Assembly: GCA_900188465.1 (NCBI GenBank)
Contig: FZPE01000004.1
Coordinates: 186,001 to 250,000 of the forward strand
DNA length: 64,000 nucleotides
Reading direction: 5' to 3'
From: Micrococcales bacterium KH10
GTDB lineage: Bacteria; Actinomycetota; Actinomycetes; Actinomycetales; Cellulomonadaceae
Made by a program: the position numbers and the translations under genes. Positions 1 through 64,000 of the stretch are shown here, in pieces; position 1 is the first letter of the stretch; each line of letters opens with the position of its first letter. The notes under the pieces were generated by a model. That model saw only the letters and a program-made list of their open reading frames with translations, had not been told where the DNA came from and ran no database searches.

Positions 1-821
1 TCTCGCTGACTTCGACATTCATCCCGGGTGGTAATTCAGACCGGCAGATCTTGACGGGATTCTTGGCCGCAGATGCGGACGCTGGCAACCAAGCCGGGGT
101 GAAGTCGCCGGATTACGGAAAACTGCGGTTGCTCGTCTTGCCTCGAAATTCCACAGTTCCTGGTCCGGGGCAGGTTCAAACCAAGTTCAACACCGACTCG
201 ACTGTCGCTCAGGCGTTCACCTTCCTCAAACAAGGTAACTCCACCATCGAACTGGGCAACTTGCTGACCTTGCCGGTCGGTGGCGGTCTGATGTACGTCC
301 AACCGGTATACGCATACTCGTCGCAGGGCTCGACCTACCCGTTGCTGCGTTATGTGATGGTTGCCTTCGGCGACGAGATCGGATTCGGCACTTCACTATC
401 CGACGCGCTGGACCAGGTCTTCGGCGGTGACTCTGGAGCAGAGACTGCTGACAATGACGGCGCGACAGCGCCGGCACTAGATCCGGCGCCGGACGGTGAC
501 GAACCGGATGCGACCGACCCCGGCGCTGAGCCTGGTACGGACCCAGGCACTGACCCAGGCGCCGAACCCGGACCTGATGGGAACGGCGAACCCGGCACCG
601 ATCCCGGAACGTCCGACCCGGGCACCTCAGACCCGGGGACGAGTTCTTCCGCGCAGGATCGCCTCAGTACTGCGTTGAACGAGATGGAGCAAGCCTGGGA
701 ACAGGGGCAGACCGCCCTTGAGAACGGTGACTTCGCTGCCTACGGTCGCGCCCAGGACGCGTTGCAGTCTGCATTGGATCGTGCGGTGGCCGCCGAGCGT
801 GAGGTCAACGCAGCGGGTTGA
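1..821 (+). CDS. UPF0182 family membrane protein, C-terminal part (5' end outside window)
   Basis: The reading frame is open from base 3 at the window edge and ends at TGA 819-821, so this is the last ~270 codons of a longer gene. The run LTSTFIPGG...LTGFLAADADAG, then YGKLRLLVLP, VPGPGQVQ, NLLTLPVGGGLMYVQPVY and YPLLRYVMVAFGD, is the conserved soluble C-terminal part of the UPF0182 proteins, which are about 900-1000 residues with several N-terminal membrane helices in actinobacteria. The function of the family is unknown. After the family domain comes an Asp/Pro/Gly/Thr linker of short DPGT/EPGT units (about codons 160-200 from the window start) and a final helical segment rich in Glu, Gln and Ala. 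Partial gene; the family call is firm. Confidence 0.9.
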   Translation, partial: SLTSTFIPGGNSDRQILTGFLAADADAGNQAGVKSPDYGKLRLLVLPRNSTVPGPGQVQTKFNTDSTVAQAFTFLKQGNSTIELGNLLTLPVGGGLMYVQPVYAYSSQGSTYPLLRYVMVAFGDEIGFGTSLSDALDQVFGGDSGAETADNDGATAPALDPAPDGDEPDATDPGAEPGTDPGTDPGAEPGPDGNGEPGTDPGTSDPGTSDPGTSSSAQDRLSTALNEMEQAWEQGQTALENGDFAAYGRAQDALQSALDRAVAAEREVNAAG

Positions 822-824
822 TCG

Positions 825-857
825 CGGTATCGCGCCGTATGGTGCGGCGCGACACCG
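825..857 (+). terminator. Stem-loop terminator behind the UPF0182 gene
   Basis: Two 13-nt arms, 825-837 and 845-857, pair with one A-C mismatch around a 7-nt loop, starting 4 nt after the stop codon. There is no T-run, which is common for actinobacterial intrinsic terminators. Confidence 0.55.
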
Positions 858-925
858 AATTGGCAACAGCACTTCACGTGCTGTTTGCCTGTGATCAACC
901 CTGGCGTCGGGCGATGTGGGTTGCA

Positions 926-957
926 TGGGAGTCGACCAAAGATCTGGTCGACTCCCA
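926..957 (+). promoter_or_regulatory. Perfect 12-bp inverted repeat just before the phosphoesterase start
   Basis: TGGGAGTCGACC at 926-937 and its exact reverse complement at 946-957 enclose the 8-nt loop AAAGATCT. The structure ends 14 nt before the ATG at 972, and the ribosome-binding site GAAAGG (961-966) lies between hairpin and start. It could be a 5' leader hairpin that affects translation or stability, or an operator. The symmetry is certain, the role is inferred. Confidence 0.5.
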
Positions 958-971
958 ATCGAAAGGCAACC

Positions 972-3707
972 ATGACTGTGTCCAAGCGATCAACGCTGCG
1001 ATCGGTGCTAGTCGCCGCCACGCTCAGCGCGTTGCTCGGCAGCACGCTTGCGCCGACAACGGCCCTTGCAGCGACTGCAGATGTCACATTAATCAGTGCT
1101 GGCACGACTGACTGGCAGTATCTGGACGACAACACCGATCCAGCTCAGAGCCTGCCCAATCGCACCGATTGGACCGCCCCGTCCTTCAGCGACACCGGCT
1201 GGAAGACCGGCAAGTCACCGTTCGGAGCCAAGGGTGGCCAAGCCACGTCAAGCAACCCCAACGATGTCGGTGGCGCGAACTTCCCAGTTGCGACACTGCT
1301 GAACCAGTTCATCAACGGCACGGGATACCCAGACGTGCCAGCCTTCTTCTTCCGCACCAGCGTCTCGTTGACCCAACAGCAGCTCGATGACGCATTGCGG
1401 TTCAGAGCAGCGGTGCAATACGACGACGCGTTGACGGTGTATGTCAACGGCACGAAGGTCGCAGGTTTCCACGACCAGGACATCACCGCCAACATGCAAT
1501 ACGGCGGTTCCAATGACTCGAGCCCCAAGCCGGTTTCATTCGATGTCCCGAAGTCCGCGCTGACAGCAGGCTCCAACACGATCGCGGTGGAATTGCACCA
1601 AGGTCGAGAGAACAGCTCGGACATCTACTTCGATTTCACCGAACTTGTCGCCAGTTTCACCCCTGAGATTCCTGAGATCAGTGACCTGGTGCTGAACATC
1701 GGTTCCGACGAGTCGCAGCGCAACTTGGTCTGGTACACCAGTGCTGCCGCCACCCAGTCGGTCCAGGTGGCCAAGGCGTCCGATCAGGTCGGAGATGCGT
1801 TCCCTGGGGCGCAGGCGCGCTCGTTCTCGGCGCAAAGCGGACCGACGACTGACAGCCAGTTCTTCCACCACGCCACCATCACCAACCTGGAACCCGACAC
1901 TGCGTACCTGTACCGGGTGGGCGACGAGACCAACGGCTGGTCCGACGTGTACTCGTTCCGCACCCAGGGATTCGGTGATGACTACAGCTTCATCTTTGTC
2001 GGTGACCCGCAGATCGGAGCGTCCGGCAATGTCCAGAACGACCGCACCGGTTGGGTGAATACGCTGAACACCGCTCAAGCCGCATTCCCCGACAGTCACT
2101 TCATCTTCTCTGCCGGAGACCAGGTCGAGCACGCGAACAATGAAAGCCAATATGACGCGTTCCTCGCTCCGGAGCAGTTGCGCTCCGTTCCTTTGGTGCC
2201 GGTCAATGGCAACCACGATGTCGGCTCCAAGGCATACGAACAGCACTTCAACCAGCCCAACTGGGATCCGTCATATGGGGCAGCTAGTTCTTCCACCAGT
2301 TCGGGTGGCAATTACTGGTTCAAGTACAACGATGTCCTATATGTGGTGCTCAACTCCAACAGCCGCGACCACGCGAGTCACGCAGAGTTCATGACCAAGG
2401 TGGTCCAGGAACAGGGGGCGGATGCCAAGTGGAAGGTGCTCGCATTCCACCACTCGATCTACTCGGTCGCCGCGCACACCAATGACTCAGACATTCTGGA
2501 TCGCCGTGCGAACATGCCTGAGACTATCTCCGACCTGGGTTTCGACCTGGTTCTGATGGGCCACGACCACAGTTATACCCGCAGTTGGCTGCTCAACGAT
2601 GGCCAGCCGGTTGAGGTTGGTGGCGTGGCTCAGCCGGTCGTTGAAGCGAACCCGGGTGACGTGTTGTACGTGACCGCGAACTCCGCTTCGGGCAGCAAGT
2701 ACTACTCGGTGCGTGCGCCAGAAGCGCCGTTCGCTGCGGTGATCAACCAGGAGAACAAGCGCAACTACTCCAACGTTGCCGTCACCGACCGCTCCATCAC
2801 GGTGACGACCTACCGCAGTGACGACAACACGGTAGTCGACGAGGTCACCCTGCAGCGTGTTGACCTGGAAGAACCGACCATCTCCGCGCCGGGCGACACC
2901 ACGGTCAAATTCGGTGAACCATTCGACGCGCTTGCGGGTGTTACCGCGTACGACAACGTCGACGGCGACATCACCGACCGCATCACCGTGACCGGCTCTG
3001 TCAACACTGGTGCGTTGGGTGAGTACGAACTGACCTATTCGGTGGCTGACGACGCCGGAAACGTGGCTGAGGCCCACCGCACGATCTTCGTGGTCAAGAA
3101 TGCTCTCGTCGCTCCACTCCCGACGATTTCGGGCAAACCCCAGGTTGATCAGCGATTGACCGCACAACCAGGACAGTGGCCTGCCGGAACGAAACTGACC
3201 TACAGCTGGAGCGCGAACGGGACCGATGTACCCGGCGCTACTGCCGCCACCTTGCAGGTGACGCCGAGCTTGGTCGGCAAGGCCGTGCGAGTACGTGTCG
3301 CGGCCACACTCGAGGGTTACGAGGAGACCTCAGTGGTTTCGGCTCCTGTGACGATTGCCAGTGGTCAGCTCACCACCGTGAAGCCTCGGATCAAGGGCAA
3401 GGCGAAGGTTGGCAAAAAGTTGCGTGTCCAGCCTGGCAAGTGGGCGCTCGTTCCGTCGCTGACTTACCGCTGGTACGCCAGTGGCAAGGCCATCAAGGGC
3501 GCGAAAGGCGCGAAGGCGACGCTGAAGCTGACCAAGAAGCTGGCAGGCAAGCGCATCACGGTGCGTGTCACTGCCAGCAAGCCGGGCTATGTGAGTGTCA
3601 CGGCGAAGTCGGCGAAGACCAAGAAGGTGGCCAAGAAGAAGGCAGCCAAGAAGTCCTCCAAGAAGTCGGCTACGCGGAATACCGTGGTGAAGCGGGTGCC
3701 TAGGTAG
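972..3707 (+). CDS. Secreted metallophosphoesterase (purple acid phosphatase-like) with Ig-like domains and a basic tail
   Basis: The 911-residue product probably hydrolyses phosphate esters outside the cell. The ATG at 972 has GAAAGG 5 nt upstream and starts a Sec signal peptide (about 1-32, ending near TALAA). A jelly-roll-like N-terminal region and a fibronectin-III-like segment (about 230-340) precede the calcineurin-like catalytic core. The core carries the full metal set: VGDPQIG, SAGDQVE, NGNHDVG, FHHS and MGHDHSYTR (about 345-535). Then come a DUF5011/HYR-type Ig domain (about 635-710), two actinobacterial Ig-like repeats opening with PTISGKPQV and KPRIKGKAKV, and a ~35-residue Lys/Ala/Ser tail ending KRVPR. 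No LPXTG motif is seen. The lipoprotein gene follows without a gap. Confidence 0.88.
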   Translation: MTVSKRSTLRSVLVAATLSALLGSTLAPTTALAATADVTLISAGTTDWQYLDDNTDPAQSLPNRTDWTAPSFSDTGWKTGKSPFGAKGGQATSSNPNDVGGANFPVATLLNQFINGTGYPDVPAFFFRTSVSLTQQQLDDALRFRAAVQYDDALTVYVNGTKVAGFHDQDITANMQYGGSNDSSPKPVSFDVPKSALTAGSNTIAVELHQGRENSSDIYFDFTELVASFTPEIPEISDLVLNIGSDESQRNLVWYTSAAATQSVQVAKASDQVGDAFPGAQARSFSAQSGPTTDSQFFHHATITNLEPDTAYLYRVGDETNGWSDVYSFRTQGFGDDYSFIFVGDPQIGASGNVQNDRTGWVNTLNTAQAAFPDSHFIFSAGDQVEHANNESQYDAFLAPEQLRSVPLVPVNGNHDVGSKAYEQHFNQPNWDPSYGAASSSTSSGGNYWFKYNDVLYVVLNSNSRDHASHAEFMTKVVQEQGADAKWKVLAFHHSIYSVAAHTNDSDILDRRANMPETISDLGFDLVLMGHDHSYTRSWLLNDGQPVEVGGVAQPVVEANPGDVLYVTANSASGSKYYSVRAPEAPFAAVINQENKRNYSNVAVTDRSITVTTYRSDDNTVVDEVTLQRVDLEEPTISAPGDTTVKFGEPFDALAGVTAYDNVDGDITDRITVTGSVNTGALGEYELTYSVADDAGNVAEAHRTIFVVKNALVAPLPTISGKPQVDQRLTAQPGQWPAGTKLTYSWSANGTDVPGATAATLQVTPSLVGKAVRVRVAATLEGYEETSVVSAPVTIASGQLTTVKPRIKGKAKVGKKLRVQPGKWALVPSLTYRWYASGKAIKGAKGAKATLKLTKKLAGKRITVRVTASKPGYVSVTAKSAKTKKVAKKKAAKKSSKKSATRNTVVKRVPR

Positions 3708-4349
3708 TTGCGTATCACCCCTTCTCGGCGCAGCCAGAACCATGCCATCGCGGTGTGGTTGTTGGCTGCGCTGCTGGTCGCAAGTGGCTGTTCCGATGGG
3801 CAGTCGGATGCGCCTGAACCAGATTCCGGTGCCACCGTCTCGGTGGGCGGGTCGCAGCAGCTTTGGCACGTCTTCGGTCTGGATTCTGGGTCCGTGAATG
3901 GATTTCATCACGAGTTCCGTACCGAGATCGAGTCAGCGGCGCAGTCGCAGGCTGAAGTTGTGTGGGAGCCCTCGTCCCATCCTGCGGAACTGGCTGAAGC
4001 GATGACGGATGCGCTGAGGGCGGGTCCGGATCTGATCATCGGGGTGGGCAGTGGGGTTTTGGACGAGTTCAATCACGCTGCCGCGGAGCATCTCGATACG
4101 GATTTTCTGATCGTCGATGCGGTGCCGCCTGAGCCGACCGCGAATCTGACCACGATGCTGTTTGATGTGCAGACGTGTCCGGTCGGGGCCGAATGCGCCG
4201 AGGCGGCAGATGTATTCGACGTGATGATTTTGGACGAGCTGATCGAGCCTGACGTGGCCGCCGCGCTGCGCGCGACATTGCGGAATATCGCGGTGGGTCA
4301 GACGGGACGAGTTGCCCTGTACCGCCTTGAGTCACTTGCCTCGCAATAA
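3708..4349 (+). CDS. BMP/PnrA-like lipoprotein, short form
   Basis: The 213-residue product begins with a TTG directly after the stop codon of the phosphoesterase gene and in the same frame, so translation may depend on termination or re-initiation there. The N-terminus has an Arg-rich start, a hydrophobic stretch and the lipobox LLVASGC (Cys at about 28), so it should be lipid-anchored outside the membrane. The segment PDLIIGVGSGVLDEFN...FLIVDAV resembles the first lobe of the BMP/PnrA nucleoside-binding lipoproteins, but at 213 residues against the usual 330-350 the second lobe is missing or very short. It may bind a ligand or be a relic. The lipoprotein call is firm; the BMP link is moderate. 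Confidence 0.6.
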   Translation: MRITPSRRSQNHAIAVWLLAALLVASGCSDGQSDAPEPDSGATVSVGGSQQLWHVFGLDSGSVNGFHHEFRTEIESAAQSQAEVVWEPSSHPAELAEAMTDALRAGPDLIIGVGSGVLDEFNHAAAEHLDTDFLIVDAVPPEPTANLTTMLFDVQTCPVGAECAEAADVFDVMILDELIEPDVAAALRATLRNIAVGQTGRVALYRLESLASQ

Positions 4350-4406
4350 GCCGAGCCGTTGACGATTTGGTAAAAACCTCGGTCTGCCGTAAGGTATTCA
4401 ATGCGA

Positions 4407-4483
4407 CGCGGGGTGGAGCAGCTCGGTAGCTCGCTGGGCTCATAACCCAGAGGTCGCAGGTTCAAATCCTGCCCCCGCTACCA
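4407..4483 (+). tRNA. Initiator tRNA-fMet (CAU)
   Basis: The 77 bases fold into a full cloverleaf: acceptor CGCGGGG/CCCCGCT, D-stem GAGC/GCTC, anticodon stem CTGGG/CCCAG with loop CTCATAA, T-arm GCAGG TTCAAAT CCTGC, and an encoded CCA. The unpaired first acceptor position (C1-T72) and the three consecutive G-C pairs at the base of the anticodon stem are the marks of an initiator rather than an elongator tRNA. Confidence 0.97.
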
Positions 4484-4487
4484 AGAA

Positions 4488-4524
4488 ACACCCCCTGACC
4501 AGTGAAAATATGGTCAGGGGGTGT
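4488..4524 (+). terminator. Intrinsic terminator of the initiator tRNA
   Basis: A perfect 13-bp stem, 4488-4500 with 4512-4524, encloses an 11-nt loop. It begins 5 nt after the tRNA and is followed by a T-rich stretch (TGTCATTGTAATGTCTT). Confidence 0.9.
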
Positions 4525-4539
4525 TGTCATTGTAATGTC

Positions 4540-4809
4540 TTATTCCCAGCCCCAGTGTCGTCGCTGGGCTCCTACCGCCCACTGGTTGATGCGTGCCAGA
4601 TCGACAAATTCAGGGAGGGGAATCGCCCCATCATCGAGCAGATCCCGGATATAGGCCTCAACACGAGTTATCTCGTCCGATACATCTGCCTGCGAGACTT
4701 CACAGCGTTTGACTGAGAGCACTCGTTCTCGCTGTTTTGAAGGCAACGGCAGTGTGAGGTTGCCTGTTTTGGCAATCTCACGTCCTCGGTAGGCGCACCG
4801 GTAGCCCAT
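4540..4809 (-). CDS. Small hypothetical protein
   Basis: An 89-residue open frame from ATG 4809. I do not recognise it. The second half (EITRVEAYIRDLLDDGAIPLPEF) looks like an amphipathic helix pair and the C-terminus is aromatic and basic (AVGAQRRHWGWE). The stretch between the tRNA terminator and the MMPL gene looks less G+C-rich than its surroundings, as in acquired or decaying DNA. It could be the remnant of a larger gene. No clear ribosome-binding site is seen, so even its reality as a gene is uncertain. Confidence 0.35.
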   Translation of the reverse strand: MGYRCAYRGREIAKTGNLTLPLPSKQRERVLSVKRCEVSQADVSDEITRVEAYIRDLLDDGAIPLPEFVDLARINQWAVGAQRRHWGWE

Positions 4810-4901
4810 ATGCAATGTAGTCGCATGATATGTCGCAATAACGATTTCAATTTGGGTACCAGATACATAGGGGCCACGGTCCGATACCAGGTCCCCGGTG
4901 C

Positions 4902-4949
4902 GATATGGCTCTTCCTGCCCTGATATCTCAGGGCAGGAAGAGCCATATC
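4902..4949 (-). terminator. Perfect 22-bp hairpin at the 3' end of the MMPL gene
   Basis: The 22-nt arm 4902-4923 is the exact reverse complement of 4928-4949, with only TATC as loop. Read on the minus strand it starts 3 nt after the stop codon of the MMPL gene (4953). It should work as a strong terminator for that gene and is symmetrical enough to act in both directions. No T-run follows. Confidence 0.8.
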
Positions 4950-4952
4950 AGG

Positions 4953-7499
4953 TCAGGAACGCTCGGCGCCAGTGGCGGGCTCGTCCTCGTCGTGATGCGA
5001 CAACGGCAGCGGGTGTGACCGTTCCAACTGCGCGCCTTCGATGTCGGCATCGGGCACCAGGCGGTCGAGCCACTTCGGGAACCACCAGGCGGCGTCACCG
5101 AGCAAGTGCATGGCCGCGGGGATCAACAGCAGACGTACCACGAACGCATCGATCAGCACGCCGAAGGCGAGACCGAAGCCGATCGCACGGATCATGGTGG
5201 ACTCGGCGAAGATAAAGCCGCCGAACACCGAGATCATGATGATCGCCGCGGCCGTGACGACGGAGCGTCCAGAGTTCAGCCCGCGAACCACGGCCAGCCG
5301 CGCTGGCACTCCGTGGGCGTAGGCTTCGCGCATTCCCGTGACCGCGAACAACTGATAGTCCATGGCGAGCCCGAACAGAACTCCGATCATGATCACCGGC
5401 AGGAAGCTCAGGATCGGTCCCGGAGCATGCACGTCGAACACATTCGACAGCCAGCCCCACTGGTAAATCGCGGTGATGCCACCGAACGACGCGAACAGCG
5501 ACAGTACAAATCCGAGCGATGCCGTTAGCGGCACGAGCACAGACCGGAATGCGACCATCAAAATCAGCAGTGACAACCCGATGACCACGGTCAGGTACAT
5601 CGGCAGCACATCGGCAAGCTTGTCGGAGACATCGATTCCAGCGCTGGCGTTGCCGGCAACACCGATAGTCGCCTGCTGACCGTCAACGTCGAGTGGGCTT
5701 TGGTCGCGCAGAGTATGGACGAGTTCTGCCGTCGACTCCGCACTGGGTCCTTCCGCGGGAACCACCTGGAAAGCCAAGATGGTGCCGTCTTCGGAGTAAC
5801 CGATCGGAGCAACTGCCGTGACATCGTCATGACCGATGAGTTTCTCGACCACCGCAGCTTGTTGCAGCACGGCGGTCTCCTCGGTCACTGGGTCATCCAA
5901 CGTCGCGACAACGAGTAGCTGACCGTTGGTTCCGGGACCGAATTTGTCGGCAACAGTGGTAAACGCCTGATAGGCGGCTGACTCCACCGGTTCGGAGGAG
6001 CCGTCCGGCAGGCCGAGTCGCATCGAGGTGGCGGGGAGGGCGATGACACCCAGCGCCACTGTTCCGACAACAAGGGTGGCAACGGCACGCCAGGTCGACA
6101 TCGGCTTGGTGGCGGCACGCAGTTGTCCACCGGATCCAGCCTTGCTGCGTTCCCGGCGGTTCAATGCGCGTTCGCCCAACAAGCCGAGCATGGCTGGAGT
6201 CAGCGTCAGCGCCACCAGGATCGCAATCGCCACCGCCACGGCAGCCACGGTTCCCATCAGCCCGAGGAACGGGATACCGGTCAGGTTCAAGCCGAGCAGT
6301 GCGACGATCACAGTCGAACCCGCAAACCCGACCGCATTGCCGGATGTGCCGTTGGCCAGCCCGATGGATTCATAGACTTCCATTCCGGCTTTGAGCTGAC
6401 GGCGGTGCCGGTTGAGGATGAACAACGAGTAGTCGATACCCACAGCCAGACCCAACATCACGGCAAGAACCGGGGTGACAGAGATGAACTCGACCACGCT
6501 GGATAGCGCGAGTGCACCAAGAGCCGCGACGCCGACTCCAATGAGCGCGTTGAGCAGCGGTAGCCCCGCGGCCGCAAAGGTACCCAGCATCACCAGCAGC
6601 ACGATGGCAGCGATCACGACACCGACGATCTCCGCAGTTCCCACGATCTTGGGGATCGCCTGCGAGATGTCGCTCGAAGGCAGCACGCTCACGCCATCGA
6701 TACCAGCAGATTCGGCCATAGCGGCGATTTCGTCTTTGGCCTCTTCCGGGACGTCGAAGATCGAGTCGTTGAACTGAATCGCGACTAGGGCAGCGGACTC
6801 GTCAGAGCTGACCAGACGGATATTGGCGGCACCATCGAGCAGAACCTTGCCAGCCTCCAGCAGCGGTTGCTGCTGTGCGACCTGTTCCCGTCCTGCGTCG
6901 ATCTTGGCCTGGCCTTCTTCGAGCGTCTTACGAGTGGCGTCAATCTCGGCCTGCTGAGCGTTGAACTCGTCCGCGGCCGAATCATAGACGCCGGCCTGGC
7001 GTGCCTGCTCAATCTGCTCGTCAAGCTGTGCCTGGCCGGAGTCGAGTTGCGCGGTTCCGCTGTCGACCTCGGCCTGCGACTTGTCGAGTTCCGCCACGGC
7101 GGCTTCCAACTCGTCGCTTCCTTCAGTGACTTGTGAAGCCTGCGCGGCCAACTGTTCTTGAACCTCGAAAGGATTCGTGACGGCGGTGACCTCGTCGATC
7201 TCCGCGATCTCACTGAGCAGCGCGCCGACGTCCTGACGTTGCTCCGCAGTCAACGGCGAACCGTCATCGGTGACGACGACGAGCGTTCCGGTACCGCCGG
7301 ATGCGTCCGGGAACTTCTCACTCAAGGTGTTGGTGACGCGCTCAGTCTCGGTTCCTGGAATCGAGATGGCTGTTGACATCGTGCCTGCGAACGCCGCGTA
7401 AGCACCGGCCGATAATGACAGGACGAGTAGCCAGGCCACCAGCACATACCAGCGCTTTTCGGCTGAAAACCGGCCGAGTCGGTACAAAAATGCCGCCAT
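4953..7499 (-). CDS. MMPL/RND-family transporter with coiled-coil insert
   Basis: The 848-residue inner-membrane exporter has the duplicated RND layout: a helix near residues 18-38, a large external loop, a block of five helices, then the same pattern again. Each half has the signature ending in an acidic-Tyr pair inside the membrane (AVGIDYSLF near 355 and GLAMDYQLF near 720), thought to carry the proton relay. The first external loop holds a long heptad-rich segment (about 125-215, with many Gln, Glu and Ala) that should form a coiled coil. The start follows GAAAGGAA. It lies 105 bp behind a TetR gene on the same strand, so it is probably the exporter that this regulator controls. Substrate unknown; lipids or amphiphilic drugs are typical. 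Confidence 0.9.
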   Translation of the reverse strand: MAAFLYRLGRFSAEKRWYVLVAWLLVLSLSAGAYAAFAGTMSTAISIPGTETERVTNTLSEKFPDASGGTGTLVVVTDDGSPLTAEQRQDVGALLSEIAEIDEVTAVTNPFEVQEQLAAQASQVTEGSDELEAAVAELDKSQAEVDSGTAQLDSGQAQLDEQIEQARQAGVYDSAADEFNAQQAEIDATRKTLEEGQAKIDAGREQVAQQQPLLEAGKVLLDGAANIRLVSSDESAALVAIQFNDSIFDVPEEAKDEIAAMAESAGIDGVSVLPSSDISQAIPKIVGTAEIVGVVIAAIVLLVMLGTFAAAGLPLLNALIGVGVAALGALALSSVVEFISVTPVLAVMLGLAVGIDYSLFILNRHRRQLKAGMEVYESIGLANGTSGNAVGFAGSTVIVALLGLNLTGIPFLGLMGTVAAVAVAIAILVALTLTPAMLGLLGERALNRRERSKAGSGGQLRAATKPMSTWRAVATLVVGTVALGVIALPATSMRLGLPDGSSEPVESAAYQAFTTVADKFGPGTNGQLLVVATLDDPVTEETAVLQQAAVVEKLIGHDDVTAVAPIGYSEDGTILAFQVVPAEGPSAESTAELVHTLRDQSPLDVDGQQATIGVAGNASAGIDVSDKLADVLPMYLTVVIGLSLLILMVAFRSVLVPLTASLGFVLSLFASFGGITAIYQWGWLSNVFDVHAPGPILSFLPVIMIGVLFGLAMDYQLFAVTGMREAYAHGVPARLAVVRGLNSGRSVVTAAAIIMISVFGGFIFAESTMIRAIGFGLAFGVLIDAFVVRLLLIPAAMHLLGDAAWWFPKWLDRLVPDADIEGAQLERSHPLPLSHHDEDEPATGAERS

Positions 7500-7604
7500 G
7501 AGTTTCCTTTCGGGCGAAGCGGATCGCCGAGGTGATGCTCAAATAGAGATTGAGGACGAGCAGATGAGGTGAAGCTTTGGGTGCTGTGCCGGTGCAGGCA
7601 GGCG

Positions 7605-8252
7605 CTACGAGGTGGACGGGGGAGCAGGGGTGAGGTGGCCGTGCCGCAACTGGGTGATGACGGCGTGGAAATAAGGTTGCCAGTCGTCGTCCGATGCCTG
7701 ATCTATCTCAACCCCGCATTTGAGCCAATGCTCGCTTGCCGTGGCCAGGCCGTTGACGAGCGCACTGACAAAGAGATCGACCTGGAATTCATCGGTACCG
7801 GGAAGACGGCGCATGGTCTCGGACCGAATGACGCCGTCGAGCAGGGTGAGCGCTTGATGCATGATCGCCGAAACACGCTCGTCAGTCTCGTTCTCCGGCA
7901 AAATCCGTACGATAGTGCGAATCGCACCGGGTAGATCGGTTGCAGCAAGAGCGGTGAAGATCGCATCGAAGTAGTTGTCTCGACTCGAATCTCCTACTGG
8001 AACCTCCATCGCGCAGCGGCGAAAATCTTCAATTACCGCTGCCAGAATGTCGTTACACAGGGCCAGGGTCAGATCATCGCGGGTAGGGAAGTGGTTGAAG
8101 ACCGTGCGCCGCGAAACATCCGCGCGGGTTGCCAGTTCCTCAAAACTGAAGTCGGCCTGTCGGCGTTCGCGAACGAGTTCCTGCGCCGCCGACAAGATCG
8201 CCTCATGGGTGCGCTGCCTGTTGGCTGCGCGACGGTCCACGATTTTCATCAT
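7605..8252 (-). CDS. TetR-family repressor of the MMPL exporter operon
   Basis: The 215-residue product has the TetR N-terminal helix-turn-helix (about 12-60: TRADVSRRTVFNHFPTRDDL) and a variable C-terminal ligand domain. It starts with two ATG codons 8 bp from a strong palindromic operator (8260-8291). No Shine-Dalgarno sequence lies upstream, so the message may be leaderless. The MMPL gene follows on the same strand. The simplest reading is auto-repression of an efflux operon that opens when a substrate binds the C-terminal domain. Confidence 0.88.
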   Translation of the reverse strand: MMKIVDRRAANRQRTHEAILSAAQELVRERRQADFSFEELATRADVSRRTVFNHFPTRDDLTLALCNDILAAVIEDFRRCAMEVPVGDSSRDNYFDAIFTALAATDLPGAIRTIVRILPENETDERVSAIMHQALTLLDGVIRSETMRRLPGTDEFQVDLFVSALVNGLATASEHWLKCGVEIDQASDDDWQPYFHAVITQLRHGHLTPAPPSTS

Positions 8253-8259
8253 GTAGTTA

Positions 8260-8291
8260 CACTAAGTGCAACATTGCACTCAGTGCAATGT
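8260..8291 (-). promoter_or_regulatory. Double TetR operator upstream of the exporter operon
   Basis: ACATTGCACT (8271-8280), one central C and AGTGCAATGT (8282-8291) form a perfect 21-bp palindrome. The 12-mer CACTNAGTGCAA is also directly repeated at 8260-8271 and 8277-8288, so two overlapping palindromic sites share half-sites. The block sits 8 bp from the TetR start, where it would cover the core promoter. Confidence 0.8.
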
Positions 8292-8456
8292 GACCTTCTT
8301 CTCACATCATCCAATGTGAACTTCAGGTGACATCTGGGCCGCAACGCTAGCGAGACAAATCACATCGATGTAATTTGGCCCTATGGGTGGATCCACTACT
8401 CACAGGACGCTAACGCACCGATGACTCGGCGCGCTGGCGCCGTGAGGGGAGAAACG

Positions 8457-9833
8457 ATGGACACCGCAACGGATACCCGCGCTGCCGCTGCTCCGAGCGA
8501 AGACACCGAGACCGCCACCGCAGCCAAGACCTTCGTGGTCGACACATCTGTGCTGCTGTCCGACCCCAGGGCGCTGCTGCGCTTCGCGGAACATGACGTG
8601 GTTCTGCCGCTCGTGGTCATCACTGAGCTCGAAGCCAAGCGCCATCACCCGGACCTGGGTTACTTCGCGCGCAGCGCGTTGCGGTTCCTGGATGATCTCC
8701 GAATTGCACACGGCAGCCTCGACCGGCCCGTTGCGGTGGGCGAGTCGGGTGGCACGATCCGGGTCGAACTCAATCACATTGACGTGACCGCACTGCCCGC
8801 GGGCTTCCGGCTCGGGGACAACGACTCGCGCATTCTCGCCGTTGCGGCCAATCTGCAGTCTGAGGGATGCGACGTCACCATGGTGTCCAAAGACCTTCCG
8901 ATGCGGGTCAAAGCAGCAGCCATGGGGATCGACGCGCAGGAATACCGCGCTGAAGCGGTGGCGCACACCAGTTGGTCCGGGGTGATGGAACTCGATGTCA
9001 GTGCAGAGCGGTTGGGGCAGTTCTGGGAGGACGAGTCAGTCGCCATCGCCGATCTGGATGAAGAGTCCGTGGCAGAGTTCTCCGCTGCGCCCTGTCACAC
9101 CGGGGTCATCATGCATTCCCCGCGTGGATCGGCGTTAGGGCGAGTCACCGCCGACAAGCACATTGAACTCGTACGCGGTGATCAGCAAATATTCGGGCTC
9201 CATGGCAGATCTGCCGAACAGCGATTCGCCATCGCGGCGCTGATGGACGAGTCGATTGGAATCGTCTCGCTCGGCGGACGCGCCGGGACCGGCAAGTCAG
9301 CGCTAGCGCTCTGCGCCGGACTTGAAGCGGTGCTCGAGCGCCGGCAGCATCGCAAGATGGTCGTGTTTCGGCCATTATTCGCAGTCGGAGGGCAAGAACT
9401 GGGCTATCTGCCCGGTAGTGAGTCCGAGAAAATGAACCCTTGGGGTCAGGCGGTATTCGACACGCTCGGTTCTGTGGTGAGCCAGCACGTCATCGACGAA
9501 GTGATGGATCGGGGTCTGCTTGAGGTGCTGCCGTTGACCCACATTCGCGGACGGTCTTTCCATGACTCGTTTGTCATTGTGGACGAGGCCCAGTCGCTCG
9601 AACGCAATGTGCTGCTCACGGTGCTCTCACGCGTGGGACAGAACTCGCGCATCGTGTTGACCCATGATGTCGCACAGCGCGATAACCTACGCGTCGGTCG
9701 CTATGACGGTGTGGCCGCAGTGATCGAATCGCTCAAAGGGCACCCGTTATTCGCGCATGTGACGCTCAACCGTCCGGAGCGTTCTGCGGTCGCGGCACTG
9801 GTCACCGAAATGCTCGAGTCCTACGAGGTGTAG
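8457..9833 (+). CDS. phoH2: PIN-PhoH protein (PhoH2-type RNase/RNA helicase)
   Basis: The 458-residue product joins an N-terminal PIN nuclease domain (about 20-150; acidic sites in [17 protein letters not shown] and LGDNDSRIL) to a C-terminal PhoH ATPase with Walker [10 protein letters not shown] (about 275) and Walker [10 protein letters not shown] (about 375). PhoH2 proteins of this layout unwind and cut RNA, and relatives occur across actinobacteria. The ATG at 8457 is preferred over the in-frame ATG at 8421 because GAGGGGAG lies 5-11 nt upstream. An inverted repeat follows the gene at 9852. Confidence 0.92.
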
Positions 9834-9851
9834 TGCGCACTAGAAGCGGCT

Positions 9852-9915
9852 AACCGTCGCGAAATTCGTAAACCGTCCTCGCGTACTAGGCGCTTTCACG
9901 AATTTTGCGACGGTT
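9852..9915 (+). terminator. 64-bp inverted repeat behind the PhoH gene
   Basis: AACCGTCGCGAAATTCGT (9852-9869) pairs with 9898-9915 over 18 bp with one mismatch, around a 28-nt loop. It starts 18 bp after the stop codon. It may be a terminator or a small palindromic repeat; it is not a member of the 65-bp family seen elsewhere in the window. Confidence 0.45.
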
Positions 9916-10058
9916 CGCGGCTGAGTACACGCCGTATTGAGCCCGCGGACGGTTCGAGATCACGCCCCCTTCCTGAGTTGAGCGCATCGAGATCGCATGC
10001 GTGACCCCACTATGCCCAAAATCTGAGACGCGCTGTAGCGCACTGTGAGATATGTGCA

Positions 10059-10097
10059 TAAGGTGAGGCTAACCTTGCTTAGGCAAGTGTCACCTAA
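10059..10097 (+). promoter_or_regulatory. Two adjacent DtxR/IdeR iron boxes
   Basis: TAAGGTGAGGCTAACCTTG (10059-10077) and TTAGGCAAGTGTCACCTAA (10079-10097) both fit the 19-bp DtxR/IdeR consensus TTAGGTTAGSCTAACCTAA; the first matches at 15 of 19 positions. They are offset by 20 bp and end 53 bp before the ATG of the propeller pseudogene. Genes behind such boxes are switched on in iron shortage. Confidence 0.82.
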
Positions 10098-10150
10098 ACT
10101 GTGCGGGTGGGATGATGCCGAACTCGCACCTGTCGAAAAAGGAATATCTG

Positions 10151-10748
10151 ATGACGCAGTCGCTGAATAGCGCCGCTTCAACCTCGCAGCGATCACCGCG
10201 TAAGTACGTACGAGTGGCCTTGACGGCCATTGCCGCATTAGCGTTGACATCCGTCGCTGCCGTACCCGCAACTCACGCCGCCACGCCGGCGAATGCCGCC
10301 AATCAGTGGAGCGCAACGGTCGAGACCTTCGACACCGGCGTCCGCAACGGCTACCAGCTCGCGTTTGACTCGGCGAACCGCAAGGTCTACTTCTCCGATG
10401 CAAAATGGCGTTCGGAGACTCGCACCATTGTTCGTGACGAGGAGGGCAACGCGATCGGCGGTTTTGTGACCGCCGACCCAGGAACCGGAAAGCTCGTCGA
10501 ATTCGACGCAGCGGCCAAGTCCCTGGTCCGCAACCACTCTTACCTGAACGTGGGCCGCTCGGACGGCTCTGGTGCTGAGAACACAGCCTTCGACTGATCG
10601 ACGACTCCGTTCCCCACGAATAGTGCAGCCACCCAATCCAAGAACTCCATGCGCACCGCATTCTCCCCCTATGGAGTCGGTGTTGACGGAACCACCACCA
10701 ATGAAGCAGGCGATATCGACCCGACATTGGTCACCGTCACCGCGCCCG
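10151..10748 (+). pseudogene. Iron-regulated secreted beta-propeller-like protein, broken by a TGA and truncated
   Basis: The ATG at 10151 follows AAAGGAA and encodes a Sec signal peptide (cleavage near THAATPANA) and the start of a propeller-like secreted protein (NGYQLAFDSANRKVYFSDA). At 10595-10597 an in-frame TGA stops it after 148 residues, yet the same frame goes on with coherent protein (NSMRTAFSPYGVGVDGTTT) to about 10748. The context AFD-stop-ST suggests a Trp codon changed to TGA. At about 10749 the frame runs into an IS3-family OrfA fragment in reverse. The protein is therefore lost or short. The family resemblance comes from memory of YncE-like surface proteins and is moderate. 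Confidence 0.72.
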
Positions 10749-10936
10749 GCCGACTCCGTCCGCGACTGGCCGGGCTTGGCGCCATCCTCGACCTTGGCAC
10801 GTTGGAGCCACTTCTGCAGCGTCATCGGGTGAACCCCGAAGTCGTTCGCGATCTGCTCGATCGTCACTCCGGACTCACGGCCCCGCGCGACACGCACCAC
10901 GTCATCACGGAACTCGCTCGGATAGGGCTTGGGCAC
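10749..10936 (-). mobile_element. Fragment of an IS3-family transposase OrfA
   Basis: From GTG 10936 (AAGGA upstream) the minus strand reads VPKPYPSEFRDDVVRVARG, then TIEQIANDFGVHPMTLQKW and AKPGQSRTES. This is the N-terminal helix-turn-helix half of the OrfA protein of IS3-family elements. It breaks off at about 10749, where it meets the propeller pseudogene. No OrfB and no intact terminal repeats are present. The left edge is somewhere between 10937 and about 11000. Confidence 0.82.
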
Positions 10937-11009
10937 AGCAACATCCTTCCAGGCCGCCCTCCCGGGCAAGCCAGATCAGATGTCACCTACTCGTGCAGCA
11001 GTCCCCCCG

Positions 11010-11447
11010 GTACGAGCCGCGACACACCTTGCTGAGCACGTCGTGCCATGGGCACGGACCCTGGATCCGCGCATCAGCACGGATGCGTCACGAACCGTGG
11101 TGGCGGGTCAGAGTCTGGGCGCATTGACCGCGTTATTGACCGCTTTGCGTCACCCCGAACAGGTCGGTTCGGTCATCAGCCAATCGGCGTCGCTGTGGCT
11201 GATCGATCTGACAGATGAGGAGGCCTCCCTTTCGCCACGAGCAGACAGTGCGACTGTCAATGGCCGTGCTTACTGCGAAGTGGGCACGAACGAGTGGGTA
11301 CTCACTCCGTTGCATCGTCAGGTCATGCCGCAGTTGCGCTCGTTTTGGGACGAGTTCACCTACGTCGAATACGACGGCGGCCATGACGACGTCTGCTGGC
11401 GTGGAACCATCGCCGACGGCCTGCAGGCGGTGCTCGGCACCGGTTGA
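11010..11447 (+). pseudogene. C-terminal remnant of a siderophore (enterochelin-type) esterase
   Basis: The open frame that ends at 11447 carries VVAGQSLGALTALLTAL with the nucleophile Ser in GQSLG, then SQSASLW and a C-terminal YDGGHDDVCWRG with the catalytic His. This is the C-terminal half of Fes/IroE-type esterases, which open ferric enterobactin-like siderophores to release iron. The N-terminal part is missing; the frame upstream of about 11000 is the edge of the IS3 fragment. A start codon of its own is not apparent, so I call it a remnant. Its place behind two iron boxes fits a former iron-acquisition operon. Confidence 0.78.
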
Positions 11448-11457
11448 TTCAATGTCT

Positions 11458-11522
11458 CGGTAGCCTCATATGCAAGGTGGTAGTGCAACATATTGCACTA
11501 CCACCTTGCATTCCGGGCAACC
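11458..11522. repeat. 65-bp palindromic repeat, copy A
   Basis: An almost complete palindrome whose inner arms (ATGCAAGGTGGTAGTGCAA and its reverse complement) pair perfectly around CATA. It aligns without gaps over 65 bp to 42904-42968 and 62021-62085. It lies between the convergent ends of the esterase remnant and the CAP-domain gene, where it could also end transcription from both sides. Confidence 0.85.
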
Positions 11523-11550
11523 ATTCGCATCGAGCCTCCGGGGGTGAGAG

Positions 11551-12789
11551 CTAGCCGCGGAATAGCTTGACGCTGTAAGTCACGGTGGGCAACGTCGTTG
11601 CGTCGCGCAACTGGATCCCAGAGACGGCAACTTTGACAACGGTAGTCTTTTTCCCCTTGGCCTTGGGAATCTTGTTGAAGTCCCAGCTGAGCCCTTGCTG
11701 ATAGCCGTAGCCATCTGCCCCGCGATACACCTTGATCTTCTGCTTCTTGCCCTTGATGGTGACCGTGACGTTTGCCTTCTTGAAAGAGAGGTCGTGGCGG
11801 GCCGTCATGAACGACCAGCGCCCCCACGGTTCTAACTGATCGGGAAAGAAACCTGCCGTCGGCCAACTGATCCACTGTGGAGTCGGCTTGGCATAGTTCG
11901 GATCCGATGTCACATGCAGCGCATTGAACGTACCGGCGTAACCGGTGCCGATCTTTGTCAGTCCAGGCGCCATGATCCAGCGACGATGGCCGACTGCCGT
12001 GTTTCCCGAACCCGGATCGATCATATAGCCGTTCATGTTTCCGGCACCGACCCACCCCATCGACAGGTTGGACTCACTGGAGGCCGCGCCGCCGGCTTTC
12101 GTGTAGCACTTCGTCGACTTCGCTGGGTAATGATCCAGGTAGCCCTGCCGGTATTGGATCAATGCGGCGGCTCGTGCCCGCTGAGATAGTTTCTTGTCGA
12201 GCTTGACTGGCGCCAGGCCTGCCATCGCACGAAACAGATTAACCGCCTTCAACTCTCGCTTTTGCAGAGCTTTGGGCGTAGCCGCGGCTTTGCACCCCTT
12301 GACCTTGACGGGCTTTTCGTTGCGAACCTGCTTAGCGAAACGTTTGCGGTAGGCCTTCTTCACGGCTTTCTTCGAAGATGTCTTGATGGCCTTCTTGTGT
12401 CTTCCGGGATTTCTCACCGACGAGAGTCTGATCGTGCCGATGCTGCGTGTTTTGCCAGGAGTGACCTGTGGCAAAGTCAACGTCACTTCCTCGAACTGCC
12501 CGAACTCCTGATCGGAGTAGGTCAACTCAACTGAACCCACTTCAGCAACCGATACGGTCAGGACGAAGTTGCCATTCTTGTCTGTTGTGGTCTCACGATA
12601 ATTCCAATCGTAGTCCCAGTTCGAGACACCGATCTTCGCTAACGGCCAGTTGTTCTCGTCCACAAACCGCCCTGTAATCGTGGTGGGAACTGCGGCGGCG
12701 GGACTCGATTCGTCGGCAACCGTGGTGGTCGCCGTGACGACAGCGAAGATGAAAGCTAGAAGAACTGTGCCTAAGGAACGTATCCGCAT
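11551..12789 (-). CDS. Secreted CAP/SCP-domain protein
   Basis: The 412-residue product has a Sec signal peptide (about 1-25), a carboxypeptidase-regulatory-like beta domain (about 35-115, TITGRFVDENNWPLAKIGV), a strongly basic linker (about 125-175, many Lys) and a CAP domain (about 180-320: LNLFRAMAGLAPVKLD-like start, YLDHYP, NTAVGHRRWIM). The C-terminal part is a short beta segment ending VKLFRG. CAP proteins act outside the cell and are linked to sterol or lipid binding and cell-wall roles. The basic linker may hold the protein on the anionic wall. It converges with the esterase remnant across repeat copy A. Confidence 0.8.
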   Translation of the reverse strand: MRIRSLGTVLLAFIFAVVTATTTVADESSPAAAVPTTITGRFVDENNWPLAKIGVSNWDYDWNYRETTTDKNGNFVLTVSVAEVGSVELTYSDQEFGQFEEVTLTLPQVTPGKTRSIGTIRLSSVRNPGRHKKAIKTSSKKAVKKAYRKRFAKQVRNEKPVKVKGCKAAATPKALQKRELKAVNLFRAMAGLAPVKLDKKLSQRARAAALIQYRQGYLDHYPAKSTKCYTKAGGAASSESNLSMGWVGAGNMNGYMIDPGSGNTAVGHRRWIMAPGLTKIGTGYAGTFNALHVTSDPNYAKPTPQWISWPTAGFFPDQLEPWGRWSFMTARHDLSFKKANVTVTIKGKKQKIKVYRGADGYGYQQGLSWDFNKIPKAKGKKTTVVKVAVSGIQLRDATTLPTVTYSVKLFRG

Positions 12790-12849
12790 CTGCTCATAGT
12801 AGATGCGATCTTCCTGTCCGAAAAGGGGGTTTTAATCCCAATTTGCCGG

Positions 12850-14172
12850 TTAGCGGCCCCACTTCTTGTCAATTTTCCCGTTTGCCTTGAGTCGAATCAC
12901 GGTGACGCGGCTTGCCGACGTGCCGTATTTCTTTCCTTCTGCCGTAGCGAGCACATAAATACGGCCCTTCTTATCGACAGCGGCGTCAACGGCTTGGACC
13001 TGTTTGTAACCGCGAACCTTAACGAGGGTCTTGCCCTTCTTCCCGAAGGTCTTGTCCAGGGTTCCGTCGGCGTTGGTGCGCATCACTCCGACGCGGTATT
13101 TCCCGCCCTTGTAGACAAGTCCCGCTGACACTGCCCGTCCGTTGGCAGCGGGCACCGCCGCAACCGCTTTGTCGAGCAGGTTCTTGGTGAACCGAACAGT
13201 GGATATGTCTGATGTGAGATTGCCGTATTCATCAAATTGTGACGTGAGGAACCCAGTCACGGAGGTGGCGTTGCCGCCAATAAAAACCTTGCTGTCGGGG
13301 TGCACGGCTATCGCTGAACCGAACGTGCCAGTCGTTGAATCGTTCACGTTCCATTCGCGGACGGTATACCCCGCACCACTGCTGCCGTACGTTGCATCGA
13401 ATTGTCCGTTGGCAAGCAGACGAGTGACACCGAACTCTGGGTTAGTCAAAATCCCCTTATTGACACCAGTGAGGATGAGGATGCGTCCTTGCCTATCGAA
13501 TGAGGCTTGCTTGAAGGTTGTACCGAGATAGCCGGTTTCCTGTTCGGCGTATTTTGCAAGACGAGTACGTCCGTTGCTGCCGAACCCGGTGTCAACCTTG
13601 CCCCTTGCGCTCAACCGGAAGGCCTCAGCAAAGTTCTGGCCCTTCTTAGGGGAGTGCTGCCCGGTGACAATGACTCGTCCCGACCCGTCAGCGACCACAC
13701 CCGACACCTTGAAGCCCTTGCGCTGGAAGGTGCCCTTCTTGCCGAACTTCTTGTCTTTCTTCCCGTTGGCGGTGAACCGGATAACCCGTGCAGTAGAAGT
13801 TATGGCATGAGGATTGCTGGCGATAGCCAGGATGACTCGTCCATTGCGGTCAGTGGTCACGTCGATGGGTTCATATTTTGTCTTGAGGTATAGCCGCCCG
13901 CGGTTGCCGAACTTCTTGTCCAGTTTGCCCTTCTTGGTCATGCGGTAAACAGCAACTTTGTTGAAACCGATCCGGGCTGCCACGACGGCCCGGCCGCGAT
14001 GATCCACCGTGATGGCTCGTGCCTCGTCATAGAATTGATTCTTCGCTTTAGGCTCGGTCACCACAACCGTTCCGGGTTGTTTCTTTGCCGCAGTAGCGGC
14101 GGGGCTGCTCATCATCGTGAGGCTGAGCGCTGAGATAGTAGCAATACCGGCAAAACGGATAAGACGATTCAT
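12850..14172 (-). CDS. Secreted delta-60 repeat protein
   Basis: The 440-residue product has a signal peptide (about 1-28) and then six or seven repeats of about 55-60 residues, each ending in a unit like ANGKKDKKFGKKG, ARGKVDTGFGSNG or ADGTLDKTFGKKG. This is the delta-60 repeat, thought to form a beta-propeller. The biochemical role of the family is unknown. GAGGA sits directly before the ATG. The gene lies 60 bp behind the CAP-domain gene on the same strand but each has its own signal peptide; co-expression is possible. Confidence 0.82.
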   Translation of the reverse strand: MNRLIRFAGIATISALSLTMMSSPAATAAKKQPGTVVVTEPKAKNQFYDEARAITVDHRGRAVVAARIGFNKVAVYRMTKKGKLDKKFGNRGRLYLKTKYEPIDVTTDRNGRVILAIASNPHAITSTARVIRFTANGKKDKKFGKKGTFQRKGFKVSGVVADGSGRVIVTGQHSPKKGQNFAEAFRLSARGKVDTGFGSNGRTRLAKYAEQETGYLGTTFKQASFDRQGRILILTGVNKGILTNPEFGVTRLLANGQFDATYGSSGAGYTVREWNVNDSTTGTFGSAIAVHPDSKVFIGGNATSVTGFLTSQFDEYGNLTSDISTVRFTKNLLDKAVAAVPAANGRAVSAGLVYKGGKYRVGVMRTNADGTLDKTFGKKGKTLVKVRGYKQVQAVDAAVDKKGRIYVLATAEGKKYGTSASRVTVIRLKANGKIDKKWGR

Positions 14173-14251
14173 TCCTCGACCCTAACCAGTGCAGCGGCGG
14201 AGATCAAGGAAAACTTGAGCATTGGAGCACCATACGGGACGTTGACCTCGG

Positions 14252-15148
14252 TTATGCCATCACTGCTGCGATGGCGGCCGCGGCCGTCGTGTGCTGAAAC
14301 TCGAACCCGGACTTGAGCAGGGTCTCAGGTCTAACAGTCGCGTCGCTCAGCAGTAACGAATCCGCGGCGTCGCGACTCAACCCGCATCGCAATGCCCAAG
14401 CTGGAGCGGGGAGCACGTAGGGACGATGCATTGCGAGCGCGAGTGCGCGTCCGATGTCGTTCGCACTGGCGGGTTCAGGCCCCGAAAGGTTGACCGCCCC
14501 TACGATTCCCTTATCGATGACGTGGCGCAATGCCCGAATGTGATCGGCAAGCGATATCCACGGCCAGATTTGACGCCCGCCACCAAGCGGACCGCTCAGC
14601 CCTAGGCGTGTCAGCCGGATCATGGGTCGCAGCACTGAGTCAGGATGCAGCAGGGGTGCGGTGCGCAGCAGCGTCACACGCGCCTCCGGTCCTGCCGTCA
14701 GCGCCTGATGCTCCCATTGCACACACAGCCGGGCAAGGAATGTGGTGCCAGCAGAACTTGTTTCCGTGAGCAGCTCGCCAGGGCGATCGCCGTAGAAACC
14801 GACGGCTGAGGCTGAAATGAAAGCCGGTGCGTCGGACCCTAATGCTCGCACCGCCTGTGCGAGTGTCTTCGTCGGTATCAGCCGCGAGAACGCCAACGTT
14901 CGACGATAAGACCTTGTCCAGGGGAGCCTTCCGATACTCGCACCGTTGAGATTGACCACCGCCTGAGCCCCGCGGAGCACTTCGGGATCGAACGGCTTAT
15001 CGCCGGAGAGCCACTCGGCCTCGTCTTCGGTACGAGCGGGCCGCCGCACCAAAGCAATGACCCGGACGCCATCGGAACGTAGCGAGTCGACCAGGGCTTC
15101 GCCGATCAGGCCGGAGGCACCCGAGACGATCACAGGGGCACTCGTCAT
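14252..15148 (-). CDS. TIGR01777-type NAD(P)-dependent epimerase (SDR39U1-like)
   Basis: The 298-residue cytoplasmic protein starts with the Rossmann motif VSGASGLIGEAL and has the internal features of the TIGR01777/YfcH group (VNLNGASI, SRLIPTKTL, SASAVGFYGDR). A C-terminal DUF1731 region is present (LPAPAWALRCGLSRDAADSLL...). Members are extended SDR enzymes of unknown substrate. Start and the upstream MMPL stop overlap by ATGA (15145-15148), so the two are translated as a unit. Confidence 0.87.
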   Translation of the reverse strand: MTSAPVIVSGASGLIGEALVDSLRSDGVRVIALVRRPARTEDEAEWLSGDKPFDPEVLRGAQAVVNLNGASIGRLPWTRSYRRTLAFSRLIPTKTLAQAVRALGSDAPAFISASAVGFYGDRPGELLTETSSAGTTFLARLCVQWEHQALTAGPEARVTLLRTAPLLHPDSVLRPMIRLTRLGLSGPLGGGRQIWPWISLADHIRALRHVIDKGIVGAVNLSGPEPASANDIGRALALAMHRPYVLPAPAWALRCGLSRDAADSLLLSDATVRPETLLKSGFEFQHTTAAAAIAAVMA

Positions 15149-17352
15149 GACTCATCCTTTCGATGACTCAATTTCGACGGCCACCAGACCTTTGGCCCGA
15201 TGTCGTAAACCAGTGCCGGGATCAGCAGTGCTCGTACCAGGAATGTATCCAGTAACACCCCGAAGGCCACGATGAATGCGATCTGCACCAGGAACAGAAT
15301 CGGAATGACCGACAACGCAGCGAAGGTTGCGGCGAGAACCAGACCGGCTGAGGTGATCACGCCACCAGTGACCGACAGCCCGCGCAAGATGCCCCGGCGA
15401 GTGCCATGGACAAGAGTCTCTTCTCGCACTCGAGTCATCAAGAAGATGTTGTAGTCGATGCCAAGCGCCACCAAGAACACGAATCCATAAAGCGGCACGG
15501 CAGGATCTGCCCCAGGAAAGTCGAACACGTGGTTGAACATGATCGCCGCCACACCGAGCGCGGTGCCGAACGACACAACGGTTGAGACGACCAGGAGCAC
15601 CGGTGCCAAAACAGAACGCAGCAGGACCATCAAGATCAACAGGATCATCGCCAAGACCACCGGAATGATCAGATTGCGGTCGTGGATCGAAGCATCGTTG
15701 GTATCGATGGCGGTGGCCGTCACACCGCCGATCAAGGCGTGCGTCGACGACTCGGCAATGTCGTCTCGCAACTGCCGGATAGTTGATTGTGCCTGTTCTG
15801 AATCGGCCGCATCAGCGAGCGTCGCCTGAAGCAGGACCTGGCCGTCGACGACACGTGGCTCTGGTGGCGCCGCACCGGGTGGCCCATAACCGACTATCCC
15901 GTCGGGTGTCATCGGTGCGGTGACGTAGTCCATCCCCTCGATCAGGACAGTCACATTGTCGACGCCCGCATGCGTCACCAGCAGATCAGCGACCTGCTGA
16001 AGGTGGTCTTCGTCAGCGATAACATAGGCAGGGCTGCCGCCACCGGCTGGAAAATGCTTGCCGAGAGCCTCCTGCCCGTCGCGCGCTCCTGAACTGGTCA
16101 ATACCAGATCGGACTGGGGCACTCCTTGTGCGTCCAGTTGCGTCACACCTGCGGCTCCGGCGATGAGGAGCAGTGTTGTTGCGAGCCAGATGTTCCGAGG
16201 GCGGCGCACGATGAAATGGGCGATGCGCGCCCATAGGCCGGTGGTGGGCACGGGACTATCGTCGGTCGCCGTGGGGTCGAAGCGCGGTCGCTTCGGCCAG
16301 AAAGCACTGCGCCCAAAGACAAACAGGACCGCAGGCAGCAGGCTCAGCGCCGCGAGCATGGCGAAGACGATCCCAATGGAAGCGACCGGCCCCAGTGTGC
16401 TGTTGGACTTCAGATCACTGAGCAACAGACACATCAATCCTGCGATGACGGTGCCACCCGACGCCAATATCGGCTCGACAGACCTGCGCAGCGCGCGCCT
16501 GGTGGCTGCCCAACGAGCCTCGTTTCGGCGCAGTTCCTCACGGTAGCGTGCTACGTACAGCAGCGAATAGTCGGTGGCCGCGCCGATGACGAGGATGAAC
16601 AAAATGCCCTGCGTTTGTCCGCTGAGCAGCACCACCCCTGCTTTTGCCAGCCACCAGACCGTCAACAGGGCGACCGTCAATGCGAATACGCTGGTCATCA
16701 GCACCGCAATGGGAAGTAGCAATGACCGGTAGACCACGATCAGGATCACAAAGACGGCTACCAGGGCTACCATCAGAAGTATTCCGTCGATGCCGGAGAA
16801 CGCCTGAGTCAGATCAGCGATGAAGGCCGCCGGTCCCGTGACGAATGCTGTCGTGCCTGCTGGGGCCTGCGCTTTCAGCGCCTTCGAGATCGCCTGCACC
16901 GCATCGCCGACAGAAGCACCGCTGTCGATAGTCAGAAAAGCCTGCGCTGCCATCCCGTCGTCAGACGCAAGCAGTGGGGACATATCGGAGCCCACGCCGT
17001 CGATGCTCGTCAGTGTGGCAACGGCCGCGTTCATCGCATCGATGTGGGCTTCAGTCAACCGCGCTTCACTGGTGAATACGACAACGACCGGAATCGCGTC
17101 CGACGTGTTGAAGGTTCCCAATAGGTGTTGAACCTGAGTCGCCTCGGCAGATTCTGGGAGGTATGTGGTCTGGTCATTGGACGAGACCTCACTGACCTTG
17201 CCGAAGTAGGGGCCGCCGATAGCGGCTCCTGCGAACCAGATGACGATGACGACAATGGCGAGGGTAACCCTGAGCCAAGCGGGTACCCGCGGATCGCCTG
17301 TCCTCGAAGATCTAGAGCCTGGTTTGCCCAGCCTGTCCTGCCGTGTGGTCAA
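15145..17352 (-). CDS. MMPL-family transporter
   Basis: The 735-residue inner-membrane protein shows two RND halves, each with an external loop and a block of helices carrying DY pairs (VIGAATDYSLLYVARYREEL near 265 and LVALGIDYNIFLMTRVREE near 635). It lacks the long coiled coil of the first MMPL protein in this window, and its external loops are shorter. The TTG start at 17352 is supported by AGGAGG at 17359-17364, 6 nt upstream. Its stop overlaps the epimerase start, and fumC ends 54 bp upstream on the same strand. Substrate unknown. Confidence 0.88.
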   Translation of the reverse strand: MTTRQDRLGKPGSRSSRTGDPRVPAWLRVTLAIVVIVIWFAGAAIGGPYFGKVSEVSSNDQTTYLPESAEATQVQHLLGTFNTSDAIPVVVVFTSEARLTEAHIDAMNAAVATLTSIDGVGSDMSPLLASDDGMAAQAFLTIDSGASVGDAVQAISKALKAQAPAGTTAFVTGPAAFIADLTQAFSGIDGILLMVALVAVFVILIVVYRSLLLPIAVLMTSVFALTVALLTVWWLAKAGVVLLSGQTQGILFILVIGAATDYSLLYVARYREELRRNEARWAATRRALRRSVEPILASGGTVIAGLMCLLLSDLKSNSTLGPVASIGIVFAMLAALSLLPAVLFVFGRSAFWPKRPRFDPTATDDSPVPTTGLWARIAHFIVRRPRNIWLATTLLLIAGAAGVTQLDAQGVPQSDLVLTSSGARDGQEALGKHFPAGGGSPAYVIADEDHLQQVADLLVTHAGVDNVTVLIEGMDYVTAPMTPDGIVGYGPPGAAPPEPRVVDGQVLLQATLADAADSEQAQSTIRQLRDDIAESSTHALIGGVTATAIDTNDASIHDRNLIIPVVLAMILLILMVLLRSVLAPVLLVVSTVVSFGTALGVAAIMFNHVFDFPGADPAVPLYGFVFLVALGIDYNIFLMTRVREETLVHGTRRGILRGLSVTGGVITSAGLVLAATFAALSVIPILFLVQIAFIVAFGVLLDTFLVRALLIPALVYDIGPKVWWPSKLSHRKDES

Positions 17353-17406
17353 TGCGGGCCTCCTGGCAGCGATTTATGCAGAAATGTCCGATGAGGCCGA
17401 GCCTAC

Positions 17407-18834
17407 TCAATGGGCCGCAGGTGGGCGAGTCATGCTCAGCACGTCAAGAGCGTTATCGAGTTGCTCGACAGTGATCTCGCCACGGTCCACGAAGCCAAGG
17501 TCGAGCACCGCTTGACGGACCGTCACACCATTCGCGACTGCATGCTTGGCGACCTTCGCGGCGGCCTCATAGCCGATCACACGGTTCAGCGGGGTGACGA
17601 TGGACGGGCTGGAGCCAGCGTAGGCCGCGGCGCGGTCAATGTTGGCGACGATCCCGGCAATGGCCTTATCGGCCAGCACCTTCGAAGCATTGGAGAGCAA
17701 TCGAATCGACTCCAAAGTGCCCAGTGCCATCACCGGTATCTGCACGTTCAACTCGAAACTGCCCGATGCGCCAGCCCATGCCACAGTGGCGTCGTTGCCG
17801 ATCACCCGGGCAGCGACCATCAGCACAGCTTCTGGGATCACGGGGTTGACCTTGCCGGGCATGATGGACGAGCCGGGCTGGAGATCAGGTAACTGGATTT
17901 CGGCCAGACCGGTGTTGGGTCCTGAACCCATCCAACGTAAGTCGTTGCAGATCTTGGTCAGAGATACCGCGATAGTGCGCAGCGCGCCGGAAAGCTCGAC
18001 GAGCCCGTCACGAGCGGACTGAGCCTCGAAGTGATCGCGGGCTTCGGTCAACGGCAGGCTTGTGTCCTCACGCAGCAACTCGATGACACGCTGCGGGAAT
18101 CCTGCGGGCGTGTTGATGCCGGTGCCCACAGCGGTACCGCCCAGTGGCACCTCGGCGACCCGCGGCAGTACAGCATTCAGTCGCTCGATCCCGTAGCGAA
18201 TGGCAGCGGCATAGCCACCAAATTCTTGACCGAGGGTCACCGGGGTGGCGTCCATCAGGTGGGTGCGACCGGACTTGACGACCTCGCGGTATTCCGCCGC
18301 CTTCGCTTCTAGCGCGACAGCTAGGTGTTCCAGGGCCGGGATCAGATCGCGGATCACACCCGATGTGGCCGCGACGTGTACCGAGGTGGGGAAAACGTCG
18401 TTGGAGGATTGCGACGCGTTGACGTGGTCGTTCGGGTGAACGTCCCGGCCCAGCGACTGGCTGGCCAGGGTTGCGAGCACCTCGTTGGTGTTCATGTTGG
18501 ACGAGGTTCCAGAGCCAGTCTGGAATACATCGACCGGGAAATGCTCGTCCAAATCGCCGGAGGCAACTCGATCTGCGGCGGCCACGATCGCATCGGCAAT
18601 GTCACGATCGATCACGCCCAACTCGGCGTTGGCGTGTGCGGCGGCTTTCTTGACCCGCGCTAGCGCTTCGATGTGGCCGCGTTCCAGCGGAGTGCCGGAA
18701 ATGGGGAAGTTCTCCACGGCACGTTGGGTCTGGGCGCGATAGAGCGCATGTGCGGGTACCCGCACCTCGCCCATAGTGTCGTGTTCAATCCGAAACTGAC
18801 CGGCTGCGTCGGCGGCTTGTGACGAGATGCTCAT
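17407..18834 (-). CDS. fumC: Class II fumarate hydratase
   Basis: The 475-residue enzyme interconverts fumarate and malate in the TCA cycle. The family signature [12 protein letters not shown] and the conserved blocks [25 protein letters not shown] and [17 protein letters not shown] are complete, and the length is normal for the homotetrameric, iron-free class II form. It lies in a minus-strand row of housekeeping genes between carbonic anhydrase and the MMPL transporter. Confidence 0.97.
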
Positions 18835-18930
18835 GGACTACATCGTGCACCACAAGTGCGGCCGATAGCCAACTGCCGGGCAACTCGTCCCAAATCCGGC
18901 AACCGGGACGGACACCGAACGGGGAGGAGC

Positions 18931-19572
18931 TCAGTCGATGGGGCCGCGTGAATCGAGCATGGATATTTCGCCATCGCGAAGCGCGTATTCGACTCCGACG
19001 ATGGCACAGCGTCCCTCGTCGACCGCTGTGGCTAACTGCGCTGAATAGGTGTACAACTGGTCGACCGTGTTGCGGACGTGTTCGCGTCCCAGCTCTACCC
19101 TGTCGAGCGCCAACCCGCCCTTGCTCTCGTTGCCGGTACGAACAATCGACGGCAACACGCGGTCCACGACGGCGCGCACAAAACCATTGGCATGATGTCC
19201 AGTGGTCAAAGCCTCGTGGGCGGCCGCGATCGCTCCGCAGTTGTCGTGAGCCAGTACCACAACCAGCGAGGCTCCGAGTATTTCGACACCGTATTCGATG
19301 GATCCGATTACGGTGGTGTCGAGTACGTGCCCCGCGGTGCGTACGACGAAGACGTCACCGAGACCCTTGTCAAAGATGATTTCAGCGGCCACTCGTGAAT
19401 CGGAGCATCCGAAGATCACGGCGAAAGGGGACTGCGCGGCTGCCAATTCATGGCGACGGGCGACATCCTGCGATGGATGGGCCATCTCGCCCGATATGAA
19501 ACGTTCGTTGCCTTCACGTAGTGATGCCCAAGCTTCGGCTGGTGTCATACGGGGTTCGAACGTTTCGGTCAT
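18931..19572 (-). CDS. Beta-class carbonic anhydrase
   Basis: The 213-residue enzyme hydrates CO2 to bicarbonate. The zinc ligands are visible: Cys of FGCSDSRV with its Asp-Arg dyad, and His and Cys of VLAHDNCGA. The family block VVRTAGHVLD is also present. The ATG at 19572 is chosen over the TTG one codon upstream because AGGAG lies 8 nt before it. It is 96 bp upstream of fumC on the same strand and 30 bp behind the sugar kinase, so it is probably transcribed with neighbours. Confidence 0.93.
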   Translation of the reverse strand: MTETFEPRMTPAEAWASLREGNERFISGEMAHPSQDVARRHELAAAQSPFAVIFGCSDSRVAAEIIFDKGLGDVFVVRTAGHVLDTTVIGSIEYGVEILGASLVVVLAHDNCGAIAAAHEALTTGHHANGFVRAVVDRVLPSIVRTGNESKGGLALDRVELGREHVRNTVDQLYTYSAQLATAVDEGRCAIVGVEYALRDGEISMLDSRGPID

Positions 19573-19602
19573 CAACGTGCTCCTATAACGGTTGTCTTCG
19601 GT

Positions 19603-20589
19603 TCAGTCGTGCGTGGGCGTCGGCAACTGCAGTCTGGCCTCGATATCGCTCAGACGCGGCATGTTCGCACCCTGCTTCGACAAGGTGTAGGCGCATAACT
19701 GCGCGCACCAGTCCAAAATAGCCTGCAGGGTGGGCTCGTCGATGTTCGCAAGTTCCTCGCGGCGGCCCTTGCCGAGCAATCCAGCCTGACTCAGACCGTC
19801 GATCAGTGCGCCAGTGGCGGCGTCGCCGGCGCCGACTCGGTCCACCACTGTCCAAGCAGCGGTGGGCGTGTGAAGCTTCAGGTTTTCAGTCACGGCCGTA
19901 GCGCCCTGCGGCCCTTGGGTGACCACGACCAGCGATGGGCGGCGTTCCCGCACGATGCGCTGAGCGACCTCGATCGGGTCCGAATACGGGTAAAGCCACA
20001 GCAGGTCAACATCGCTGGCGCGCACTACGTCAGCGGCATCGAAGAATCGCTCAACGCGATGGCGCACCAGATGCGGATCGTCAACCAGGGTGGGCCGGAC
20101 ATTGGGGTCGAAGACCGTCGTCGCGTCACGCGCCCCGCGCAGCAGGTCGTAGACCTTGTCGCTGCCTGGTTCCAAGGTGGCCGCTAGTGATCCCACATGG
20201 ATCACGGAGGTGTCGGTAGAAATTGTCGCCCCGGGAGCCAGATCCCAGGTCAGATCGAAGGTGTAACTGGCAGAGCCGTCGTGGTCGAGCACTGCGGTGG
20301 CCAAAGAGGTACATGGTGCGGCGTCCTCGCCGGAAACGATGCGCACCCCAGAGTCTGTGAGCCAATCGCGCACAATATCGGCGTAGGCATCTTTGCCCAG
20401 CCAGGTGATCAGATCGACGTTGTGACCGAGGCGTCCCAGTGCTATCGCCACGTTGGCAGGTGATCCACCACAGTGCTCACGCACCGTGCCGTCGACCTGT
20501 TGCACGATGTCGATCAAAGCCTCACCAATGACCAGCATCCGGTACGGCGTTGGACGCGGTCCGATCATGGCGGATTCGGCTGGTGTCAT
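19603..20589 (-). CDS. PfkB-family sugar kinase (fructokinase-like)
   Basis: The 328-residue cytoplasmic kinase has both PfkB signatures: the N-terminal GGSPANVAIALGRLG (about 40-55) and the C-terminal DRVGAGDAATGALIDG with the catalytic Asp (about 250-265). Its size and the LVIGEALIDIV start fit fructokinases and related ribokinase-fold enzymes; the sugar cannot be read from the sequence. The ATG at 20589 follows GGAGGACTGAG and lies one base from the xseB stop, so it is coupled to xseB. Confidence 0.88.
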   Translation of the reverse strand: MTPAESAMIGPRPTPYRMLVIGEALIDIVQQVDGTVREHCGGSPANVAIALGRLGHNVDLITWLGKDAYADIVRDWLTDSGVRIVSGEDAAPCTSLATAVLDHDGSASYTFDLTWDLAPGATISTDTSVIHVGSLAATLEPGSDKVYDLLRGARDATTVFDPNVRPTLVDDPHLVRHRVERFFDAADVVRASDVDLLWLYPYSDPIEVAQRIVRERRPSLVVVTQGPQGATAVTENLKLHTPTAAWTVVDRVGAGDAATGALIDGLSQAGLLGKGRREELANIDEPTLQAILDWCAQLCAYTLSKQGANMPRLSDIEARLQLPTPTHD

Positions 20590-20590
20590 C

Positions 20591-20881
20591 TCAGTCCTCC
20601 GATGCGGTGACCTGTGTGATGGATTCAGACTCAGAACGTCCGCGAGCGGCATCCAGGCGAACTCGTGCTTCGTCCAACCATTTTTGACAGTGTGATGCGA
20701 GAGCCTCGCCGCGTTCCCATAGCGTCAACGATTCCTCGAGCGTGCTCGTGCCCGATTCAAGAGAACTGACAATGGCAACGAGTTGATCGCGGGCCTGCTC
20801 ATAACTCAAAGCGGCGATGTCCGAGTTGACCTGCTCTTGACTGCCGCTGTTATCGAGGGGCTTTGACGTCTTGCTCACCAC
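20591..20881 (-). CDS. xseB: Exodeoxyribonuclease VII small subunit
   Basis: The 96-residue product has the XseB core YEQARDQLVAIVSSLESG and TLEESLTLWERGEALA, a two-helix coiled coil that binds in several copies to XseA. Extensions at both ends are low in complexity. It starts with a GTG 59 bp behind xseA and is followed after one base by the sugar kinase. Together with XseA it degrades single-stranded DNA in repair. Confidence 0.93.
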   Translation of the reverse strand: MVSKTSKPLDNSGSQEQVNSDIAALSYEQARDQLVAIVSSLESGTSTLEESLTLWERGEALASHCQKWLDEARVRLDAARGRSESESITQVTASED

Positions 20882-20939
20882 TTAAGTTAACCACTGGTTC
20901 AGGTTTCGTTTGACATCGCGAGCTCGCAGGCGACGGATT

Positions 20940-22208
20940 TCAGGAGGTCACAGTTTCACGCACCGGCTCGCCTTGGGCCTCAAGCACAGTGGCGCTGATG
21001 GAGCCTTGGGCAAGACGGGCATGGATCTGCTGGCTGGTATGGACGAGTTCGGCATTGCGAATGATCGCCCCGTCGCTATCGCGCACGATCGCGTATCCCC
21101 GTTCGAGAGTCTGTGCAGGTGAGAGTGCGCGCACCTGAGCATCCAGCGCGATCAGATCCCGTTCGGCGCGCAACACGGTCGCGTCCAGAGCCGAACGAAG
21201 CCGGTGCAGGGCATCGTCCAGGCGTTGTTCTTGGGTGTCGTAGACAACCTCCGGGTTGGCGATCACTGGTCGAGATCGCAGTTGATCGAGCCGGCGCTCT
21301 TCGCGTTCGATCTGATAATTGACGAGTTCTCCCAGTCGGCTCTTTGCCGCCGCTACCTGTTGCGACTCCTCGTGCAGATCGGGGACGATGCGCTTGGCAG
21401 CATCTGTTGGAGTCGAAGCGCGCAGGTCGGCGACCAGGTCGAGCAGGGGAGTGTCGGTTTCGTGGCCGATGGCGCTGACCACCGGTGTGTGACAGTTGGC
21501 CACTGCGCGCACCAGCGCTTCGTTGGAGAACGGCAGCAGGTCTTCAACAGAGCCACCGCCGCGCGCAATCACGATGACCTCGACATGGTCGAGCTCGTCG
21601 AGCTCTTGGAGCGCTGCGGTGACCTGCGAGACGGCTTGGTTGCCCTGTACCGCGACCTCGCGGGTCTCAAACTCGATGGCAGGCCAACGGGCCGCTGCGT
21701 TGACGTGAACGTCGTGTTCAGCCTTGGATTCGCGGCCGCAGATCAGACCGACCACTTTGGGTGCGAACGGCAGTGGCTTCTTGCGCTCGGCATCGAATAA
21801 GCCCTCGCCGGCGAGCGTGCGGCGCAGTTGTTCGATCCTGGCCAGCAGGTCGCCGACGCCAACCGGCTTGATCTGGTCGGCCTGCATCTGAAACGACCCG
21901 CGCGAACGCCAAAACGACGCCTTGGCATGAACCACGACATGGTCGCCTTCTTGGATCTGCGGCCCGGACTGCAGCACACGACTGTAGATGCTGACTGATA
22001 ACGACTCGTTGACATCCGTATCGCGCAATGTGAGGAACGCCATGCCGGAGCCGGGACGCCGGTTGAGCTGGACGATCTGCCCTTCGATCCACACCGGTGA
22101 CATCCGTGCGATGTACTCTTCGATTTTCGCGGACAGCAGTCTTACCGGCCAGGGCTGGTCAGCGGTTGTTTCGTTGGCGCGGGTAGGCAACGGCTGTGGA
22201 TCGGTCAT
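20940..22208 (-). CDS. xseA: Exodeoxyribonuclease VII large subunit
   Basis: The 422-residue nuclease has an N-terminal OB fold (about 20-115: VWIEGQIVQL...FLTLRD) and the catalytic core with VIVIARGGGSVEDLLPFSNE and SAIGHETDTPLLDLVADLRASTPT, followed by a long coiled coil (about 270-370) that docks XseB. The start is 6 nt behind a -10-like TAGGTT, with no ribosome-binding site, so the message may be leaderless. It diverges from ispH. Confidence 0.96.
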   Translation of the reverse strand: MTDPQPLPTRANETTADQPWPVRLLSAKIEEYIARMSPVWIEGQIVQLNRRPGSGMAFLTLRDTDVNESLSVSIYSRVLQSGPQIQEGDHVVVHAKASFWRSRGSFQMQADQIKPVGVGDLLARIEQLRRTLAGEGLFDAERKKPLPFAPKVVGLICGRESKAEHDVHVNAAARWPAIEFETREVAVQGNQAVSQVTAALQELDELDHVEVIVIARGGGSVEDLLPFSNEALVRAVANCHTPVVSAIGHETDTPLLDLVADLRASTPTDAAKRIVPDLHEESQQVAAAKSRLGELVNYQIEREERRLDQLRSRPVIANPEVVYDTQEQRLDDALHRLRSALDATVLRAERDLIALDAQVRALSPAQTLERGYAIVRDSDGAIIRNAELVHTSQQIHARLAQGSISATVLEAQGEPVRETVTS

Positions 22209-22307
22209 GACACTAACCTAGCGTCCGGCTGTGACAACGGTGGTGGCTGCGGTGGCGACGGTGGTGGTGGCTGCGGAATCCTCAGCGATGCCGGATAGAG
22301 TAATGGG
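22209..22307. promoter_or_regulatory. Divergent xseA/ispH promoter region with likely leaderless starts
   Basis: TAGAGT (22296-22301) lies 6 nt before the GTG of ispH, and TAGGTT on the minus strand lies 6 nt before the ATG of xseA. Neither start has a ribosome-binding site. Between them is a run of GGTGGTGGCTGCGGT-like units (about 22230-22276), a simple degenerate repeat with no clear meaning. Confidence 0.6.
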
Positions 22308-23327
22308 GTGACTTCTTCTGCAACGAAACGGGTGCTGCTGGCCGCGCCGCGCGGTTATTGCGCCGGGGTGGACCGGGCGGTTGTCGCTGTCGAACAGGCA
22401 TTGGAGCATTATGGTGCTCCGGTGTACGTCCGCAAGGAGATCGTTCACAACAAGTACGTGGTTTCGACCCTGGCGAAGCGCGGCGCGATCTTTGTCGACG
22501 ACACTGACGAGGTTCCCGCTGGTGCTCGTGTGGTGTTCTCCGCCCACGGTGTTTCCCCTGCTGTGCACCAGGCAGCGGAAGAACGTGAACTCAAGACCAT
22601 CGACGCCACCTGTCCGCTAGTGACGAAGGTCCACAAAGAGGCAGTTCGTTTCGCTAAGGACGACTACGACATCTTGCTGATTGGTCATGAGGGCCATGAG
22701 GAAGTCGAGGGAACGTACGGCGAAGCTCCGGAGCACATCCAGGTGGTCAACTCTCCCGATGACGTCGACAAAGTCGTGGTGCGCGACCCGGACAAAGTGG
22801 TGTGGATTTCACAGACAACACTGTCGGTAGACGAGACGATGGAAACGGTGCGCCGGTTGCGCGAACTGTTCCCGTCGTTGCAGGACCCGCCCAGCGACGA
22901 CATTTGCTATGCGACACAGAACCGTCAGGTGGCAGTGAAGAAACTGGCTCCGGAATGTGATCTGGTGATCGTGGTGGGTTCGGCGAACTCGTCCAACTCG
23001 GTACGGTTGGTGGAGGTCGCGCTCGAAGCGGGCGCTCGATCTTCTTACCGGGTCGATGGGATCGGCGAACTCAAGGATGAATGGTTCGAGGGCGTCTCAA
23101 CGGTGGGGGTCACCTCGGGTGCCTCGGTTCCAGAGATCCTTGTCGAGGAACTGATCACAGCGTTAGGCGAACGAGGCTACGGTGAGGTCCAAGAGGTACG
23201 CACCGCCACGGAGGACCTGATGTTCTCGCTGCCGCGCGAGTTGCGTGCCGACCTGAAGAAGGCGGGCCAAGGCCCGTCTCGTCCCCGGCGCGAAGGCCGA
23301 CGTTCATTGAACGTCGAGCCGGTGTGA
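22308..23327 (+). CDS. ispH: 4-hydroxy-3-methylbut-2-enyl diphosphate reductase
   Basis: The 339-residue iron-sulfur enzyme makes IPP and DMAPP, the last step of the MEP pathway. The three Cys ligands of the cluster are in [21 protein letters not shown] and [10 protein letters not shown], and the SxN motif is in SANSSNS. The C-terminal 30 residues are basic and specific to actinobacterial forms. A GTG start sits just behind a -10 box. The gene is followed after 21 bp by an ABC exporter. Confidence 0.97.
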
Positions 23328-23348
23328 CCAGGGAAATTTGACGAGTCG

Positions 23349-24113
23349 ATGATGACTGACACCCCAGTTGCGCTCGCAGTGCGCGGATTGGCGAAGAGTT
23401 TCGGCCCCAAGGTTGCGGTCGCAGGGATCGACCTTGACGTGCCGACCGGGTCGTTTTACGGGCTGGTGGGGCCGAACGGGGCTGGGAAGACCACCACGTT
23501 GTCCATGGCCTCCGGCCTGCTGCGCCCGGACATGGGGGAGGTGTTCGTCCAGGGACGCAACCTGTGGCACAACCTCGCCGAGGCCAAACGCATGCTCGGT
23601 ATCCTGCCTGATGGTGCGCAGCTTTTCGACCGGCTCACCGGGGCGCAACTGGTCACCTATGCGGGGTTGCTTCAGGGACTGGAGCGAGATGAGGCAGATC
23701 GGCGCCGCGATGAGTTGTTCGAAGTGCTGGGGTTGACCGAGGCAGCGGGGCAACTCGTCGTTGACTATTCCGCCGGCATGACGAAGAAGGTGTCACTGGC
23801 CTGCGCGCTGGTGCATGCACCGAAGATCCTGCTGCTCGATGAGCCATTTGAGGCCGTTGACCCGGTTTCGGCCACGGTGATCCGTTCGATTTTGGTTGAT
23901 TTCACACATGCCGGAGGCACTGTGGTGGTTTCGAGTCATGTGATGGACTTGGTGCAGCGCATGTGTGACCACGTTGCGATCATCTTCGAAGGTCAGGTCA
24001 AGGCAGCGGGCACTTTGGATCAGGTTCGCGCAGGGGTGAGCCTGGAGGAGCGTTTCGTCGACATTGTCGGTGGTTTGCCGCAGCGATCGGGGCTGGGATG
24101 GTTACTGTCCTAG
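23349..24113 (+). CDS. ABC transporter ATP-binding protein
   Basis: The 254-residue ATPase has Walker A GPNGAGKTTT (about 41), a degenerate signature DYSAGMTKKVSLA in place of LSGGQ, Walker B KILLLDEPF and a switch His (VVSSH). This form is typical of ABC-2 exporters in actinobacteria. Its end overlaps the start of the permease gene by 16 nt. Together they should form an exporter of unknown substrate. Confidence 0.92.
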   Translation: MMTDTPVALAVRGLAKSFGPKVAVAGIDLDVPTGSFYGLVGPNGAGKTTTLSMASGLLRPDMGEVFVQGRNLWHNLAEAKRMLGILPDGAQLFDRLTGAQLVTYAGLLQGLERDEADRRRDELFEVLGLTEAAGQLVVDYSAGMTKKVSLACALVHAPKILLLDEPFEAVDPVSATVIRSILVDFTHAGGTVVVSSHVMDLVQRMCDHVAIIFEGQVKAAGTLDQVRAGVSLEERFVDIVGGLPQRSGLGWLLS

Positions 24114-25666
24114 TCCGGCTGAAACTGGCACTGCTTGCCAACGCATTTCGGCGCTCAGCGTGGCAGGTGGTCGGCATCTGCTTGGCTATCTTCTATGGGC
24201 TTTCATTGGCGGCCGCGCAGTTGGCGTCGATTCCGTTGCTGGCGCGCCAGGATCCGGAGTTCATCGAGAGCGCTTGGGTGATTGCGGGAACCATGGTGGT
24301 GCTGGGCTGGATGATGGTCCCGATCATCTCCATGGGTGCTGACATGACGCTTGATCCGCGCAGGTTTGCGATCTATGGGGTGACGGCACGGTCATTGATG
24401 CCGGGGCTCGGGATTGCAACACTGGTGGGGGTTCCGGGTGTTGTCACGGTGGTGCTGTCGTTGGCGAATTCGCAGATCTGGCGGCAATACGGAATCGGTG
24501 TGGTGGTCTGGGCCGCGGTTTGTGCGGCGTTTGCAGTGCTGCTGTGCGTGGTTGGTTCTCGGGTGTCGACTATTTGGGCAGGGCGGCTGCTGGGCTCGCG
24601 ATGGGCCAAGGTGTTGATCGGTGCGGCTGTCGTGCTGCCGGTAGCCGCGGCTATTGGTTTGATCGCTCGACGCGGGACCTCGGGCCGACTGGAGATCGAC
24701 GCGACGATTCTGCCGCAGATCGCCGATTGGCTCGCTTGGACACCGTTGGGTGCTCCCTGGGGAGTCACCGCATCTATCGCCCGTGGTCAGTATGGTGCGG
24801 CCACTTACCAGGGTTTGCTGACCTTGGTCACGTTGGTACTGCTGGTCTTGGCTTGGTGGTGGGGGCTACGCGCAACGATGGAGCAGCCGCAGCAGACCCG
24901 ATTGTCGTCTGGGCGGTTGACGCTGGGCGTGTTCGAGCGTGCCAGGTCCGACCTGGCAGCCGTGGTTGCGCGGTGCACGACGTATTGGCTGCGGGATGCG
25001 CGGTATGCGGCGGGTCTTGCGATGGTGCCGATCATTCCGTTGTTCTTCTACTTGACCACCGGTGGGCGTGGCGCTGGAATGCTTGCTCTAGGTCCTTGTC
25101 TGGTGTTTTTGATCACGTGGTCGATCTCAGCGGATGTGGCTTATGACGGCAGCGCGTTCTGGCTGCATCTTGCGACTGGAGTTCGAGGTTGGGTCGACCG
25201 GGTTGGTCGAGTAGCGGCAGCGCTGATGTTCGCATTCCCGTTGGGAATGGCCGGTGCGTTTGGGTCGCTGTGGGCGACGGGGCGTTGGGATGCGACGGCC
25301 GCGACAGTGGGGCTGACGCTCGGGGTGATGTTCATCTCGGTGGGGTTGGCAAGCGTTTTGTCTGCAGTGTTCGTGTATCCGGTTCCTGCGGCGGGGGAGA
25401 ACCCGTTCTCTGCGCCGTCGGGCAGCTCGGCTGTGAACCTGATGACTCAACTGGTGGGGTGGGCTGCGCTGATGCTGTGCTCGGCTCCTATCGTCGTCAC
25501 GGGCTATTTGGCTATCAACCGCGCTAGCGGGGCGTTGGGCTGGCTGACGCTCGTGGCCGGTGTGGTCTTTGGTGGTTTGTTCTTGGCGCTGGGCGTCCTC
25601 CTTGGCGGGCGACTGATCGATCGGGGTGGACCGGATCTTTATGCGCGTACCGTGGCTGTGCGCTAG
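24098..25666 (+). CDS. ABC-2-type transporter permease
   Basis: The 522-residue protein is almost entirely hydrophobic, with about 12 membrane segments and few charged loops. It starts at ATG 24098 inside the end of the ATPase gene, so the two are coupled. Length and layout fit the large permeases found beside DYSAGM-type ATPases. Substrate unknown. The gene ends 76 bp before the convergent rmuC gene. Confidence 0.85.
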   Translation: MVTVLVRLKLALLANAFRRSAWQVVGICLAIFYGLSLAAAQLASIPLLARQDPEFIESAWVIAGTMVVLGWMMVPIISMGADMTLDPRRFAIYGVTARSLMPGLGIATLVGVPGVVTVVLSLANSQIWRQYGIGVVVWAAVCAAFAVLLCVVGSRVSTIWAGRLLGSRWAKVLIGAAVVLPVAAAIGLIARRGTSGRLEIDATILPQIADWLAWTPLGAPWGVTASIARGQYGAATYQGLLTLVTLVLLVLAWWWGLRATMEQPQQTRLSSGRLTLGVFERARSDLAAVVARCTTYWLRDARYAAGLAMVPIIPLFFYLTTGGRGAGMLALGPCLVFLITWSISADVAYDGSAFWLHLATGVRGWVDRVGRVAAALMFAFPLGMAGAFGSLWATGRWDATAATVGLTLGVMFISVGLASVLSAVFVYPVPAAGENPFSAPSGSSAVNLMTQLVGWAALMLCSAPIVVTGYLAINRASGALGWLTLVAGVVFGGLFLALGVLLGGRLIDRGGPDLYARTVAVR

Positions 25667-25742
25667 CGCCGGTGCTCGCCTGCCTGCACGACTGCACTGT
25701 GGTTGTGTTGGCGCCGGTGCCCGACTGTGCTGTGGCGGCGGG

Positions 25743-27005
25743 CTAGTCGGCAGGCTCTGCGTGCAGGTCGGGTTTGTGTGCTGGTGTGGCGAGCACTTCG
25801 AGCGGTGGCGGGGTCTCGATAGGCGCGTCGATCCCTTGCAGTTCAGCGAACCGGCGTGCTTGTGTCACTACGGTGCGGTCCAGTGAGTTGTTGAACTTGT
25901 TGAAGGACTCGACGGTCGCGTTCAGTTTCTTTGACATGTCGGTGAGGTGTCGGCCCATCGTCCCGAGCCGTTTATGCAGTTCGGCTCCCGCAGTGAATAT
26001 CTGCTGTGCATTGGATGCAAGTTGTTCTTGCCGCCAGGTGTAAGCGACTGTGCGCAGCAGTGCCACGAGTGTGGCCGGGGTGGCGATCACAACGTTCTTC
26101 GCGAATGAGTGCTCAAGCAACGATGGGTCGCGTTCCATTGCCGCTTGCAGGAAGGTTTCAGCGGGCAGGAACATCACGACGAACTCTGGCGTGGACTCGA
26201 ACTGTTGCCAATACGCTTTGGCTCCAAGCTGATCGATATGGGTGCGCACCTGGCGGGCATGCGCGTCGAGGCGTGCGGTGCGAGTGGGTTCGTCGCGAGC
26301 ATCCATCGCTTCGAGATATCCGCTGAAGGCGACCTTCGCATCAACCACCACGTCCTTGTTGCCAGGCAGATGAACCACCATGTCGGGGCGCAGTGTGCCG
26401 TCGTCTGTTGTGACTGAGGTCTGCTCGTCGAAATCAACGTGGGCGAGCATCCCGGCAGCCTCGACCACTCGTCGCAGTTGCAACTCGCCCCACCGGCCGC
26501 GCACCTGCGGTGCCCGCAACGCGGTGACCAGTTGGCTCGTTTCGGTCCGCAATCGGTCAGAAGCCTCGCGCATGGTCGTCAACTGTTGTTGCAGGGCGGC
26601 GTTGGCCTCTAGGCGTGCTCTTTCCGCCGTGGTGACTTCTCGTTTGACCTCGATCAGAGTGTTTTGGAGCGGATCGACCATGGCTTTGAGTGCGAGTTCG
26701 CGTTTCTCCAACGTGGCGTCAGCGGTCTGACGTTCCCGCTTGAAACGCTCATCGGCCAGGTCGAGCAACGATTTTTGCGATTGTTCCAACACCCTGGCTG
26801 AAAGCGACTCAAACTCGTGAACCAGTCGTTGTCGATCCTGGGTGAGCGCGGCCAGTTGCTGCGCAGTCGCGTCGCGCTGTGCAGCCACCTGAGCAAGTTT
26901 GGTCGCTGTGCTGGTGCGTTCGCCCGCTGATTGTGAGCGTGCCACCAGCCACCCGACAACGAACCCGAGCGCCACACCGACGATGATTGCGATGAGTATC
27001 TCCAT
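25743..27005 (-). CDS. rmuC: DNA recombination protein RmuC
   Basis: The 420-residue product has an N-terminal membrane anchor (about 3-23, ILIAIIVGVALGFVVGWLV), a long coiled coil (about 30-165) and the RmuC nuclease-like domain with RGRWGELQLRRVVE, RPDMVVHLPG and VVVDAKVAFSGYLEA. The anchor and domain order match RmuC, which limits inversions and may cut DNA. The ATG at 27005 is chosen because the frame upstream of it has no coherent protein sequence. Confidence 0.94.
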   Translation of the reverse strand: MEILIAIIVGVALGFVVGWLVARSQSAGERTSTATKLAQVAAQRDATAQQLAALTQDRQRLVHEFESLSARVLEQSQKSLLDLADERFKRERQTADATLEKRELALKAMVDPLQNTLIEVKREVTTAERARLEANAALQQQLTTMREASDRLRTETSQLVTALRAPQVRGRWGELQLRRVVEAAGMLAHVDFDEQTSVTTDDGTLRPDMVVHLPGNKDVVVDAKVAFSGYLEAMDARDEPTRTARLDAHARQVRTHIDQLGAKAYWQQFESTPEFVVMFLPAETFLQAAMERDPSLLEHSFAKNVVIATPATLVALLRTVAYTWRQEQLASNAQQIFTAGAELHKRLGTMGRHLTDMSKKLNATVESFNKFNNSLDRTVVTQARRFAELQGIDAPIETPPPLEVLATPAHKPDLHAEPAD

Positions 27006-27154
27006 GTATACAGCACACCACGACCCTGTGACATTACATTTCAACGGTCCGCACCAGTCGGCCGCATCCTTCGTCCGGCAAATGAAACATACCGGGCTTG
27101 AAACTTTGAGTTGCGGTAGGCTCAGGCTCGTACTCCTGAGCGTAAGGAACTCAC

Positions 27155-27625
27155 GTGGCAACCATGTGGCGGTTCATTCACCCTCACCAGCTCATGCGGC
27201 TCGTCGCGGCGAGTTTCGTCGCGGCCGTCATCGGCACGATTGTCTTGCTCGTTCTTCCGTACACGGAGTTTCACGCACAGGCGGTGTATGAAAGTTTCGT
27301 TCTAACGGCGCAAGTCGCATTGCCCGCCATCTGGATGCTCGCCTGGCCGGTCGACGTTCTGACTCATAGGCGTGCATGGTCAACCCAAATGTGGCTGATG
27401 ACAGGTATCGGCGCGCTCGCAGGAGCCGTCTGGATGCTCCCGATCTTGTTCGCGGAAGGCTGGAGTGAAGGTGGCTTCTCTATCCTCAGTCTTTTCATGC
27501 TGGTGTACTCAGTGCCGCCTGCCGCAGTCACCGCGTTACTTACGTTCCTGGTCGTAGACCGCTGGGTCGATAACCGGAAACTGATCTATGTGACCGGTCC
27601 GCTGTGCCTAGCCATTGTTCTATGA
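27155..27625 (+). CDS. Four-helix membrane protein of unknown function
   Basis: The 156-residue product has four hydrophobic segments (about 16-37, 48-65, 83-103 and 111-131) and no recognised motif. The GTG at 27155 has AAGGAA 7-8 nt upstream. It stands alone between divergent rmuC and the convergent sigma-factor gene. A role cannot be given; sensors and small permease-like proteins of this size are common in actinobacteria. Confidence 0.7.
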   Translation: MATMWRFIHPHQLMRLVAASFVAAVIGTIVLLVLPYTEFHAQAVYESFVLTAQVALPAIWMLAWPVDVLTHRRAWSTQMWLMTGIGALAGAVWMLPILFAEGWSEGGFSILSLFMLVYSVPPAAVTALLTFLVVDRWVDNRKLIYVTGPLCLAIVL

Positions 27626-27671
27626 GCCAACTGGATCTATCCGTATGACTGGTACTGATCGCGCGCGCCGT

Positions 27672-27702
27672 TGGGGCACCGCCACTTGCAGGCGATGCCC
27701 CA
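27672..27702. terminator. Stem-loop between convergent genes
   Basis: TGGGGCA (27672-27678) pairs with TGCCCCA (27696-27702), and after one C-A mismatch CGCC pairs with GGCG around a 7-nt loop. It lies between the ends of the membrane protein gene and the sigma-factor gene and may serve both. Confidence 0.65.
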
Positions 27703-27714
27703 GGACCAGTTCGG

Positions 27715-29028
27715 TCAGCGCGATGTCAGACACCAGGTATTCGGTGCGGGTTGGAACACGATGATCACTTGGCCGTCCTCATCGACGAGCCACTTGCTAG
27801 CCAACTCGCGCAGCGGTGAACCGGCCGGTACCTCGATGCGCCATCCTTCGTCGACCTTGGTCACAGAGGGTGCCGAGGAATCCCTGCAACTGTCTACCCC
27901 CGACCCATCGGTCACTTCGTCAACGGCTGCTTGCTGATCGGCCTCCTGCGAACCGCTCGCTGTTTGTCGCTCAATGTGCAAGGTGTCGTCGCGTTCCTCA
28001 TCAGCCACCGTGCCGGCAGGCCCAACGGGTAGGTCGGATGGGTCCCCGACCTGGACCGAGACATTCCCATCGGCATCGGACACCGTGATCACTGATCCGT
28101 CAGCCAGACTCTGAGCGTTGAAGTTGACCTCGGCCTCGATGCCGCGTTCTGCGAGTGCCTCCTGCAGCTTCGCCTCATCGCTGAGCTCGCGAACCGTCAC
28201 GATGATGCTGCCGTCGGCTTGAGCATCGATGGCGAATGCTGGCGTGGGGGCCAGCGCTGAGAACGCGACGGCAACTCCAATGGCAGTGATGCCGGTGGCA
28301 GCCACACCGATCAGCCAGTTACGCGACTTGGGTTTGGCATGGCTACTGACCGTCGACTCAGCGGAATCGGCAGAACGCTCTTGCGTGTAGGTGCGCAGTT
28401 CGGTCAGCAACGATTCTTCGAACTTGTTCAAAGGTGGGCGGGAATTCATGATGCTGCCTCCTGATAGGCCGTGATGGGGGGAGAGAATGCTCTGGAGTGT
28501 CTGTCGCGCACGGTGATAGCGAACTCGTGCGGTATTCGCCTTGATTCCAAGGATTTCGGCTGCATCAACCAGGGAAATATCGTCAATAGCAACGAGTTCC
28601 ACCAACTGCCGATCGGCTGAAGACAGCTGCGAAAGCGCTCGATACATCGCCCGTGCGGAGCGTTCTGCGTCCAAGCGTTCTTCGATGCGGGCAATAGAAT
28701 CGGGGTCGAGTAGTCGCCTGCCGCTAATGCGCGCAACGATCTGAAAGCTTCTGGCATTGGCCCTGGCACGTGCCGCCAAGACGTTGCGCCCGATGCCGTA
28801 GAGCCAGACCAACGGTGCAGCGCGCTGTGGATCATAGGTATGGGCGGAGTCGACGGCAGCGACGAAGATGTCGGCGACGGCGTCAGCCGCATCGTGAACA
28901 TCGCTCAGGCGTCTTGCGACGAAACGGTTGATTACCTCGATGTGCTCCCGATAGAAGGCCTCAAGCGCGTCGCCATCGTGTTGGATAGCGGCTACCGGAT
29001 TCCCCGGGCCGCTTGGTGGGGTGCTCAT
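27715..29028 (-). CDS. ECF sigma factor fused to a membrane-anchored C-terminal domain
   Basis: The single 437-codon frame joins two proteins that are usually separate. Residues 1-193 are an ECF sigma factor: region 2 (about 22-95, ALEAFYREHIEVINRFVARRL, then APLVWLYGIGRNVLAARAR) and region 4 (about 130-185, LSSADRQLVELVAI and IKANTARVRYHRAR). From Met194 the chain continues with a cytoplasmic stretch, one membrane helix (about 245-265) and an external acidic domain. No zinc-binding HxxxCxxC motif of ZAS anti-sigma factors is seen. An internal AGGAGG lies 7 nt before the ATG of Met194, so the second part may also be made alone. Fused ECF types with membrane extensions are known in actinobacteria. 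The trigger is unknown. Confidence 0.85.
   Translation of the reverse strand: MSTPPSGPGNPVAAIQHDGDALEAFYREHIEVINRFVARRLSDVHDAADAVADIFVAAVDSAHTYDPQRAAPLVWLYGIGRNVLAARARANARSFQIVARISGRRLLDPDSIARIEERLDAERSARAMYRALSQLSSADRQLVELVAIDDISLVDAAEILGIKANTARVRYHRARQTLQSILSPHHGLSGGSIMNSRPPLNKFEESLLTELRTYTQERSADSAESTVSSHAKPKSRNWLIGVAATGITAIGVAVAFSALAPTPAFAIDAQADGSIIVTVRELSDEAKLQEALAERGIEAEVNFNAQSLADGSVITVSDADGNVSVQVGDPSDLPVGPAGTVADEERDDTLHIERQTASGSQEADQQAAVDEVTDGSGVDSCRDSSAPSVTKVDEGWRIEVPAGSPLRELASKWLVDEDGQVIIVFQPAPNTWCLTSR
28447..28462 (-). promoter_or_regulatory. Internal ribosome-binding site and start inside the sigma fusion gene
   Basis: On the minus strand AGGAGG (28462-28457), seven bases and ATG (28449-28447) lie in frame at codon 194, exactly at the border of sigma region 4 and the membrane module. 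Strength and spacing are those of a real start site, so a separate 244-residue membrane protein could be produced. Confidence 0.65.
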
Positions 29029-29086
29029 GACAGTTATTGGACAGTTCTTGGCTGAGCGTTACAGGGATGTTGCTGACCTCATTGAC

Positions 29087-29611
29087 TTAGCGCAGCGCCT
29101 CGAAGAGTTCACAGGTCGTGTCGTAGTACCTGTCGCTGAGTCCAAGGTGCGTCATGCCGAGCCGGCGGCACACCGCCTGCGATGCCACGTTCTCACGATG
29201 CGTCACCGCCACAATCCGATCCAGACCAGATTCGAAACCGGCCACCAGCACCGCCGCCGCAGCTTCGGTCGCGTATCCACGCCCCCATGAATCCGGGTGA
29301 AAATGCCACCCGATCTCCACGTCACCCGACGGCTCCCGGTTGCCAGATGCGGGAATTGGTTTGAGCAATACCACGCCGCAGGGCTGCTCGTCGTCAAAAA
29401 CACCCCACACACCCTGCATCCCGCTACGTAACGCCTCCCAACGTTCAAGCAGGGGAGCGACCTCGCTCACGTCGGCCATCATCCTTGGGGTCCGGCCGAT
29501 GTAACGCTGCACTTCGGGCCGCGAGTAAAGGTCGAAGAGGAATGGCGTGTCGGAGCTCGTCCAACGTCGTAATGTCAGGCGTTCGGTGATCAAAGTTGAG
29601 GACGAGTCCAT
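29087..29611 (-). CDS. GNAT-family N-acetyltransferase (RimJ/RimL type)
   Basis: The product of about 174 residues starts with the RimL-like segment TLITERLTLRRW and has the acetyl-CoA motif A as WGRGYATEAAAAVL (about 115) and the later block VASQAVCRRLGM. It should transfer an acetyl group to a protein N-terminus or small amine; the substrate is unknown. Start is uncertain between GTG 29617 and ATG 29611. Only about 30 bp separate it from divergent ychF, so the promoters must overlap coding sequence. Confidence 0.88.
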   Translation of the reverse strand: MDSSSTLITERLTLRRWTSSDTPFLFDLYSRPEVQRYIGRTPRMMADVSEVAPLLERWEALRSGMQGVWGVFDDEQPCGVVLLKPIPASGNREPSGDVEIGWHFHPDSWGRGYATEAAAAVLVAGFESGLDRIVAVTHRENVASQAVCRRLGMTHLGLSDRYYDTTCELFEALR

Positions 29612-29643
29612 GTCCACGAGCGTAACCGCCTAGACTTGTCCGC

Positions 29644-30729
29644 GTGGCCCTTACTATCGGAATCGTCGGTCTGCCCAATGTCGGCAAGTCAACCCTGTTC
29701 AACGCGCTGACCCGCAACCAGGTCCTCGCGGCAAACTACCCGTTCGCGACCATCGAACCGAACGTCGGCGTGGTGCCGCTGCCGGACGAGCGGCTCGGTA
29801 AACTCGCGGAAGTGTTCGGGTCGGAGAAGATCGTGCCGGCGACGGTGTCGTTCGTGGACATCGCGGGCATCGTGAAGGGCGCTTCCGAGGGTGAAGGTCT
29901 GGGCAACAAATTCTTGGCCAATATCCGCGAGGCCGACGCGATCTGCCAGGTGACCCGCGCGTTCGTCGACGCTGACGTGGTGCATGTCGATGGCAAGGTG
30001 GACCCGGCTTCGGATATCGAGACGATCAACACCGAGTTGGTGCTCGCTGACCTGCAAACCCTTGAAAAGGCGATCCCTCGCGTCGAGAAGGAAGTCAAGA
30101 TCAAGAAGGGCGACCCGAAGTATCTTGAGGCGCTGCAAACCGCGCAGAAGGTGCTCGAATCCGGATCGACTCTGTTTGCCGGTGCGGCAGCTGCCGGACT
30201 TGACCTGGCTGACATCGCGCAGTTGCAGTTGATGACCGCCAAGCCGTTCATTTATGTGTTCAACACCGACGACGCTGGGCTGGCGGACACCACGCGCCAG
30301 GACGAGTTGCGCGCTATGGTCGCTCCCGCTGACGCGATCTTCCTCGATGCGCAGTTCGAGTCCGAGTTGGCTGAACTGGAACCGGACGAGGCCGCCGAGA
30401 TGTTGGCCGATGCCGGGCAGGACGAGTCCGGTCTGGACCAACTGGCCCGTGTCGGATTCCACACTCTTGGATTGCAGACGTATCTGACTGCCGGGCCGAA
30501 GGAGGCTCGTGCCTGGACGATCCGTCAAGGATGGACTGCCCCGCAGGCTGCCGGCGTGATCCACACCGACTTCGAAAAGGGCTTCATCAAGGCCGAAGTT
30601 ATTTCCTTCGACGACTTGGTTGAGACCGGGTCGGTCGCGGCCGCGCGTGCAGCGGGCAAGGCCCGGATCGAAGGCAAGGACTACGTCATGGTCGACGGGG
30701 ACGTGGTGGAATTTCGTTTCGCCGTATAA
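29644..30729 (+). CDS. ychF: Redox-regulated ATPase YchF
   Basis: The 361-residue P-loop protein binds ATP and associates with ribosomes. Visible are G1 GLPNVGKSTLFNAL, G3 DIAGIVKGASEGEGLGNKFL, the coiled coil (about 130-200) and the C-terminal TGS-like domain with TAGPKEARAWTI, GVIHTDFEKGFIKAEVI and the ending VVEFRFAV. A GTG start 7 nt behind TAGACT (29631-29636) suggests a leaderless message. The last codons matter for the region downstream: two further copies of the VEFRF-V-stop end occur at 33466 and 34779. Confidence 0.97.
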   Translation: MALTIGIVGLPNVGKSTLFNALTRNQVLAANYPFATIEPNVGVVPLPDERLGKLAEVFGSEKIVPATVSFVDIAGIVKGASEGEGLGNKFLANIREADAICQVTRAFVDADVVHVDGKVDPASDIETINTELVLADLQTLEKAIPRVEKEVKIKKGDPKYLEALQTAQKVLESGSTLFAGAAAAGLDLADIAQLQLMTAKPFIYVFNTDDAGLADTTRQDELRAMVAPADAIFLDAQFESELAELEPDEAAEMLADAGQDESGLDQLARVGFHTLGLQTYLTAGPKEARAWTIRQGWTAPQAAGVIHTDFEKGFIKAEVISFDDLVETGSVAAARAAGKARIEGKDYVMVDGDVVEFRFAV

Positions 30730-30779
30730 CCTCTCGCGTCGATTGAGCGGTCTGACCTGCCGATGCGATGACCAAAATA

Positions 30780-30816
30780 GGTCAGCAGTCACTGTATAGT
30801 TCAGTGCATGCTGACC
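30780..30816 (+). promoter_or_regulatory. Interrupted palindrome over the cmtR promoter and start
   Basis: GGTCAGCA, CACTG, TATAGTT, CAGTG and TGCTGACC follow one another at 30780-30787, 30790-30794, 30795-30801, 30802-30806 and 30809-30816, so two nested inverted repeats share one centre. The centre contains the -10 box TATAGT (30795-30800), 7 nt before the ATG at 30808. This is the expected place for the operator of the metal sensor encoded next. Confidence 0.75.
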
Positions 30817-31167
30817 ATTGCTTCACGCCTCGACGTCATGTACCGGCTCGGCCGAGCCATGGCGGACCCGACGCGATCCCGGATCCTGATGACCCTGCTC
30901 GACGGGCCGAGCTACCCGGCCGTGCTCTCGCGCGAGCTGGAGCTGACGCGTTCGAACGTGTCGAACCACCTGACCTGTCTTCGCGACTGCGGGATCGTGG
31001 CCGCCGAGCCCGAGGGGCGGCAGACGCGCTACGAGATCGCCGACCCGCACCTCGCGGCAGCGCTCACGGCGCTGGTGGACGTGACGCTGGCCGTGGACGA
31101 GCACGCGCCGTGCGTTGATGACCAGTGCCCGGTGCCGGGCTGCTGCGGGACGGGGGCAGGCGCATGA
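30808..31167 (+). CDS. cmtR: CmtR-like Cd/Pb-sensing ArsR-family repressor
   Basis: The 119-residue winged-helix protein closely resembles mycobacterial CmtR: RLGRAMADPTRSRILMTLLDG, LTRSNVSNHLTCLRDCGIV and EGRQTRYEIAD. The metal-site cysteines are present as CLRDC (about 57 and 61) and a C-terminal CVDDQC region that can supply the third thiol. Metal binding should release the promoter. ATG overlaps the palindromic operator and the message is probably leaderless. The stop overlaps the ATPase start as ATGA. This and the next two genes look clearly richer in G+C than the neighbouring genes. Confidence 0.92.
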   Translation: MLTIASRLDVMYRLGRAMADPTRSRILMTLLDGPSYPAVLSRELELTRSNVSNHLTCLRDCGIVAAEPEGRQTRYEIADPHLAAALTALVDVTLAVDEHAPCVDDQCPVPGCCGTGAGA

Positions 31168-33077
31168 GCGCGGCGTGCGGCTGCGACGAGCCCGAGACCC
31201 GGGTCGGCGAGGAGGCCGAGGAGGAGCGGGAGCGTCCGTGGTGGCGTGACCGCGGGATCATGGTCCCGGCGCTCTCCGGCGTCGCCTTCGGCACGGGCCT
31301 GGCCGTGGAATGGACAGGGGCGGAGGTCCCGGCGCTGGTGGCGTTCTGGATCGGCCTGCTGCTGGGCGCGTCGACGTTCACCCCGGGCGCGATCCGCAAG
31401 CTGTTCAAGGGCAAGCTGGGCATCGGCCTGCTAATGACGATCAGCGCGGTCGGCGCGGTCATCCTCGGCTACGTCGAGGAGGCCGCGGCGCTGGCGTTCC
31501 TGTACTCGATCGCCGAAGCGCTGGAGGACAAGGCCATGGACCGCGCCCGCGGCGGGCTGCGGGCGCTGCTCAAGCTGGTCCCGGAGACCGCGACCATCCG
31601 GCAGGATGGCGCGCCCGTGGAGGTCGCCGCGAAGGATCTGGCCGTTGGCCAGCTGATGCTCGTGCGTCCGGGTGAGCGGATCGCGACCGACGGCATCGTC
31701 CGCACGGGCCGATCGAGCCTGGACACCTCCGCGATCACCGGCGAGTCGATCCCGGTCGAGGTCGAGCCCGGCGACGCGGTGTCGGCCGGGGCGATCAACA
31801 CCGCCGGTGCCCTGGAGATCGAGACGACCGCGGCGGGCACGGACAACTCGCTGACCACGATCGTGGAGCTGGTCGAGCAGGCGCAGGCCGAGAAGGGCGA
31901 CCGCGCCCGCCTGGCCGACCGCATCGCCCGCCCGCTCGTGCCCGGTGTGCTGATCCTCGCCGCTCTCGTCGCGATCATTGGCTCGCTGCTCGGCGACCCG
32001 GAGCTGTGGATCACCCGCGCCCTCGTGGTGCTCGTCGCCGCGTCGCCGTGCGCGCTGGCGATCTCCGTCCCGCTCACCGTCGTCGCCGCGATCGGCTCGG
32101 CGAGCCGGTTCGGCGTGATCATCAAGTCCGGTGCCGTGTTCGAGCGCTTCGGCGTGATCCGCCACGTCGCCGTCGACAAGACCGGCACCCTCACCCGCAA
32201 CGAGCCCGCCGTCACCGCCGTCCTCACCGCCGACGGCGTGACCGAGGCGCAGGCCCTGGCCTGGGCGGCATCCCTGGAGCAGCACAGCACCCACCCGCTG
32301 GCCGCCGCGATCACCGCCGCCGCACCCGGAGCCCCCGCCGCCCTGGACGTCACCGAGCAGGCCGGGCACGGCATCGAAGGCACCCTCGACGGGGCCCGGG
32401 TCACCGTCGGCAGCCCTCGCTGGCTGGACTCGGGGACGCTCAAGGACCAGGTCGCGGGCCTGGAGGAGCAGGGCATGACCGTCGTCATTGTGCACCTCGA
32501 CGGGGTCCCGGTCGCCGCGATCGGGGTCCGCGACGAGCTGCGCCCCGAGGTCCCAGAGGTCGTGCGCACCCTCGCGGCCCAGGGCGTCGGGATGACCATG
32601 CTCACCGGCGACAACGCCCGCACCGCCCGCGCGCTGGCCGCGCAGGCCGGGATCGGGGACGTGCGCGCCGAGCTGCGTCCCGAGGACAAGGCCGCCGCGA
32701 TCAGCGAGCTGGGCAGGCACGGCTCGGTCGCGATGATCGGCGACGGCATCAACGACGCCCCCGCCCTGGCGGCCGCGGACATCGGCATCGCGATGGGCGC
32801 GACCGGCTCCGATGCCGCGATCGAGTCCGCCGACGTCGCCTTCACCGGCCACGACCTGCGGCTCCTCCCGCGGGCGTTCGACCACGCCCGCCGCGGCAGG
32901 CACATCATCAACCAGAACATCATCCTGTCCCTGCTGATCATCACCGCCCTGCTCCCGCTCGCCCTCTTCGGCGTCCTGGGACTCGCTGCCGTGGTGCTCG
33001 TGCACGAGATCGCGGAGGTCATCGTGATCCTCAATGGCTTGCGCGCGGCCCGGACCCGGAAGGAGCAGATCGTATGA
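31164..33077 (+). CDS. P1B-type heavy-metal ATPase (Cd/Zn/Pb/Co efflux)
   Basis: The 637-residue membrane pump has TGES (actuator), the transmembrane metal motif SPC (in AASPCALAI), DKTGT (phosphorylation), HP (STHPLA) and GDGINDAP (hinge). The last helices hold HEIAEVIVILNGLR. SPC instead of CPC points away from classic copper pumps and toward P1B-4 or CtpG-like transporters; with a CmtR-type sensor upstream, cadmium or lead is the likely cargo. The short N-terminus has Cys-Gly-Cys but no full HMA domain. It is coupled by ATGA overlaps on both sides. Confidence 0.93.
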   Translation: MSAACGCDEPETRVGEEAEEERERPWWRDRGIMVPALSGVAFGTGLAVEWTGAEVPALVAFWIGLLLGASTFTPGAIRKLFKGKLGIGLLMTISAVGAVILGYVEEAAALAFLYSIAEALEDKAMDRARGGLRALLKLVPETATIRQDGAPVEVAAKDLAVGQLMLVRPGERIATDGIVRTGRSSLDTSAITGESIPVEVEPGDAVSAGAINTAGALEIETTAAGTDNSLTTIVELVEQAQAEKGDRARLADRIARPLVPGVLILAALVAIIGSLLGDPELWITRALVVLVAASPCALAISVPLTVVAAIGSASRFGVIIKSGAVFERFGVIRHVAVDKTGTLTRNEPAVTAVLTADGVTEAQALAWAASLEQHSTHPLAAAITAAAPGAPAALDVTEQAGHGIEGTLDGARVTVGSPRWLDSGTLKDQVAGLEEQGMTVVIVHLDGVPVAAIGVRDELRPEVPEVVRTLAAQGVGMTMLTGDNARTARALAAQAGIGDVRAELRPEDKAAAISELGRHGSVAMIGDGINDAPALAAADIGIAMGATGSDAAIESADVAFTGHDLRLLPRAFDHARRGRHIINQNIILSLLIITALLPLALFGVLGLAAVVLVHEIAEVIVILNGLRAARTRKEQIV

Positions 33078-33382
33078 AGGTCGAACTGCTGCACATCGTC
33101 GACTGCCCGAACACGGCCATCGCCGAAGCAAACGCGCGCGCCGCGCTGGATGCCGCCGAGCTCGCGGAAGTGCCCATCGAGCTGGTAACGATCCACACCG
33201 AGACCGAAGCGGTGAACACCCGATTCGGAGGCTCGCCCACGATCCTCGTCGACGGCGTCGACCTGTTTCCGACGCAACCGGTTCGCTCGCTCGCGTGCCG
33301 GGTCTACGCGACTGAGCGCGGGTACGCCGGTGCACCGACTCCGTCTCAGATCGAGGAGGCGTTGCACGAGACCTATCGTTGA
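33074..33382 (+). CDS. Small thioredoxin-fold protein of the cadmium operon
   Basis: The 102-residue product begins VELLHIVDCPNTAIAEANA and later has FGGSPTILVDGVDLFP, a thioredoxin-like pattern with a cis-Pro loop but only one Cys in the active-site region (CPNT). Similar small proteins accompany mercury and arsenic genes. It may hand metal or thiol groups to the pump or reduce the sensor. Start and the ATPase stop overlap as ATGA. A further Cys (SLACRVY) could complete a disulfide. Confidence 0.75.
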   Translation: MKVELLHIVDCPNTAIAEANARAALDAAELAEVPIELVTIHTETEAVNTRFGGSPTILVDGVDLFPTQPVRSLACRVYATERGYAGAPTPSQIEEALHETYR

Positions 33383-33450
33383 CGTCGAACGCAAGCTGTC
33401 GGTCCCGGACGCGGGGCCGAGCGCTTCACTGCACACCTCAAGAGGGTGGT

Positions 33451-33489
33451 ATGTACCGGAAATCGGTGGAGTTCCGCTTCAATGTGTGA
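33451..33489 (+). repeat. First displaced copy of the ychF 3' end
   Basis: The frame YRKSVEFRFNV-stop (33454-33489) repeats the end of YchF proteins (VEFRF-V-stop). It stands alone, without the rest of the gene, directly behind the cadmium operon. It aligns with 34764-34802, including about 12 bp upstream of the ychF-like part. It marks the end of one inserted block. Confidence 0.7.
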
Positions 33490-33525
33490 GGCGATTGGCT
33501 GCCTATCGCGTTGACCAGCGGGGGG

Positions 33526-34110
33526 TCAGTCGTCCAAGAGTGGGTTGTATCTCATGCTCAGCCCTCGTTCGATCGCCGCGAGGCCTCCGGCGATGACGAC
33601 GAGGAGGTTCTGCCAACCCGCGAGGCGGATCGCCGGGATCTCGAATACTGGGAGCCCGACGTACGACGTCAGCAGACCGACGAGGTTGATCAGCTGAGGA
33701 AGCTCGAGCAGAAGCACCCCCACGACGATGAGGGTGGCAACGATTCCGACTGCTCGACTGGTTGCGGGGTGCTGTCGGTCGAGGTTCGCTCGCCAAGCCT
33801 CGGCGGTGCCCGCAGCAGGGGTCAGCGGCTGGGTCTCCCGTGCCTTCGCCTCGCGGATGCGTACGTACTTCATCCCGAGCTTTGCGACAGCTGCCTCGAT
33901 GTGCGCGCCGTCTTCGATGGGGAAGGAGGCCTTGCGTCGCGTTGTGTCGACGAGGCGACCGTCGCGGTACAGGGAGATGCGCTCATCGAGATCGAGGTAC
34001 CCGGAGTCGACGACGTAGTGATGTCCGTTCCGGTGCACCTCGAATCTCCCCCGGATGAGGCCGGCTCCCCACCGGAGGGGCCTCAGCGTCGTTGATGATT
34101 GCGTGGTCAC
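33526..34110 (-). CDS. Membrane protein of unknown function in the TetR operon
   Basis: The 194-residue product has a soluble N-terminal half of beta character (WGAGLIRGRFEVHRNGHHYVV...) and two hydrophobic segments (about 120-140 and 160-180). The short C-terminus ends in MRYNPLLDD. I do not recognise the family. Its GTG start overlaps the TetR stop as GTGA, so it is the target or partner of that regulator. A role in membrane stress or transport is only a guess. Confidence 0.72.
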   Translation of the reverse strand: MTTQSSTTLRPLRWGAGLIRGRFEVHRNGHHYVVDSGYLDLDERISLYRDGRLVDTTRRKASFPIEDGAHIEAAVAKLGMKYVRIREAKARETQPLTPAAGTAEAWRANLDRQHPATSRAVGIVATLIVVGVLLLELPQLINLVGLLTSYVGLPVFEIPAIRLAGWQNLLVVIAGGLAAIERGLSMRYNPLLDD

Positions 34111-34703
34111 GATGCGACTCCTCGAAACATGTCGTCGATGGATGTCTGCAGCAGCGCGAGCGCCCGATCGGGCGAGGACTGGCCGAGGAGAACCTGCCCG
34201 CTGAGCCCTTCGGCCGTAGCAAGGAGTCCCTGAAGAGTGCCTTCGGTGTTGTTCGAGTCAAGGCGGATCCTGCTGGATTCCAGGAGGCGTTCGAGGAAGG
34301 CGAGAAGTTCGGCGTGCCCCTCGCGGATCCTCGTCGCCAGGATGTCCTCCGTGAGCGCCAGCGACTCGAACTGTGCCACCACCCGCAGTCGTCGCATCGC
34401 TGTGTCGTCGGTGGGAATCATCGCGCGCAGGACGGCGGTCAACACCTGTTCCGGCGCGGCGGCTTCCCCGACGGCCGTGGTCACCTCTGCGGCAACGGCG
34501 TGCTGTACCGAGTCGAAGGCCGCGAGCATCAGAGCAGTGCGGTCGGGGAAGTAGTGCTGAACCCGGCCGGGCGAGACCCCAGCAGCGGCAGCAACTCGTC
34601 GCACCGTCAACGCGCCGGCACCTTCCTCCGCCACCAGTACGCACGCTGCGGCAGCGATAGCGCCGCGCACTGTCTCGTGGTCCCGCCCCACACCTCGGCT
34701 CAC
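34107..34703 (-). CDS. TetR-family repressor
   Basis: The 198-residue product has a TetR helix-turn-helix (about 10-60, VRRVAAAAGVSPGRVQHYFPDRTAL). GTG 34703 is preferred over GTG 34709 because AGGAGGT lies at the right distance. A palindrome with two CGATAC-type arms lies 15 bp upstream. The membrane protein gene follows with overlap. The pair forms a small self-controlled unit set between two copies of the ychF 3' end. Confidence 0.85.
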   Translation of the reverse strand: MSRGVGRDHETVRGAIAAAACVLVAEEGAGALTVRRVAAAAGVSPGRVQHYFPDRTALMLAAFDSVQHAVAAEVTTAVGEAAAPEQVLTAVLRAMIPTDDTAMRRLRVVAQFESLALTEDILATRIREGHAELLAFLERLLESSRIRLDSNNTEGTLQGLLATAEGLSGQVLLGQSSPDRALALLQTSIDDMFRGVAS

Positions 34704-34717
34704 TGGCACCTCCTAAT

Positions 34718-34733
34718 CGATACGAGTGTATCG
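34718..34733 (-). promoter_or_regulatory. Candidate TetR operator
   Basis: CGATAC (34718-34723), GAGT and GTATCG (34728-34733) form a perfect inverted repeat just upstream of the TetR start, the usual place for an autoregulatory site. Confidence 0.65.
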
Positions 34734-34763
34734 GATTGCGAGGCAGGTGTGCCAGATGTTCGT

Positions 34764-34802
34764 CCGTGCCGGAACTCGGTCGAGTTTAGGTTTAACGTGT
34801 AG
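34764..34802 (+). repeat. Second displaced copy of the ychF 3' end
   Basis: The frame CRNSVEFRFNV-stop (34767-34802) again repeats the last codons of YchF. It is 27 of 40 identical to 33451-33490 by hand alignment. Many differences in the coding part are at third codon positions, as if the copies came from ychF genes of different species. It ends the block with the TetR pair. Confidence 0.7.
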
Positions 34803-34807
34803 CGTTA
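34793..34807 (+). promoter_or_regulatory. Candidate HigA operator
   Basis: TAACG, TGTAG and CGTTA form a 5-5-5 inverted repeat 29 bp before the toxin start and 15 bp before a -10-like TATAGG (34822-34827). It overlaps the second ychF-end copy, so part of the symmetry may come from that. HigA/GraA-type antitoxins bind such sites. Confidence 0.5.
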
Positions 34808-34835
34808 TTGACGCGTTGCGCTATAGGATGGATTT

Positions 34836-35117
34836 GTGATCAGATCGTTCGGTAGCAAGGAGACCGAACGATTGTGGCGACGTGAACGTGTCCGGTCGAT
34901 CGATCCGAGGATCCATCGGATCGCGTTGCGCAAACTTCGTCAGGTTGGATCGGCAGAGTCCCTCGATGACCTCCGCATCCCACCCGGTAATCGTCTCGAG
35001 GCGCTCAAAGGCGATCGGGCCGGTCAACATAGCATCAGGATCAACGACCAGTGGCGGATCTGCTTCGTGTGGACCGACGCCGGACCAGAGGAGGTGGAGA
35101 TCGTTGACTACCACTGA
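34836..35117 (+). CDS. higB: HigB/GraT-type toxin (RelE superfamily)
   Basis: The 93-residue product has the RelE-fold pattern of HigB: MIRSFGSKETERLW, LRKLRQV, LDDLRIPPGNRLEALKG and GQHSIRINDQWRICFVW, ending in EIVDYH with the catalytic C-terminal His region. Such toxins cut mRNA on the ribosome. GTG start behind GGATGG. The toxin gene comes first and overlaps the antitoxin gene by 14 nt, the normal order for higBA. Confidence 0.92.
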   Translation: MIRSFGSKETERLWRRERVRSIDPRIHRIALRKLRQVGSAESLDDLRIPPGNRLEALKGDRAGQHSIRINDQWRICFVWTDAGPEEVEIVDYH

Positions 35118-35415
35118 CAAGATCGAGCCGATCCATCCTGGTGAGGTCCTCATGGAGGACTTCATCGAGGGATTCGGTATCACGCAGAACAAGCTCGCAG
35201 TGTCGATCGGTGTACCGCCCCGGCGGATCAACGAGATCGTGCATGGTAAGCGTGGGATCACGGCGGACACCGCGCTCCGGCTTGCGAAATACTTCGGAAC
35301 CTCGGCTGAGTTCTGGATCAACCTGCAGAGCCATTACGAACTCGACCGCGCAGAGGACGCTGCAGGGCAGCAGATCGCGTCGATCACTCCGTTGCAGGTC
35401 GCATCGCGGGTGTGA
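35104..35415 (+). CDS. higA: HigA-type antitoxin (XRE family)
   Basis: The 103-residue helix-turn-helix protein has IHPGEVLMEDFIEGFGITQNK-type HigA start, GVPPRRINEIVHGKRGI and RLAKYFGTSAEFWINLQ. It neutralises HigB and represses the operon. I chose the TTG at 35104, inside the toxin end, since GGAGGTGGAG lies a few bases upstream and the known HigA N-terminus begins close by. Frames upstream of it are in the toxin. Confidence 0.92.
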   Translation: MTTTDKIEPIHPGEVLMEDFIEGFGITQNKLAVSIGVPPRRINEIVHGKRGITADTALRLAKYFGTSAEFWINLQSHYELDRAEDAAGQQIASITPLQVASRV

Positions 35416-35508
35416 CGCTGACCGCGCAATGCGAGGATCGAGCGGCGTTCGATGTACATCAGACACGAGCCTCGCGGAGAGCGACGTTGATCCCTGAATT
35501 AGTGGCGG

Positions 35509-35880
35509 CTACATCCACTTCACGCCGTGTTCGACGTGCTCGTGAACCCGGTACTTGATCATCTTGCGTAGGAGAGGGCTAGGCACAGGCTTGTCGTAGG
35601 GAAGTTTCACGCTACCTTTGCCGGTATCGAACCCTGTCAGGTCTTGAGCGAAGGCGTCCTTTGTGCTCGGTGTGAAGATCACATTGGAATGATTCTTGAA
35701 GAAATCGAGAATGAGCAGAATCGTCCCTGAGGGGTGGACGTACGCAGGTGAACCCCACTTGATCGCTTCAGACGCTTCGGGAACACATTCCTGGCAAAGC
35801 GACCGGAGCTCCTCCAGTCGGCTCCGCGCCGGACCTTCGAGAGTATCGAGATACTCGTCCACGGTCTGGGCTTTAGCCAT
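35509..35880 (-). CDS. DUF1801 (YdhG-like) protein
   Basis: The 123-residue product has the DUF1801 pattern: TVDEYLDTLEGPARSRLEELR, CVPEASEAIKWGSPAYVHPSG and FTPSTKDAFAQDLTGFDTGKGSVKLPYDKPVP. The family resembles frataxin-like folds and is often linked to iron handling, but the function is not established. ATG 35880 is preferred over ATG 35886 by the family start. It stands alone behind the higBA operon, convergent with it. Confidence 0.87.
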   Translation of the reverse strand: MAKAQTVDEYLDTLEGPARSRLEELRSLCQECVPEASEAIKWGSPAYVHPSGTILLILDFFKNHSNVIFTPSTKDAFAQDLTGFDTGKGSVKLPYDKPVPSPLLRKMIKYRVHEHVEHGVKWM

Positions 35881-35980
35881 TCCCACACACTAGCAAGTAG
35901 CAAACGGATGAAGTTGGCTGAAGACGACGCGCGAAGTCCAGGAAGGGCGCCCGACATCTCGAAGCGCGAATTCGTCGACA

Positions 35981-36667
35981 ATGGGAAGCATGCAGGAACC
36001 ATCCAAGTTCGAGTCCGTACCAAGGCAAGGTACTCACGCAGGGATTCCGCGCCGTCCGTCGCCGATGGGTGGGCGCAAGCCCAAGCAGGCTGACCTGGCG
36101 CAGTTCGCCACTGACAACACCAACACCATCGATGACATTTTGCCTGCGGATGGGTCACAACTGCGGTTGCTGATCGTAGGTATCAACCCTGGGCTCTGGA
36201 CAGCGGCGCTCAATGCGCCGTTTGCTCGCCCGGGCAACCGGTTCTGGCCATCGTTATATCGCAGTGGTCTCACGGACGAACTCGTCGACGCGGCAACTGG
36301 CCTACGACCTGAAGACGAAGCGCAACTTCTCGACCGCGGTATCGGATTGACCAACCTCGTCGGAAGGGCGACGGTACGTGCCGACGAACTAAGCGCGGAT
36401 GAACTTCACGATGCCGCGACGACGTTGACCCGCCGGGTCACCCAACTGCGTCCTCGTGCAGTGGCAATCGCTGGAATCGGAGCCTTCCGCACAGCATTCA
36501 GACTTCCGAAGGCCAAAATGGGGAGGCAGGAGACGAGTTCGATCGCATCGTGGCCGTCGGGCGTTGACCTGTGGGTAGTGCCACAGCCAAGCGGGTTGAA
36601 CGCCCACGAGAATATCGACTCCCTAGCAGCACGATGGCGCGAAGTGTGGGATTCGATCGCCGATTGA
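35981..36667 (+). CDS. mug: G/U mismatch-specific DNA glycosylase
   Basis: The 228-residue base-excision repair enzyme removes uracil or thymine opposite guanine. Motif 1 GINPGLWTAALNAPFARPGN (about 68-87) has the Asn and GINPG of MUG, and motif 2 is seen in PQPSGLNAH near the end. An N-terminal extension of about 60 residues is basic and probably disordered; ATG 35990 is an alternative start. The gene has its own terminator-like hairpin at 36732. Confidence 0.92.
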   Translation: MGSMQEPSKFESVPRQGTHAGIPRRPSPMGGRKPKQADLAQFATDNTNTIDDILPADGSQLRLLIVGINPGLWTAALNAPFARPGNRFWPSLYRSGLTDELVDAATGLRPEDEAQLLDRGIGLTNLVGRATVRADELSADELHDAATTLTRRVTQLRPRAVAIAGIGAFRTAFRLPKAKMGRQETSSIASWPSGVDLWVVPQPSGLNAHENIDSLAARWREVWDSIAD

Positions 36668-36731
36668 CCATTGTGGGTCGAGTGCGGCGCGCTGTATGAC
36701 AAGGTTTTGGAGTTCACCCAACTGCAGATCC

Positions 36732-36762
36732 CCTCAACACCAATGACAACGTGCTGTTGAGG
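36732..36762 (+). terminator. Possible terminator behind mug
   Basis: CCTCAACA (36732-36739) and TGTTGAGG (36755-36762) form an 8-bp stem with a 15-nt loop. No T-run. The rest of the 232-bp gap up to the AraC-type gene holds nothing I can name. Confidence 0.35.
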
Positions 36763-36899
36763 CCCGTTGATCAGTATGGTCGGCGGAATATTTGTTTTTC
36801 GTGGTTGGCGGATGGTTGCGATTCCCGACAGAATCGAACCGGGATGATCGGGCGCACTTCTCGTCGGCGGAATGAGAATAGAGTGCGAAGGGAGTGACC

Positions 36900-37766
36900 A
36901 TGATCGAGATTCTCAACCACCTGATTGACGAGATCGAGCACCGTCTCAGCGATGAAATTGACATCGATGCACTCGCCACAGCGGCTGGAACGACGAGTTA
37001 CCACCTGCGTCGGATGTTCTCGTCATTGGCGGGGATGCCGGTGTCTGAGTACGTGCGCCGTCGTCGGATGACTATCGCGGCGTCCGACCTGATCGCAGGC
37101 GCGGACCTTCTGACGACTGCCGTGCGTTTTGGTTACGGATCCGTCGAGGCGTTCGGACGCGCGTTCCGGTCGGTACACGGTGTCAGTCATGGTGATATTC
37201 GTCGTGATGGTGGCCCCCTTCGAACTCAACCTATTCTCAGGTTCCGCCTGACCGTCGAAGGGAACTCCTCCATGGACGCCCGAATTATCGAACGACCTGC
37301 TTTTCGCCTCATCGGCCATGCTGCGCGTGTGCCGCTGATCCATGAGGGAATCAATCCACATATCCAAGAGCACATTTCGTCGTTGCCCGCCATAGAGCAT
37401 GAGCGTCTCAAACGTCTTAGCGCTACTGAACCGAGAGGTCTGCTGCAGGTCAGCGCAGATATCGATCCCGACTATCGGGAGGGTAGTGAGCTCACTTATC
37501 TTCACGGTGTGGCAATTGGCGCGGATGTCGAGGTTCCTGTCGATCTGGACGTAATCGACTTAGAAGCGGGCGCATGGGTTGCTTTCCGTACCTCAGGCCC
37601 GTACCCGGCTGCGTTGCAGCAGGCGTATGCTGCGTCTGCTGCGGAGTGGTTCCCGTCCAATCCGTGGCGACTACGAGCAGGGCCGTCGATTATGGCAATC
37701 TTGGAACATACTGACGATTTCAGCACCGCAACATGCGAACTGTGGTTTCCGATCGAGCGTGAGTGA
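36900..37766 (+). CDS. AraC-family regulator with GyrI-like effector domain
   Basis: The 288-residue product joins an N-terminal AraC DNA-binding domain (about 10-105, DIDALATAAGTTSYHLRRMF and VRFGYGSVEAFGRAFRSVHG) to a C-terminal GyrI/Rob-like domain (about 125-288, ARIIERPAFRLIGHAARVPL, GAWVAFRTSGPYP, CELWFPI). Such proteins sense hydrophobic drugs and switch on efflux or detoxification. ATG 36900 follows AAGGGAG by 6 nt. Its end overlaps the open frame of an SDR remnant, which may have been its target. Confidence 0.9.
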   Translation: MIEILNHLIDEIEHRLSDEIDIDALATAAGTTSYHLRRMFSSLAGMPVSEYVRRRRMTIAASDLIAGADLLTTAVRFGYGSVEAFGRAFRSVHGVSHGDIRRDGGPLRTQPILRFRLTVEGNSSMDARIIERPAFRLIGHAARVPLIHEGINPHIQEHISSLPAIEHERLKRLSATEPRGLLQVSADIDPDYREGSELTYLHGVAIGADVEVPVDLDVIDLEAGAWVAFRTSGPYPAALQQAYAASAAEWFPSNPWRLRAGPSIMAILEHTDDFSTATCELWFPIERE

Positions 37767-38191
37767 CGCCTGTTTCGGCTGTCGGCGCAGAGCCAGGTGA
37801 GAGGATCCCCCGCGAACCTCAGGACGAGTATCGCAGCGGCCGTGTGATCTGGATGACCTCCGGTCAAATGGACGGTCCCATGCCCGGTGAGGTCGCTTAT
37901 GGTGCGAGCAAAGCGGCGTTGGCAGGGATCACCCCGACCGTGGCTAGCGAACTACTGAGTCGAAATATCATCTTGAACACCATCAACCCGGGGCCGGTCA
38001 ATACCGGCTACATGGACCCGGAAACTGCCGATCGCCCTCTCGACGAACTACAGGCAATGCAGCAGACGCTCCCTTTCGGTCGTTTCGGCGAGCCTGCAGA
38101 TGTCGGAAGACTCGTAGCGTGGCTGATGTCCGCTGATGCTCGCTGGATCGTCGGACAGGTTTTGACCAGTGATGGTGGGTTCAGGCTATAG
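37763..38191 (+). pseudogene. C-terminal remnant of a short-chain dehydrogenase
   Basis: The frame has the SDR middle and end: VIWMTSGQ, VAYGASKAALAGI with the catalytic YxxxK, NTINPGPVNTGYM and DARWIVGQVLTSDGGF. The N-terminal Rossmann part with TGxxxGxG is missing; the first ~25 codons read as unrelated sequence. A complete enzyme would be about 250 residues, this has 142. A truncated, probably inactive copy, perhaps of a FabG-like oxidoreductase. Confidence 0.82.
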
Positions 38192-38237
38192 GCTGCGGCT
38201 AGACAAGTGATTCCGTCGAAGTCGAATCGAGTTGACC

Positions 38238-38816
38238 ATGACACATCTAACGCCGACCTTCGCGGGTTGGTACCCGGATCCGGATGCCGGTGGGACGAGA
38301 TATTGGAATGGTTCCCGGTGGACGGGCGACACAAGGCCCGCGAGAAAACCCTTCGCAGCTGCAGCCGCTCATCGCGGTTGGGGCATCGCCCTGATAGTTT
38401 TCGGGCTGTTGTCGCTCGTGATGAGTCCGGGCGATTTATTTGACCCGACAGGGGACAGCGGACTCTCCATGTTCGAGCGACTTGGCGCATTCTTCTTCCG
38501 AGGGTTCTCAGGAATAATTGCCGCGTTATGGGGCCTCTATCTCGTTCGAGGACAGGGACCTACGACTAAGGCGGTTCAAAAGCGCGTCGCATTCGCCGAC
38601 CACGTCCAGGCAGTGGCGGAGTACACGGCAGCCCCGATGAGAAGCTACGAGCCAGCGCCCCTAGTAGATCCGGTGCCTACTCAACCTCAACCAGTGGTAC
38701 CTGACGGTCCCGCGGCCCAGATCGATGCCCTCGCAAAACTCGCGGAACTGCATCAGTCTGGCGCCTTGAATGACGTTGAATTCGCAGCAGCAAAGGGCAA
38801 GATCCTAGGGTTGTAG
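38238..38816 (+). CDS. DUF2510 and SHOCT-domain membrane protein
   Basis: The 192-residue product starts with a DUF2510 segment (AGWYPDPDAGGTRYWNGSRWT), then two hydrophobic stretches (about 45-65 and 85-105), a Pro-rich linker and a C-terminal SHOCT helix pair (DALAKLAELHQSGALNDVEFAAAKGKIL). DUF2510 is almost confined to actinobacteria and of unknown role; SHOCT motifs mediate oligomer contacts. The start could also be the TTG at 38232. No operon partner is evident. Confidence 0.8.
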   Translation: MTHLTPTFAGWYPDPDAGGTRYWNGSRWTGDTRPARKPFAAAAAHRGWGIALIVFGLLSLVMSPGDLFDPTGDSGLSMFERLGAFFFRGFSGIIAALWGLYLVRGQGPTTKAVQKRVAFADHVQAVAEYTAAPMRSYEPAPLVDPVPTQPQPVVPDGPAAQIDALAKLAELHQSGALNDVEFAAAKGKILGL

Positions 38817-38893
38817 CGTGCTAACGCCCATCGCTCAGTTGCAACGAACCGGCGCCGTTGTTACCTTTCGCAGGTCTGCGGACAATACATAGT

Positions 38894-39309
38894 GTGAGTA
38901 CGGATTCCGATGAGGACGAGGCAGTCTGGCGCGAAGTGCTGGATGGAAACGCCGATCAGTAAGATTCATAGACGGCTCCCTCGTTCCGTGGCTGCTCGTG
39001 ACCGCGTTGAACACCTCTCGTAATTCCGAACGAGCAAAACGCCGCTACCGCACTTTTCTTGCCAAACTCCCACCACCCGGAGACGCGCAAGACCCCGCAG
39101 ACCAATTTGGGCTGAGCACGATGGATTTATCGGCTGAGGCGACGCAAGTGCTCGCAACGTCCAACGTGACAGACCGCAAGCTCTTGGCGCTGACCGTGCT
39201 AGAAGACCTGACCATTCGTGAAGCCGCTGTGGTGCTCGAAATCTCCGAAGTCGCAGCAAAGATGCCAATATGGACGGCGAACACCCAGATCTGCAATCAG
39301 TGGTACTGA
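38894..39309 (+). pseudogene. ECF sigma factor remnant with internal deletion and frameshift
   Basis: GTG 38894 opens a frame that reads DEDEAVWREVLDGNADQ, a usual ECF sigma start, and stops at TAA 38960. The next frame goes on as FIDGSLVPWLLVTALNTSRN (region 2 end), then TDRKLLALTVLEDLTIREAA and VLEISEVAAKM (region 4), and ends in unrelated residues. About 50 codons of region 2 are gone and the frame has shifted. No anti-sigma gene follows. A dead sigma gene. Confidence 0.8.
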
Positions 39310-39333
39310 TTCCACCGACAGGGCTGTGGTGGC

Positions 39334-39954
39334 TCATTCGATGGATGGCTCAAGCCCACGCAGAATAATCCGGATGATCTCAGCGTTCAGCTCGGTCAGA
39401 TCGGCATTGAGGTCCCGTTGCAGTTCCGTAGGCGACAGATCCAATAGCGACTCGACAAGGCTGACAGCCAAATGCAGCGGCAGCGTACGGAACAGGCCTT
39501 GCTGCATCCCTTCGGAGAGAATCTGGCGCAGCAATGCAGAGTCCTCATCCGTGGTCGTCAAATACAGCGGGATCCCGTCCGCACCGCGATGCGAGACCAG
39601 AATCTCCACCCCCGCGACGATCTCGGCACGATGCGTATCGGCATAATCCAAGTAACTTTGCGCGTAAGCCCGCAGTCTGGCCCGAGGCTCATCATGTGCC
39701 GCAACAGCCTGAACCTGCAGGTTGCCGATATCGGTAAAGACATGGTCGACAACCTGGAGCAGCAGTGCTTCCTTCGTGGCGAAGTAATAGGTGATGGCAC
39801 TTTTGGCCGCACCAGCGCGCTTGGCGATCGCTGACAACGAAGCATTCGGATAGCCGATCTCGTTGACCGTATCGATTGCGGCTTTCAGTAATTGCGCGCG
39901 ACGAGCCTTCTCAGTGAATGTCTCGGAGTCGGACGAGCTAGCCATGACCATCAT
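39334..39954 (-). CDS. TetR-family repressor coupled to the PH-domain genes
   Basis: The 206-residue product has a clear TetR helix-turn-helix (about 15-62, AIAKRAGAAKSAITYYFATKEALL) and a C-terminal ligand domain. Its ATG overlaps the stop of the PH-domain gene as TAATG, so it is the third gene of the operon. It most likely binds the palindrome at 42039-42058 in front of the first gene. Confidence 0.88.
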   Translation of the reverse strand: MMVMASSSDSETFTEKARRAQLLKAAIDTVNEIGYPNASLSAIAKRAGAAKSAITYYFATKEALLLQVVDHVFTDIGNLQVQAVAAHDEPRARLRAYAQSYLDYADTHRAEIVAGVEILVSHRGADGIPLYLTTTDEDSALLRQILSEGMQQGLFRTLPLHLAVSLVESLLDLSPTELQRDLNADLTELNAEIIRIILRGLEPSIE

Positions 39955-41498
39955 TATCGCTTCGTACTGGCGAGGGTGAACTCGTCCACAAGCCGCGGAG
40001 CGAACTGGCTGGCGAGGCTCACCGCCTCGTCGCTTGAGATGTCAATCGCCTCGTAGGCACCCCACCCGGCGGCGCTCATCGCAGACACCGTGCTCAGTCC
40101 CAACCGTCGCTGCAGAATCGATTGCCGCACCGCAATAGTGCTCACTGAACTGCGCAGCAATGCTGAGGTACTACGGCTCATCAGCCCTGATCGGACCACG
40201 AGGTAATCGCCAACGACGGCGTGCCCGAGAACTCGATAGGAGATGACCGCGCCCAGCAATGCCACCGGCAACGCGACGAGTGCGACCCATAACGCCCAGA
40301 TGGGAACCGTGTTGGTCGCCGCCGGGACAATGAGCGCGACGGCAGGCGCCAATCCGATCCAGGTTGCCCACCACAATCGTCGCCGCAGCGCCGCCATCGG
40401 ATGACGGCGCAGCCGCGCGGTCAGCGGTGACGGATCGCCCAGCACTTGGGCCGATACCTCGCGAGCCACTTTGACCGGGCCACGAGGCAAAATCGCGGTG
40501 GGCTGTTCCATGCTCCACAGGCTCAGCCCGGTGGTGATGATGTTGGTGTCAGCCAGGCCCATCCACCGCCACAGCAGCGGTTCGGCAATCGACATACCGC
40601 GCATCCGAGCCTCGTCGCGGTTGACTTCGCGTGTGCTGAACAAGCCGCGCCGAGTACGCAAATAGGTCTTGTCGCCAGTTCGCACCTGCGCGAGTTCAAA
40701 GTTCCAATATGACGTGATGAAGTTGATGCCCATCCCAATCGCGCCGATGGCGCCGATAACGACGAGTGCCACCACCGTCGTTCCAAACCAGCCAATCGAG
40801 TGCCAGTCGGCGAGTTGTGACACGAAGGCGTACAGGTTGACGTTGAACATCAGCAATAACCAGTGCAGACCCCACAGCAGACCTGCGGCGGTCAGATACG
40901 CCCAAATGCTGAACATGTTGTAAACGACCCACCAAGGACGCAGCGTTGCCAGCAGCTTCTCGTTGTGTGCAGGCTCGCTAGCCGCAGGCTGTACCTCGAC
41001 GGTCGGAGGAGCCTCGTCGGCGGTGATGTGACTGGTCGAATCGAGCAGTTCTTTGCGCAGTACCGTGGCGTCGTGTACCGATAGTGCGTCGAGGTAGAAG
41101 GCTGATTCGCCTGCGCCGCTTTGCTGTCCAGCGCCGATGGTGACGATCCGTAAGCCCGCGATGCGATGACGGAGTTTGGCGTGCAGATCCACGCTGCGAA
41201 TCCGGTCGCGTTGCACGGTCCGATGTCGGCGTGTGAGGACTCCAGTCCGGCGTTCAATCTCGGTTTCGGTAACGCGGTACCGAGTAAATGCCCATCGCAC
41301 AATGTCGAAGAATGCGCCGACCAAACCCCAGGCGGCAACGGTGAGTAGCGGCCAGAACACGCCGGGTGAGAACTCCGTCCCAACGAACACGACCGCCACA
41401 ATGCCCGGCACCAGTGAAAGTATGCTTCGAGCAAGGTCCACCCAGACCACTCGTATGCTGAGACGCCGCCAGGTTGGATCTGTTTTGGGTCTGTTCAT
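39954..41498 (-). CDS. Bacterial PH-domain membrane protein (YdbT-like)
   Basis: The 514-residue product has repeated PH-like (bPH2/DUF304) units: FTRYRVTETEIERRTGVLTRRH, TYLRTRRGLFSTREVNRDEARM and VVRSGLMSRSTSALLRSSVS, separated by pairs of membrane helices. This is the layout of YdbT, which works with YdbS in envelope functions and resistance to some peptides in Bacillus. It overlaps the YdbS-like gene by ATGA and the TetR gene by one base. Confidence 0.87.
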   Translation of the reverse strand: MNRPKTDPTWRRLSIRVVWVDLARSILSLVPGIVAVVFVGTEFSPGVFWPLLTVAAWGLVGAFFDIVRWAFTRYRVTETEIERRTGVLTRRHRTVQRDRIRSVDLHAKLRHRIAGLRIVTIGAGQQSGAGESAFYLDALSVHDATVLRKELLDSTSHITADEAPPTVEVQPAASEPAHNEKLLATLRPWWVVYNMFSIWAYLTAAGLLWGLHWLLLMFNVNLYAFVSQLADWHSIGWFGTTVVALVVIGAIGAIGMGINFITSYWNFELAQVRTGDKTYLRTRRGLFSTREVNRDEARMRGMSIAEPLLWRWMGLADTNIITTGLSLWSMEQPTAILPRGPVKVAREVSAQVLGDPSPLTARLRRHPMAALRRRLWWATWIGLAPAVALIVPAATNTVPIWALWVALVALPVALLGAVISYRVLGHAVVGDYLVVRSGLMSRSTSALLRSSVSTIAVRQSILQRRLGLSTVSAMSAAGWGAYEAIDISSDEAVSLASQFAPRLVDEFTLASTKR

Positions 41499-42004
41499 GT
41501 TGCGTCGCCTTCAGTGAGTTCAGCGACGGCCGCCAGGCGTGTGACGGCCTCGTCCGCAATGCGGTGATCGAGCCCGTTGATCTTGATCGCGCCGTACGAC
41601 GAGGCGGTGGTCACACGCAGTGTCGATAGACCGAGCAGTTGTTCCAGGGGGCCTCGTACGGCGTCGACGGTCTGAATGCGGGAGGTCGGGGCTACCCGCC
41701 ATTCCCGCACGACCCATCCGGTCGTTGCGTACGTGGCGTTTGCGGATACTTCCCAACGGTGCACCCGGTATCGCCACCACGGTTCAACGATGATCTTGGC
41801 GAGCAGTACCAGAGTGGTCACCACGAGAGGGACAACGAGCCAAGGGCGTGTGCCGGGCCAGATGGCATAGACGCTCAGCAGGGCAGCGAGCACGGTGCCC
41901 CACGACAGCAGGGATCTGAGGAGCCACCACCACACCGCGCGTCGTTCGACCCGCAGTTGCGGTAGGCGGATGCTGGTTATCCCGTCCCTGCTGATCGAAT
42001 TCAT
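41495..42004 (-). CDS. Bacterial PH-domain membrane protein (YdbS-like)
   Basis: The 169-residue product has two membrane helices (about 25-70) and one PH-like unit (WEVSANATYATTGWVVREWRVAP, SRIQTVDAVRGPLEQLLGLSTLRVTT). The ATG at 42004 is chosen because AAGGAG lies 7 nt upstream; the frame upstream of it runs into the operator. First gene of a three-gene operon with the YdbT-like protein and a TetR regulator. Confidence 0.87.
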   Translation of the reverse strand: MNSISRDGITSIRLPQLRVERRAVWWWLLRSLLSWGTVLAALLSVYAIWPGTRPWLVVPLVVTTLVLLAKIIVEPWWRYRVHRWEVSANATYATTGWVVREWRVAPTSRIQTVDAVRGPLEQLLGLSTLRVTTASSYGAIKINGLDHRIADEAVTRLAAVAELTEGDAT

Positions 42005-42038
42005 GCCCCACTCCTTCGATTGGTCCAACTGGTCTAAT

Positions 42039-42058
42039 TTTAGTCCGATCGTACTAAA
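42039..42058 (-). promoter_or_regulatory. Candidate TetR operator of the PH-domain operon
   Basis: TTTAGT (42039-42044), eight bases with a central CGATCG, and ACTAAA (42053-42058) form a 20-bp near palindrome. On the minus strand it overlaps a -10-like TAAAAT. It lies 35 bp before the first start, fitting control by the TetR protein encoded at the end of the operon. Confidence 0.68.
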
Positions 42059-42135
42059 TATGGCTAGGGTAGCGCGCACTAACGGAACAAGGCGGGCATC
42101 TTGGGGCGTATAGGCCGACTATCAAGGAGTCCATC

Positions 42136-42570
42136 ATGGCGGCATCTCTAGCGACCTATATCTCATTGCCAGGCACTATGGCCGAGGCAATGGAGCACTG
42201 GCATGACGTATTCGGTGGTGAACTGAACATCATGCGCTACGGCGATACGCCGATCGAAGGCATGCCCTTCGAGCCTGCCCCCAATGCGGTTGCGCGCTCG
42301 ACGCTTGTGCTGCCTGTCGGGACAATCGCTGGCGGCGATTCCATGGATGACGGTAACGACTACCCGGTGCGCGGCACGGCATACTCACTGCTTTACACCA
42401 CCGAAACTCCTGACGAAGCCCAGGAACTGATCCAGAAGTTGCTCGATGGCGGTGGCGTCATGGGTATGCCCTTTGAGCAAGCACCCTGGGGCGGCTGGTA
42501 TGGACAGGTCTTCGATGGCTTCTGTCATGAAAAAAGACGAGACCCCACCGGGCCTGTCTCATTAGGGTGA
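42136..42570 (+). CDS. VOC-superfamily (PhnB-like) protein with an altered C-terminus
   Basis: The 144-residue product matches PhnB/glyoxalase-like proteins: ATYISLPGTMAEAMEHWHDVFGG, RSTLVLPVGTIAGGDSM, DEAQELIQKLLDGGGVMGMPFEQAPWGGWYGQVFD. PhnB proteins end shortly after YGQVFDRFGV-W. Here the end is replaced by GFCHEKRRDPTG and ten more residues, so a small deletion seems to have joined the gene to downstream sequence. GGAG lies before the ATG. The enzyme activity is unknown, and folding of the last strand may suffer. Confidence 0.82.
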   Translation: MAASLATYISLPGTMAEAMEHWHDVFGGELNIMRYGDTPIEGMPFEPAPNAVARSTLVLPVGTIAGGDSMDDGNDYPVRGTAYSLLYTTETPDEAQELIQKLLDGGGVMGMPFEQAPWGGWYGQVFDGFCHEKRRDPTGPVSLG

Positions 42571-42598
42571 AGAAAGAACACACCCGCCAGGAGACAAT

Positions 42599-42808
42599 AT
42601 GAGCCTCATCTCAGATCCGTTTAGTTACCGCATCACGAAATCGGGAACAGTCCTGGTGAGCCGGGGCGGCCGAATGATCGTCACCATTGCAGGCTCACAT
42701 GCCCGTGCGCTGATCCCAAAACTGGGCAAGAGTGACGAATCTGATCAGATGCTGCTGGCCAAAGCCACCGGCAATTACCGCCACGGCAACGAACGTCGTA
42801 GCCAGTGA
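42599..42808 (+). CDS. Small conserved-looking protein
   Basis: The 69-residue product (DPFSYRITKSGTVLVSRGGR...) looks like a short two- or three-strand protein seen in actinobacterial genomes, in my recollection, with no known role. GGAG lies 6-9 nt before the ATG. Codon use is normal for the region. It lies just before a remnant of a secreted protein and repeat copy B. Confidence 0.65.
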   Translation: MSLISDPFSYRITKSGTVLVSRGGRMIVTIAGSHARALIPKLGKSDESDQMLLAKATGNYRHGNERRSQ

Positions 42809-42813
42809 GCAGC

Positions 42814-42909
42814 ATGAGCATTGTCCCCTCGTACAGCGGTGTGATCGGCAAGAAGCCCGGTTTCCTCAAGAAGGCGAAGACCTCGAAGACGACCAGAAAG
42901 GTCAGGTAG
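42814..42909 (+). pseudogene. C-terminal remnant of a secreted protein with basic tail
   Basis: A 31-codon frame reads SYSGVIGKKPGFLKKAKT and ends KTTRKVR. It resembles the last 30 residues of the secreted protein encoded at 59889-61997 (VTYQGNKNFAKSKKNAK...RVVR): an Ig-like final strand plus Lys-rich tail. No signal peptide or domain upstream. The stop lies inside repeat copy B, as if the 3' end of a former gene was left behind. A tiny real gene is the alternative. Confidence 0.5.
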
Positions 42910-42968
42910 TCCGTTATACAAAGCAGTAGGCCGATATATCGCACTACTGCTTTGCGCATCGGATGACC
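42904..42968. repeat. 65-bp palindromic repeat, copy B
   Basis: Aligns without gaps to copies A and C. Outer arms GGTAGTCC.../...GGATGACC pair imperfectly, inner arms ACAAAGCAGTAG.../...CTACTGCTTTG better, around CCGATATATCG. It lies behind the remnant at 42814 and before the DUF5701 gene. Confidence 0.8.
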
Positions 42969-43104
42969 ATGCGGCCGACACGGGTGCGGAGGTCCGGTCA
43001 GTTCCACAAGTGCGGGAATACTCGCGAACGTAGTCTCGTTGAGGACGAGGCCACCTGACCGGCCCCTGCCGCACCAAGACGGTGCGTGACTGAGAGGACT
43101 GCCC

Positions 43105-43782
43105 ATGACAGCCGCTCCAACGCCCGATTCCATCGCTGATCCCTCGCGACGACTAGCACCGGTCCTCGCTCAAATCGACCGCTTGGCGGGCCTGGGTGTT
43201 CCGGCGCTCGCGGGCATGTCCGCAACAGATTTTCGTGCCCTCGGCACCGCACTAACTACTATGGAAGTACCCGAGGACGCGCTCGTCGTTATCAATCCGA
43301 ATCTGGTGGCTCCGAGCCTGCTCACGCCGTTACTCAGACGAGGCGGCAAAGCTGGGTTTGTCGTCGAGGACATGACAGACGTGGACGAGTTCACCTCCAT
43401 CCCAACTGTGGATGCGCCCAGTGCGCAGCTTTACCTCGCCACGGCAGTCGAACGCGGCGACGACATGCTCAACTGGTCACCGGAAGAGGCGCTGGCTGCT
43501 TTCGCGGAGCGCGCCCGAAGTCCGCTGACGCTCAGTGAGGGCATCAGTTGGCTGTTGCAGCAGCCCGAGATGTTGGCACCAGGCAAGTGCTTTATGTGCA
43601 TTGGCTCGCGAAAGCCCAAACCCGACGGTGCACTCGATTCCCGGGTTCCTGCGCTATGGATCAGTGGCGGTACCGGTCGTGACGGCCGTGAACGCAAGGG
43701 CGCGCCGAAAGTCGGATGGTGCTGGGCGCGCAACCGGCACACCTGGTTGGGGTTCGCCTCCGCTGGCAGACGCCTGGGTTGA
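43105..43782 (+). CDS. DUF5701 family protein
   Basis: The 225-residue cytoplasmic protein matches the actinobacterial DUF5701 pattern as I recall it: LVVINPNLVAPSLLTPLLRRGGKAGFV, NWSPEEALAAFAERARSPLT and a Cys-bearing end GKCFMCIGSRKPKPDG...PALWISGGTGRDG. Function unknown. GAGAGGA lies before the ATG. It converges with the ycaQ-type gene. Confidence 0.75.
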   Translation: MTAAPTPDSIADPSRRLAPVLAQIDRLAGLGVPALAGMSATDFRALGTALTTMEVPEDALVVINPNLVAPSLLTPLLRRGGKAGFVVEDMTDVDEFTSIPTVDAPSAQLYLATAVERGDDMLNWSPEEALAAFAERARSPLTLSEGISWLLQQPEMLAPGKCFMCIGSRKPKPDGALDSRVPALWISGGTGRDGRERKGAPKVGWCWARNRHTWLGFASAGRRLG

Positions 43783-43846
43783 GCCACATCGTGGCCGGTG
43801 AGACTGATTCGCCACATTCTTAAGGACGAGGGCGGCCTCGTGCTTA

Positions 43847-45085
43847 TCACGCCAATGCTTGGCGCAGCGGCTCGGCGAGGTTGCCACGGGAGGCGACCTC
43901 AATGTCACCGAGTCCCTGCCACACGGCCGCTTCCCGAAGCGCGGCGGCGAGCGCTTGGCCGCTATGTTCGGGCGCGTCCGGTTCTGCCCAGGCGGCCTGA
44001 ACCAGCAGTCTGCCGTTCTTGCGATCGGATTTGAGGTCAACCCGGCCCGCGATCTGGTTGTCAAGCAGAAATGGCAGACAGTAATAGCCATAGATGCGCC
44101 GCGCGGAGGGTGTGTAGATTTCAATCCGGTAGTGGAAGTCGAACATGCGCTCCAGCCGTTCGCGAAACCAGACCAGCGGGTCGAAAGGGCTGAGCAGTCG
44201 CGCGGGCACGGTGTCAGTTTCGGTGCTGCTGGCACGAGGCACGGATGTGCCAGCCCAGATCCAGGTTGGATCTTCCCAGCCTGCGACGGTTACTGTCCTG
44301 ACCTGCTTCTGGGCGATCAGAGAGGTAAGCGCACGGCGTGTGTCGGCGCGCTTCATACGGAAATAATCGGCCAGATCTGCTTCGGTGAAAATGCCGAGAC
44401 TGCGCGCGGCACGTTCGGTCAGCGCGAGTTGAGCCTCGTCCCGGGAGAATTCAATCTCACGCAGCTCGGCTGGAATGGCGCGTTCCACTGTGGTGTATTC
44501 GCGTTCGAAGCCGCGCCGTCCCGCGACAGCCAGTTGGCCGGTAGTGAAGAGATGTTCCAGACCTTGTTTGACGTCTGACCAGCCCCACCATTGACCACGG
44601 CGAACGTTGCGTTCGTGCTCCACGTCGGATGAGGTGACCGCGCCATGATCACGAACATAGTCGAGCAGCCAGTCCAGGAATCGGCGATTCTCGTGTGCCC
44701 ACGAATCCTCACGTGCTGCGGCGATCCGGTGATCCTGCATGCGCCACTGCCATAGTGGCCAGTCATCAACGGGAACGAAGGCGGCGGCATGAGCCCAGTA
44801 TTCGAAGAACCCTTGATGACGAGCTGACCCGAGTTTGTCGAGACTGCCCATGGAGTATGGGCCGAGCCGCGAGAAGAGTGGCATGTAATGGGCGCGTGCG
44901 AATACGTTCACCGAGTCGATTTGAACCACACCAAGGCGCCGAGCTTCTCGCATCAAATGCCGGGTAGTGACTTCACCCTCGGCTGGCGTTGCTGTTAGGC
45001 CTGCACGGTGTAGCCGCTGGGAAGAGATTGCGACTCGTCGCGCCTGCTCGGCGGTCAAACGCCGCACCCGGGAAATCTGTGACAC
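43847..45085 (-). CDS. YcaQ/AlkX-type DNA glycosylase (winged-helix, HTH_42)
   Basis: The 412-residue protein belongs to the HTH_42 superfamily of DNA glycosylases that remove alkylated bases or open interstrand crosslinks. Family blocks are VVQIDSVNVFARAHYMPLFSRLG, EYWAHAAAFVP, RRGFEREY and LSPFDPLVWFRERLERMFDF. The QID triplet (about 56-58) fits the Q-hydrophobic-D motif of the YcaQ/AlkX branch rather than the QxQ of AlkZ. GTG start, 5 nt behind TAGGAT, possibly leaderless. Confidence 0.88.
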   Translation of the reverse strand: MSQISRVRRLTAEQARRVAISSQRLHRAGLTATPAEGEVTTRHLMREARRLGVVQIDSVNVFARAHYMPLFSRLGPYSMGSLDKLGSARHQGFFEYWAHAAAFVPVDDWPLWQWRMQDHRIAAAREDSWAHENRRFLDWLLDYVRDHGAVTSSDVEHERNVRRGQWWGWSDVKQGLEHLFTTGQLAVAGRRGFEREYTTVERAIPAELREIEFSRDEAQLALTERAARSLGIFTEADLADYFRMKRADTRRALTSLIAQKQVRTVTVAGWEDPTWIWAGTSVPRASSTETDTVPARLLSPFDPLVWFRERLERMFDFHYRIEIYTPSARRIYGYYCLPFLLDNQIAGRVDLKSDRKNGRLLVQAAWAEPDAPEHSGQALAAALREAAVWQGLGDIEVASRGNLAEPLRQALA

Positions 45086-45109
45086 GTTTTATCCTACCGG
45101 CGTGACCTC

Positions 45110-45898
45110 TTACGACTTCACAATCCAACGGAAGGTGAGGCGGGTCAAAACCGCGCCGATCACCAGCCATGCGGCAATGACGAGCGCCACCGTGCCGAGT
45201 TCCCATGCTCCGGCTGGCTCGACTGAAGCCCATGAGTCCGGCAGGAACGCTGACCGCATCCCCTGGGCCAGCCACTTGAGCGGGAACAGCGCGGCAAAGT
45301 TCTGCAGCCACGTCGGCAGTTGACTAAATGGCAAGTACACGCCGGAGATGAACTGCAGAATCAACACGAACGGAAGGACCACGGCGGTGGTGCTTTTCAC
45401 GGTCTTGGGTAGCCGTGCCAGTGCGATGCCCAGCCAGCCGCACGTGACCAGTCCCAAGATGAGTACCCAGGCAAATGTGAGCCACCGCGCGGGATCAGAC
45501 GGCAACCCAACCCGGAACGCCACTGCGGCAATGAGCACCAGCAACAATGCCTGGGCGATGCCTGTGACCACCACCTTGCCGAGTTTCCCGAGGAAATATG
45601 CACCTTGGGGAAGAGGGGTTCCGGCGTAGCGTTTCAGCGTCCCGTCGAGCCGTTCGGTTGCCACGTCGATGCCGAGTCCTTGCATACCTGAGATCAAAAC
45701 GCCGGAGGCTACCATGGCGGGCAGGTAGTACTCCGAGGCGCTGATGCCGCCGGGCATGGTCATCGAAGAAAACGCCGTTGCGAAGATGGTCAGCATCATC
45801 ACCGGGAACAGGAACGTGAAGAAGACCTCGTCGGTGCGACGGAAGTACGTCTTGACCTCAAATCCGGTGCGCACCGCGCCCAACCGTGGGATGTTCAC
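45110..45898 (-). CDS. ABC-2-type transporter permease
   Basis: The 262-residue product has six membrane segments and the ABC-2 pattern (RRTDEVFFTFLFPVMMLTIFATAFSS, then LPAMVASGVLISGMQGLGIDVATERLDGTLKRYAGTPL). It is the membrane part of the exporter whose ATPase is encoded just upstream with ATGA overlap. Drug or lipid export is typical of this type. Confidence 0.9.
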   Translation of the reverse strand: MNIPRLGAVRTGFEVKTYFRRTDEVFFTFLFPVMMLTIFATAFSSMTMPGGISASEYYLPAMVASGVLISGMQGLGIDVATERLDGTLKRYAGTPLPQGAYFLGKLGKVVVTGIAQALLLVLIAAVAFRVGLPSDPARWLTFAWVLILGLVTCGWLGIALARLPKTVKSTTAVVLPFVLILQFISGVYLPFSQLPTWLQNFAALFPLKWLAQGMRSAFLPDSWASVEPAGAWELGTVALVIAAWLVIGAVLTRLTFRWIVKS

Positions 45899-46782
45899 GA
45901 GGCCTCCTGGGAAGATGCGACATTAGTGACGTCCGAGCCGTTCGCAGCTCTCAATAGGGACAAGTAGATGTCTTCCAGGCCGGGTCGGATGACCTCGAGA
46001 TCTCGATACTGTCGCGAACCGTGCAGGTCGTAGACCACTTGGCCGGGGTCTTCGGTGCGTACCTCGTGTGGGCCATCGTCATCTTGCCACCGCACCAGCG
46101 GTGTCCGCGCTTCAGGTCCACCCAATTCAGGTAGCGGGCAGTCTGCTATCAACGTGCCATGAGCGATGACGATCGCACGGTCTGAAAGATGCTCCGCTTC
46201 GTCCAAGTAGTGGGTGGTCAACAAGATGGTGGTGCCCTCGGCGGTCAGCGAACGGATCAGATCCCAGAATTCCCTGCGGGCTTCAGGGTCGAAGCCCGTG
46301 GTCGGCTCGTCCAGGAAAAGGACTTGCGGGTCACCGATGATCCCCAATGCGACATCAACTCGTCTGCGCTGTCCGCCAGAGAGTTTCGCCAACCGGGTTT
46401 CGGCCTGTGGGGTCAGACCAACTGCCGCGATGGTTTCGGAGACTGGTCGCGGATGAGGGTAGTAGGCGGCCACTTGATTAAGAAGCTCTGTGATCGTGAC
46501 TTCTTCGAATGCCCCGGGCTGCTGTAAAACGATCCCGATCTTTGCCCGCCAGTTCGCACCGGCCTTTTCGGGGTCGATGCCGAGCACCCTGACCGAACCA
46601 CCGGATTTAGTGCGGTAGCCCTCCAGAATCTCAATGGTGGTGGTCTTGCCTGCGCCGTTGGGCCCGAGGATCGCGACTGACTCGCCCGGGTCGATCGTGA
46701 ACGAGATATCTCGCACCGCCTGAACGTCACCGTATGACTTGGAGAGGTTCGCGACCTCGATAACGGGTGCCGAAGATGCCAT
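45895..46782 (-). CDS. ABC transporter ATP-binding protein (DrrA-like)
   Basis: The 295-residue ATPase has Walker A GPNGAGKTTT, signature KLSGGQRRRVDVAL, Walker B VLFLDEPTTGFDPEARREFW and the switch His in LLTTHYLDEAEHLSDRAIV. The YLDEAE block is usual for DrrA-type drug exporters. The C-terminus has a regulatory extension. I prefer ATG 46782 over 46818 because family members start just before VIEVANLSKSYG. Confidence 0.9.
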   Translation of the reverse strand: MASSAPVIEVANLSKSYGDVQAVRDISFTIDPGESVAILGPNGAGKTTTIEILEGYRTKSGGSVRVLGIDPEKAGANWRAKIGIVLQQPGAFEEVTITELLNQVAAYYPHPRPVSETIAAVGLTPQAETRLAKLSGGQRRRVDVALGIIGDPQVLFLDEPTTGFDPEARREFWDLIRSLTAEGTTILLTTHYLDEAEHLSDRAIVIAHGTLIADCPLPELGGPEARTPLVRWQDDDGPHEVRTEDPGQVVYDLHGSRQYRDLEVIRPGLEDIYLSLLRAANGSDVTNVASSQEAS

Positions 46783-46913
46783 AGGTACAGCATGGTCGAA
46801 TCGCAAGATGGTTGCCAACGTTCGCAGCCGAGGTTGAGTAGGAGCATGTAAGGAGGCGACCGATCGGCGATGCTCGAGCAGTTGTCAGGACGAGTTATCC
46901 CAACCTGCTTGGA

Positions 46914-46930
46914 ATACCCCTAGGGGGTAT
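46914..46930 (+). promoter_or_regulatory. CsoR-type copper operator
   Basis: ATACCCC (46914-46920), TAG and GGGGTAT (46924-46930) form the classic copper box bound by CsoR repressors. It lies 53 bp before the copper ATPase start. No csoR gene is present in this window. Confidence 0.88.
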
Positions 46931-46982
46931 CGTGTTGTGCAATGAGGAACCGAAAGACGAACCGGGTAGTCGAAAGGGCACG

Positions 46983-49121
46983 ATGATAGAGCCAACGGCA
47001 GATCAGCAAGCAGACGGCCCGCATCAAGACCACTTAGGGCCTGGTCGCCATGATCATGGTGACCATCACCGCAGCCATGACGGCAGTAAGGTGCATAGCG
47101 GCCATAACGGGGCGCAGCACCACGCCGGACATGGTGGACATGGCGATCACGGCGCCCATGTGCTGCGATTTCGACGGCTGTTCTGGACGAACCTTGTCAT
47201 CGCCGTTCCGGTCATCATATTTTCGCCGATGTTCGCGATGCTGCTCGACTACGAGGTGCCTGCATGGGCGCTATGGATCGCACCGGCGTTGGGAACGGTC
47301 ATGTACCTCTGGGGAGGTCAGCCGTTCCTTACCGGTGCCTGGGCAGAGATCAAAAGTCGAAAACCCGGCATGATGCTGCTGATCGCACTAGCTATCAGCG
47401 TGGCGTTTATCGCGTCTTGGGCAGCAACACTGGGTCTGGTCGATCATGGACTCGAATTCTGGTGGGAGCTGGCGCTGCTGATCGTCATCATGTTGCTGGG
47501 GCACTGGATTGAGATGCGTTCGTTGGCCCAGACCACCTCCGCACTGGACTCGCTCGCAGCATTATTGCCGGACGAGGCCGAACGAATCGACGGCGATCGT
47601 GTCACTAAAATCGCACCGAATGAACTACGTGTGAGGGATGTAGTCATCGTTCGGCCCGGAGGAAGCGTGCCTGCGGACGGCAAGATCATCGATGGTCGTG
47701 CCGACATGGACGAGTCCATGATCACCGGCGAATCTCGTCCGGTCTCCCGAGGATTAGGAGATCCGGTCACGGCCGGTACGGTCGCAACCGATTCGGGGTT
47801 GCGCGTCGAGATCACGGCCGTAGGAGATGACACTGCGCTCGCAGGCATCAATCGCTTGGTCGTCGAGGCCCAGAACTCGTCCTCGCGAGCGCAACGGATC
47901 GCTGACCGCGCTGCTGCATTGCTCTTCTGGTTCGCGCTGGGAGCCGCCTTCATCACTGCCGTGATCTGGTCCGTCGTCGGCGATGTGGACGCTGCGATCA
48001 CTCGCAGTATCACGGTGCTGGTGATTGCCTGCCCTCATGCGCTCGGGCTCGCGATTCCACTCGTCGTATCGATCGCGACAGAACGAGCGGCACGTAGTGG
48101 AGTCTTGATCAAGGACCGGCTCGCGCTTGAATCAATGCGCCAGGTGGACAGAGTGCTCTTCGACAAAACCGGCACATTGACTGCGGGTGAACCAGCCCTG
48201 GTCGCCGTCGAACCAGTGGGCGATCACGATGCCGATGACGTGCTTGCGCTGGCGGCAGCAGCCGAATCTGACAGTGAGCATCCGTTGGCTCGGGCTATCG
48301 TGGCAGCTGCGCAAACGCGAGAACTCCGGATTGAACGTGCCACCGGGTTTTCTTCGTCGCCCGCGGTAGGTGTCACGGCCACTGTCGCGGGATCTCAGAT
48401 CCGTGTTGGCGGACCGCGGCTGCTCGAAGAGATAGGCGGGCCGGAAGTGACTGCGGCACAGGCTTGGCGCGATGAGGGCGCGATCATCCTTCACGTTGTG
48501 CGCGACGGCACGGTCATTGGTGGCCTAAGGCTCGGTGACGAGATTCGTCCTGAATCCCGCGAAGCTGTTGCTGCCCTCCACGGGTTAGACGTCGAGGTGG
48601 TCATGATCACTGGCGACGCCAATGCTGTGGCCACCAACGTCGGTGGTCAGTTGGGGATTGACCGGATTTTCGCCGGAGTGCGGCCAGAGGACAAAGCCGC
48701 GAAGGTCGCTGAGTTGCAGCAGGAAGGCAAGAAGGTCGCGATGGTCGGCGACGGCGTCAACGACGCACCGGCGCTGGCACAAGCCGATGTGGGTATTGCG
48801 ATTGGAGCAGGCACGGATGTGGCCATTGCGTCAGCTGGCGTTATTCTGGCCAGCTCCGACCCTCGGTCGGTGCTTTCCGTCATCAGTCTGTCGCAGGCCG
48901 CTTACCGCAAGATGAAACAGAACCTGTGGTGGGCCGCTGGATACAACCTGCTCTCGGTTCCTCTCGCCGCGGGTGTTCTCGCGCCCGTGGGTTTCGTATT
49001 GCCGATGTCTATTGGAGCTGTGCTGATGTCGTTGTCGACCATTGTGGTGGCGCTGAATGCGCAACTGTTGCGGCGGCTCGACCTTTCACCGGAGCACCTC
49101 GCACGGGTGACTCGCCTGTGA
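46983..49121 (+). CDS. copB: CopB-type copper-translocating P1B ATPase
   Basis: The 712-residue pump has a His-rich N-terminus (about 15-60, many HxH and GHxxH units), then the core motifs TGES, CPH ([10 protein letters not shown]) in the transmembrane metal site, DKTGT, SEHPLA and [11 protein letters not shown] and a His-rich tail mark P1B-3 (CopB) pumps for copper or silver. ATG 46983 follows GAAAGG; the frame upstream is open to 46932 but lacks support. It is controlled by the CsoR-type box upstream and stands beside a remnant of a secreted protein. Confidence 0.93.
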
Positions 49122-49130
49122 GTTAGGGCG

Positions 49131-49375
49131 GTGACCACCGTCGGTTTCGCCGCTCCGCCGGCCCTTGCGACCGGTTCCTCGATCAGCACGGATAATGAGG
49201 TCGATGCCCTCGGTAAGAAGATCACCGTCACCTACGAGACCGACCAGCCGGCGCCATCGCCATGGAGGACAACACAGTGACAGTCACCCAGGTATTCGTC
49301 CTACCAGGTGCCGCCACGGTCAAGGCTAAGGTGTCTAAGACTAAGAAACCGGTCCGGCTCCGCATCATCAGGTAG
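49131..49375 (+). pseudogene. Remnant of a secreted protein behind the copper pump
   Basis: GTG 49131 opens a frame with an Ala/Pro-rich end of a signal peptide (VGFAAPPALATG), then SSISTDNEVDALGKKITVTYET, and stops at 49280. Overlapping by GTGA, a second frame (49277-49375) reads VTQVFVLPGAATVKAKVSKT and ends with the basic RLRIIR. The two fragments look like head and tail of one secreted protein with internal deletion and frame change. The tail resembles those of other secreted proteins here. No functional call. Confidence 0.5.
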
Positions 49376-49388
49376 CGCCACTATTGCC

Positions 49389-49417
49389 CGTGCCCCAGCC
49401 ATGACGGCTGGGGCACG
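49389..49417 (+). terminator. Intrinsic terminator
   Basis: CGTGCCCCAGCC (49389-49400) pairs perfectly with 49406-49417 around ATGAC. It stands 14 bp behind the secreted-protein remnant and before the GH3 gene; it probably ends copper pump transcripts. Confidence 0.85.
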
Positions 49418-49480
49418 AGCATGTCGCAGTAAATCGCAGTAACGTAGTCATCCAGACGAAACTGACTGAAGAGCATTGGA

Positions 49481-50815
49481 ATGACGAGGACGAGTACACC
49501 AAAGCAGGTCCCGACTGCCGGTTATCTACGACGCACGTCGCTGCGCATCATCGCTGCGGTCGTGATGGCCTCACTCTCCCTGTTGGCCGGGATCGTCACC
49601 CCAGGTACGCAAGCGGCTGCGCCGACGAAGCAGGAGATAGCCACCTCGGTATCGAATGCGACGAACGCCGGGGTATCGATGGCGTCCGCTAACAATCCCC
49701 CTACAGCTGACGTTGTTCAGGTAGCCTCGTCTGCGCCTACCCGCGCGATAAGCGAAACTCGCTCCGAAGCGGACACTCCCGCCGACCCATTGGCGGGCTG
49801 GACCGCGGAACAAAAAGTCGGCCAGTTGTTCATGGTCGGTGTTCCGGTAAGCGGGGACCAACGTGCAAGTCGCAAGGCGGTACGCGCCAAGCACGTCGGC
49901 AACATCTTCCTGCATGGACGAACCACCGCAGGGATCAAACCGGTGCGCAAGATCGTCGATGGCTACACCGGCCTGGTCACTAAGAAACGAACGCGGAACA
50001 CCGCGATGTTCGTAGCGACTGACCAGGAGGGCGGCAGGGTTCAGGTACTGCGCGGCAAAGGTTTCACCGACATTCCCTCGGCAATGACTCAGTCGAAGTG
50101 GTCGAAGAAGAAACTGCGCAAGAACGCCAAAAAGTGGGGCGAAGAACTCTCCAAAGCCGGTGTCAACCTCAACCTCGCTCCTGTCACTGACGTGGTGACC
50201 AGTGCCAAGAGTGCGCGTAAGAACGGCCCGATCGGTGTCTTCGAACGCAACTACGGCTACGGGAAGCGGTCAACGTGGACCCACGCCAACGCGTTCAGCA
50301 ACGGGATGCGGTCATCGAACGTCGACGTCGCGATCAAACACTTTCCGGGTCTTGGCCGCGTCAAAGGCAACACCGACACCACTGCTCGGGTCGTAGACAA
50401 GGTCACACGAGCGACGAAGAAAGACCGGCAGATGACTGCTTTCCGTAAGGGCATCAACGCCGGGGCGCCATTCGTGATGATGTCGAGCGCTGTTTACGCC
50501 AAGATCGATGCCAAGAACCCTGCGGCATTCTCCAAGAAGACCATCAATAAGGTGCTCCGCAAGCAGTTGGGCTTTGAAGGAGTCGTCATCAGCGACGACC
50601 TCGCTGCGGCCAAGGCAGTCCAGAAATGGAAGCCGAGCACTCGTGCAGTGAAATTCATCCAGGCTGGCGGCGACATGGTGCTCGTCAGCGCTGACGCCAC
50701 TGTTGTCGCTGAGATGATCGATGCTGTGGTGGCCAAAGCGAAGAAATCACCTGCCTTCGCCGAAAAGGTCGATGCCGCGGTGTTACGTGTGCTCGCTGCT
50801 AAAGAGCGGCTATGA
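49481..50815 (+). CDS. Secreted glycoside hydrolase family 3 (NagZ-like)
   Basis: The 444-residue product has a Sec signal peptide (about 1-47, cleavage near TQAAA), a Ser/Thr/Ala linker and a GH3 catalytic domain (about 105-440): FVATDQEGGRVQVLRG, NLNLAPVTDVV, VDVAIKHFPGLGRVKGNTD and GVVISDDLAA, whose Asp is the expected nucleophile. KHFPGLG and the His of the NagZ loop fit beta-N-acetylhexosaminidases that trim peptidoglycan sugars. The domain carries many surface Lys residues. The AraC gene overlaps by ATGA. Confidence 0.9.
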   Translation: MTRTSTPKQVPTAGYLRRTSLRIIAAVVMASLSLLAGIVTPGTQAAAPTKQEIATSVSNATNAGVSMASANNPPTADVVQVASSAPTRAISETRSEADTPADPLAGWTAEQKVGQLFMVGVPVSGDQRASRKAVRAKHVGNIFLHGRTTAGIKPVRKIVDGYTGLVTKKRTRNTAMFVATDQEGGRVQVLRGKGFTDIPSAMTQSKWSKKKLRKNAKKWGEELSKAGVNLNLAPVTDVVTSAKSARKNGPIGVFERNYGYGKRSTWTHANAFSNGMRSSNVDVAIKHFPGLGRVKGNTDTTARVVDKVTRATKKDRQMTAFRKGINAGAPFVMMSSAVYAKIDAKNPAAFSKKTINKVLRKQLGFEGVVISDDLAAAKAVQKWKPSTRAVKFIQAGGDMVLVSADATVVAEMIDAVVAKAKKSPAFAEKVDAAVLRVLAAKERL

Positions 50816-51225
50816 CAAGGACGAGTCACGACCAGCAACTGCGCGATATCGTCGTGATCCGCCGGGTTCGGGATCGCATTGACCGCGAATATGCGCTGCC
50901 GCTCAATCTTGAGGCATTGGCGCGCGGCGCATACATGTCAGTTGGACATCTGAGCCGAGAATTTCGCCGCATCTATGGCGAGTCGCCGTACTCGTACCTG
51001 ATGACCCGTCGGATAGAACGAGCCATGACGCTATTGCGTCGCGGCGATCTGTCCGTCACCGAAGTCTGCTTTGCTGTCGGCTCGTCCTCGCTTGGGACAT
51101 TCAGCACGAGGTTCACCGAACTCGTCGGAGTGCCACCCAGCGTCTACCAGCGCGACCATTCCCGTGCCGCCGAAGGCATCCCACCGTGTCTGGCCAAGCA
51201 AGTGACCCGGCCAACGCGAAGTTGA
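50812..51225 (+). CDS. AraC-family DNA-binding protein, short
   Basis: The 137-residue product is a bare AraC DNA-binding domain with both helix-turn-helix units (NLEALARGAYMSVGHLSREFRRIYG and DLSVTEVCFAVGSSSLGTFSTRFTELVG). No effector domain is present. It overlaps the GH3 gene by ATGA and is probably co-expressed. Such short proteins act alone on few promoters; the next VOC gene is a likely target. Confidence 0.88.
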   Translation: MTRTSHDQQLRDIVVIRRVRDRIDREYALPLNLEALARGAYMSVGHLSREFRRIYGESPYSYLMTRRIERAMTLLRRGDLSVTEVCFAVGSSSLGTFSTRFTELVGVPPSVYQRDHSRAAEGIPPCLAKQVTRPTRS

Positions 51226-51307
51226 AGCACCTGGTCAATGTGGTGCTCGTCGAACTGATCAAGAATCAAGAAGCCCGCTGGTGATGCTCGGTTGTAACGT
51301 CGTTGCC

Positions 51308-51724
51308 ATGGATATCTCGATTCACTACGCGTTCCTGCCGCACACTGACGCTGAAGCGGCACTGACCTTCTACCGCGACGTCCTGGGCTTCGAGGTCCGA
51401 GCCGACGTCGGCTACGAAGACATGAGGTGGATCACCGTCGGGCCGTCGGGTCAGGACACCTCCATTGTGTTGCACCCGCCAGCGGTTGACCCCGGTATTA
51501 CCGACGATGAACGCCGCACGATTCTCGAACTGATCGCCAAGGGCGTGTACACCGCGATCACATTCGCCACCGACGACCTTGACGGCCTGTTCGCTCGTCT
51601 CGTCGCGGCTGGCGCCGATGTGATTCAAGAACCGACAGACCAGGACTATGGCGTCCGCGACTGCGCCTTCCGCGACCCGTCGGGCAACCTGATCCGCATC
51701 AACCAGCGCGACTCAAGTGACTAA
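51308..51724 (+). CDS. VOC-superfamily protein (glyoxalase/dioxygenase-like)
   Basis: The 138-residue product has the VOC pattern: ISIHYAFLPHTDAEAALTFYRDVLGFEV, DTSIVLHPP and GVRDCAFRDPSGNLIRINQ with the end strand. Metal ligands of VOC enzymes are partly in place. AraC-VOC neighbours are common in actinobacteria and often act on antibiotics or aldehydes. Start ATG 51308; the frame upstream is open but without family resemblance. Confidence 0.87.
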   Translation: MDISIHYAFLPHTDAEAALTFYRDVLGFEVRADVGYEDMRWITVGPSGQDTSIVLHPPAVDPGITDDERRTILELIAKGVYTAITFATDDLDGLFARLVAAGADVIQEPTDQDYGVRDCAFRDPSGNLIRINQRDSSD

Positions 51725-51785
51725 GGAGCATCAGGGGAAGGTCGTCGCATCTTCCGATTCTTCAGAAGTAGCCCCATAGTCCCTG

Positions 51786-51843
51786 ACGTTCGCTGCACCA
51801 GCCGATAGCCTGGAAATCCGGGCAGGGGAGGTGCAGCGAACGT
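51786..51843 (+). promoter_or_regulatory. 14-bp inverted repeat around the nrdI start
   Basis: ACGTTCGCTGCACC (51786-51799) is repeated exactly as reverse complement at 51830-51843, with 30 nt between that include the ribosome-binding site GGGGAGG and a -10-like GATAGCCT. Either a regulator binds the two halves over the promoter, or the messenger folds and hides the start region. It is not an NrdR box. Confidence 0.55.
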
Positions 51844-52289
51844 TGCCGACAGACAAGATTCCGGTCTACTTCTATTCGTCGAAGTCGGGCATGGTCAGAC
51901 TATTCGCGGAGCGGCTGGACCGCCCGGTCTTCGATCTGTCCGATCGCGCGGTGCGTCGCAGTGTGCCAGACGGACCGTGGGTGTTGCTGACGCCTTCCTA
52001 TAAGACCGGCAACGTCAACAACGACACCATTCCCGAACCGATCAAACGGTTCCTTCGCGATCCCATCACGCGTCGTCGGCTCATCGGCATCATGGGATCG
52101 GGCAACCGCAACTTCGGTGAGCACTATCAGGCGGCGGCGCGCACCATCGCACGCGCCTCAGGGCGCCCCATCCTGTTGGAGTTCGAACTGCAGGGCACTC
52201 AGTGGGACGTCGCCGACGCGAAGCGGATCTTGGCCGAACTGGATGAGTCCGCCCACCAGCCCACGATAGGGACATCGCTCTCGGAATAG
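51831..52289 (+). CDS. nrdI: NrdI-type flavodoxin
   Basis: The 152-residue product fits NrdI, the flavodoxin that makes the manganese-tyrosyl cofactor of class Ib ribonucleotide reductase: VYFYSSKSGMVRLFAERL, WVLLTPSYKTGNVNNDTIPEPIKRFL, GIMGSGNRNFGEHYQAAA and ILLEFELQGTQWDVADA. The usual partners nrdH, nrdE and nrdF are not next to it. Start is uncertain: GTG 51831 lies inside one arm of the inverted repeat, TTG 51843 lies at its end with a more usual distance to the ribosome site. Confidence 0.85.
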   Translation: MQRTLPTDKIPVYFYSSKSGMVRLFAERLDRPVFDLSDRAVRRSVPDGPWVLLTPSYKTGNVNNDTIPEPIKRFLRDPITRRRLIGIMGSGNRNFGEHYQAAARTIARASGRPILLEFELQGTQWDVADAKRILAELDESAHQPTIGTSLSE

Positions 52290-52302
52290 GTATTGTTGGG
52301 CC

Positions 52303-53565
52303 ATGCGTGAGACCTGGACCTGGCCAGCCTATGTGGCGGTCTTACTCGGTGGCCTGCTGTTTCTCGCTTGCCTCATCCCACTGCTGGCCTACCAGGTGCG
52401 CCGGTACGGGCAACTGAACTTCGCACGCGGGATCGGTGCGGCGGCGCTCGCAATCTATCTGGTCGCCGTCGTCGCGTATACCTTGTTGCCTTTCCCGACG
52501 GGGCAGTGGTGTCGGATCAACATTTCGCCCGGCGCCGAGTTAGTGCCGTTCCACTCATTCGACGACATCGCCCGGGAGACGTCCGGATATTCCTGGTCGG
52601 CACGACTGCGCTCGATCGCATTCTTGCAGGTGGCCTTCAATGTCCTGCTGTTCGTGCCCTGGGGCGTGTTCGCACGCAGATTCTTCCGGATGCCGTGGTT
52701 CACAGCGGTGCTCAGTGGTTTCGCGGCATCAGTGATGATCGAGGTCACTCAATACACCGGAGTCTTCGGCATGGTCGGCTGTGCTTACCGAGTTGCCGAC
52801 GTGGACGACGTCATCGCGAACACCACGGGTGTGGCGCTCGGCGTGCTGATCGCCCCGCTGGTGCTGTTCTGGATGCCATCGGTAGGACGTTTGCAAAGCA
52901 CGAGGCTTGATCCGCGTCCGATCTCTTGGTTCCGCAGAATCGCTGCGATGGCAGCCGACCTGTTCTTCTTCCAGTTCTGCGCGGTCGTAGCCACGATCAC
53001 ATTGCGGCTGGGGTTGCACTTCCTCGACGTGACGATGGGCGCAGGGCCAAGTTGGTGGGACCCGTTCCTGCCGCTGTCGATCGCTTTCCTGCTGGTGGTC
53101 ATCTGGCCAGCGATACTGCCCGGTGGTGCGTCCTGGGGACAGCGCATGATGTGGCTGACACCGTGGTGGGACAACGGCTATCGACGAGGCAGAGCCCTGC
53201 TGCGTGTCATGACCGGTACGGGCTTGTACGGGTTCCTGCTTCTCGCCGCAGCCCTGCCCGAACCCGCAGCGGGATGGTGGAATGACTTCGCCACCGGTGC
53301 CGCACGTTGGTTGATCCTCGTCGCATTCTTGTGGGTCACCTTCGACCGCAGCCGCGCAGGCATGTCTTTTCGGATCGCTGGCGCGCAACTCGTTGACGCA
53401 CGAGCGCCCAGACCACGGAGAATATCGACGCCACCGCCAGCGGCTCCGATGGACCTAGAACCACCAGCCTCAGACCCAGCACCGACCGTGCCGGTGTCGA
53501 CCGATCCGACTCTGACTGCCGCGATACCAGACGAATCAGCATCGGGGCCAGCACAAGGCGATTAG
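52303..53565 (+). CDS. VanZ and RDD-domain membrane protein
   Basis: The 420-residue protein joins a VanZ domain (about 1-200; LPFPTGQWCRINISPGAELVPFHS, FNVLLFVPWGVFARRFF, SVMIEVTQYTGVFGMVGCAYRVADVDDVIANTTG) with an RDD domain (about 205-370; PRPISWFRRIAAMAADLFFFQF, GASWGQRMMWL, FDRSRAGMSFRIAGAQLV). VanZ proteins are linked to glycopeptide and lipoglycopeptide resistance. The C-terminus is Pro-rich and cytoplasmic. It follows nrdI after 13 bp and may be co-transcribed. Confidence 0.87.
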   Translation: MRETWTWPAYVAVLLGGLLFLACLIPLLAYQVRRYGQLNFARGIGAAALAIYLVAVVAYTLLPFPTGQWCRINISPGAELVPFHSFDDIARETSGYSWSARLRSIAFLQVAFNVLLFVPWGVFARRFFRMPWFTAVLSGFAASVMIEVTQYTGVFGMVGCAYRVADVDDVIANTTGVALGVLIAPLVLFWMPSVGRLQSTRLDPRPISWFRRIAAMAADLFFFQFCAVVATITLRLGLHFLDVTMGAGPSWWDPFLPLSIAFLLVVIWPAILPGGASWGQRMMWLTPWWDNGYRRGRALLRVMTGTGLYGFLLLAAALPEPAAGWWNDFATGAARWLILVAFLWVTFDRSRAGMSFRIAGAQLVDARAPRPRRISTPPPAAPMDLEPPASDPAPTVPVSTDPTLTAAIPDESASGPAQGD

Positions 53566-53573
53566 CAACCTGA

Positions 53574-54338
53574 TTACTGAGATAGCCGCTCGATCAGGTC
53601 CAGAACCACGGAAGCGGACCGGTCGGCGGCATCGTCCACATGGGTGTCGAATTCGCTAGGACCGCAAAGATCCGATACCGCGCGAATTGACACGAACGGG
53701 ACCCCCAGGCTGTAGCTCGTCTGTGCCAGAGCGCCGGTTTCCATGTCGACGCTGAGCGCATCGGGCCACTGCTCACGGGTCGGTGCCACGCGCGGCGTGC
53801 TGACAAAGACATCGGATGAGAGCATCAACCCGCGGCGCACCGGTGAGTCATCGCGCGTTTGACGTACGAGCGCCAGGACGGCCTCGTCCGCGTGGTATTC
53901 GGCCGGCATACCGGGCACCTGCCCCAGTTCATATCCGAAAGCGGTGGCATCAGCGGCGGAGTGCACGAACCGGTTTCCGGCAACAATCTCTCCAACGCGA
54001 ATATCGCGATGGATTCCACCCGCTGAACCCGCACTGATAACTACAGGTGCATACTGCGCAGCAGCTTCATGGACGAGGCCAGCAGCATGAGCAAACCGTG
54101 AATTTCGAAGGGCGGCGATCACCGCGGTCAGACCGCTTGCGGCATTGACGTACCCGATACCGGTTCGGACGAGCACAATCTGGCGTCCGGACACGTCGAT
54201 GCGCTGTGCCTGTGCATTGCCGAGTCGCGCGGGCTGACCGATGACGGCTCCTTGCGCCAGAAATGGTGCGGATTCCTCGGGCATGGCCACACACACCACC
54301 GCGACAACCGGAGGCGGCGCGGCGACCTGGTCGCTCAT
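53574..54338 (-). CDS. mtn: Methylthioadenosine/S-adenosylhomocysteine nucleosidase
   Basis: The 254-residue enzyme cleaves SAH and MTA to release adenine, giving S-ribosylhomocysteine for LuxS. Family features are [10 protein letters not shown] (catalytic Glu), [39 protein letters not shown] with substrate-binding Glu and catalytic Asp. ATG 54338 overlaps the luxS stop as ATGA, so the two consecutive enzymes are translated together. An insert around 85-100 is slightly longer than in E. coli. Confidence 0.92.
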
Positions 54339-54826
54339 GCGGTCACCGTGAGCCACTGGTCTCGGGCAGCAAGGAAGGTCCGAGCTGCCTCCTGCGCTCC
54401 CGGCAACGAGTGATTCGCACCCCAGCCGCACTGCACCTCATTGGCAGCGGGCACCTCGTCGGCATGAAGAATGTCCTTCATTGTCGCCTCGACCAGTGCG
54501 GCGACAGCCTCGATGTCCCAATCGCCGCTGAGCAACAGGTAGAAACCGGTCTGGCATCCCATAGGGGAGAAGTCCACGACGTTTGTGCTGTGATTGCGCG
54601 ATTTCTCCGCGAAGAGATGTTCCAGGGAGTGGATGGCGGGCATCTCAAGGTGCGCGCGATTGGGCTGCGTGAAACGAATGTCGAACTTGCTCAATGTGTC
54701 GCCTTGGGGCAACGTCTTGTGATCGGCGAGCCGAATATAGGGCGCGACCACTGTGCGGTGATCAAGGTTGAACGATTCGACGTTCATCCGTTGTGCAGAT
54801 GCGGCGGAAGGAGATTTGTCAGTCAC
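54335..54826 (-). CDS. luxS: S-ribosylhomocysteine lyase
   Basis: The 163-residue metalloenzyme makes homocysteine and the autoinducer-2 precursor DPD. Zinc ligands are in HSLEHLFAE (HxxEH) and in the Cys of EVQCGWG, and the catalytic Cys is in [14 protein letters not shown] 54826 is my choice; ATG 54787 is an alternative that starts right at VESFNLDH. The mtn gene follows in overlap. An open frame extends upstream of 54826 but has no family support. Confidence 0.94.
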
Positions 54827-54950
54827 CCTAGTAGTCTCACACATCCAGGTATCTGCAGGCAGCAGCACCGAGCCGGACATATCGGCGCATTTGAGGCAGG
54901 ACGATATACGGGCTTCGCTCAGCGCCTGTGGGGATGCGATACTTACCCCC
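54827..54950. promoter_or_regulatory. Divergent promoter region of luxS and the purine permease
   Basis: GATACT (54938-54943) lies 7 nt before the permease ATG, with no ribosome-binding site, so that message is probably leaderless. The luxS side has no clear -10 box. I looked for an S-adenosylhomocysteine riboswitch in front of luxS and did not find its conserved core. Confidence 0.5.
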
Positions 54951-56486
54951 ATGGCTTCGAAGTCCTCAAATAAGCCCGCAGCCGGGCGCACGAAGAACTC
55001 GTCCTCAAAGAGCGCGGCGAACTCATCGCCAGCGACACCGAAGAATTTTATCGACCGATTCTTCAAGATCACTGAACGTGGCTCCACTATCGGCACTGAG
55101 ATCCGTGGTGGTCTAGCAACCTTCTTCACGATGAGTTACATCATCGTGCTCAACCCCATCATCCTGGGCAATGTACCTGACGGTACCGGCGCATTCCTCG
55201 GAGGCGACCCTGCCAATAACAGTGCAGTGATCGCAGCCACCACGGCGCTCGTCGCCGGCTTGATGTCCATCCTGATGGGCGTCGTTGCCAACTTCCCACT
55301 TGCCCTCGCGGCCGGCCTCGGCCTGAACGCGGTGGTGGCCTTCTCTATCGCCTCGCTGCCTGGTATGACCTGGGCCGATGCGATGGGCATCGTGGTCCTT
55401 GAAGGTCTGCTCATTTTGATACTCGTGCTCACCGGCTTCAGAACGGCGGTGTTCCGCGCGATTCCACGGTCCATCAAGACGGCCATCAGTGTCGGCATCG
55501 GACTCTTCATCGCGTTGATCGGCATGGTCAACGCCGGGTTCGTGCGCGCCACATCGAATCCATCGCCTCCGCTGGAACTGGGCATCGCCGGTTCACTGAG
55601 CAGCTGGCCGATTTTCGTCTTCGTTGTGGGCCTGTTGCTCGCGCTGGTGCTGATGGTGCGCAAGGTCAAGGGCGCGATTCTGATTTCCATCGTGGTTACC
55701 ACCGTGATCGCGATCATCGTTGAGGCAGTCGGCAAGGTCGGTTCGCAATATACCGATGATGGCATCGACGCCAATGGGTGGCAGTCGAATGTACCAACCG
55801 TGCCTGACGCAGTGGTTGCTACACCTGACTTCTCGCTGCTCGGACAGTTCTCGTTGTTCGGATCTGTGGGCAAAGTCGGTATCATCGCAGTGATCCTGCT
55901 GGTCTTCTCGATCATGCTCGCGGACTTCTTCGACACGATGGGCACGATGGTTGCCGTTGGTGCCGAGGCGAAGTTGCTCGACAAAGAAGGCAACCCGCCG
56001 CGCACCAAGCAGATCCTGATCGTCGACTCGATCGCGGCTGCCGCAGGCGGCGCGGCATCGGTGTCGTCGAATACGTCGTATATCGAGTCGAGTGCGGGTG
56101 TGGGAGACGGCGCTCGTACCGGTTTCGCATCGGTGATCACCGGTGTGGCATTCCTCCTCGCGACCTTCCTGGCGCCGCTGGTCAACATCATTCCGGCTGA
56201 AGCAGCCGCTCCCGCGTTGGTCGTCGTCGGATTCTTGATGGTCACCCAGGTGCTCGACATCAATTGGAAGAGCTACGAGATCGGCATCCCTGCCTTTTTG
56301 ACGCTGGCGATCATGCCGTTCACCTACTCCATCACTGCAGGTATCGGTGCCGGAATCATTGCCTGGGTCGTCATCCAGATCTGCGTTGGCAAGATCCGTA
56401 AGATCCACCCGCTGATGTGGGTGACAGGTGCGATGTTCATCGCATACTTCTTGATCGGCCCCATCCGCGAGGCTGTCGGAATCTGA
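54951..56486 (+). CDS. NCS2-family purine permease (AzgA-like)
   Basis: The 511-residue protein has about 12-14 membrane segments and the AzgA features: [66 protein letters not shown] and [20 protein letters not shown]. It should import guanine, hypoxanthine or adenine with protons. A 40-residue Ser/Lys/Asn-rich N-terminus precedes the first helix. Opposite luxS-mtn, whose product adenine is a purine, so the pair may link salvage to the methyl cycle; this is inference. Confidence 0.93.
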
Positions 56487-56506
56487 TTAACTCACCTGTC
56501 AATAAC

Positions 56507-56539
56507 ACTGCCGCCGTCCACTCAGTGGACGGCGGCAGT
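56507..56539 (+). terminator. Terminator of the purine permease gene
   Basis: A 16-bp perfect arm, 56507-56522, with 56524-56539; the real loop is probably CTCAG. It is followed by TGTCGTTT. A very stable G+C-rich hairpin starting 20 bp after the stop codon. The next 150 bp hold a small inverted repeat CTCAC-AAA-GTGAG and no gene. Confidence 0.9.
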
Positions 56540-56691
56540 TGTCGTTTCGGGTTGCGCCGGTGCTGATCGTGCAACGAATATCAGTATTTGAGAAATGTCG
56601 GAGTGAGGGTGTGAATTAGCGGGCGAGATGTCAGTCTTGTGCTCACAAAGTGAGACAACACTCGCTGACCGGTCACGTTGAGGAGCGCCGA

Positions 56692-58173
56692 ATGCCAACT
56701 TCCTGGCTTGATCCTATTGCCGCCATAGTCGCAGTAGGACTCTTTGCGGGATTGATCGCGCTGCGCCGTCGCAAGTTCAACTTCGCGGTACTGATCGTGA
56801 TCGCTCTGGTGGTAGGTGCCGCCTATGGATGGGTTTTCCGTGGCCACTTGAAATACGTCGAGCCAGTGGGCGACATCTATGTGCAGATCATCACCGCCAT
56901 GGTGGCGCCTCTGATCATCGTCTCGATACTGTCGTCGGTGACATCGCTGGGCAACATGCGCGAACTGCGCTCAACGGGTGTGAGTTCCGTGTTCTGGCTG
57001 ATGCTGACCAACTTGATCGCGATTATTCTGACGCTCGGCGCGGCTCTGGCTACCGGCATCGGCAACAGGGCCACCCTGTCTTTGAGCGAACTCGACTCGT
57101 CGCCGCTGAGCAACCTCATGCGACCAGCCAACGATGTCTTGCTCGGTATGTTCCCACGCAACGTCGTCGGCGACATTGCCAGCAACTCCATCGTGCCGAT
57201 CATCATTTTCTGCCTGATGCTCTCGATCGCCTACCTTCTGGTCGCCAAAGACAACCCGGCCAAGGTCGCTGGGCTCAAATCTGTGATCGACGGCGGTAAA
57301 GCCGTCATGTACAAGGCCGTCGGCTTCGTGATCGAAGTGACCCCCTATGCGGTTCTTGTCCTGATCGCCTCGTCGACCTCCACCGCGCTGTCCCGTATCG
57401 AGACGGTATGGTCCCTGGTTGGAGTCTTGGTGCTTAGCTTCGCCGTCACCTTTGTCTTCATCTATGGCGTAGGCGCGTTCTTGATCCGTAGTTTCGCTCA
57501 CCTGCCCGCGGGCCGGTTCTTCCGCAAACTCACGGACTCACAGTGGACCGCATTCACCACCCAGTCCAGTGTCGGAACACTGCCACTCACCTTGAGCGCG
57601 TTGACGAGGCGTATCGGTGTGCCCGAATCCATCGCGAACTTCACCGCCCCACTTGGTACGACCATCGGGATGCCGGGCTGTGCGGGAATCTGGCCCATCA
57701 TGGTCGCTGTCTTCGCGGTCCAGGCCCTGGGAATCGACTATTCTCTTGGCGACTACCTCGTCCTGGTTGCCCTCGGTGTATTGGTCTCCCTTGGCACCGC
57801 TGGGGTACCGGGCACCGCGATCGTCACCGCAACAACCGTTCTGACCGCCGTCGGACTGCCAGTCGAAGTGATGGTACTGCTCATCCCGATCAACGCAATC
57901 GTCGGCGCGGCCTCCACGATGGCCAACCAGACTGCCGCAGCGATCAGCGCGACCATCGTGGCCCGCCGCCAAGGCGTGCTGAACGAAGCCATCTTCGCCC
58001 GTGACGACGACACCCCGATCCCGGACGACGATGCCGCGCCTGGTGACGAGACATCCAGTGTGGACGACGAACTCAAGCAGCTGTTACGTCCAGCAACAGT
58101 GGCCGGCCAGGCGGCCGCACCCGGCCAGGTGCGTTCAACCAGCCCGCTCGATCTGGGGAGCTGTTCGACGTGA
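56692..58173 (+). CDS. Dicarboxylate/amino acid:cation symporter (TcyP-like)
   Basis: The 493-residue product has eight or more membrane segments, two hairpin regions and the DAACS motifs: IITAMVAPLIIVSILSSVTSLG, AFTTQSSVGTLPLTLSAL (Ser-rich hairpin), GTTIGMPGCAGIWPIM and GVPGTAIVTATTVLTAVGLP. Overall shape and the GNMRELRS region resemble the cystine carrier TcyP more than DctA. The C-terminus is long, acidic and cytoplasmic. ATG 56692 follows GAGGAG; the frame upstream is open but lacks the family start. Confidence 0.88.
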   Translation: MPTSWLDPIAAIVAVGLFAGLIALRRRKFNFAVLIVIALVVGAAYGWVFRGHLKYVEPVGDIYVQIITAMVAPLIIVSILSSVTSLGNMRELRSTGVSSVFWLMLTNLIAIILTLGAALATGIGNRATLSLSELDSSPLSNLMRPANDVLLGMFPRNVVGDIASNSIVPIIIFCLMLSIAYLLVAKDNPAKVAGLKSVIDGGKAVMYKAVGFVIEVTPYAVLVLIASSTSTALSRIETVWSLVGVLVLSFAVTFVFIYGVGAFLIRSFAHLPAGRFFRKLTDSQWTAFTTQSSVGTLPLTLSALTRRIGVPESIANFTAPLGTTIGMPGCAGIWPIMVAVFAVQALGIDYSLGDYLVLVALGVLVSLGTAGVPGTAIVTATTVLTAVGLPVEVMVLLIPINAIVGAASTMANQTAAAISATIVARRQGVLNEAIFARDDDTPIPDDDAAPGDETSSVDDELKQLLRPATVAGQAAAPGQVRSTSPLDLGSCST

Positions 58174-58274
58174 CACCGCAATCCAGTCCAAGTGATTCAC
58201 ACCCGATCAGTGCGCCGCTCGTACCCGAGTCCAAGCGCCCAGCTACACCAAGGCATTCACAAAGGAGCCTGAAC

Positions 58275-59717
58275 ATGACACGCAAGCTACGGGGAACATT
58301 GCGCCGCGCCGCCTCACTGACAGTGTTGGCAGGTATGGCGACTGCGTTCCTGGGGATCTCCGTGACGACCGCGCCCGCAGCGTTCGCGGACAACCCACGT
58401 GAAGTGTGTGACATCTGTTCCTCCGACTTCGATTCTGCTGCGTGCGATGCACTTGGCTACTTGCCTTACGACTCGGTCGAGCAACCAGAAGGCCCGAACA
58501 AGAAGCCGAGTAGCGGGGACTCGGGCGGGTCGAATAACGGTTCCGGCTCCCAGAGCGGCAATAACTCTGGTTCGTCCGGTGGTGGTCAGCAGTCTGGCTC
58601 GAATAACTCGGGCGGGACGAGTGCTCCCAAACCAAAGTCGACCCCGACCGCTAAGTCGAAGCAGAACTCCAAGACGACCAAGTCGTCTGCGTCGAAGTCC
58701 GCCAAGAACTCGAAGTCTGCGCAGAAGTCGACGACCTCGACTAAATCATCCGGATCCACGAGTTCGTCGACGACTACAGGCTCGACAACAACCACTCCGA
58801 CTCCGGCGGGCACCACGATCCCGACTGCGGTGGGGGACGACGCAACTGAAGTTGACCTCCAAGAGGTTGATGAGTTCGAGGAAGAGGAACTCGTCGAGGA
58901 GTATATCGAGGAGGAGCCTGCCTTCGAACAGCCGGTCGCGCCCGCCGCCACTGTGGTGGAGAACTCGGTGACCGTGACCTGGACACAGGTCGTCACCACC
59001 GAGCAGGTCGATGGTTACATCGTCTCGTTGATCAGCGACGAGGGCTTACGCGAAAGTTATGTCGCTCCGGGCGTGACGGAATACACCTTTGCGGCAGTAC
59101 CGCAGGGTGCGTACACCGCCACCATTGCGCTGTACGGGCCGGCAGGACAGTCGGATGCGTCGCAGCCATCGGCACCGATCGTGGTGGAGTCCACACTGCG
59201 CACCGTCCCGCCGTCAATCGGAGTGTCAGCGGAGTTGGCCAGCGGGGCTACCGTCACGATTTCCGGCGGCGGTCTGGACGCGAGTTTGGGTGACGTGCGA
59301 GTGGAACTGCACTCGGACCCGATCGTTCTCGGCACCGGCCCTGTGGCCGCTGACGGTTCCTTCTCCTTCACTGTGACACTGCCGGAATCTGTGGTGGCCG
59401 GTGAGCACTCGCTCGTCGCCTTCCAAGGTGATGTGGAGGTTGTGCGCACCGCGGTCACCGTTCCCGCTCCGGTCGTGGTGACGTCGACCACGCAGATTGC
59501 AGGGATTGCGCTGCTCGGGGCGCTCGCGGTTCTAGGCGCAGTGATCTTCGCCATTCAGTTGGGACGAGGACGCCGCCAGGCCGCTCTGGCGTCGCAGTCT
59601 GCTCCGGCTGAAGAACGAATGCCTGGCGACCGTCCTGCGGAACAGGGACGGTCTATCCCGGTCTCATTTGAGCCGGTGCTCAAAGAGACTGACCGCGAGC
59701 ACGCACCCGTGGGTTAA
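58275..59717 (+). CDS. Membrane-anchored surface protein with low-complexity stalk
   Basis: The 480-residue product has a signal peptide (about 1-39, cleavage near AAFADN), a Cys-bearing segment (CDICSSDFDSAACDALGYLPYD), a long Ser/Gly/Asn and then Ser/Thr/Lys stalk (about 60-185), an acidic patch (EEEELVEEYIEEEPAFE), a fibronectin-III-like domain (about 225-310), an Ig-like beta domain (about 315-400) and a C-terminal membrane helix (about 410-435) with basic stop-transfer residues GRGRRQ and a cytoplasmic tail. No LPXTG. AAAGGAG lies 7 nt before the ATG. The role may be adhesion; unknown. Confidence 0.8.
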   Translation: MTRKLRGTLRRAASLTVLAGMATAFLGISVTTAPAAFADNPREVCDICSSDFDSAACDALGYLPYDSVEQPEGPNKKPSSGDSGGSNNGSGSQSGNNSGSSGGGQQSGSNNSGGTSAPKPKSTPTAKSKQNSKTTKSSASKSAKNSKSAQKSTTSTKSSGSTSSSTTTGSTTTTPTPAGTTIPTAVGDDATEVDLQEVDEFEEEELVEEYIEEEPAFEQPVAPAATVVENSVTVTWTQVVTTEQVDGYIVSLISDEGLRESYVAPGVTEYTFAAVPQGAYTATIALYGPAGQSDASQPSAPIVVESTLRTVPPSIGVSAELASGATVTISGGGLDASLGDVRVELHSDPIVLGTGPVAADGSFSFTVTLPESVVAGEHSLVAFQGDVEVVRTAVTVPAPVVVTSTTQIAGIALLGALAVLGAVIFAIQLGRGRRQAALASQSAPAEERMPGDRPAEQGRSIPVSFEPVLKETDREHAPVG

Positions 59718-59888
59718 AGACCCGCCTATCAGTCGGAACCACCCGCCGGTCGAGCTCGTCAAGACCTACAGTCATGGGTCGAGACCCATCCGTCTGACGA
59801 AATGTCACAACCGCATTGCCTAGTAAACCCATCAAGTTATATCTGCCCGAAAAGCCGTGCCACGAACACGGTGGGCTCCGATGAAGAA

Positions 59889-61997
59889 ATGAGTATCTCC
59901 ATGTCCCGATCACGAAAACTAACAGCGGCAGGGGTGAGCGCGGCTCTCGCCTTGACGCTCGCGGCACCCATCGCCGCCGTGGCAGCGCCTGCGGAGAGCG
60001 TCGACACGATTGACTACCTCGCCGCCACCTATGGTCTGCCCCATGACCACATCGTCGAAACGGTCACCTACGAGCGGTTTGAGTACCTGCTGAACCAAGA
60101 GGGCAGTTTCGTCTTCTTGCTTGGTGGTCCAGCTGAGATCAGCGAGGAAATCGTCGAGGTCAACGCCGCAGCCAAGGCAGCAGGAGTACCCGCGGTCTAC
60201 AACTTCGATCCGGTCCTTGACGGACGCAGCGGCCTGGACGCCGACGAGAGCTTCGACATCCGTAGTTCTGAGGTCGTCAAGCGTGCAGGTACCGCCACCC
60301 GCCCGGTAGAACTCGTCAGCATCCTGTGGGACAACCTTGCTGACAACTATCTGAACAAGGACACTGACGCCAGCCAGCAGTTCACTGGTGACCCTGCGAG
60401 CGACCCGGTGGTCTTCGTTTACAACAAGGACCGCGTCATTGAGGCGGGTGACCTTGACGTCGAGGACCGCATCATCTCGGCTGTCGGGCAGTTCACCGGT
60501 GAGGACGCTGCTGGTTACCGCGCAGCACTCGATGCAGCGCTCGATCTGCCAGCAGGACTTGAATACGGCGAATCAACCCAGTTCGAGTTCTACTCCGAGC
60601 AGTCGAACTCTCGTCATGCTGCACAGTATCCGAATGCGGAAACCCATGGCGGACCTATTTTTGACGAGTCAGATGCTGAGGGCTTCACACTGCAGTCCAT
60701 CACCTATCCCGAACTCGAGTACCTGCTTGAGAGCGACGGCAAGTTTCTGATCTTCTTCGGTGGTACCTGGTGCCACAACACCCGTGCGGTGATCAAGCAG
60801 ATCAACGCCGAGGCGAAGGAGCAAGGCATCGATGTGGTCTACCAGTTCGATCTGCGCCTTGACGGTTTCTCCTCCGACACGCTGCACATCCGTGACACGA
60901 ACTCCTACTTCGCCGACCGCTACGGACAACTGGCCAACGAATACCTGCCCAACCTCGTCACGCAGTACCGGCTGGACAAGTCTGCGGGCCAGCGTGTCGA
61001 CTACTACGCCGACGGCGACCGGAACAACGAACTGACCGCAGCCCAGAAGTTGCAGGTTCCTTACATCATCGAATACGACAAGAGCAATGTCGACGCACTG
61101 GGTCAGTCCGCACCGGTCGTTCACGAGTGGATCAAAGACAACAATGACGGCACCTACCGCGAGTTCATGACCGAATGGTGGTACACCTTGGGTCTTCGAG
61201 GCGGACGCGCCACCATAGAGGCTGCAGCCGGTGACATCGCCTTCGCCGCTGAGGCCGTTGCGGCCATCGAGCCATTCTTCACGGCAGTGACCTCCGGTGC
61301 GGCTACCGCCCCGAAGCACGCCGATGTCCCGTTCCCTGCCGTTACTTCAGTTTCCGAGCAGAGCGTCACCGTGAACTGGCAAGCCCCTCGCGTGAACGGC
61401 TCCGCGATCACCGGCTACAAGGTGACGTTGGGCAACCCAGCGGTTGCCACCGCTGATGCGCCTGCGGACGCAACCAGTTACACGTTCACGAACGTTCCTG
61501 GCGGGGAGTACACCGCGACTGTCGCGGCTGTCACCGGTGTGGGTACGACTGCCGCTTCGGATGCATCCAACACGGTGACGGTTGTTGCCGCGCAGACTCC
61601 TGGACCGGGCGAGAATCCAGGCCCGACTCAGCCGAATCAGCCTGCTCAGCCGACCCCGCAGGTCAAACAGCCAGCTGCGACCTCTGCCAAGAAGGCCAAG
61701 ACCCGCATCACGGTCAAGGCACCCAAGCAAGTCAAGGCGAGCAAGCGGGCCAAAGTTCGCGTGACGGTGAACGTCGTCGGCGCCAAGACGAAGGCCAAGG
61801 GCAAGGTTGTCATCCGTGTCGGCAAGAAGAAGGTCGGCACCGCCAAGGTCAAGAAGGGCAAGGCGACAGTCGCCCTGAAGAAGTTGCGTGGCGTCAAACT
61901 GACCAAGCGCGGCGTTGCGAAGCTTCAGGTCACCTACCAGGGCAACAAGAACTTCGCGAAGTCCAAGAAGAACGCGAAGATCCGCGTCGTGAGGTAA
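59889..61997 (+). CDS. Secreted protein with two thioredoxin-like domains, Fn3 domain and basic tail
   Basis: The 702-residue product has a signal peptide (about 1-33), two related thioredoxin-like domains, a fibronectin-III domain (about 490-580), a Pro/Gln linker and a Lys-rich Ig-like end that finishes RIRVVR. The first domain (YERFEYLLNQEGSFVFLLGG, ending YNFDPVLDG) has lost the active site; the second (YPELEYLLESDGKFLIFFGG, TWCHNTRAV, YQFDLRLDG) keeps one Cys in WCHN. The two are clearly copies of one unit. Start ATG 59889 or 59901. A Lys-rich tail may hold it to the wall. No known family as a whole. Repeat copy C follows. Confidence 0.78.
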   Translation: MSISMSRSRKLTAAGVSAALALTLAAPIAAVAAPAESVDTIDYLAATYGLPHDHIVETVTYERFEYLLNQEGSFVFLLGGPAEISEEIVEVNAAAKAAGVPAVYNFDPVLDGRSGLDADESFDIRSSEVVKRAGTATRPVELVSILWDNLADNYLNKDTDASQQFTGDPASDPVVFVYNKDRVIEAGDLDVEDRIISAVGQFTGEDAAGYRAALDAALDLPAGLEYGESTQFEFYSEQSNSRHAAQYPNAETHGGPIFDESDAEGFTLQSITYPELEYLLESDGKFLIFFGGTWCHNTRAVIKQINAEAKEQGIDVVYQFDLRLDGFSSDTLHIRDTNSYFADRYGQLANEYLPNLVTQYRLDKSAGQRVDYYADGDRNNELTAAQKLQVPYIIEYDKSNVDALGQSAPVVHEWIKDNNDGTYREFMTEWWYTLGLRGGRATIEAAAGDIAFAAEAVAAIEPFFTAVTSGAATAPKHADVPFPAVTSVSEQSVTVNWQAPRVNGSAITGYKVTLGNPAVATADAPADATSYTFTNVPGGEYTATVAAVTGVGTTAASDASNTVTVVAAQTPGPGENPGPTQPNQPAQPTPQVKQPAATSAKKAKTRITVKAPKQVKASKRAKVRVTVNVVGAKTKAKGKVVIRVGKKKVGTAKVKKGKATVALKKLRGVKLTKRGVAKLQVTYQGNKNFAKSKKNAKIRVVR

Positions 61998-62020
61998 TTT
62001 TCGCCGCCCACCGTGAGACT

Positions 62021-62085
62021 CGGTAGCCCGATATGCGAAGTAGTAGTGCGATATATACGCCTACCTCTTTGCATATCGGGCTACC
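62021..62085. repeat. 65-bp palindromic repeat, copy C
   Basis: Outer arms GGTAGCCCGATATGC and GCATATCGGGCTACC (62022-62036 and 62071-62085) are exact reverse complements; the inner part CGATATAT is near-palindromic. It lies between the convergent ends of the thioredoxin-like gene and the GH92 gene, as copy A lies between two convergent genes. Confidence 0.88.
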
Positions 62086-62103
62086 TTCGCTCTGTGTGAG
62101 GAT

Positions 62104-64000
62104 TTAGCTCCGGACCCGGATGGTGAACCGGACCACCTTCGACTGAGCGGTGCGTTTCTTGGTATTGCCAGTCGGCTTGAACCTGGCCTTCGGGCGATAC
62201 GTGCCAGCACGTGATATCCGTGGCAGTGCGACTTTGATCTTGCTCTTGTCCTTGGCTTTCAGTTTCTTGGTCACCTTCTTGCCCGCGACGCGAACAATCA
62301 CTTGTCCCTTGGGGCGTTTGACGGCGGCATTGACCTTCACGGTGATCTTGGGACGGGTACCGACACGAGTGCGTTTCGGTGCTTTCACCTTGACCTTGGC
62401 TTTGAATCTCTTCACCTTGTTCACGGCTGATGTCGCCACGACCGGGGCGTACCCCGGTTTCGCGCCGGTCACGCGCACCCGGATCTTGCGGCCCGCGTCA
62501 GCCTTGACGAGCTGGTAGCGCGCCGCCGTCGCTCCCTTGATCGGTTTGCCGTTGCGCAGCCACTGGTATGTCAAGGTGACTGGTGCCGGCTGCCAGGTGC
62601 CGGCTTCGGCTCGTAACGTCTTACCGACTTTTGCTTTGCCGGTCACCTTGGGTGTCGGCCCGGTGATAACGTCCGGTTCGGGATCTGGTCCCGGCTCATC
62701 TGGCTTCGCAGTGACAGTGATCCCCACGGAACTCGTGACCGGTGCAAAGGGGTCGGGAGCAAATCGTGGAGATTCGGACGGACGTATTGTCAAGGTGCCG
62801 GTGAAATCGCCCGATTTCGGCAGTGTCGCGGTCAGCGCCAGATTCCAGCCATCGTCTCCTGATGTGACCGTGACCGGATAGGTCACCTCGTCGATGACAA
62901 GGTCAGCCGTGATGGGAACCACCGACGAGTCCATATCGGCGAAACTGACTGTTCCCAGCGGTGCAGTGGATTCAACCGTTGCCTGGAAGGTCGCATCGGT
63001 CACCGTGACCTGCGGTAGCACCTGCACCGGTGCCGCAACGCTAGGCAGCCAGTCGGCCTGGGCGGTACCCCAGGTCGTGTCGCGATCCTCAGTCAAGGTG
63101 AAGTTCAGCGATCCGCCACCTTGGATGTCATCGAGATCGAACCAGGTCTTACTGTGCTGCTTCCCATTGATCTCCAGGCCCTCGATATAGCGCGGTAGCG
63201 ACTCGTGCGCACCGGAGGCGGTAATCGTCAACGTCTGGCCGTCACCGATGGTCACGGTCGCCGCCTCGACGCGTGGCGCGTTGAGCGCGAACATTCCCGA
63301 CCCAGGAACGATCGGCTGGAAACCCAGCGTTGCCATCACATACCAGGACGACATCGTGCCGAGATCGTCGTTCCCGACACCGCCGCCGGGCGTGTTGGGG
63401 AATCTGTTCAGGTTTGCTGAGAGCACGTCGTTGACGGCCGCGGGCCTGCCGACGGAACTGTACAACCAAGGGTTCATGATCGTCGGCTCGTTGCCTGGGT
63501 TGTATCCGATGCTCACGTAATAGGCACTGCCGCCCGGTGCCCAATGCGATGGCGATTGCCCGGGGCTCGCCAGCAACGATTCCATCGCCATGTAGTGATC
63601 GAGGCGTTCGATGAAGTCGTCAATGCCGCCCATCTTCTCGTGCAGGCCGGCAAAGTCCTGGTTGGCCATCCACTGATATTGCCACCGGGTGCCCTCGTGG
63701 AAGCCAGACTGTTGCACCGAAGCCAATTCGTTGGGCTCGGCGTTGAAAGTGCCATCGGGGTGCACGGCGTTCACGATGCCCTGGAACCCGCCCGACAATT
63801 CCATTTCGTCATTCCACAACCGCTGCCAGTTTTGCCCGCGCTCTAGATACCGAGCTGCGTCCTCGTTCTTGCCCAGACGTTGTGCGGCTGCGCCAATGGC
63901 AGCGTCGGAGATCGCGAACTCCATGGTGGAGGAACCACCGTGCCGGTACTCCTCATATTGCTGACCGAGCCCTGGCAGATCCTCGAAGTAGAACGGAATG
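62104..64000 (-). CDS. Secreted GH92 alpha-mannosidase, C-terminal part (5' end outside window)
   Basis: The frame is open to the window edge. Its upstream part reads IPFYFEDLPGLGQQYEEYRH and joins MEFAISDAAIGAAAQRLG, a GH92 block. Further GH92 blocks are EPNELASVQQSGFHEGTRWQY, GNEPTIMNPWLYSSVGRP and GGGVGNDDLGTMSSWYVMAT, whose acidic residues belong to the calcium-dependent active site of exo-alpha-mannosidases. After it follow a beta domain (about 330-420 of the visible part), an Ig-like repeat opening with TPKVTGKAKVGKTLRAEAG and a Lys/Arg-rich end RFTIRVRS. Secretion is inferred from family and tail. Confidence 0.92.
   Translation of the reverse strand, partial: IPFYFEDLPGLGQQYEEYRHGGSSTMEFAISDAAIGAAAQRLGKNEDAARYLERGQNWQRLWNDEMELSGGFQGIVNAVHPDGTFNAEPNELASVQQSGFHEGTRWQYQWMANQDFAGLHEKMGGIDDFIERLDHYMAMESLLASPGQSPSHWAPGGSAYYVSIGYNPGNEPTIMNPWLYSSVGRPAAVNDVLSANLNRFPNTPGGGVGNDDLGTMSSWYVMATLGFQPIVPGSGMFALNAPRVEAATVTIGDGQTLTITASGAHESLPRYIEGLEINGKQHSKTWFDLDDIQGGGSLNFTLTEDRDTTWGTAQADWLPSVAAPVQVLPQVTVTDATFQATVESTAPLGTVSFADMDSSVVPITADLVIDEVTYPVTVTSGDDGWNLALTATLPKSGDFTGTLTIRPSESPRFAPDPFAPVTSSVGITVTAKPDEPGPDPEPDVITGPTPKVTGKAKVGKTLRAEAGTWQPAPVTLTYQWLRNGKPIKGATAARYQLVKADAGRKIRVRVTGAKPGYAPVVATSAVNKVKRFKAKVKVKAPKRTRVGTRPKITVKVNAAVKRPKGQVIVRVAGKKVTKKLKAKDKSKIKVALPRISRAGTYRPKARFKPTGNTKKRTAQSKVVRFTIRVRS

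Follow-up and report, generated by a model that had tools for sequence, protein, structure and literature searches.

A single frame of 437 codons in the 64,000-nt window (the whole stretch of DNA analysed here) is very probably an ordinary operon of an ECF sigma factor and its partner, fused by a length change of one letter, whether this change occurred in the strain or in the assembly. The length change most likely lies in a run of six C within the unconserved tail of the sigma gene, and what an earlier note on this DNA described as a second start at the border is the ordinary start of the partner. As such, the pair is most likely ordinary and not a novel type of tethered switch.

Sigma factor and membrane partner

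The fused frame lies on the minus strand, which the earlier note had not stated, and starts with an ATG at 29028, staying open until its stop codon at 27717-27715, whereas a plus-strand reading of 27715-29028 is ruled out, as its translation hits stops. The sigma factor part (28450..29028, minus strand; residues 1-193 of the fused chain, conserved to about residue 184) was delimited by Pfam and NCBIfam matches, alignment and pLDDT. It matched Sigma70_r2 at residues 25-93 (E 4.9e-10) and Sigma70_r4_2 at residues 126-178 (E 2.5e-10), both above the Pfam cut-off, and the fused protein matched TIGR02937 (sigma70-ECF) above the own cut-off of this NCBIfam model. No Pfam match to sigma-70 region 3 was found in the fused protein. 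With regions 2 and 4 only, this part is an ECF sigma factor, and the claim that such a factor runs in frame into a membrane domain was borne out. It shares 42-52% identity with five aligned relatives, matches known sigma factors in a PDB search and is well modelled in the AlphaFold prediction of the fused chain (pLDDT by block 86-95 over residues 11-90 and 92-95 over residues 131-180).

The C-terminal 244 amino acids (27715..28449, minus strand) form an anti-sigma-like membrane partner with an N-terminal helix, a membrane segment and an extracytoplasmic part, as indicated by alignment and by features compared over 35 loci. This part is 25-36% identical to its five aligned relatives, and neither Pfam nor NCBIfam gave a match to it above cut-off. 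Among 14 loci initially related to the window, a partner match was obtained in two, L003 (Microbacterium sp. Leaf320) and L004 (Dactylosporangium vinaceum), both of which carry sigma factor and partner on separate genes. A search with the single partner sequence matched 4 of 221 family genomes, and a genus search with the fused protein also gave few matches, so that profiles were adopted, one of six partners and one of six sigma factors, to locate the two genes. The partner profile matched 20 of 396 genomes of the order, 31 of 394 of the class and 8 of 220 of the family (the window's genome being included each time); some of these matches are weak, and the counts cover only loci whose DNA was read. 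After removal of 8 duplicates, there were 46 unique loci in which a sigma match precedes the partner by less than 700 nt. Outside of these 46 are seven partner matches lacking a sigma match and three loci (L043, L045, L083) that gave no partner match.

The partners of the 35 loci with a sigma match of E < 1e-40, the window included, share a common layout. A helix motif of the form [FYL][EDQ]xx[LIVM][LIV]xx[LV] stands near the start of all 35 (FEESLLTEL in the window), a count that is partly built in, since the loci were picked with a profile of the same partner family. The best 19-residue hydropathy mean ranges from 1.37 to 2.61 and reaches at least 1.6 in 34 of the 35, partner starts being approximate. 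In the window it is 2.02, at a predicted membrane segment covering partner residues 46-64 (28258..28314, minus strand; fused residues 239-257). Directly after this segment comes an A-F-A triplet (28231..28239, minus strand; fused residues 264-266), a possible signal-peptidase site, and A[FYWH]A followed by V, I or L was found in 31 of 35 partners; this pattern was used rather than the looser A.A because membrane segments are alanine-rich. A short cytoplasmic N-terminus, one membrane segment and a signal-peptidase-like site are thus all present, which resembles RsiV and RsiP in layout only.

The HxxxCxxC zinc motif occurs in none of the 35 partners, the window's having been scanned over its N-terminal 100-130 residues, in agreement with the earlier note, and the partner is not a Class I (ZAS) anti-sigma factor. 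Two of six partners weakly matched the CU044_5270 family (NCBIfam NF038083; best E 7.6e-4) and two of six matched an NCBIfam anti-sigma model (best E 0.0064); neither model matched the partner of the window, and no paper was found for the name CU044_5270 in the open-access literature searched. An anti-sigma role of the partner is suggested by the genomic pairing, the topology and these weak matches. Viral fusion proteins were rejected as structural kin of the partner, their PDB matches being of E 0.06 or worse and taken as chance. Taken as a whole, these proteins outline a zinc-less family of membrane partners that are fairly uniform, with an F-E-x-x-L-L-x-E-L helix, a membrane segment and AxA, beside actinobacterial ECF sigma factors.

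Gene structure in relatives and at the border

The window is the only fused case among the 46 unique loci, so that a conserved fusion of the IutY or ECF52/53 type was not observed. Within the 35 loci of strong sigma match, the other 34 have separate genes, the partner start being offset by -4 from the sigma stop in 29, by +1 in four and by 0 in one. The overlapping letters of the 29 are ATGA or GTGA, with one TTGA (L064, on a TTG start), and 29 is an upper bound, since the start codon closest to the -4 position was chosen. Considering all 45 separate loci, the offset is -4 in 37, +1 in four, 0 in one and +4 in one, no offset being assigned for L069 and L080. The ATGA overlap is carried, for example, by L023, L024, L025 and L029, whereas two of the five aligned relatives, L004 (50% sigma identity) and L003 (42%), have a stop just before the ATG, with offsets of +1 and 0, respectively. 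According to the earlier note, two separate genes with a stop at this point in relatives would speak for a recent mutation or a sequencing error, and this is what all 34 present. Its proposal that one gene yields two products is supported for a free partner, which could be made from the inner ATG, as this ATG and its Shine-Dalgarno site stand where relatives start the partner, but not for a sigma factor tethered by design, given the two genes of 34/34 relatives. One locus of the survey, L087 (genome G184 of the same family, reverse strand, about 2160-3050), which is one and the same place as L080, is a decayed pair where only the end of sigma region 4 is left and the partner is split over two frames.

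The border itself retains the signs of a two-gene arrangement. The AGGAGG (28457..28462, minus strand; gene nt 567-572) is the Shine-Dalgarno site of the partner and stands, as previously reported, before an in-frame ATG at gene nt 580 (28449), with a spacer of 7 nt; L024, L029 and L050 have a Shine-Dalgarno site identical in position and spacing. Two further features were not part of that note. The first is that the inner start reads ATGA (28446..28449, minus strand), where the partner start overlaps a relic TGA of the sigma gene (28448-28446) lying in the +1 frame. Indeed, a +1-frame ORF of 151 codons (28446-28901) terminates exactly at this TGA. Of the signs of a translationally coupled pair, the Shine-Dalgarno site and the ATGA are in the window, but the TGA is off by one frame. 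As the relic TGA lies in the +1 frame, a length difference of one letter between the end of conserved region 4 and the ATG suffices for the fusion. The ATGA alone is a weak sign, since 51 of 112 ATG-started genes in a sample of the genome begin this way, and 4-nt overlaps are ordinary in this genome (29 of 114 sampled adjacent same-strand pairs).

The second feature is a run of six C (28476..28481, minus strand; gene nt 548-553), proposed as the site of the length change from sequence and codon usage. This run is the sole homopolymer of at least five letters in the sigma part, and its end is 26 nt away from the partner ATG. Four homopolymer runs of at least six letters occur in the 64-kb window, a density that puts the chance of such a run within a given 60-nt stretch at about 0.004, reckoned after seeing the case. 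A one-letter length change at this run would turn the 4-nt stop/start overlap into an in-frame fusion. Codon usage, scored with a table built from 242 conserved non-overlapping genes of the window's genome, favours frame 0 upstream of the run, whereas downstream of it the +1 frame is better by 2.62 nats, the 8 codons up to the ATG having a score of -33.04 in frame 0 against -30.43 in +1. A score this bad or worse relative to the +1 frame is seen in 2.0% of 8402 true coding stretches, and the score sits at the 32nd percentile supposing that +1 is the true frame; the test is small, with 8 codons, and was picked after seeing the case.

Origin of the fusion

If a one-letter change produced the fusion, it may have been made in the strain or during sequencing and assembly, and a possible, smaller share of the preferred explanation goes to the latter, which would mean that the cell has a normal overlapping pair. 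Homopolymer runs are the usual place of sequencing length errors, and the pair is otherwise well formed, which both fit an error. On the contrary, none of 290 matched ORFs seemed frameshifted when 464 kb of the window's genome was compared with 1.2 Mb of the sister-species genome G001, a screen that is weak near gene ends, where the C run lies. The reverse screen flagged 2 of 290, in G001, and in a control, where single bases were deleted at 141 random sites of these 464 kb, 55 of 278 were flagged. The 290-ORF sets hold some spurious overlapping frames, and a similar match without them leaves 242 genes. Indel errors are thus not frequent in the assembly, and a single error may have occurred. 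A count of "fusion-like" ORFs in G000 and G001 (31 and 79 listed) was dropped, as it was swamped by antisense and spurious ORFs. Two separate cases of split matches were noticed between genomes: the match of window positions 54335-55129 to G001 (L115) falls into two pieces whose frames differ, so that the sister genome may have a frameshift or have diverged there, and a second two-piece case was found between L094 19038-19670 and L161.

Some features count against a slip. The 437-aa frame is open throughout, as expected of a functional fusion, and fused ECF sigma/anti-sigma proteins occur elsewhere, including precedents activated by proteolysis as far as described in the cited reports (PMC8999054, PMC5411451). 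Together with the presence of both the membrane segment and the AxA, they would fit an adaptive fusion, where the joined protein is a working membrane-tethered sigma factor freed by proteolysis, as in IutY or as would be expected of the actinobacterial groups ECF48, ECF52 and ECF53, and the inner start supplies extra free partner. We nevertheless consider this improbable, because the window stands alone among the 46 loci and because the relic ATGA and the C run make a slip the simpler origin. The structure prediction of the border, which the earlier note had proposed as a check, also weighs against a functional fusion: residues 186-200 are predicted disordered (pLDDT <50). Residues 224-262 likewise stay below pLDDT 50, and a helix of pLDDT about 60 is modelled at residues 202-224. 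With a mean pLDDT of 61.3 and a pTM of 0.28, the fused-chain AlphaFold model is poor at the border and in the partner and uninformative on docking.

Least probable, and in our view very unlikely, is that the six C act as a switch, by programmed or phase-variable slippage, be it a length change within the population or slippage in transcription or translation, so that one gene would give a tethered sigma factor or, by a +1 shift to the relic TGA as its stop, a free one, while the partner would in every case be translated from its own start. The sequence does encode both outcomes, frame 0 giving the fusion and +1 after the run giving the stop at the TGA of ATGA, but the C tract is not conserved: within the final 64 nt of the sigma gene, a homopolymer of at least six letters occurs in 1 of 34 relatives (L055) and one of at least five in 7 of 34. 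In addition, phase-variable tracts are usually longer than six C. Literature searches on frameshift and coupling, phase variation and homopolymers, and translational coupling of sigma pairs returned no such case by title or abstract.

Proposed working and genomic neighbourhood

With two separate genes, the partner would use its short N-terminal helix to keep the sigma factor at the membrane. A cut after the membrane segment, at the AxA, followed by an intramembrane cut, would then release the sigma factor. The motif suggests cleavage at this site, and both the inhibition and the proteolysis are proposed here by analogy with RsiV and RsiP. These two are cut at a signal-peptidase site (site 1), VQS in RsiP, and then by the site-2 protease, as described (PMC8844934); these membrane anti-sigma factors have in common with the window's anti-sigma-like partner a signal-peptidase-type site, putative in the latter, a likeness of layout. 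If the fusion is real, its sigma factor would be covalently tethered and would act only after proteolysis, and free partner would still be made.

Natural fusions offer a second comparison. IutY of Pseudomonas putida (ECF243) is described as a fused sigma/anti-sigma protein processed by Prc and RseP (PMC5411451, PMC8999054). Similarly to the window's protein, it has the sigma domain first and the membrane anti-sigma part second in one chain, again a likeness of layout; by these accounts, however, it responds to a siderophore and its fusion is the working form, whereas the fusion in the window is single and likely accidental. ECF48, ECF52 and ECF53, which are reported to have C-terminal membrane extensions and a zinc-finger domain, likely ZAS (PMC8999054), also combine an actinobacterial ECF sigma factor and membrane helices in one chain, but the window's protein is without the zinc finger that these groups have in that account. 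The closest counterparts are the two-gene actinobacterial pairs (L003, L004, L023-L025, L029 and others), with the same sigma subfamily and the same partner family, which differ by their separate genes, mostly overlapping by 4 nt (29/34), where the window reads through. When a coupled operon of sigma factor and anti-sigma-like protein changes by a single letter, a tethered sigma factor can thus arise in one step, and natural fusions such as IutY could plausibly have begun in this way. The case also calls for caution, as in-frame fusions of overlapping genes need comparison with relatives first.

We infer the mutation event itself. Its unfused ancestor is unseen, because the pair is missing at this locus from the sister species G001 and G002: both have rmuC and ychF there, and G001 the acetyltransferase too, but the rmuC-ychF interval contains neither the sigma/partner pair nor the small membrane gene found at 27155-27625 of the window. 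The partner profile gave no match in G001, G002 and G003. Positions 27155-29028, holding the small membrane gene and the sigma/partner frame, make up an accessory stretch of about 1.9 kb. Further along, positions 30500-33500 have a G+C content of 0.68-0.74, compared to about 0.60 upstream, and span two frames named from reading the sequence, one like an ArsR regulator (30808-31167) and the other like a metal P-type ATPase (31125-33077). Related DNA follows ychF in G001, where one frame stretch is 99% identical over 102 residues, an identity that suggests a recent transfer of 30500-33500.
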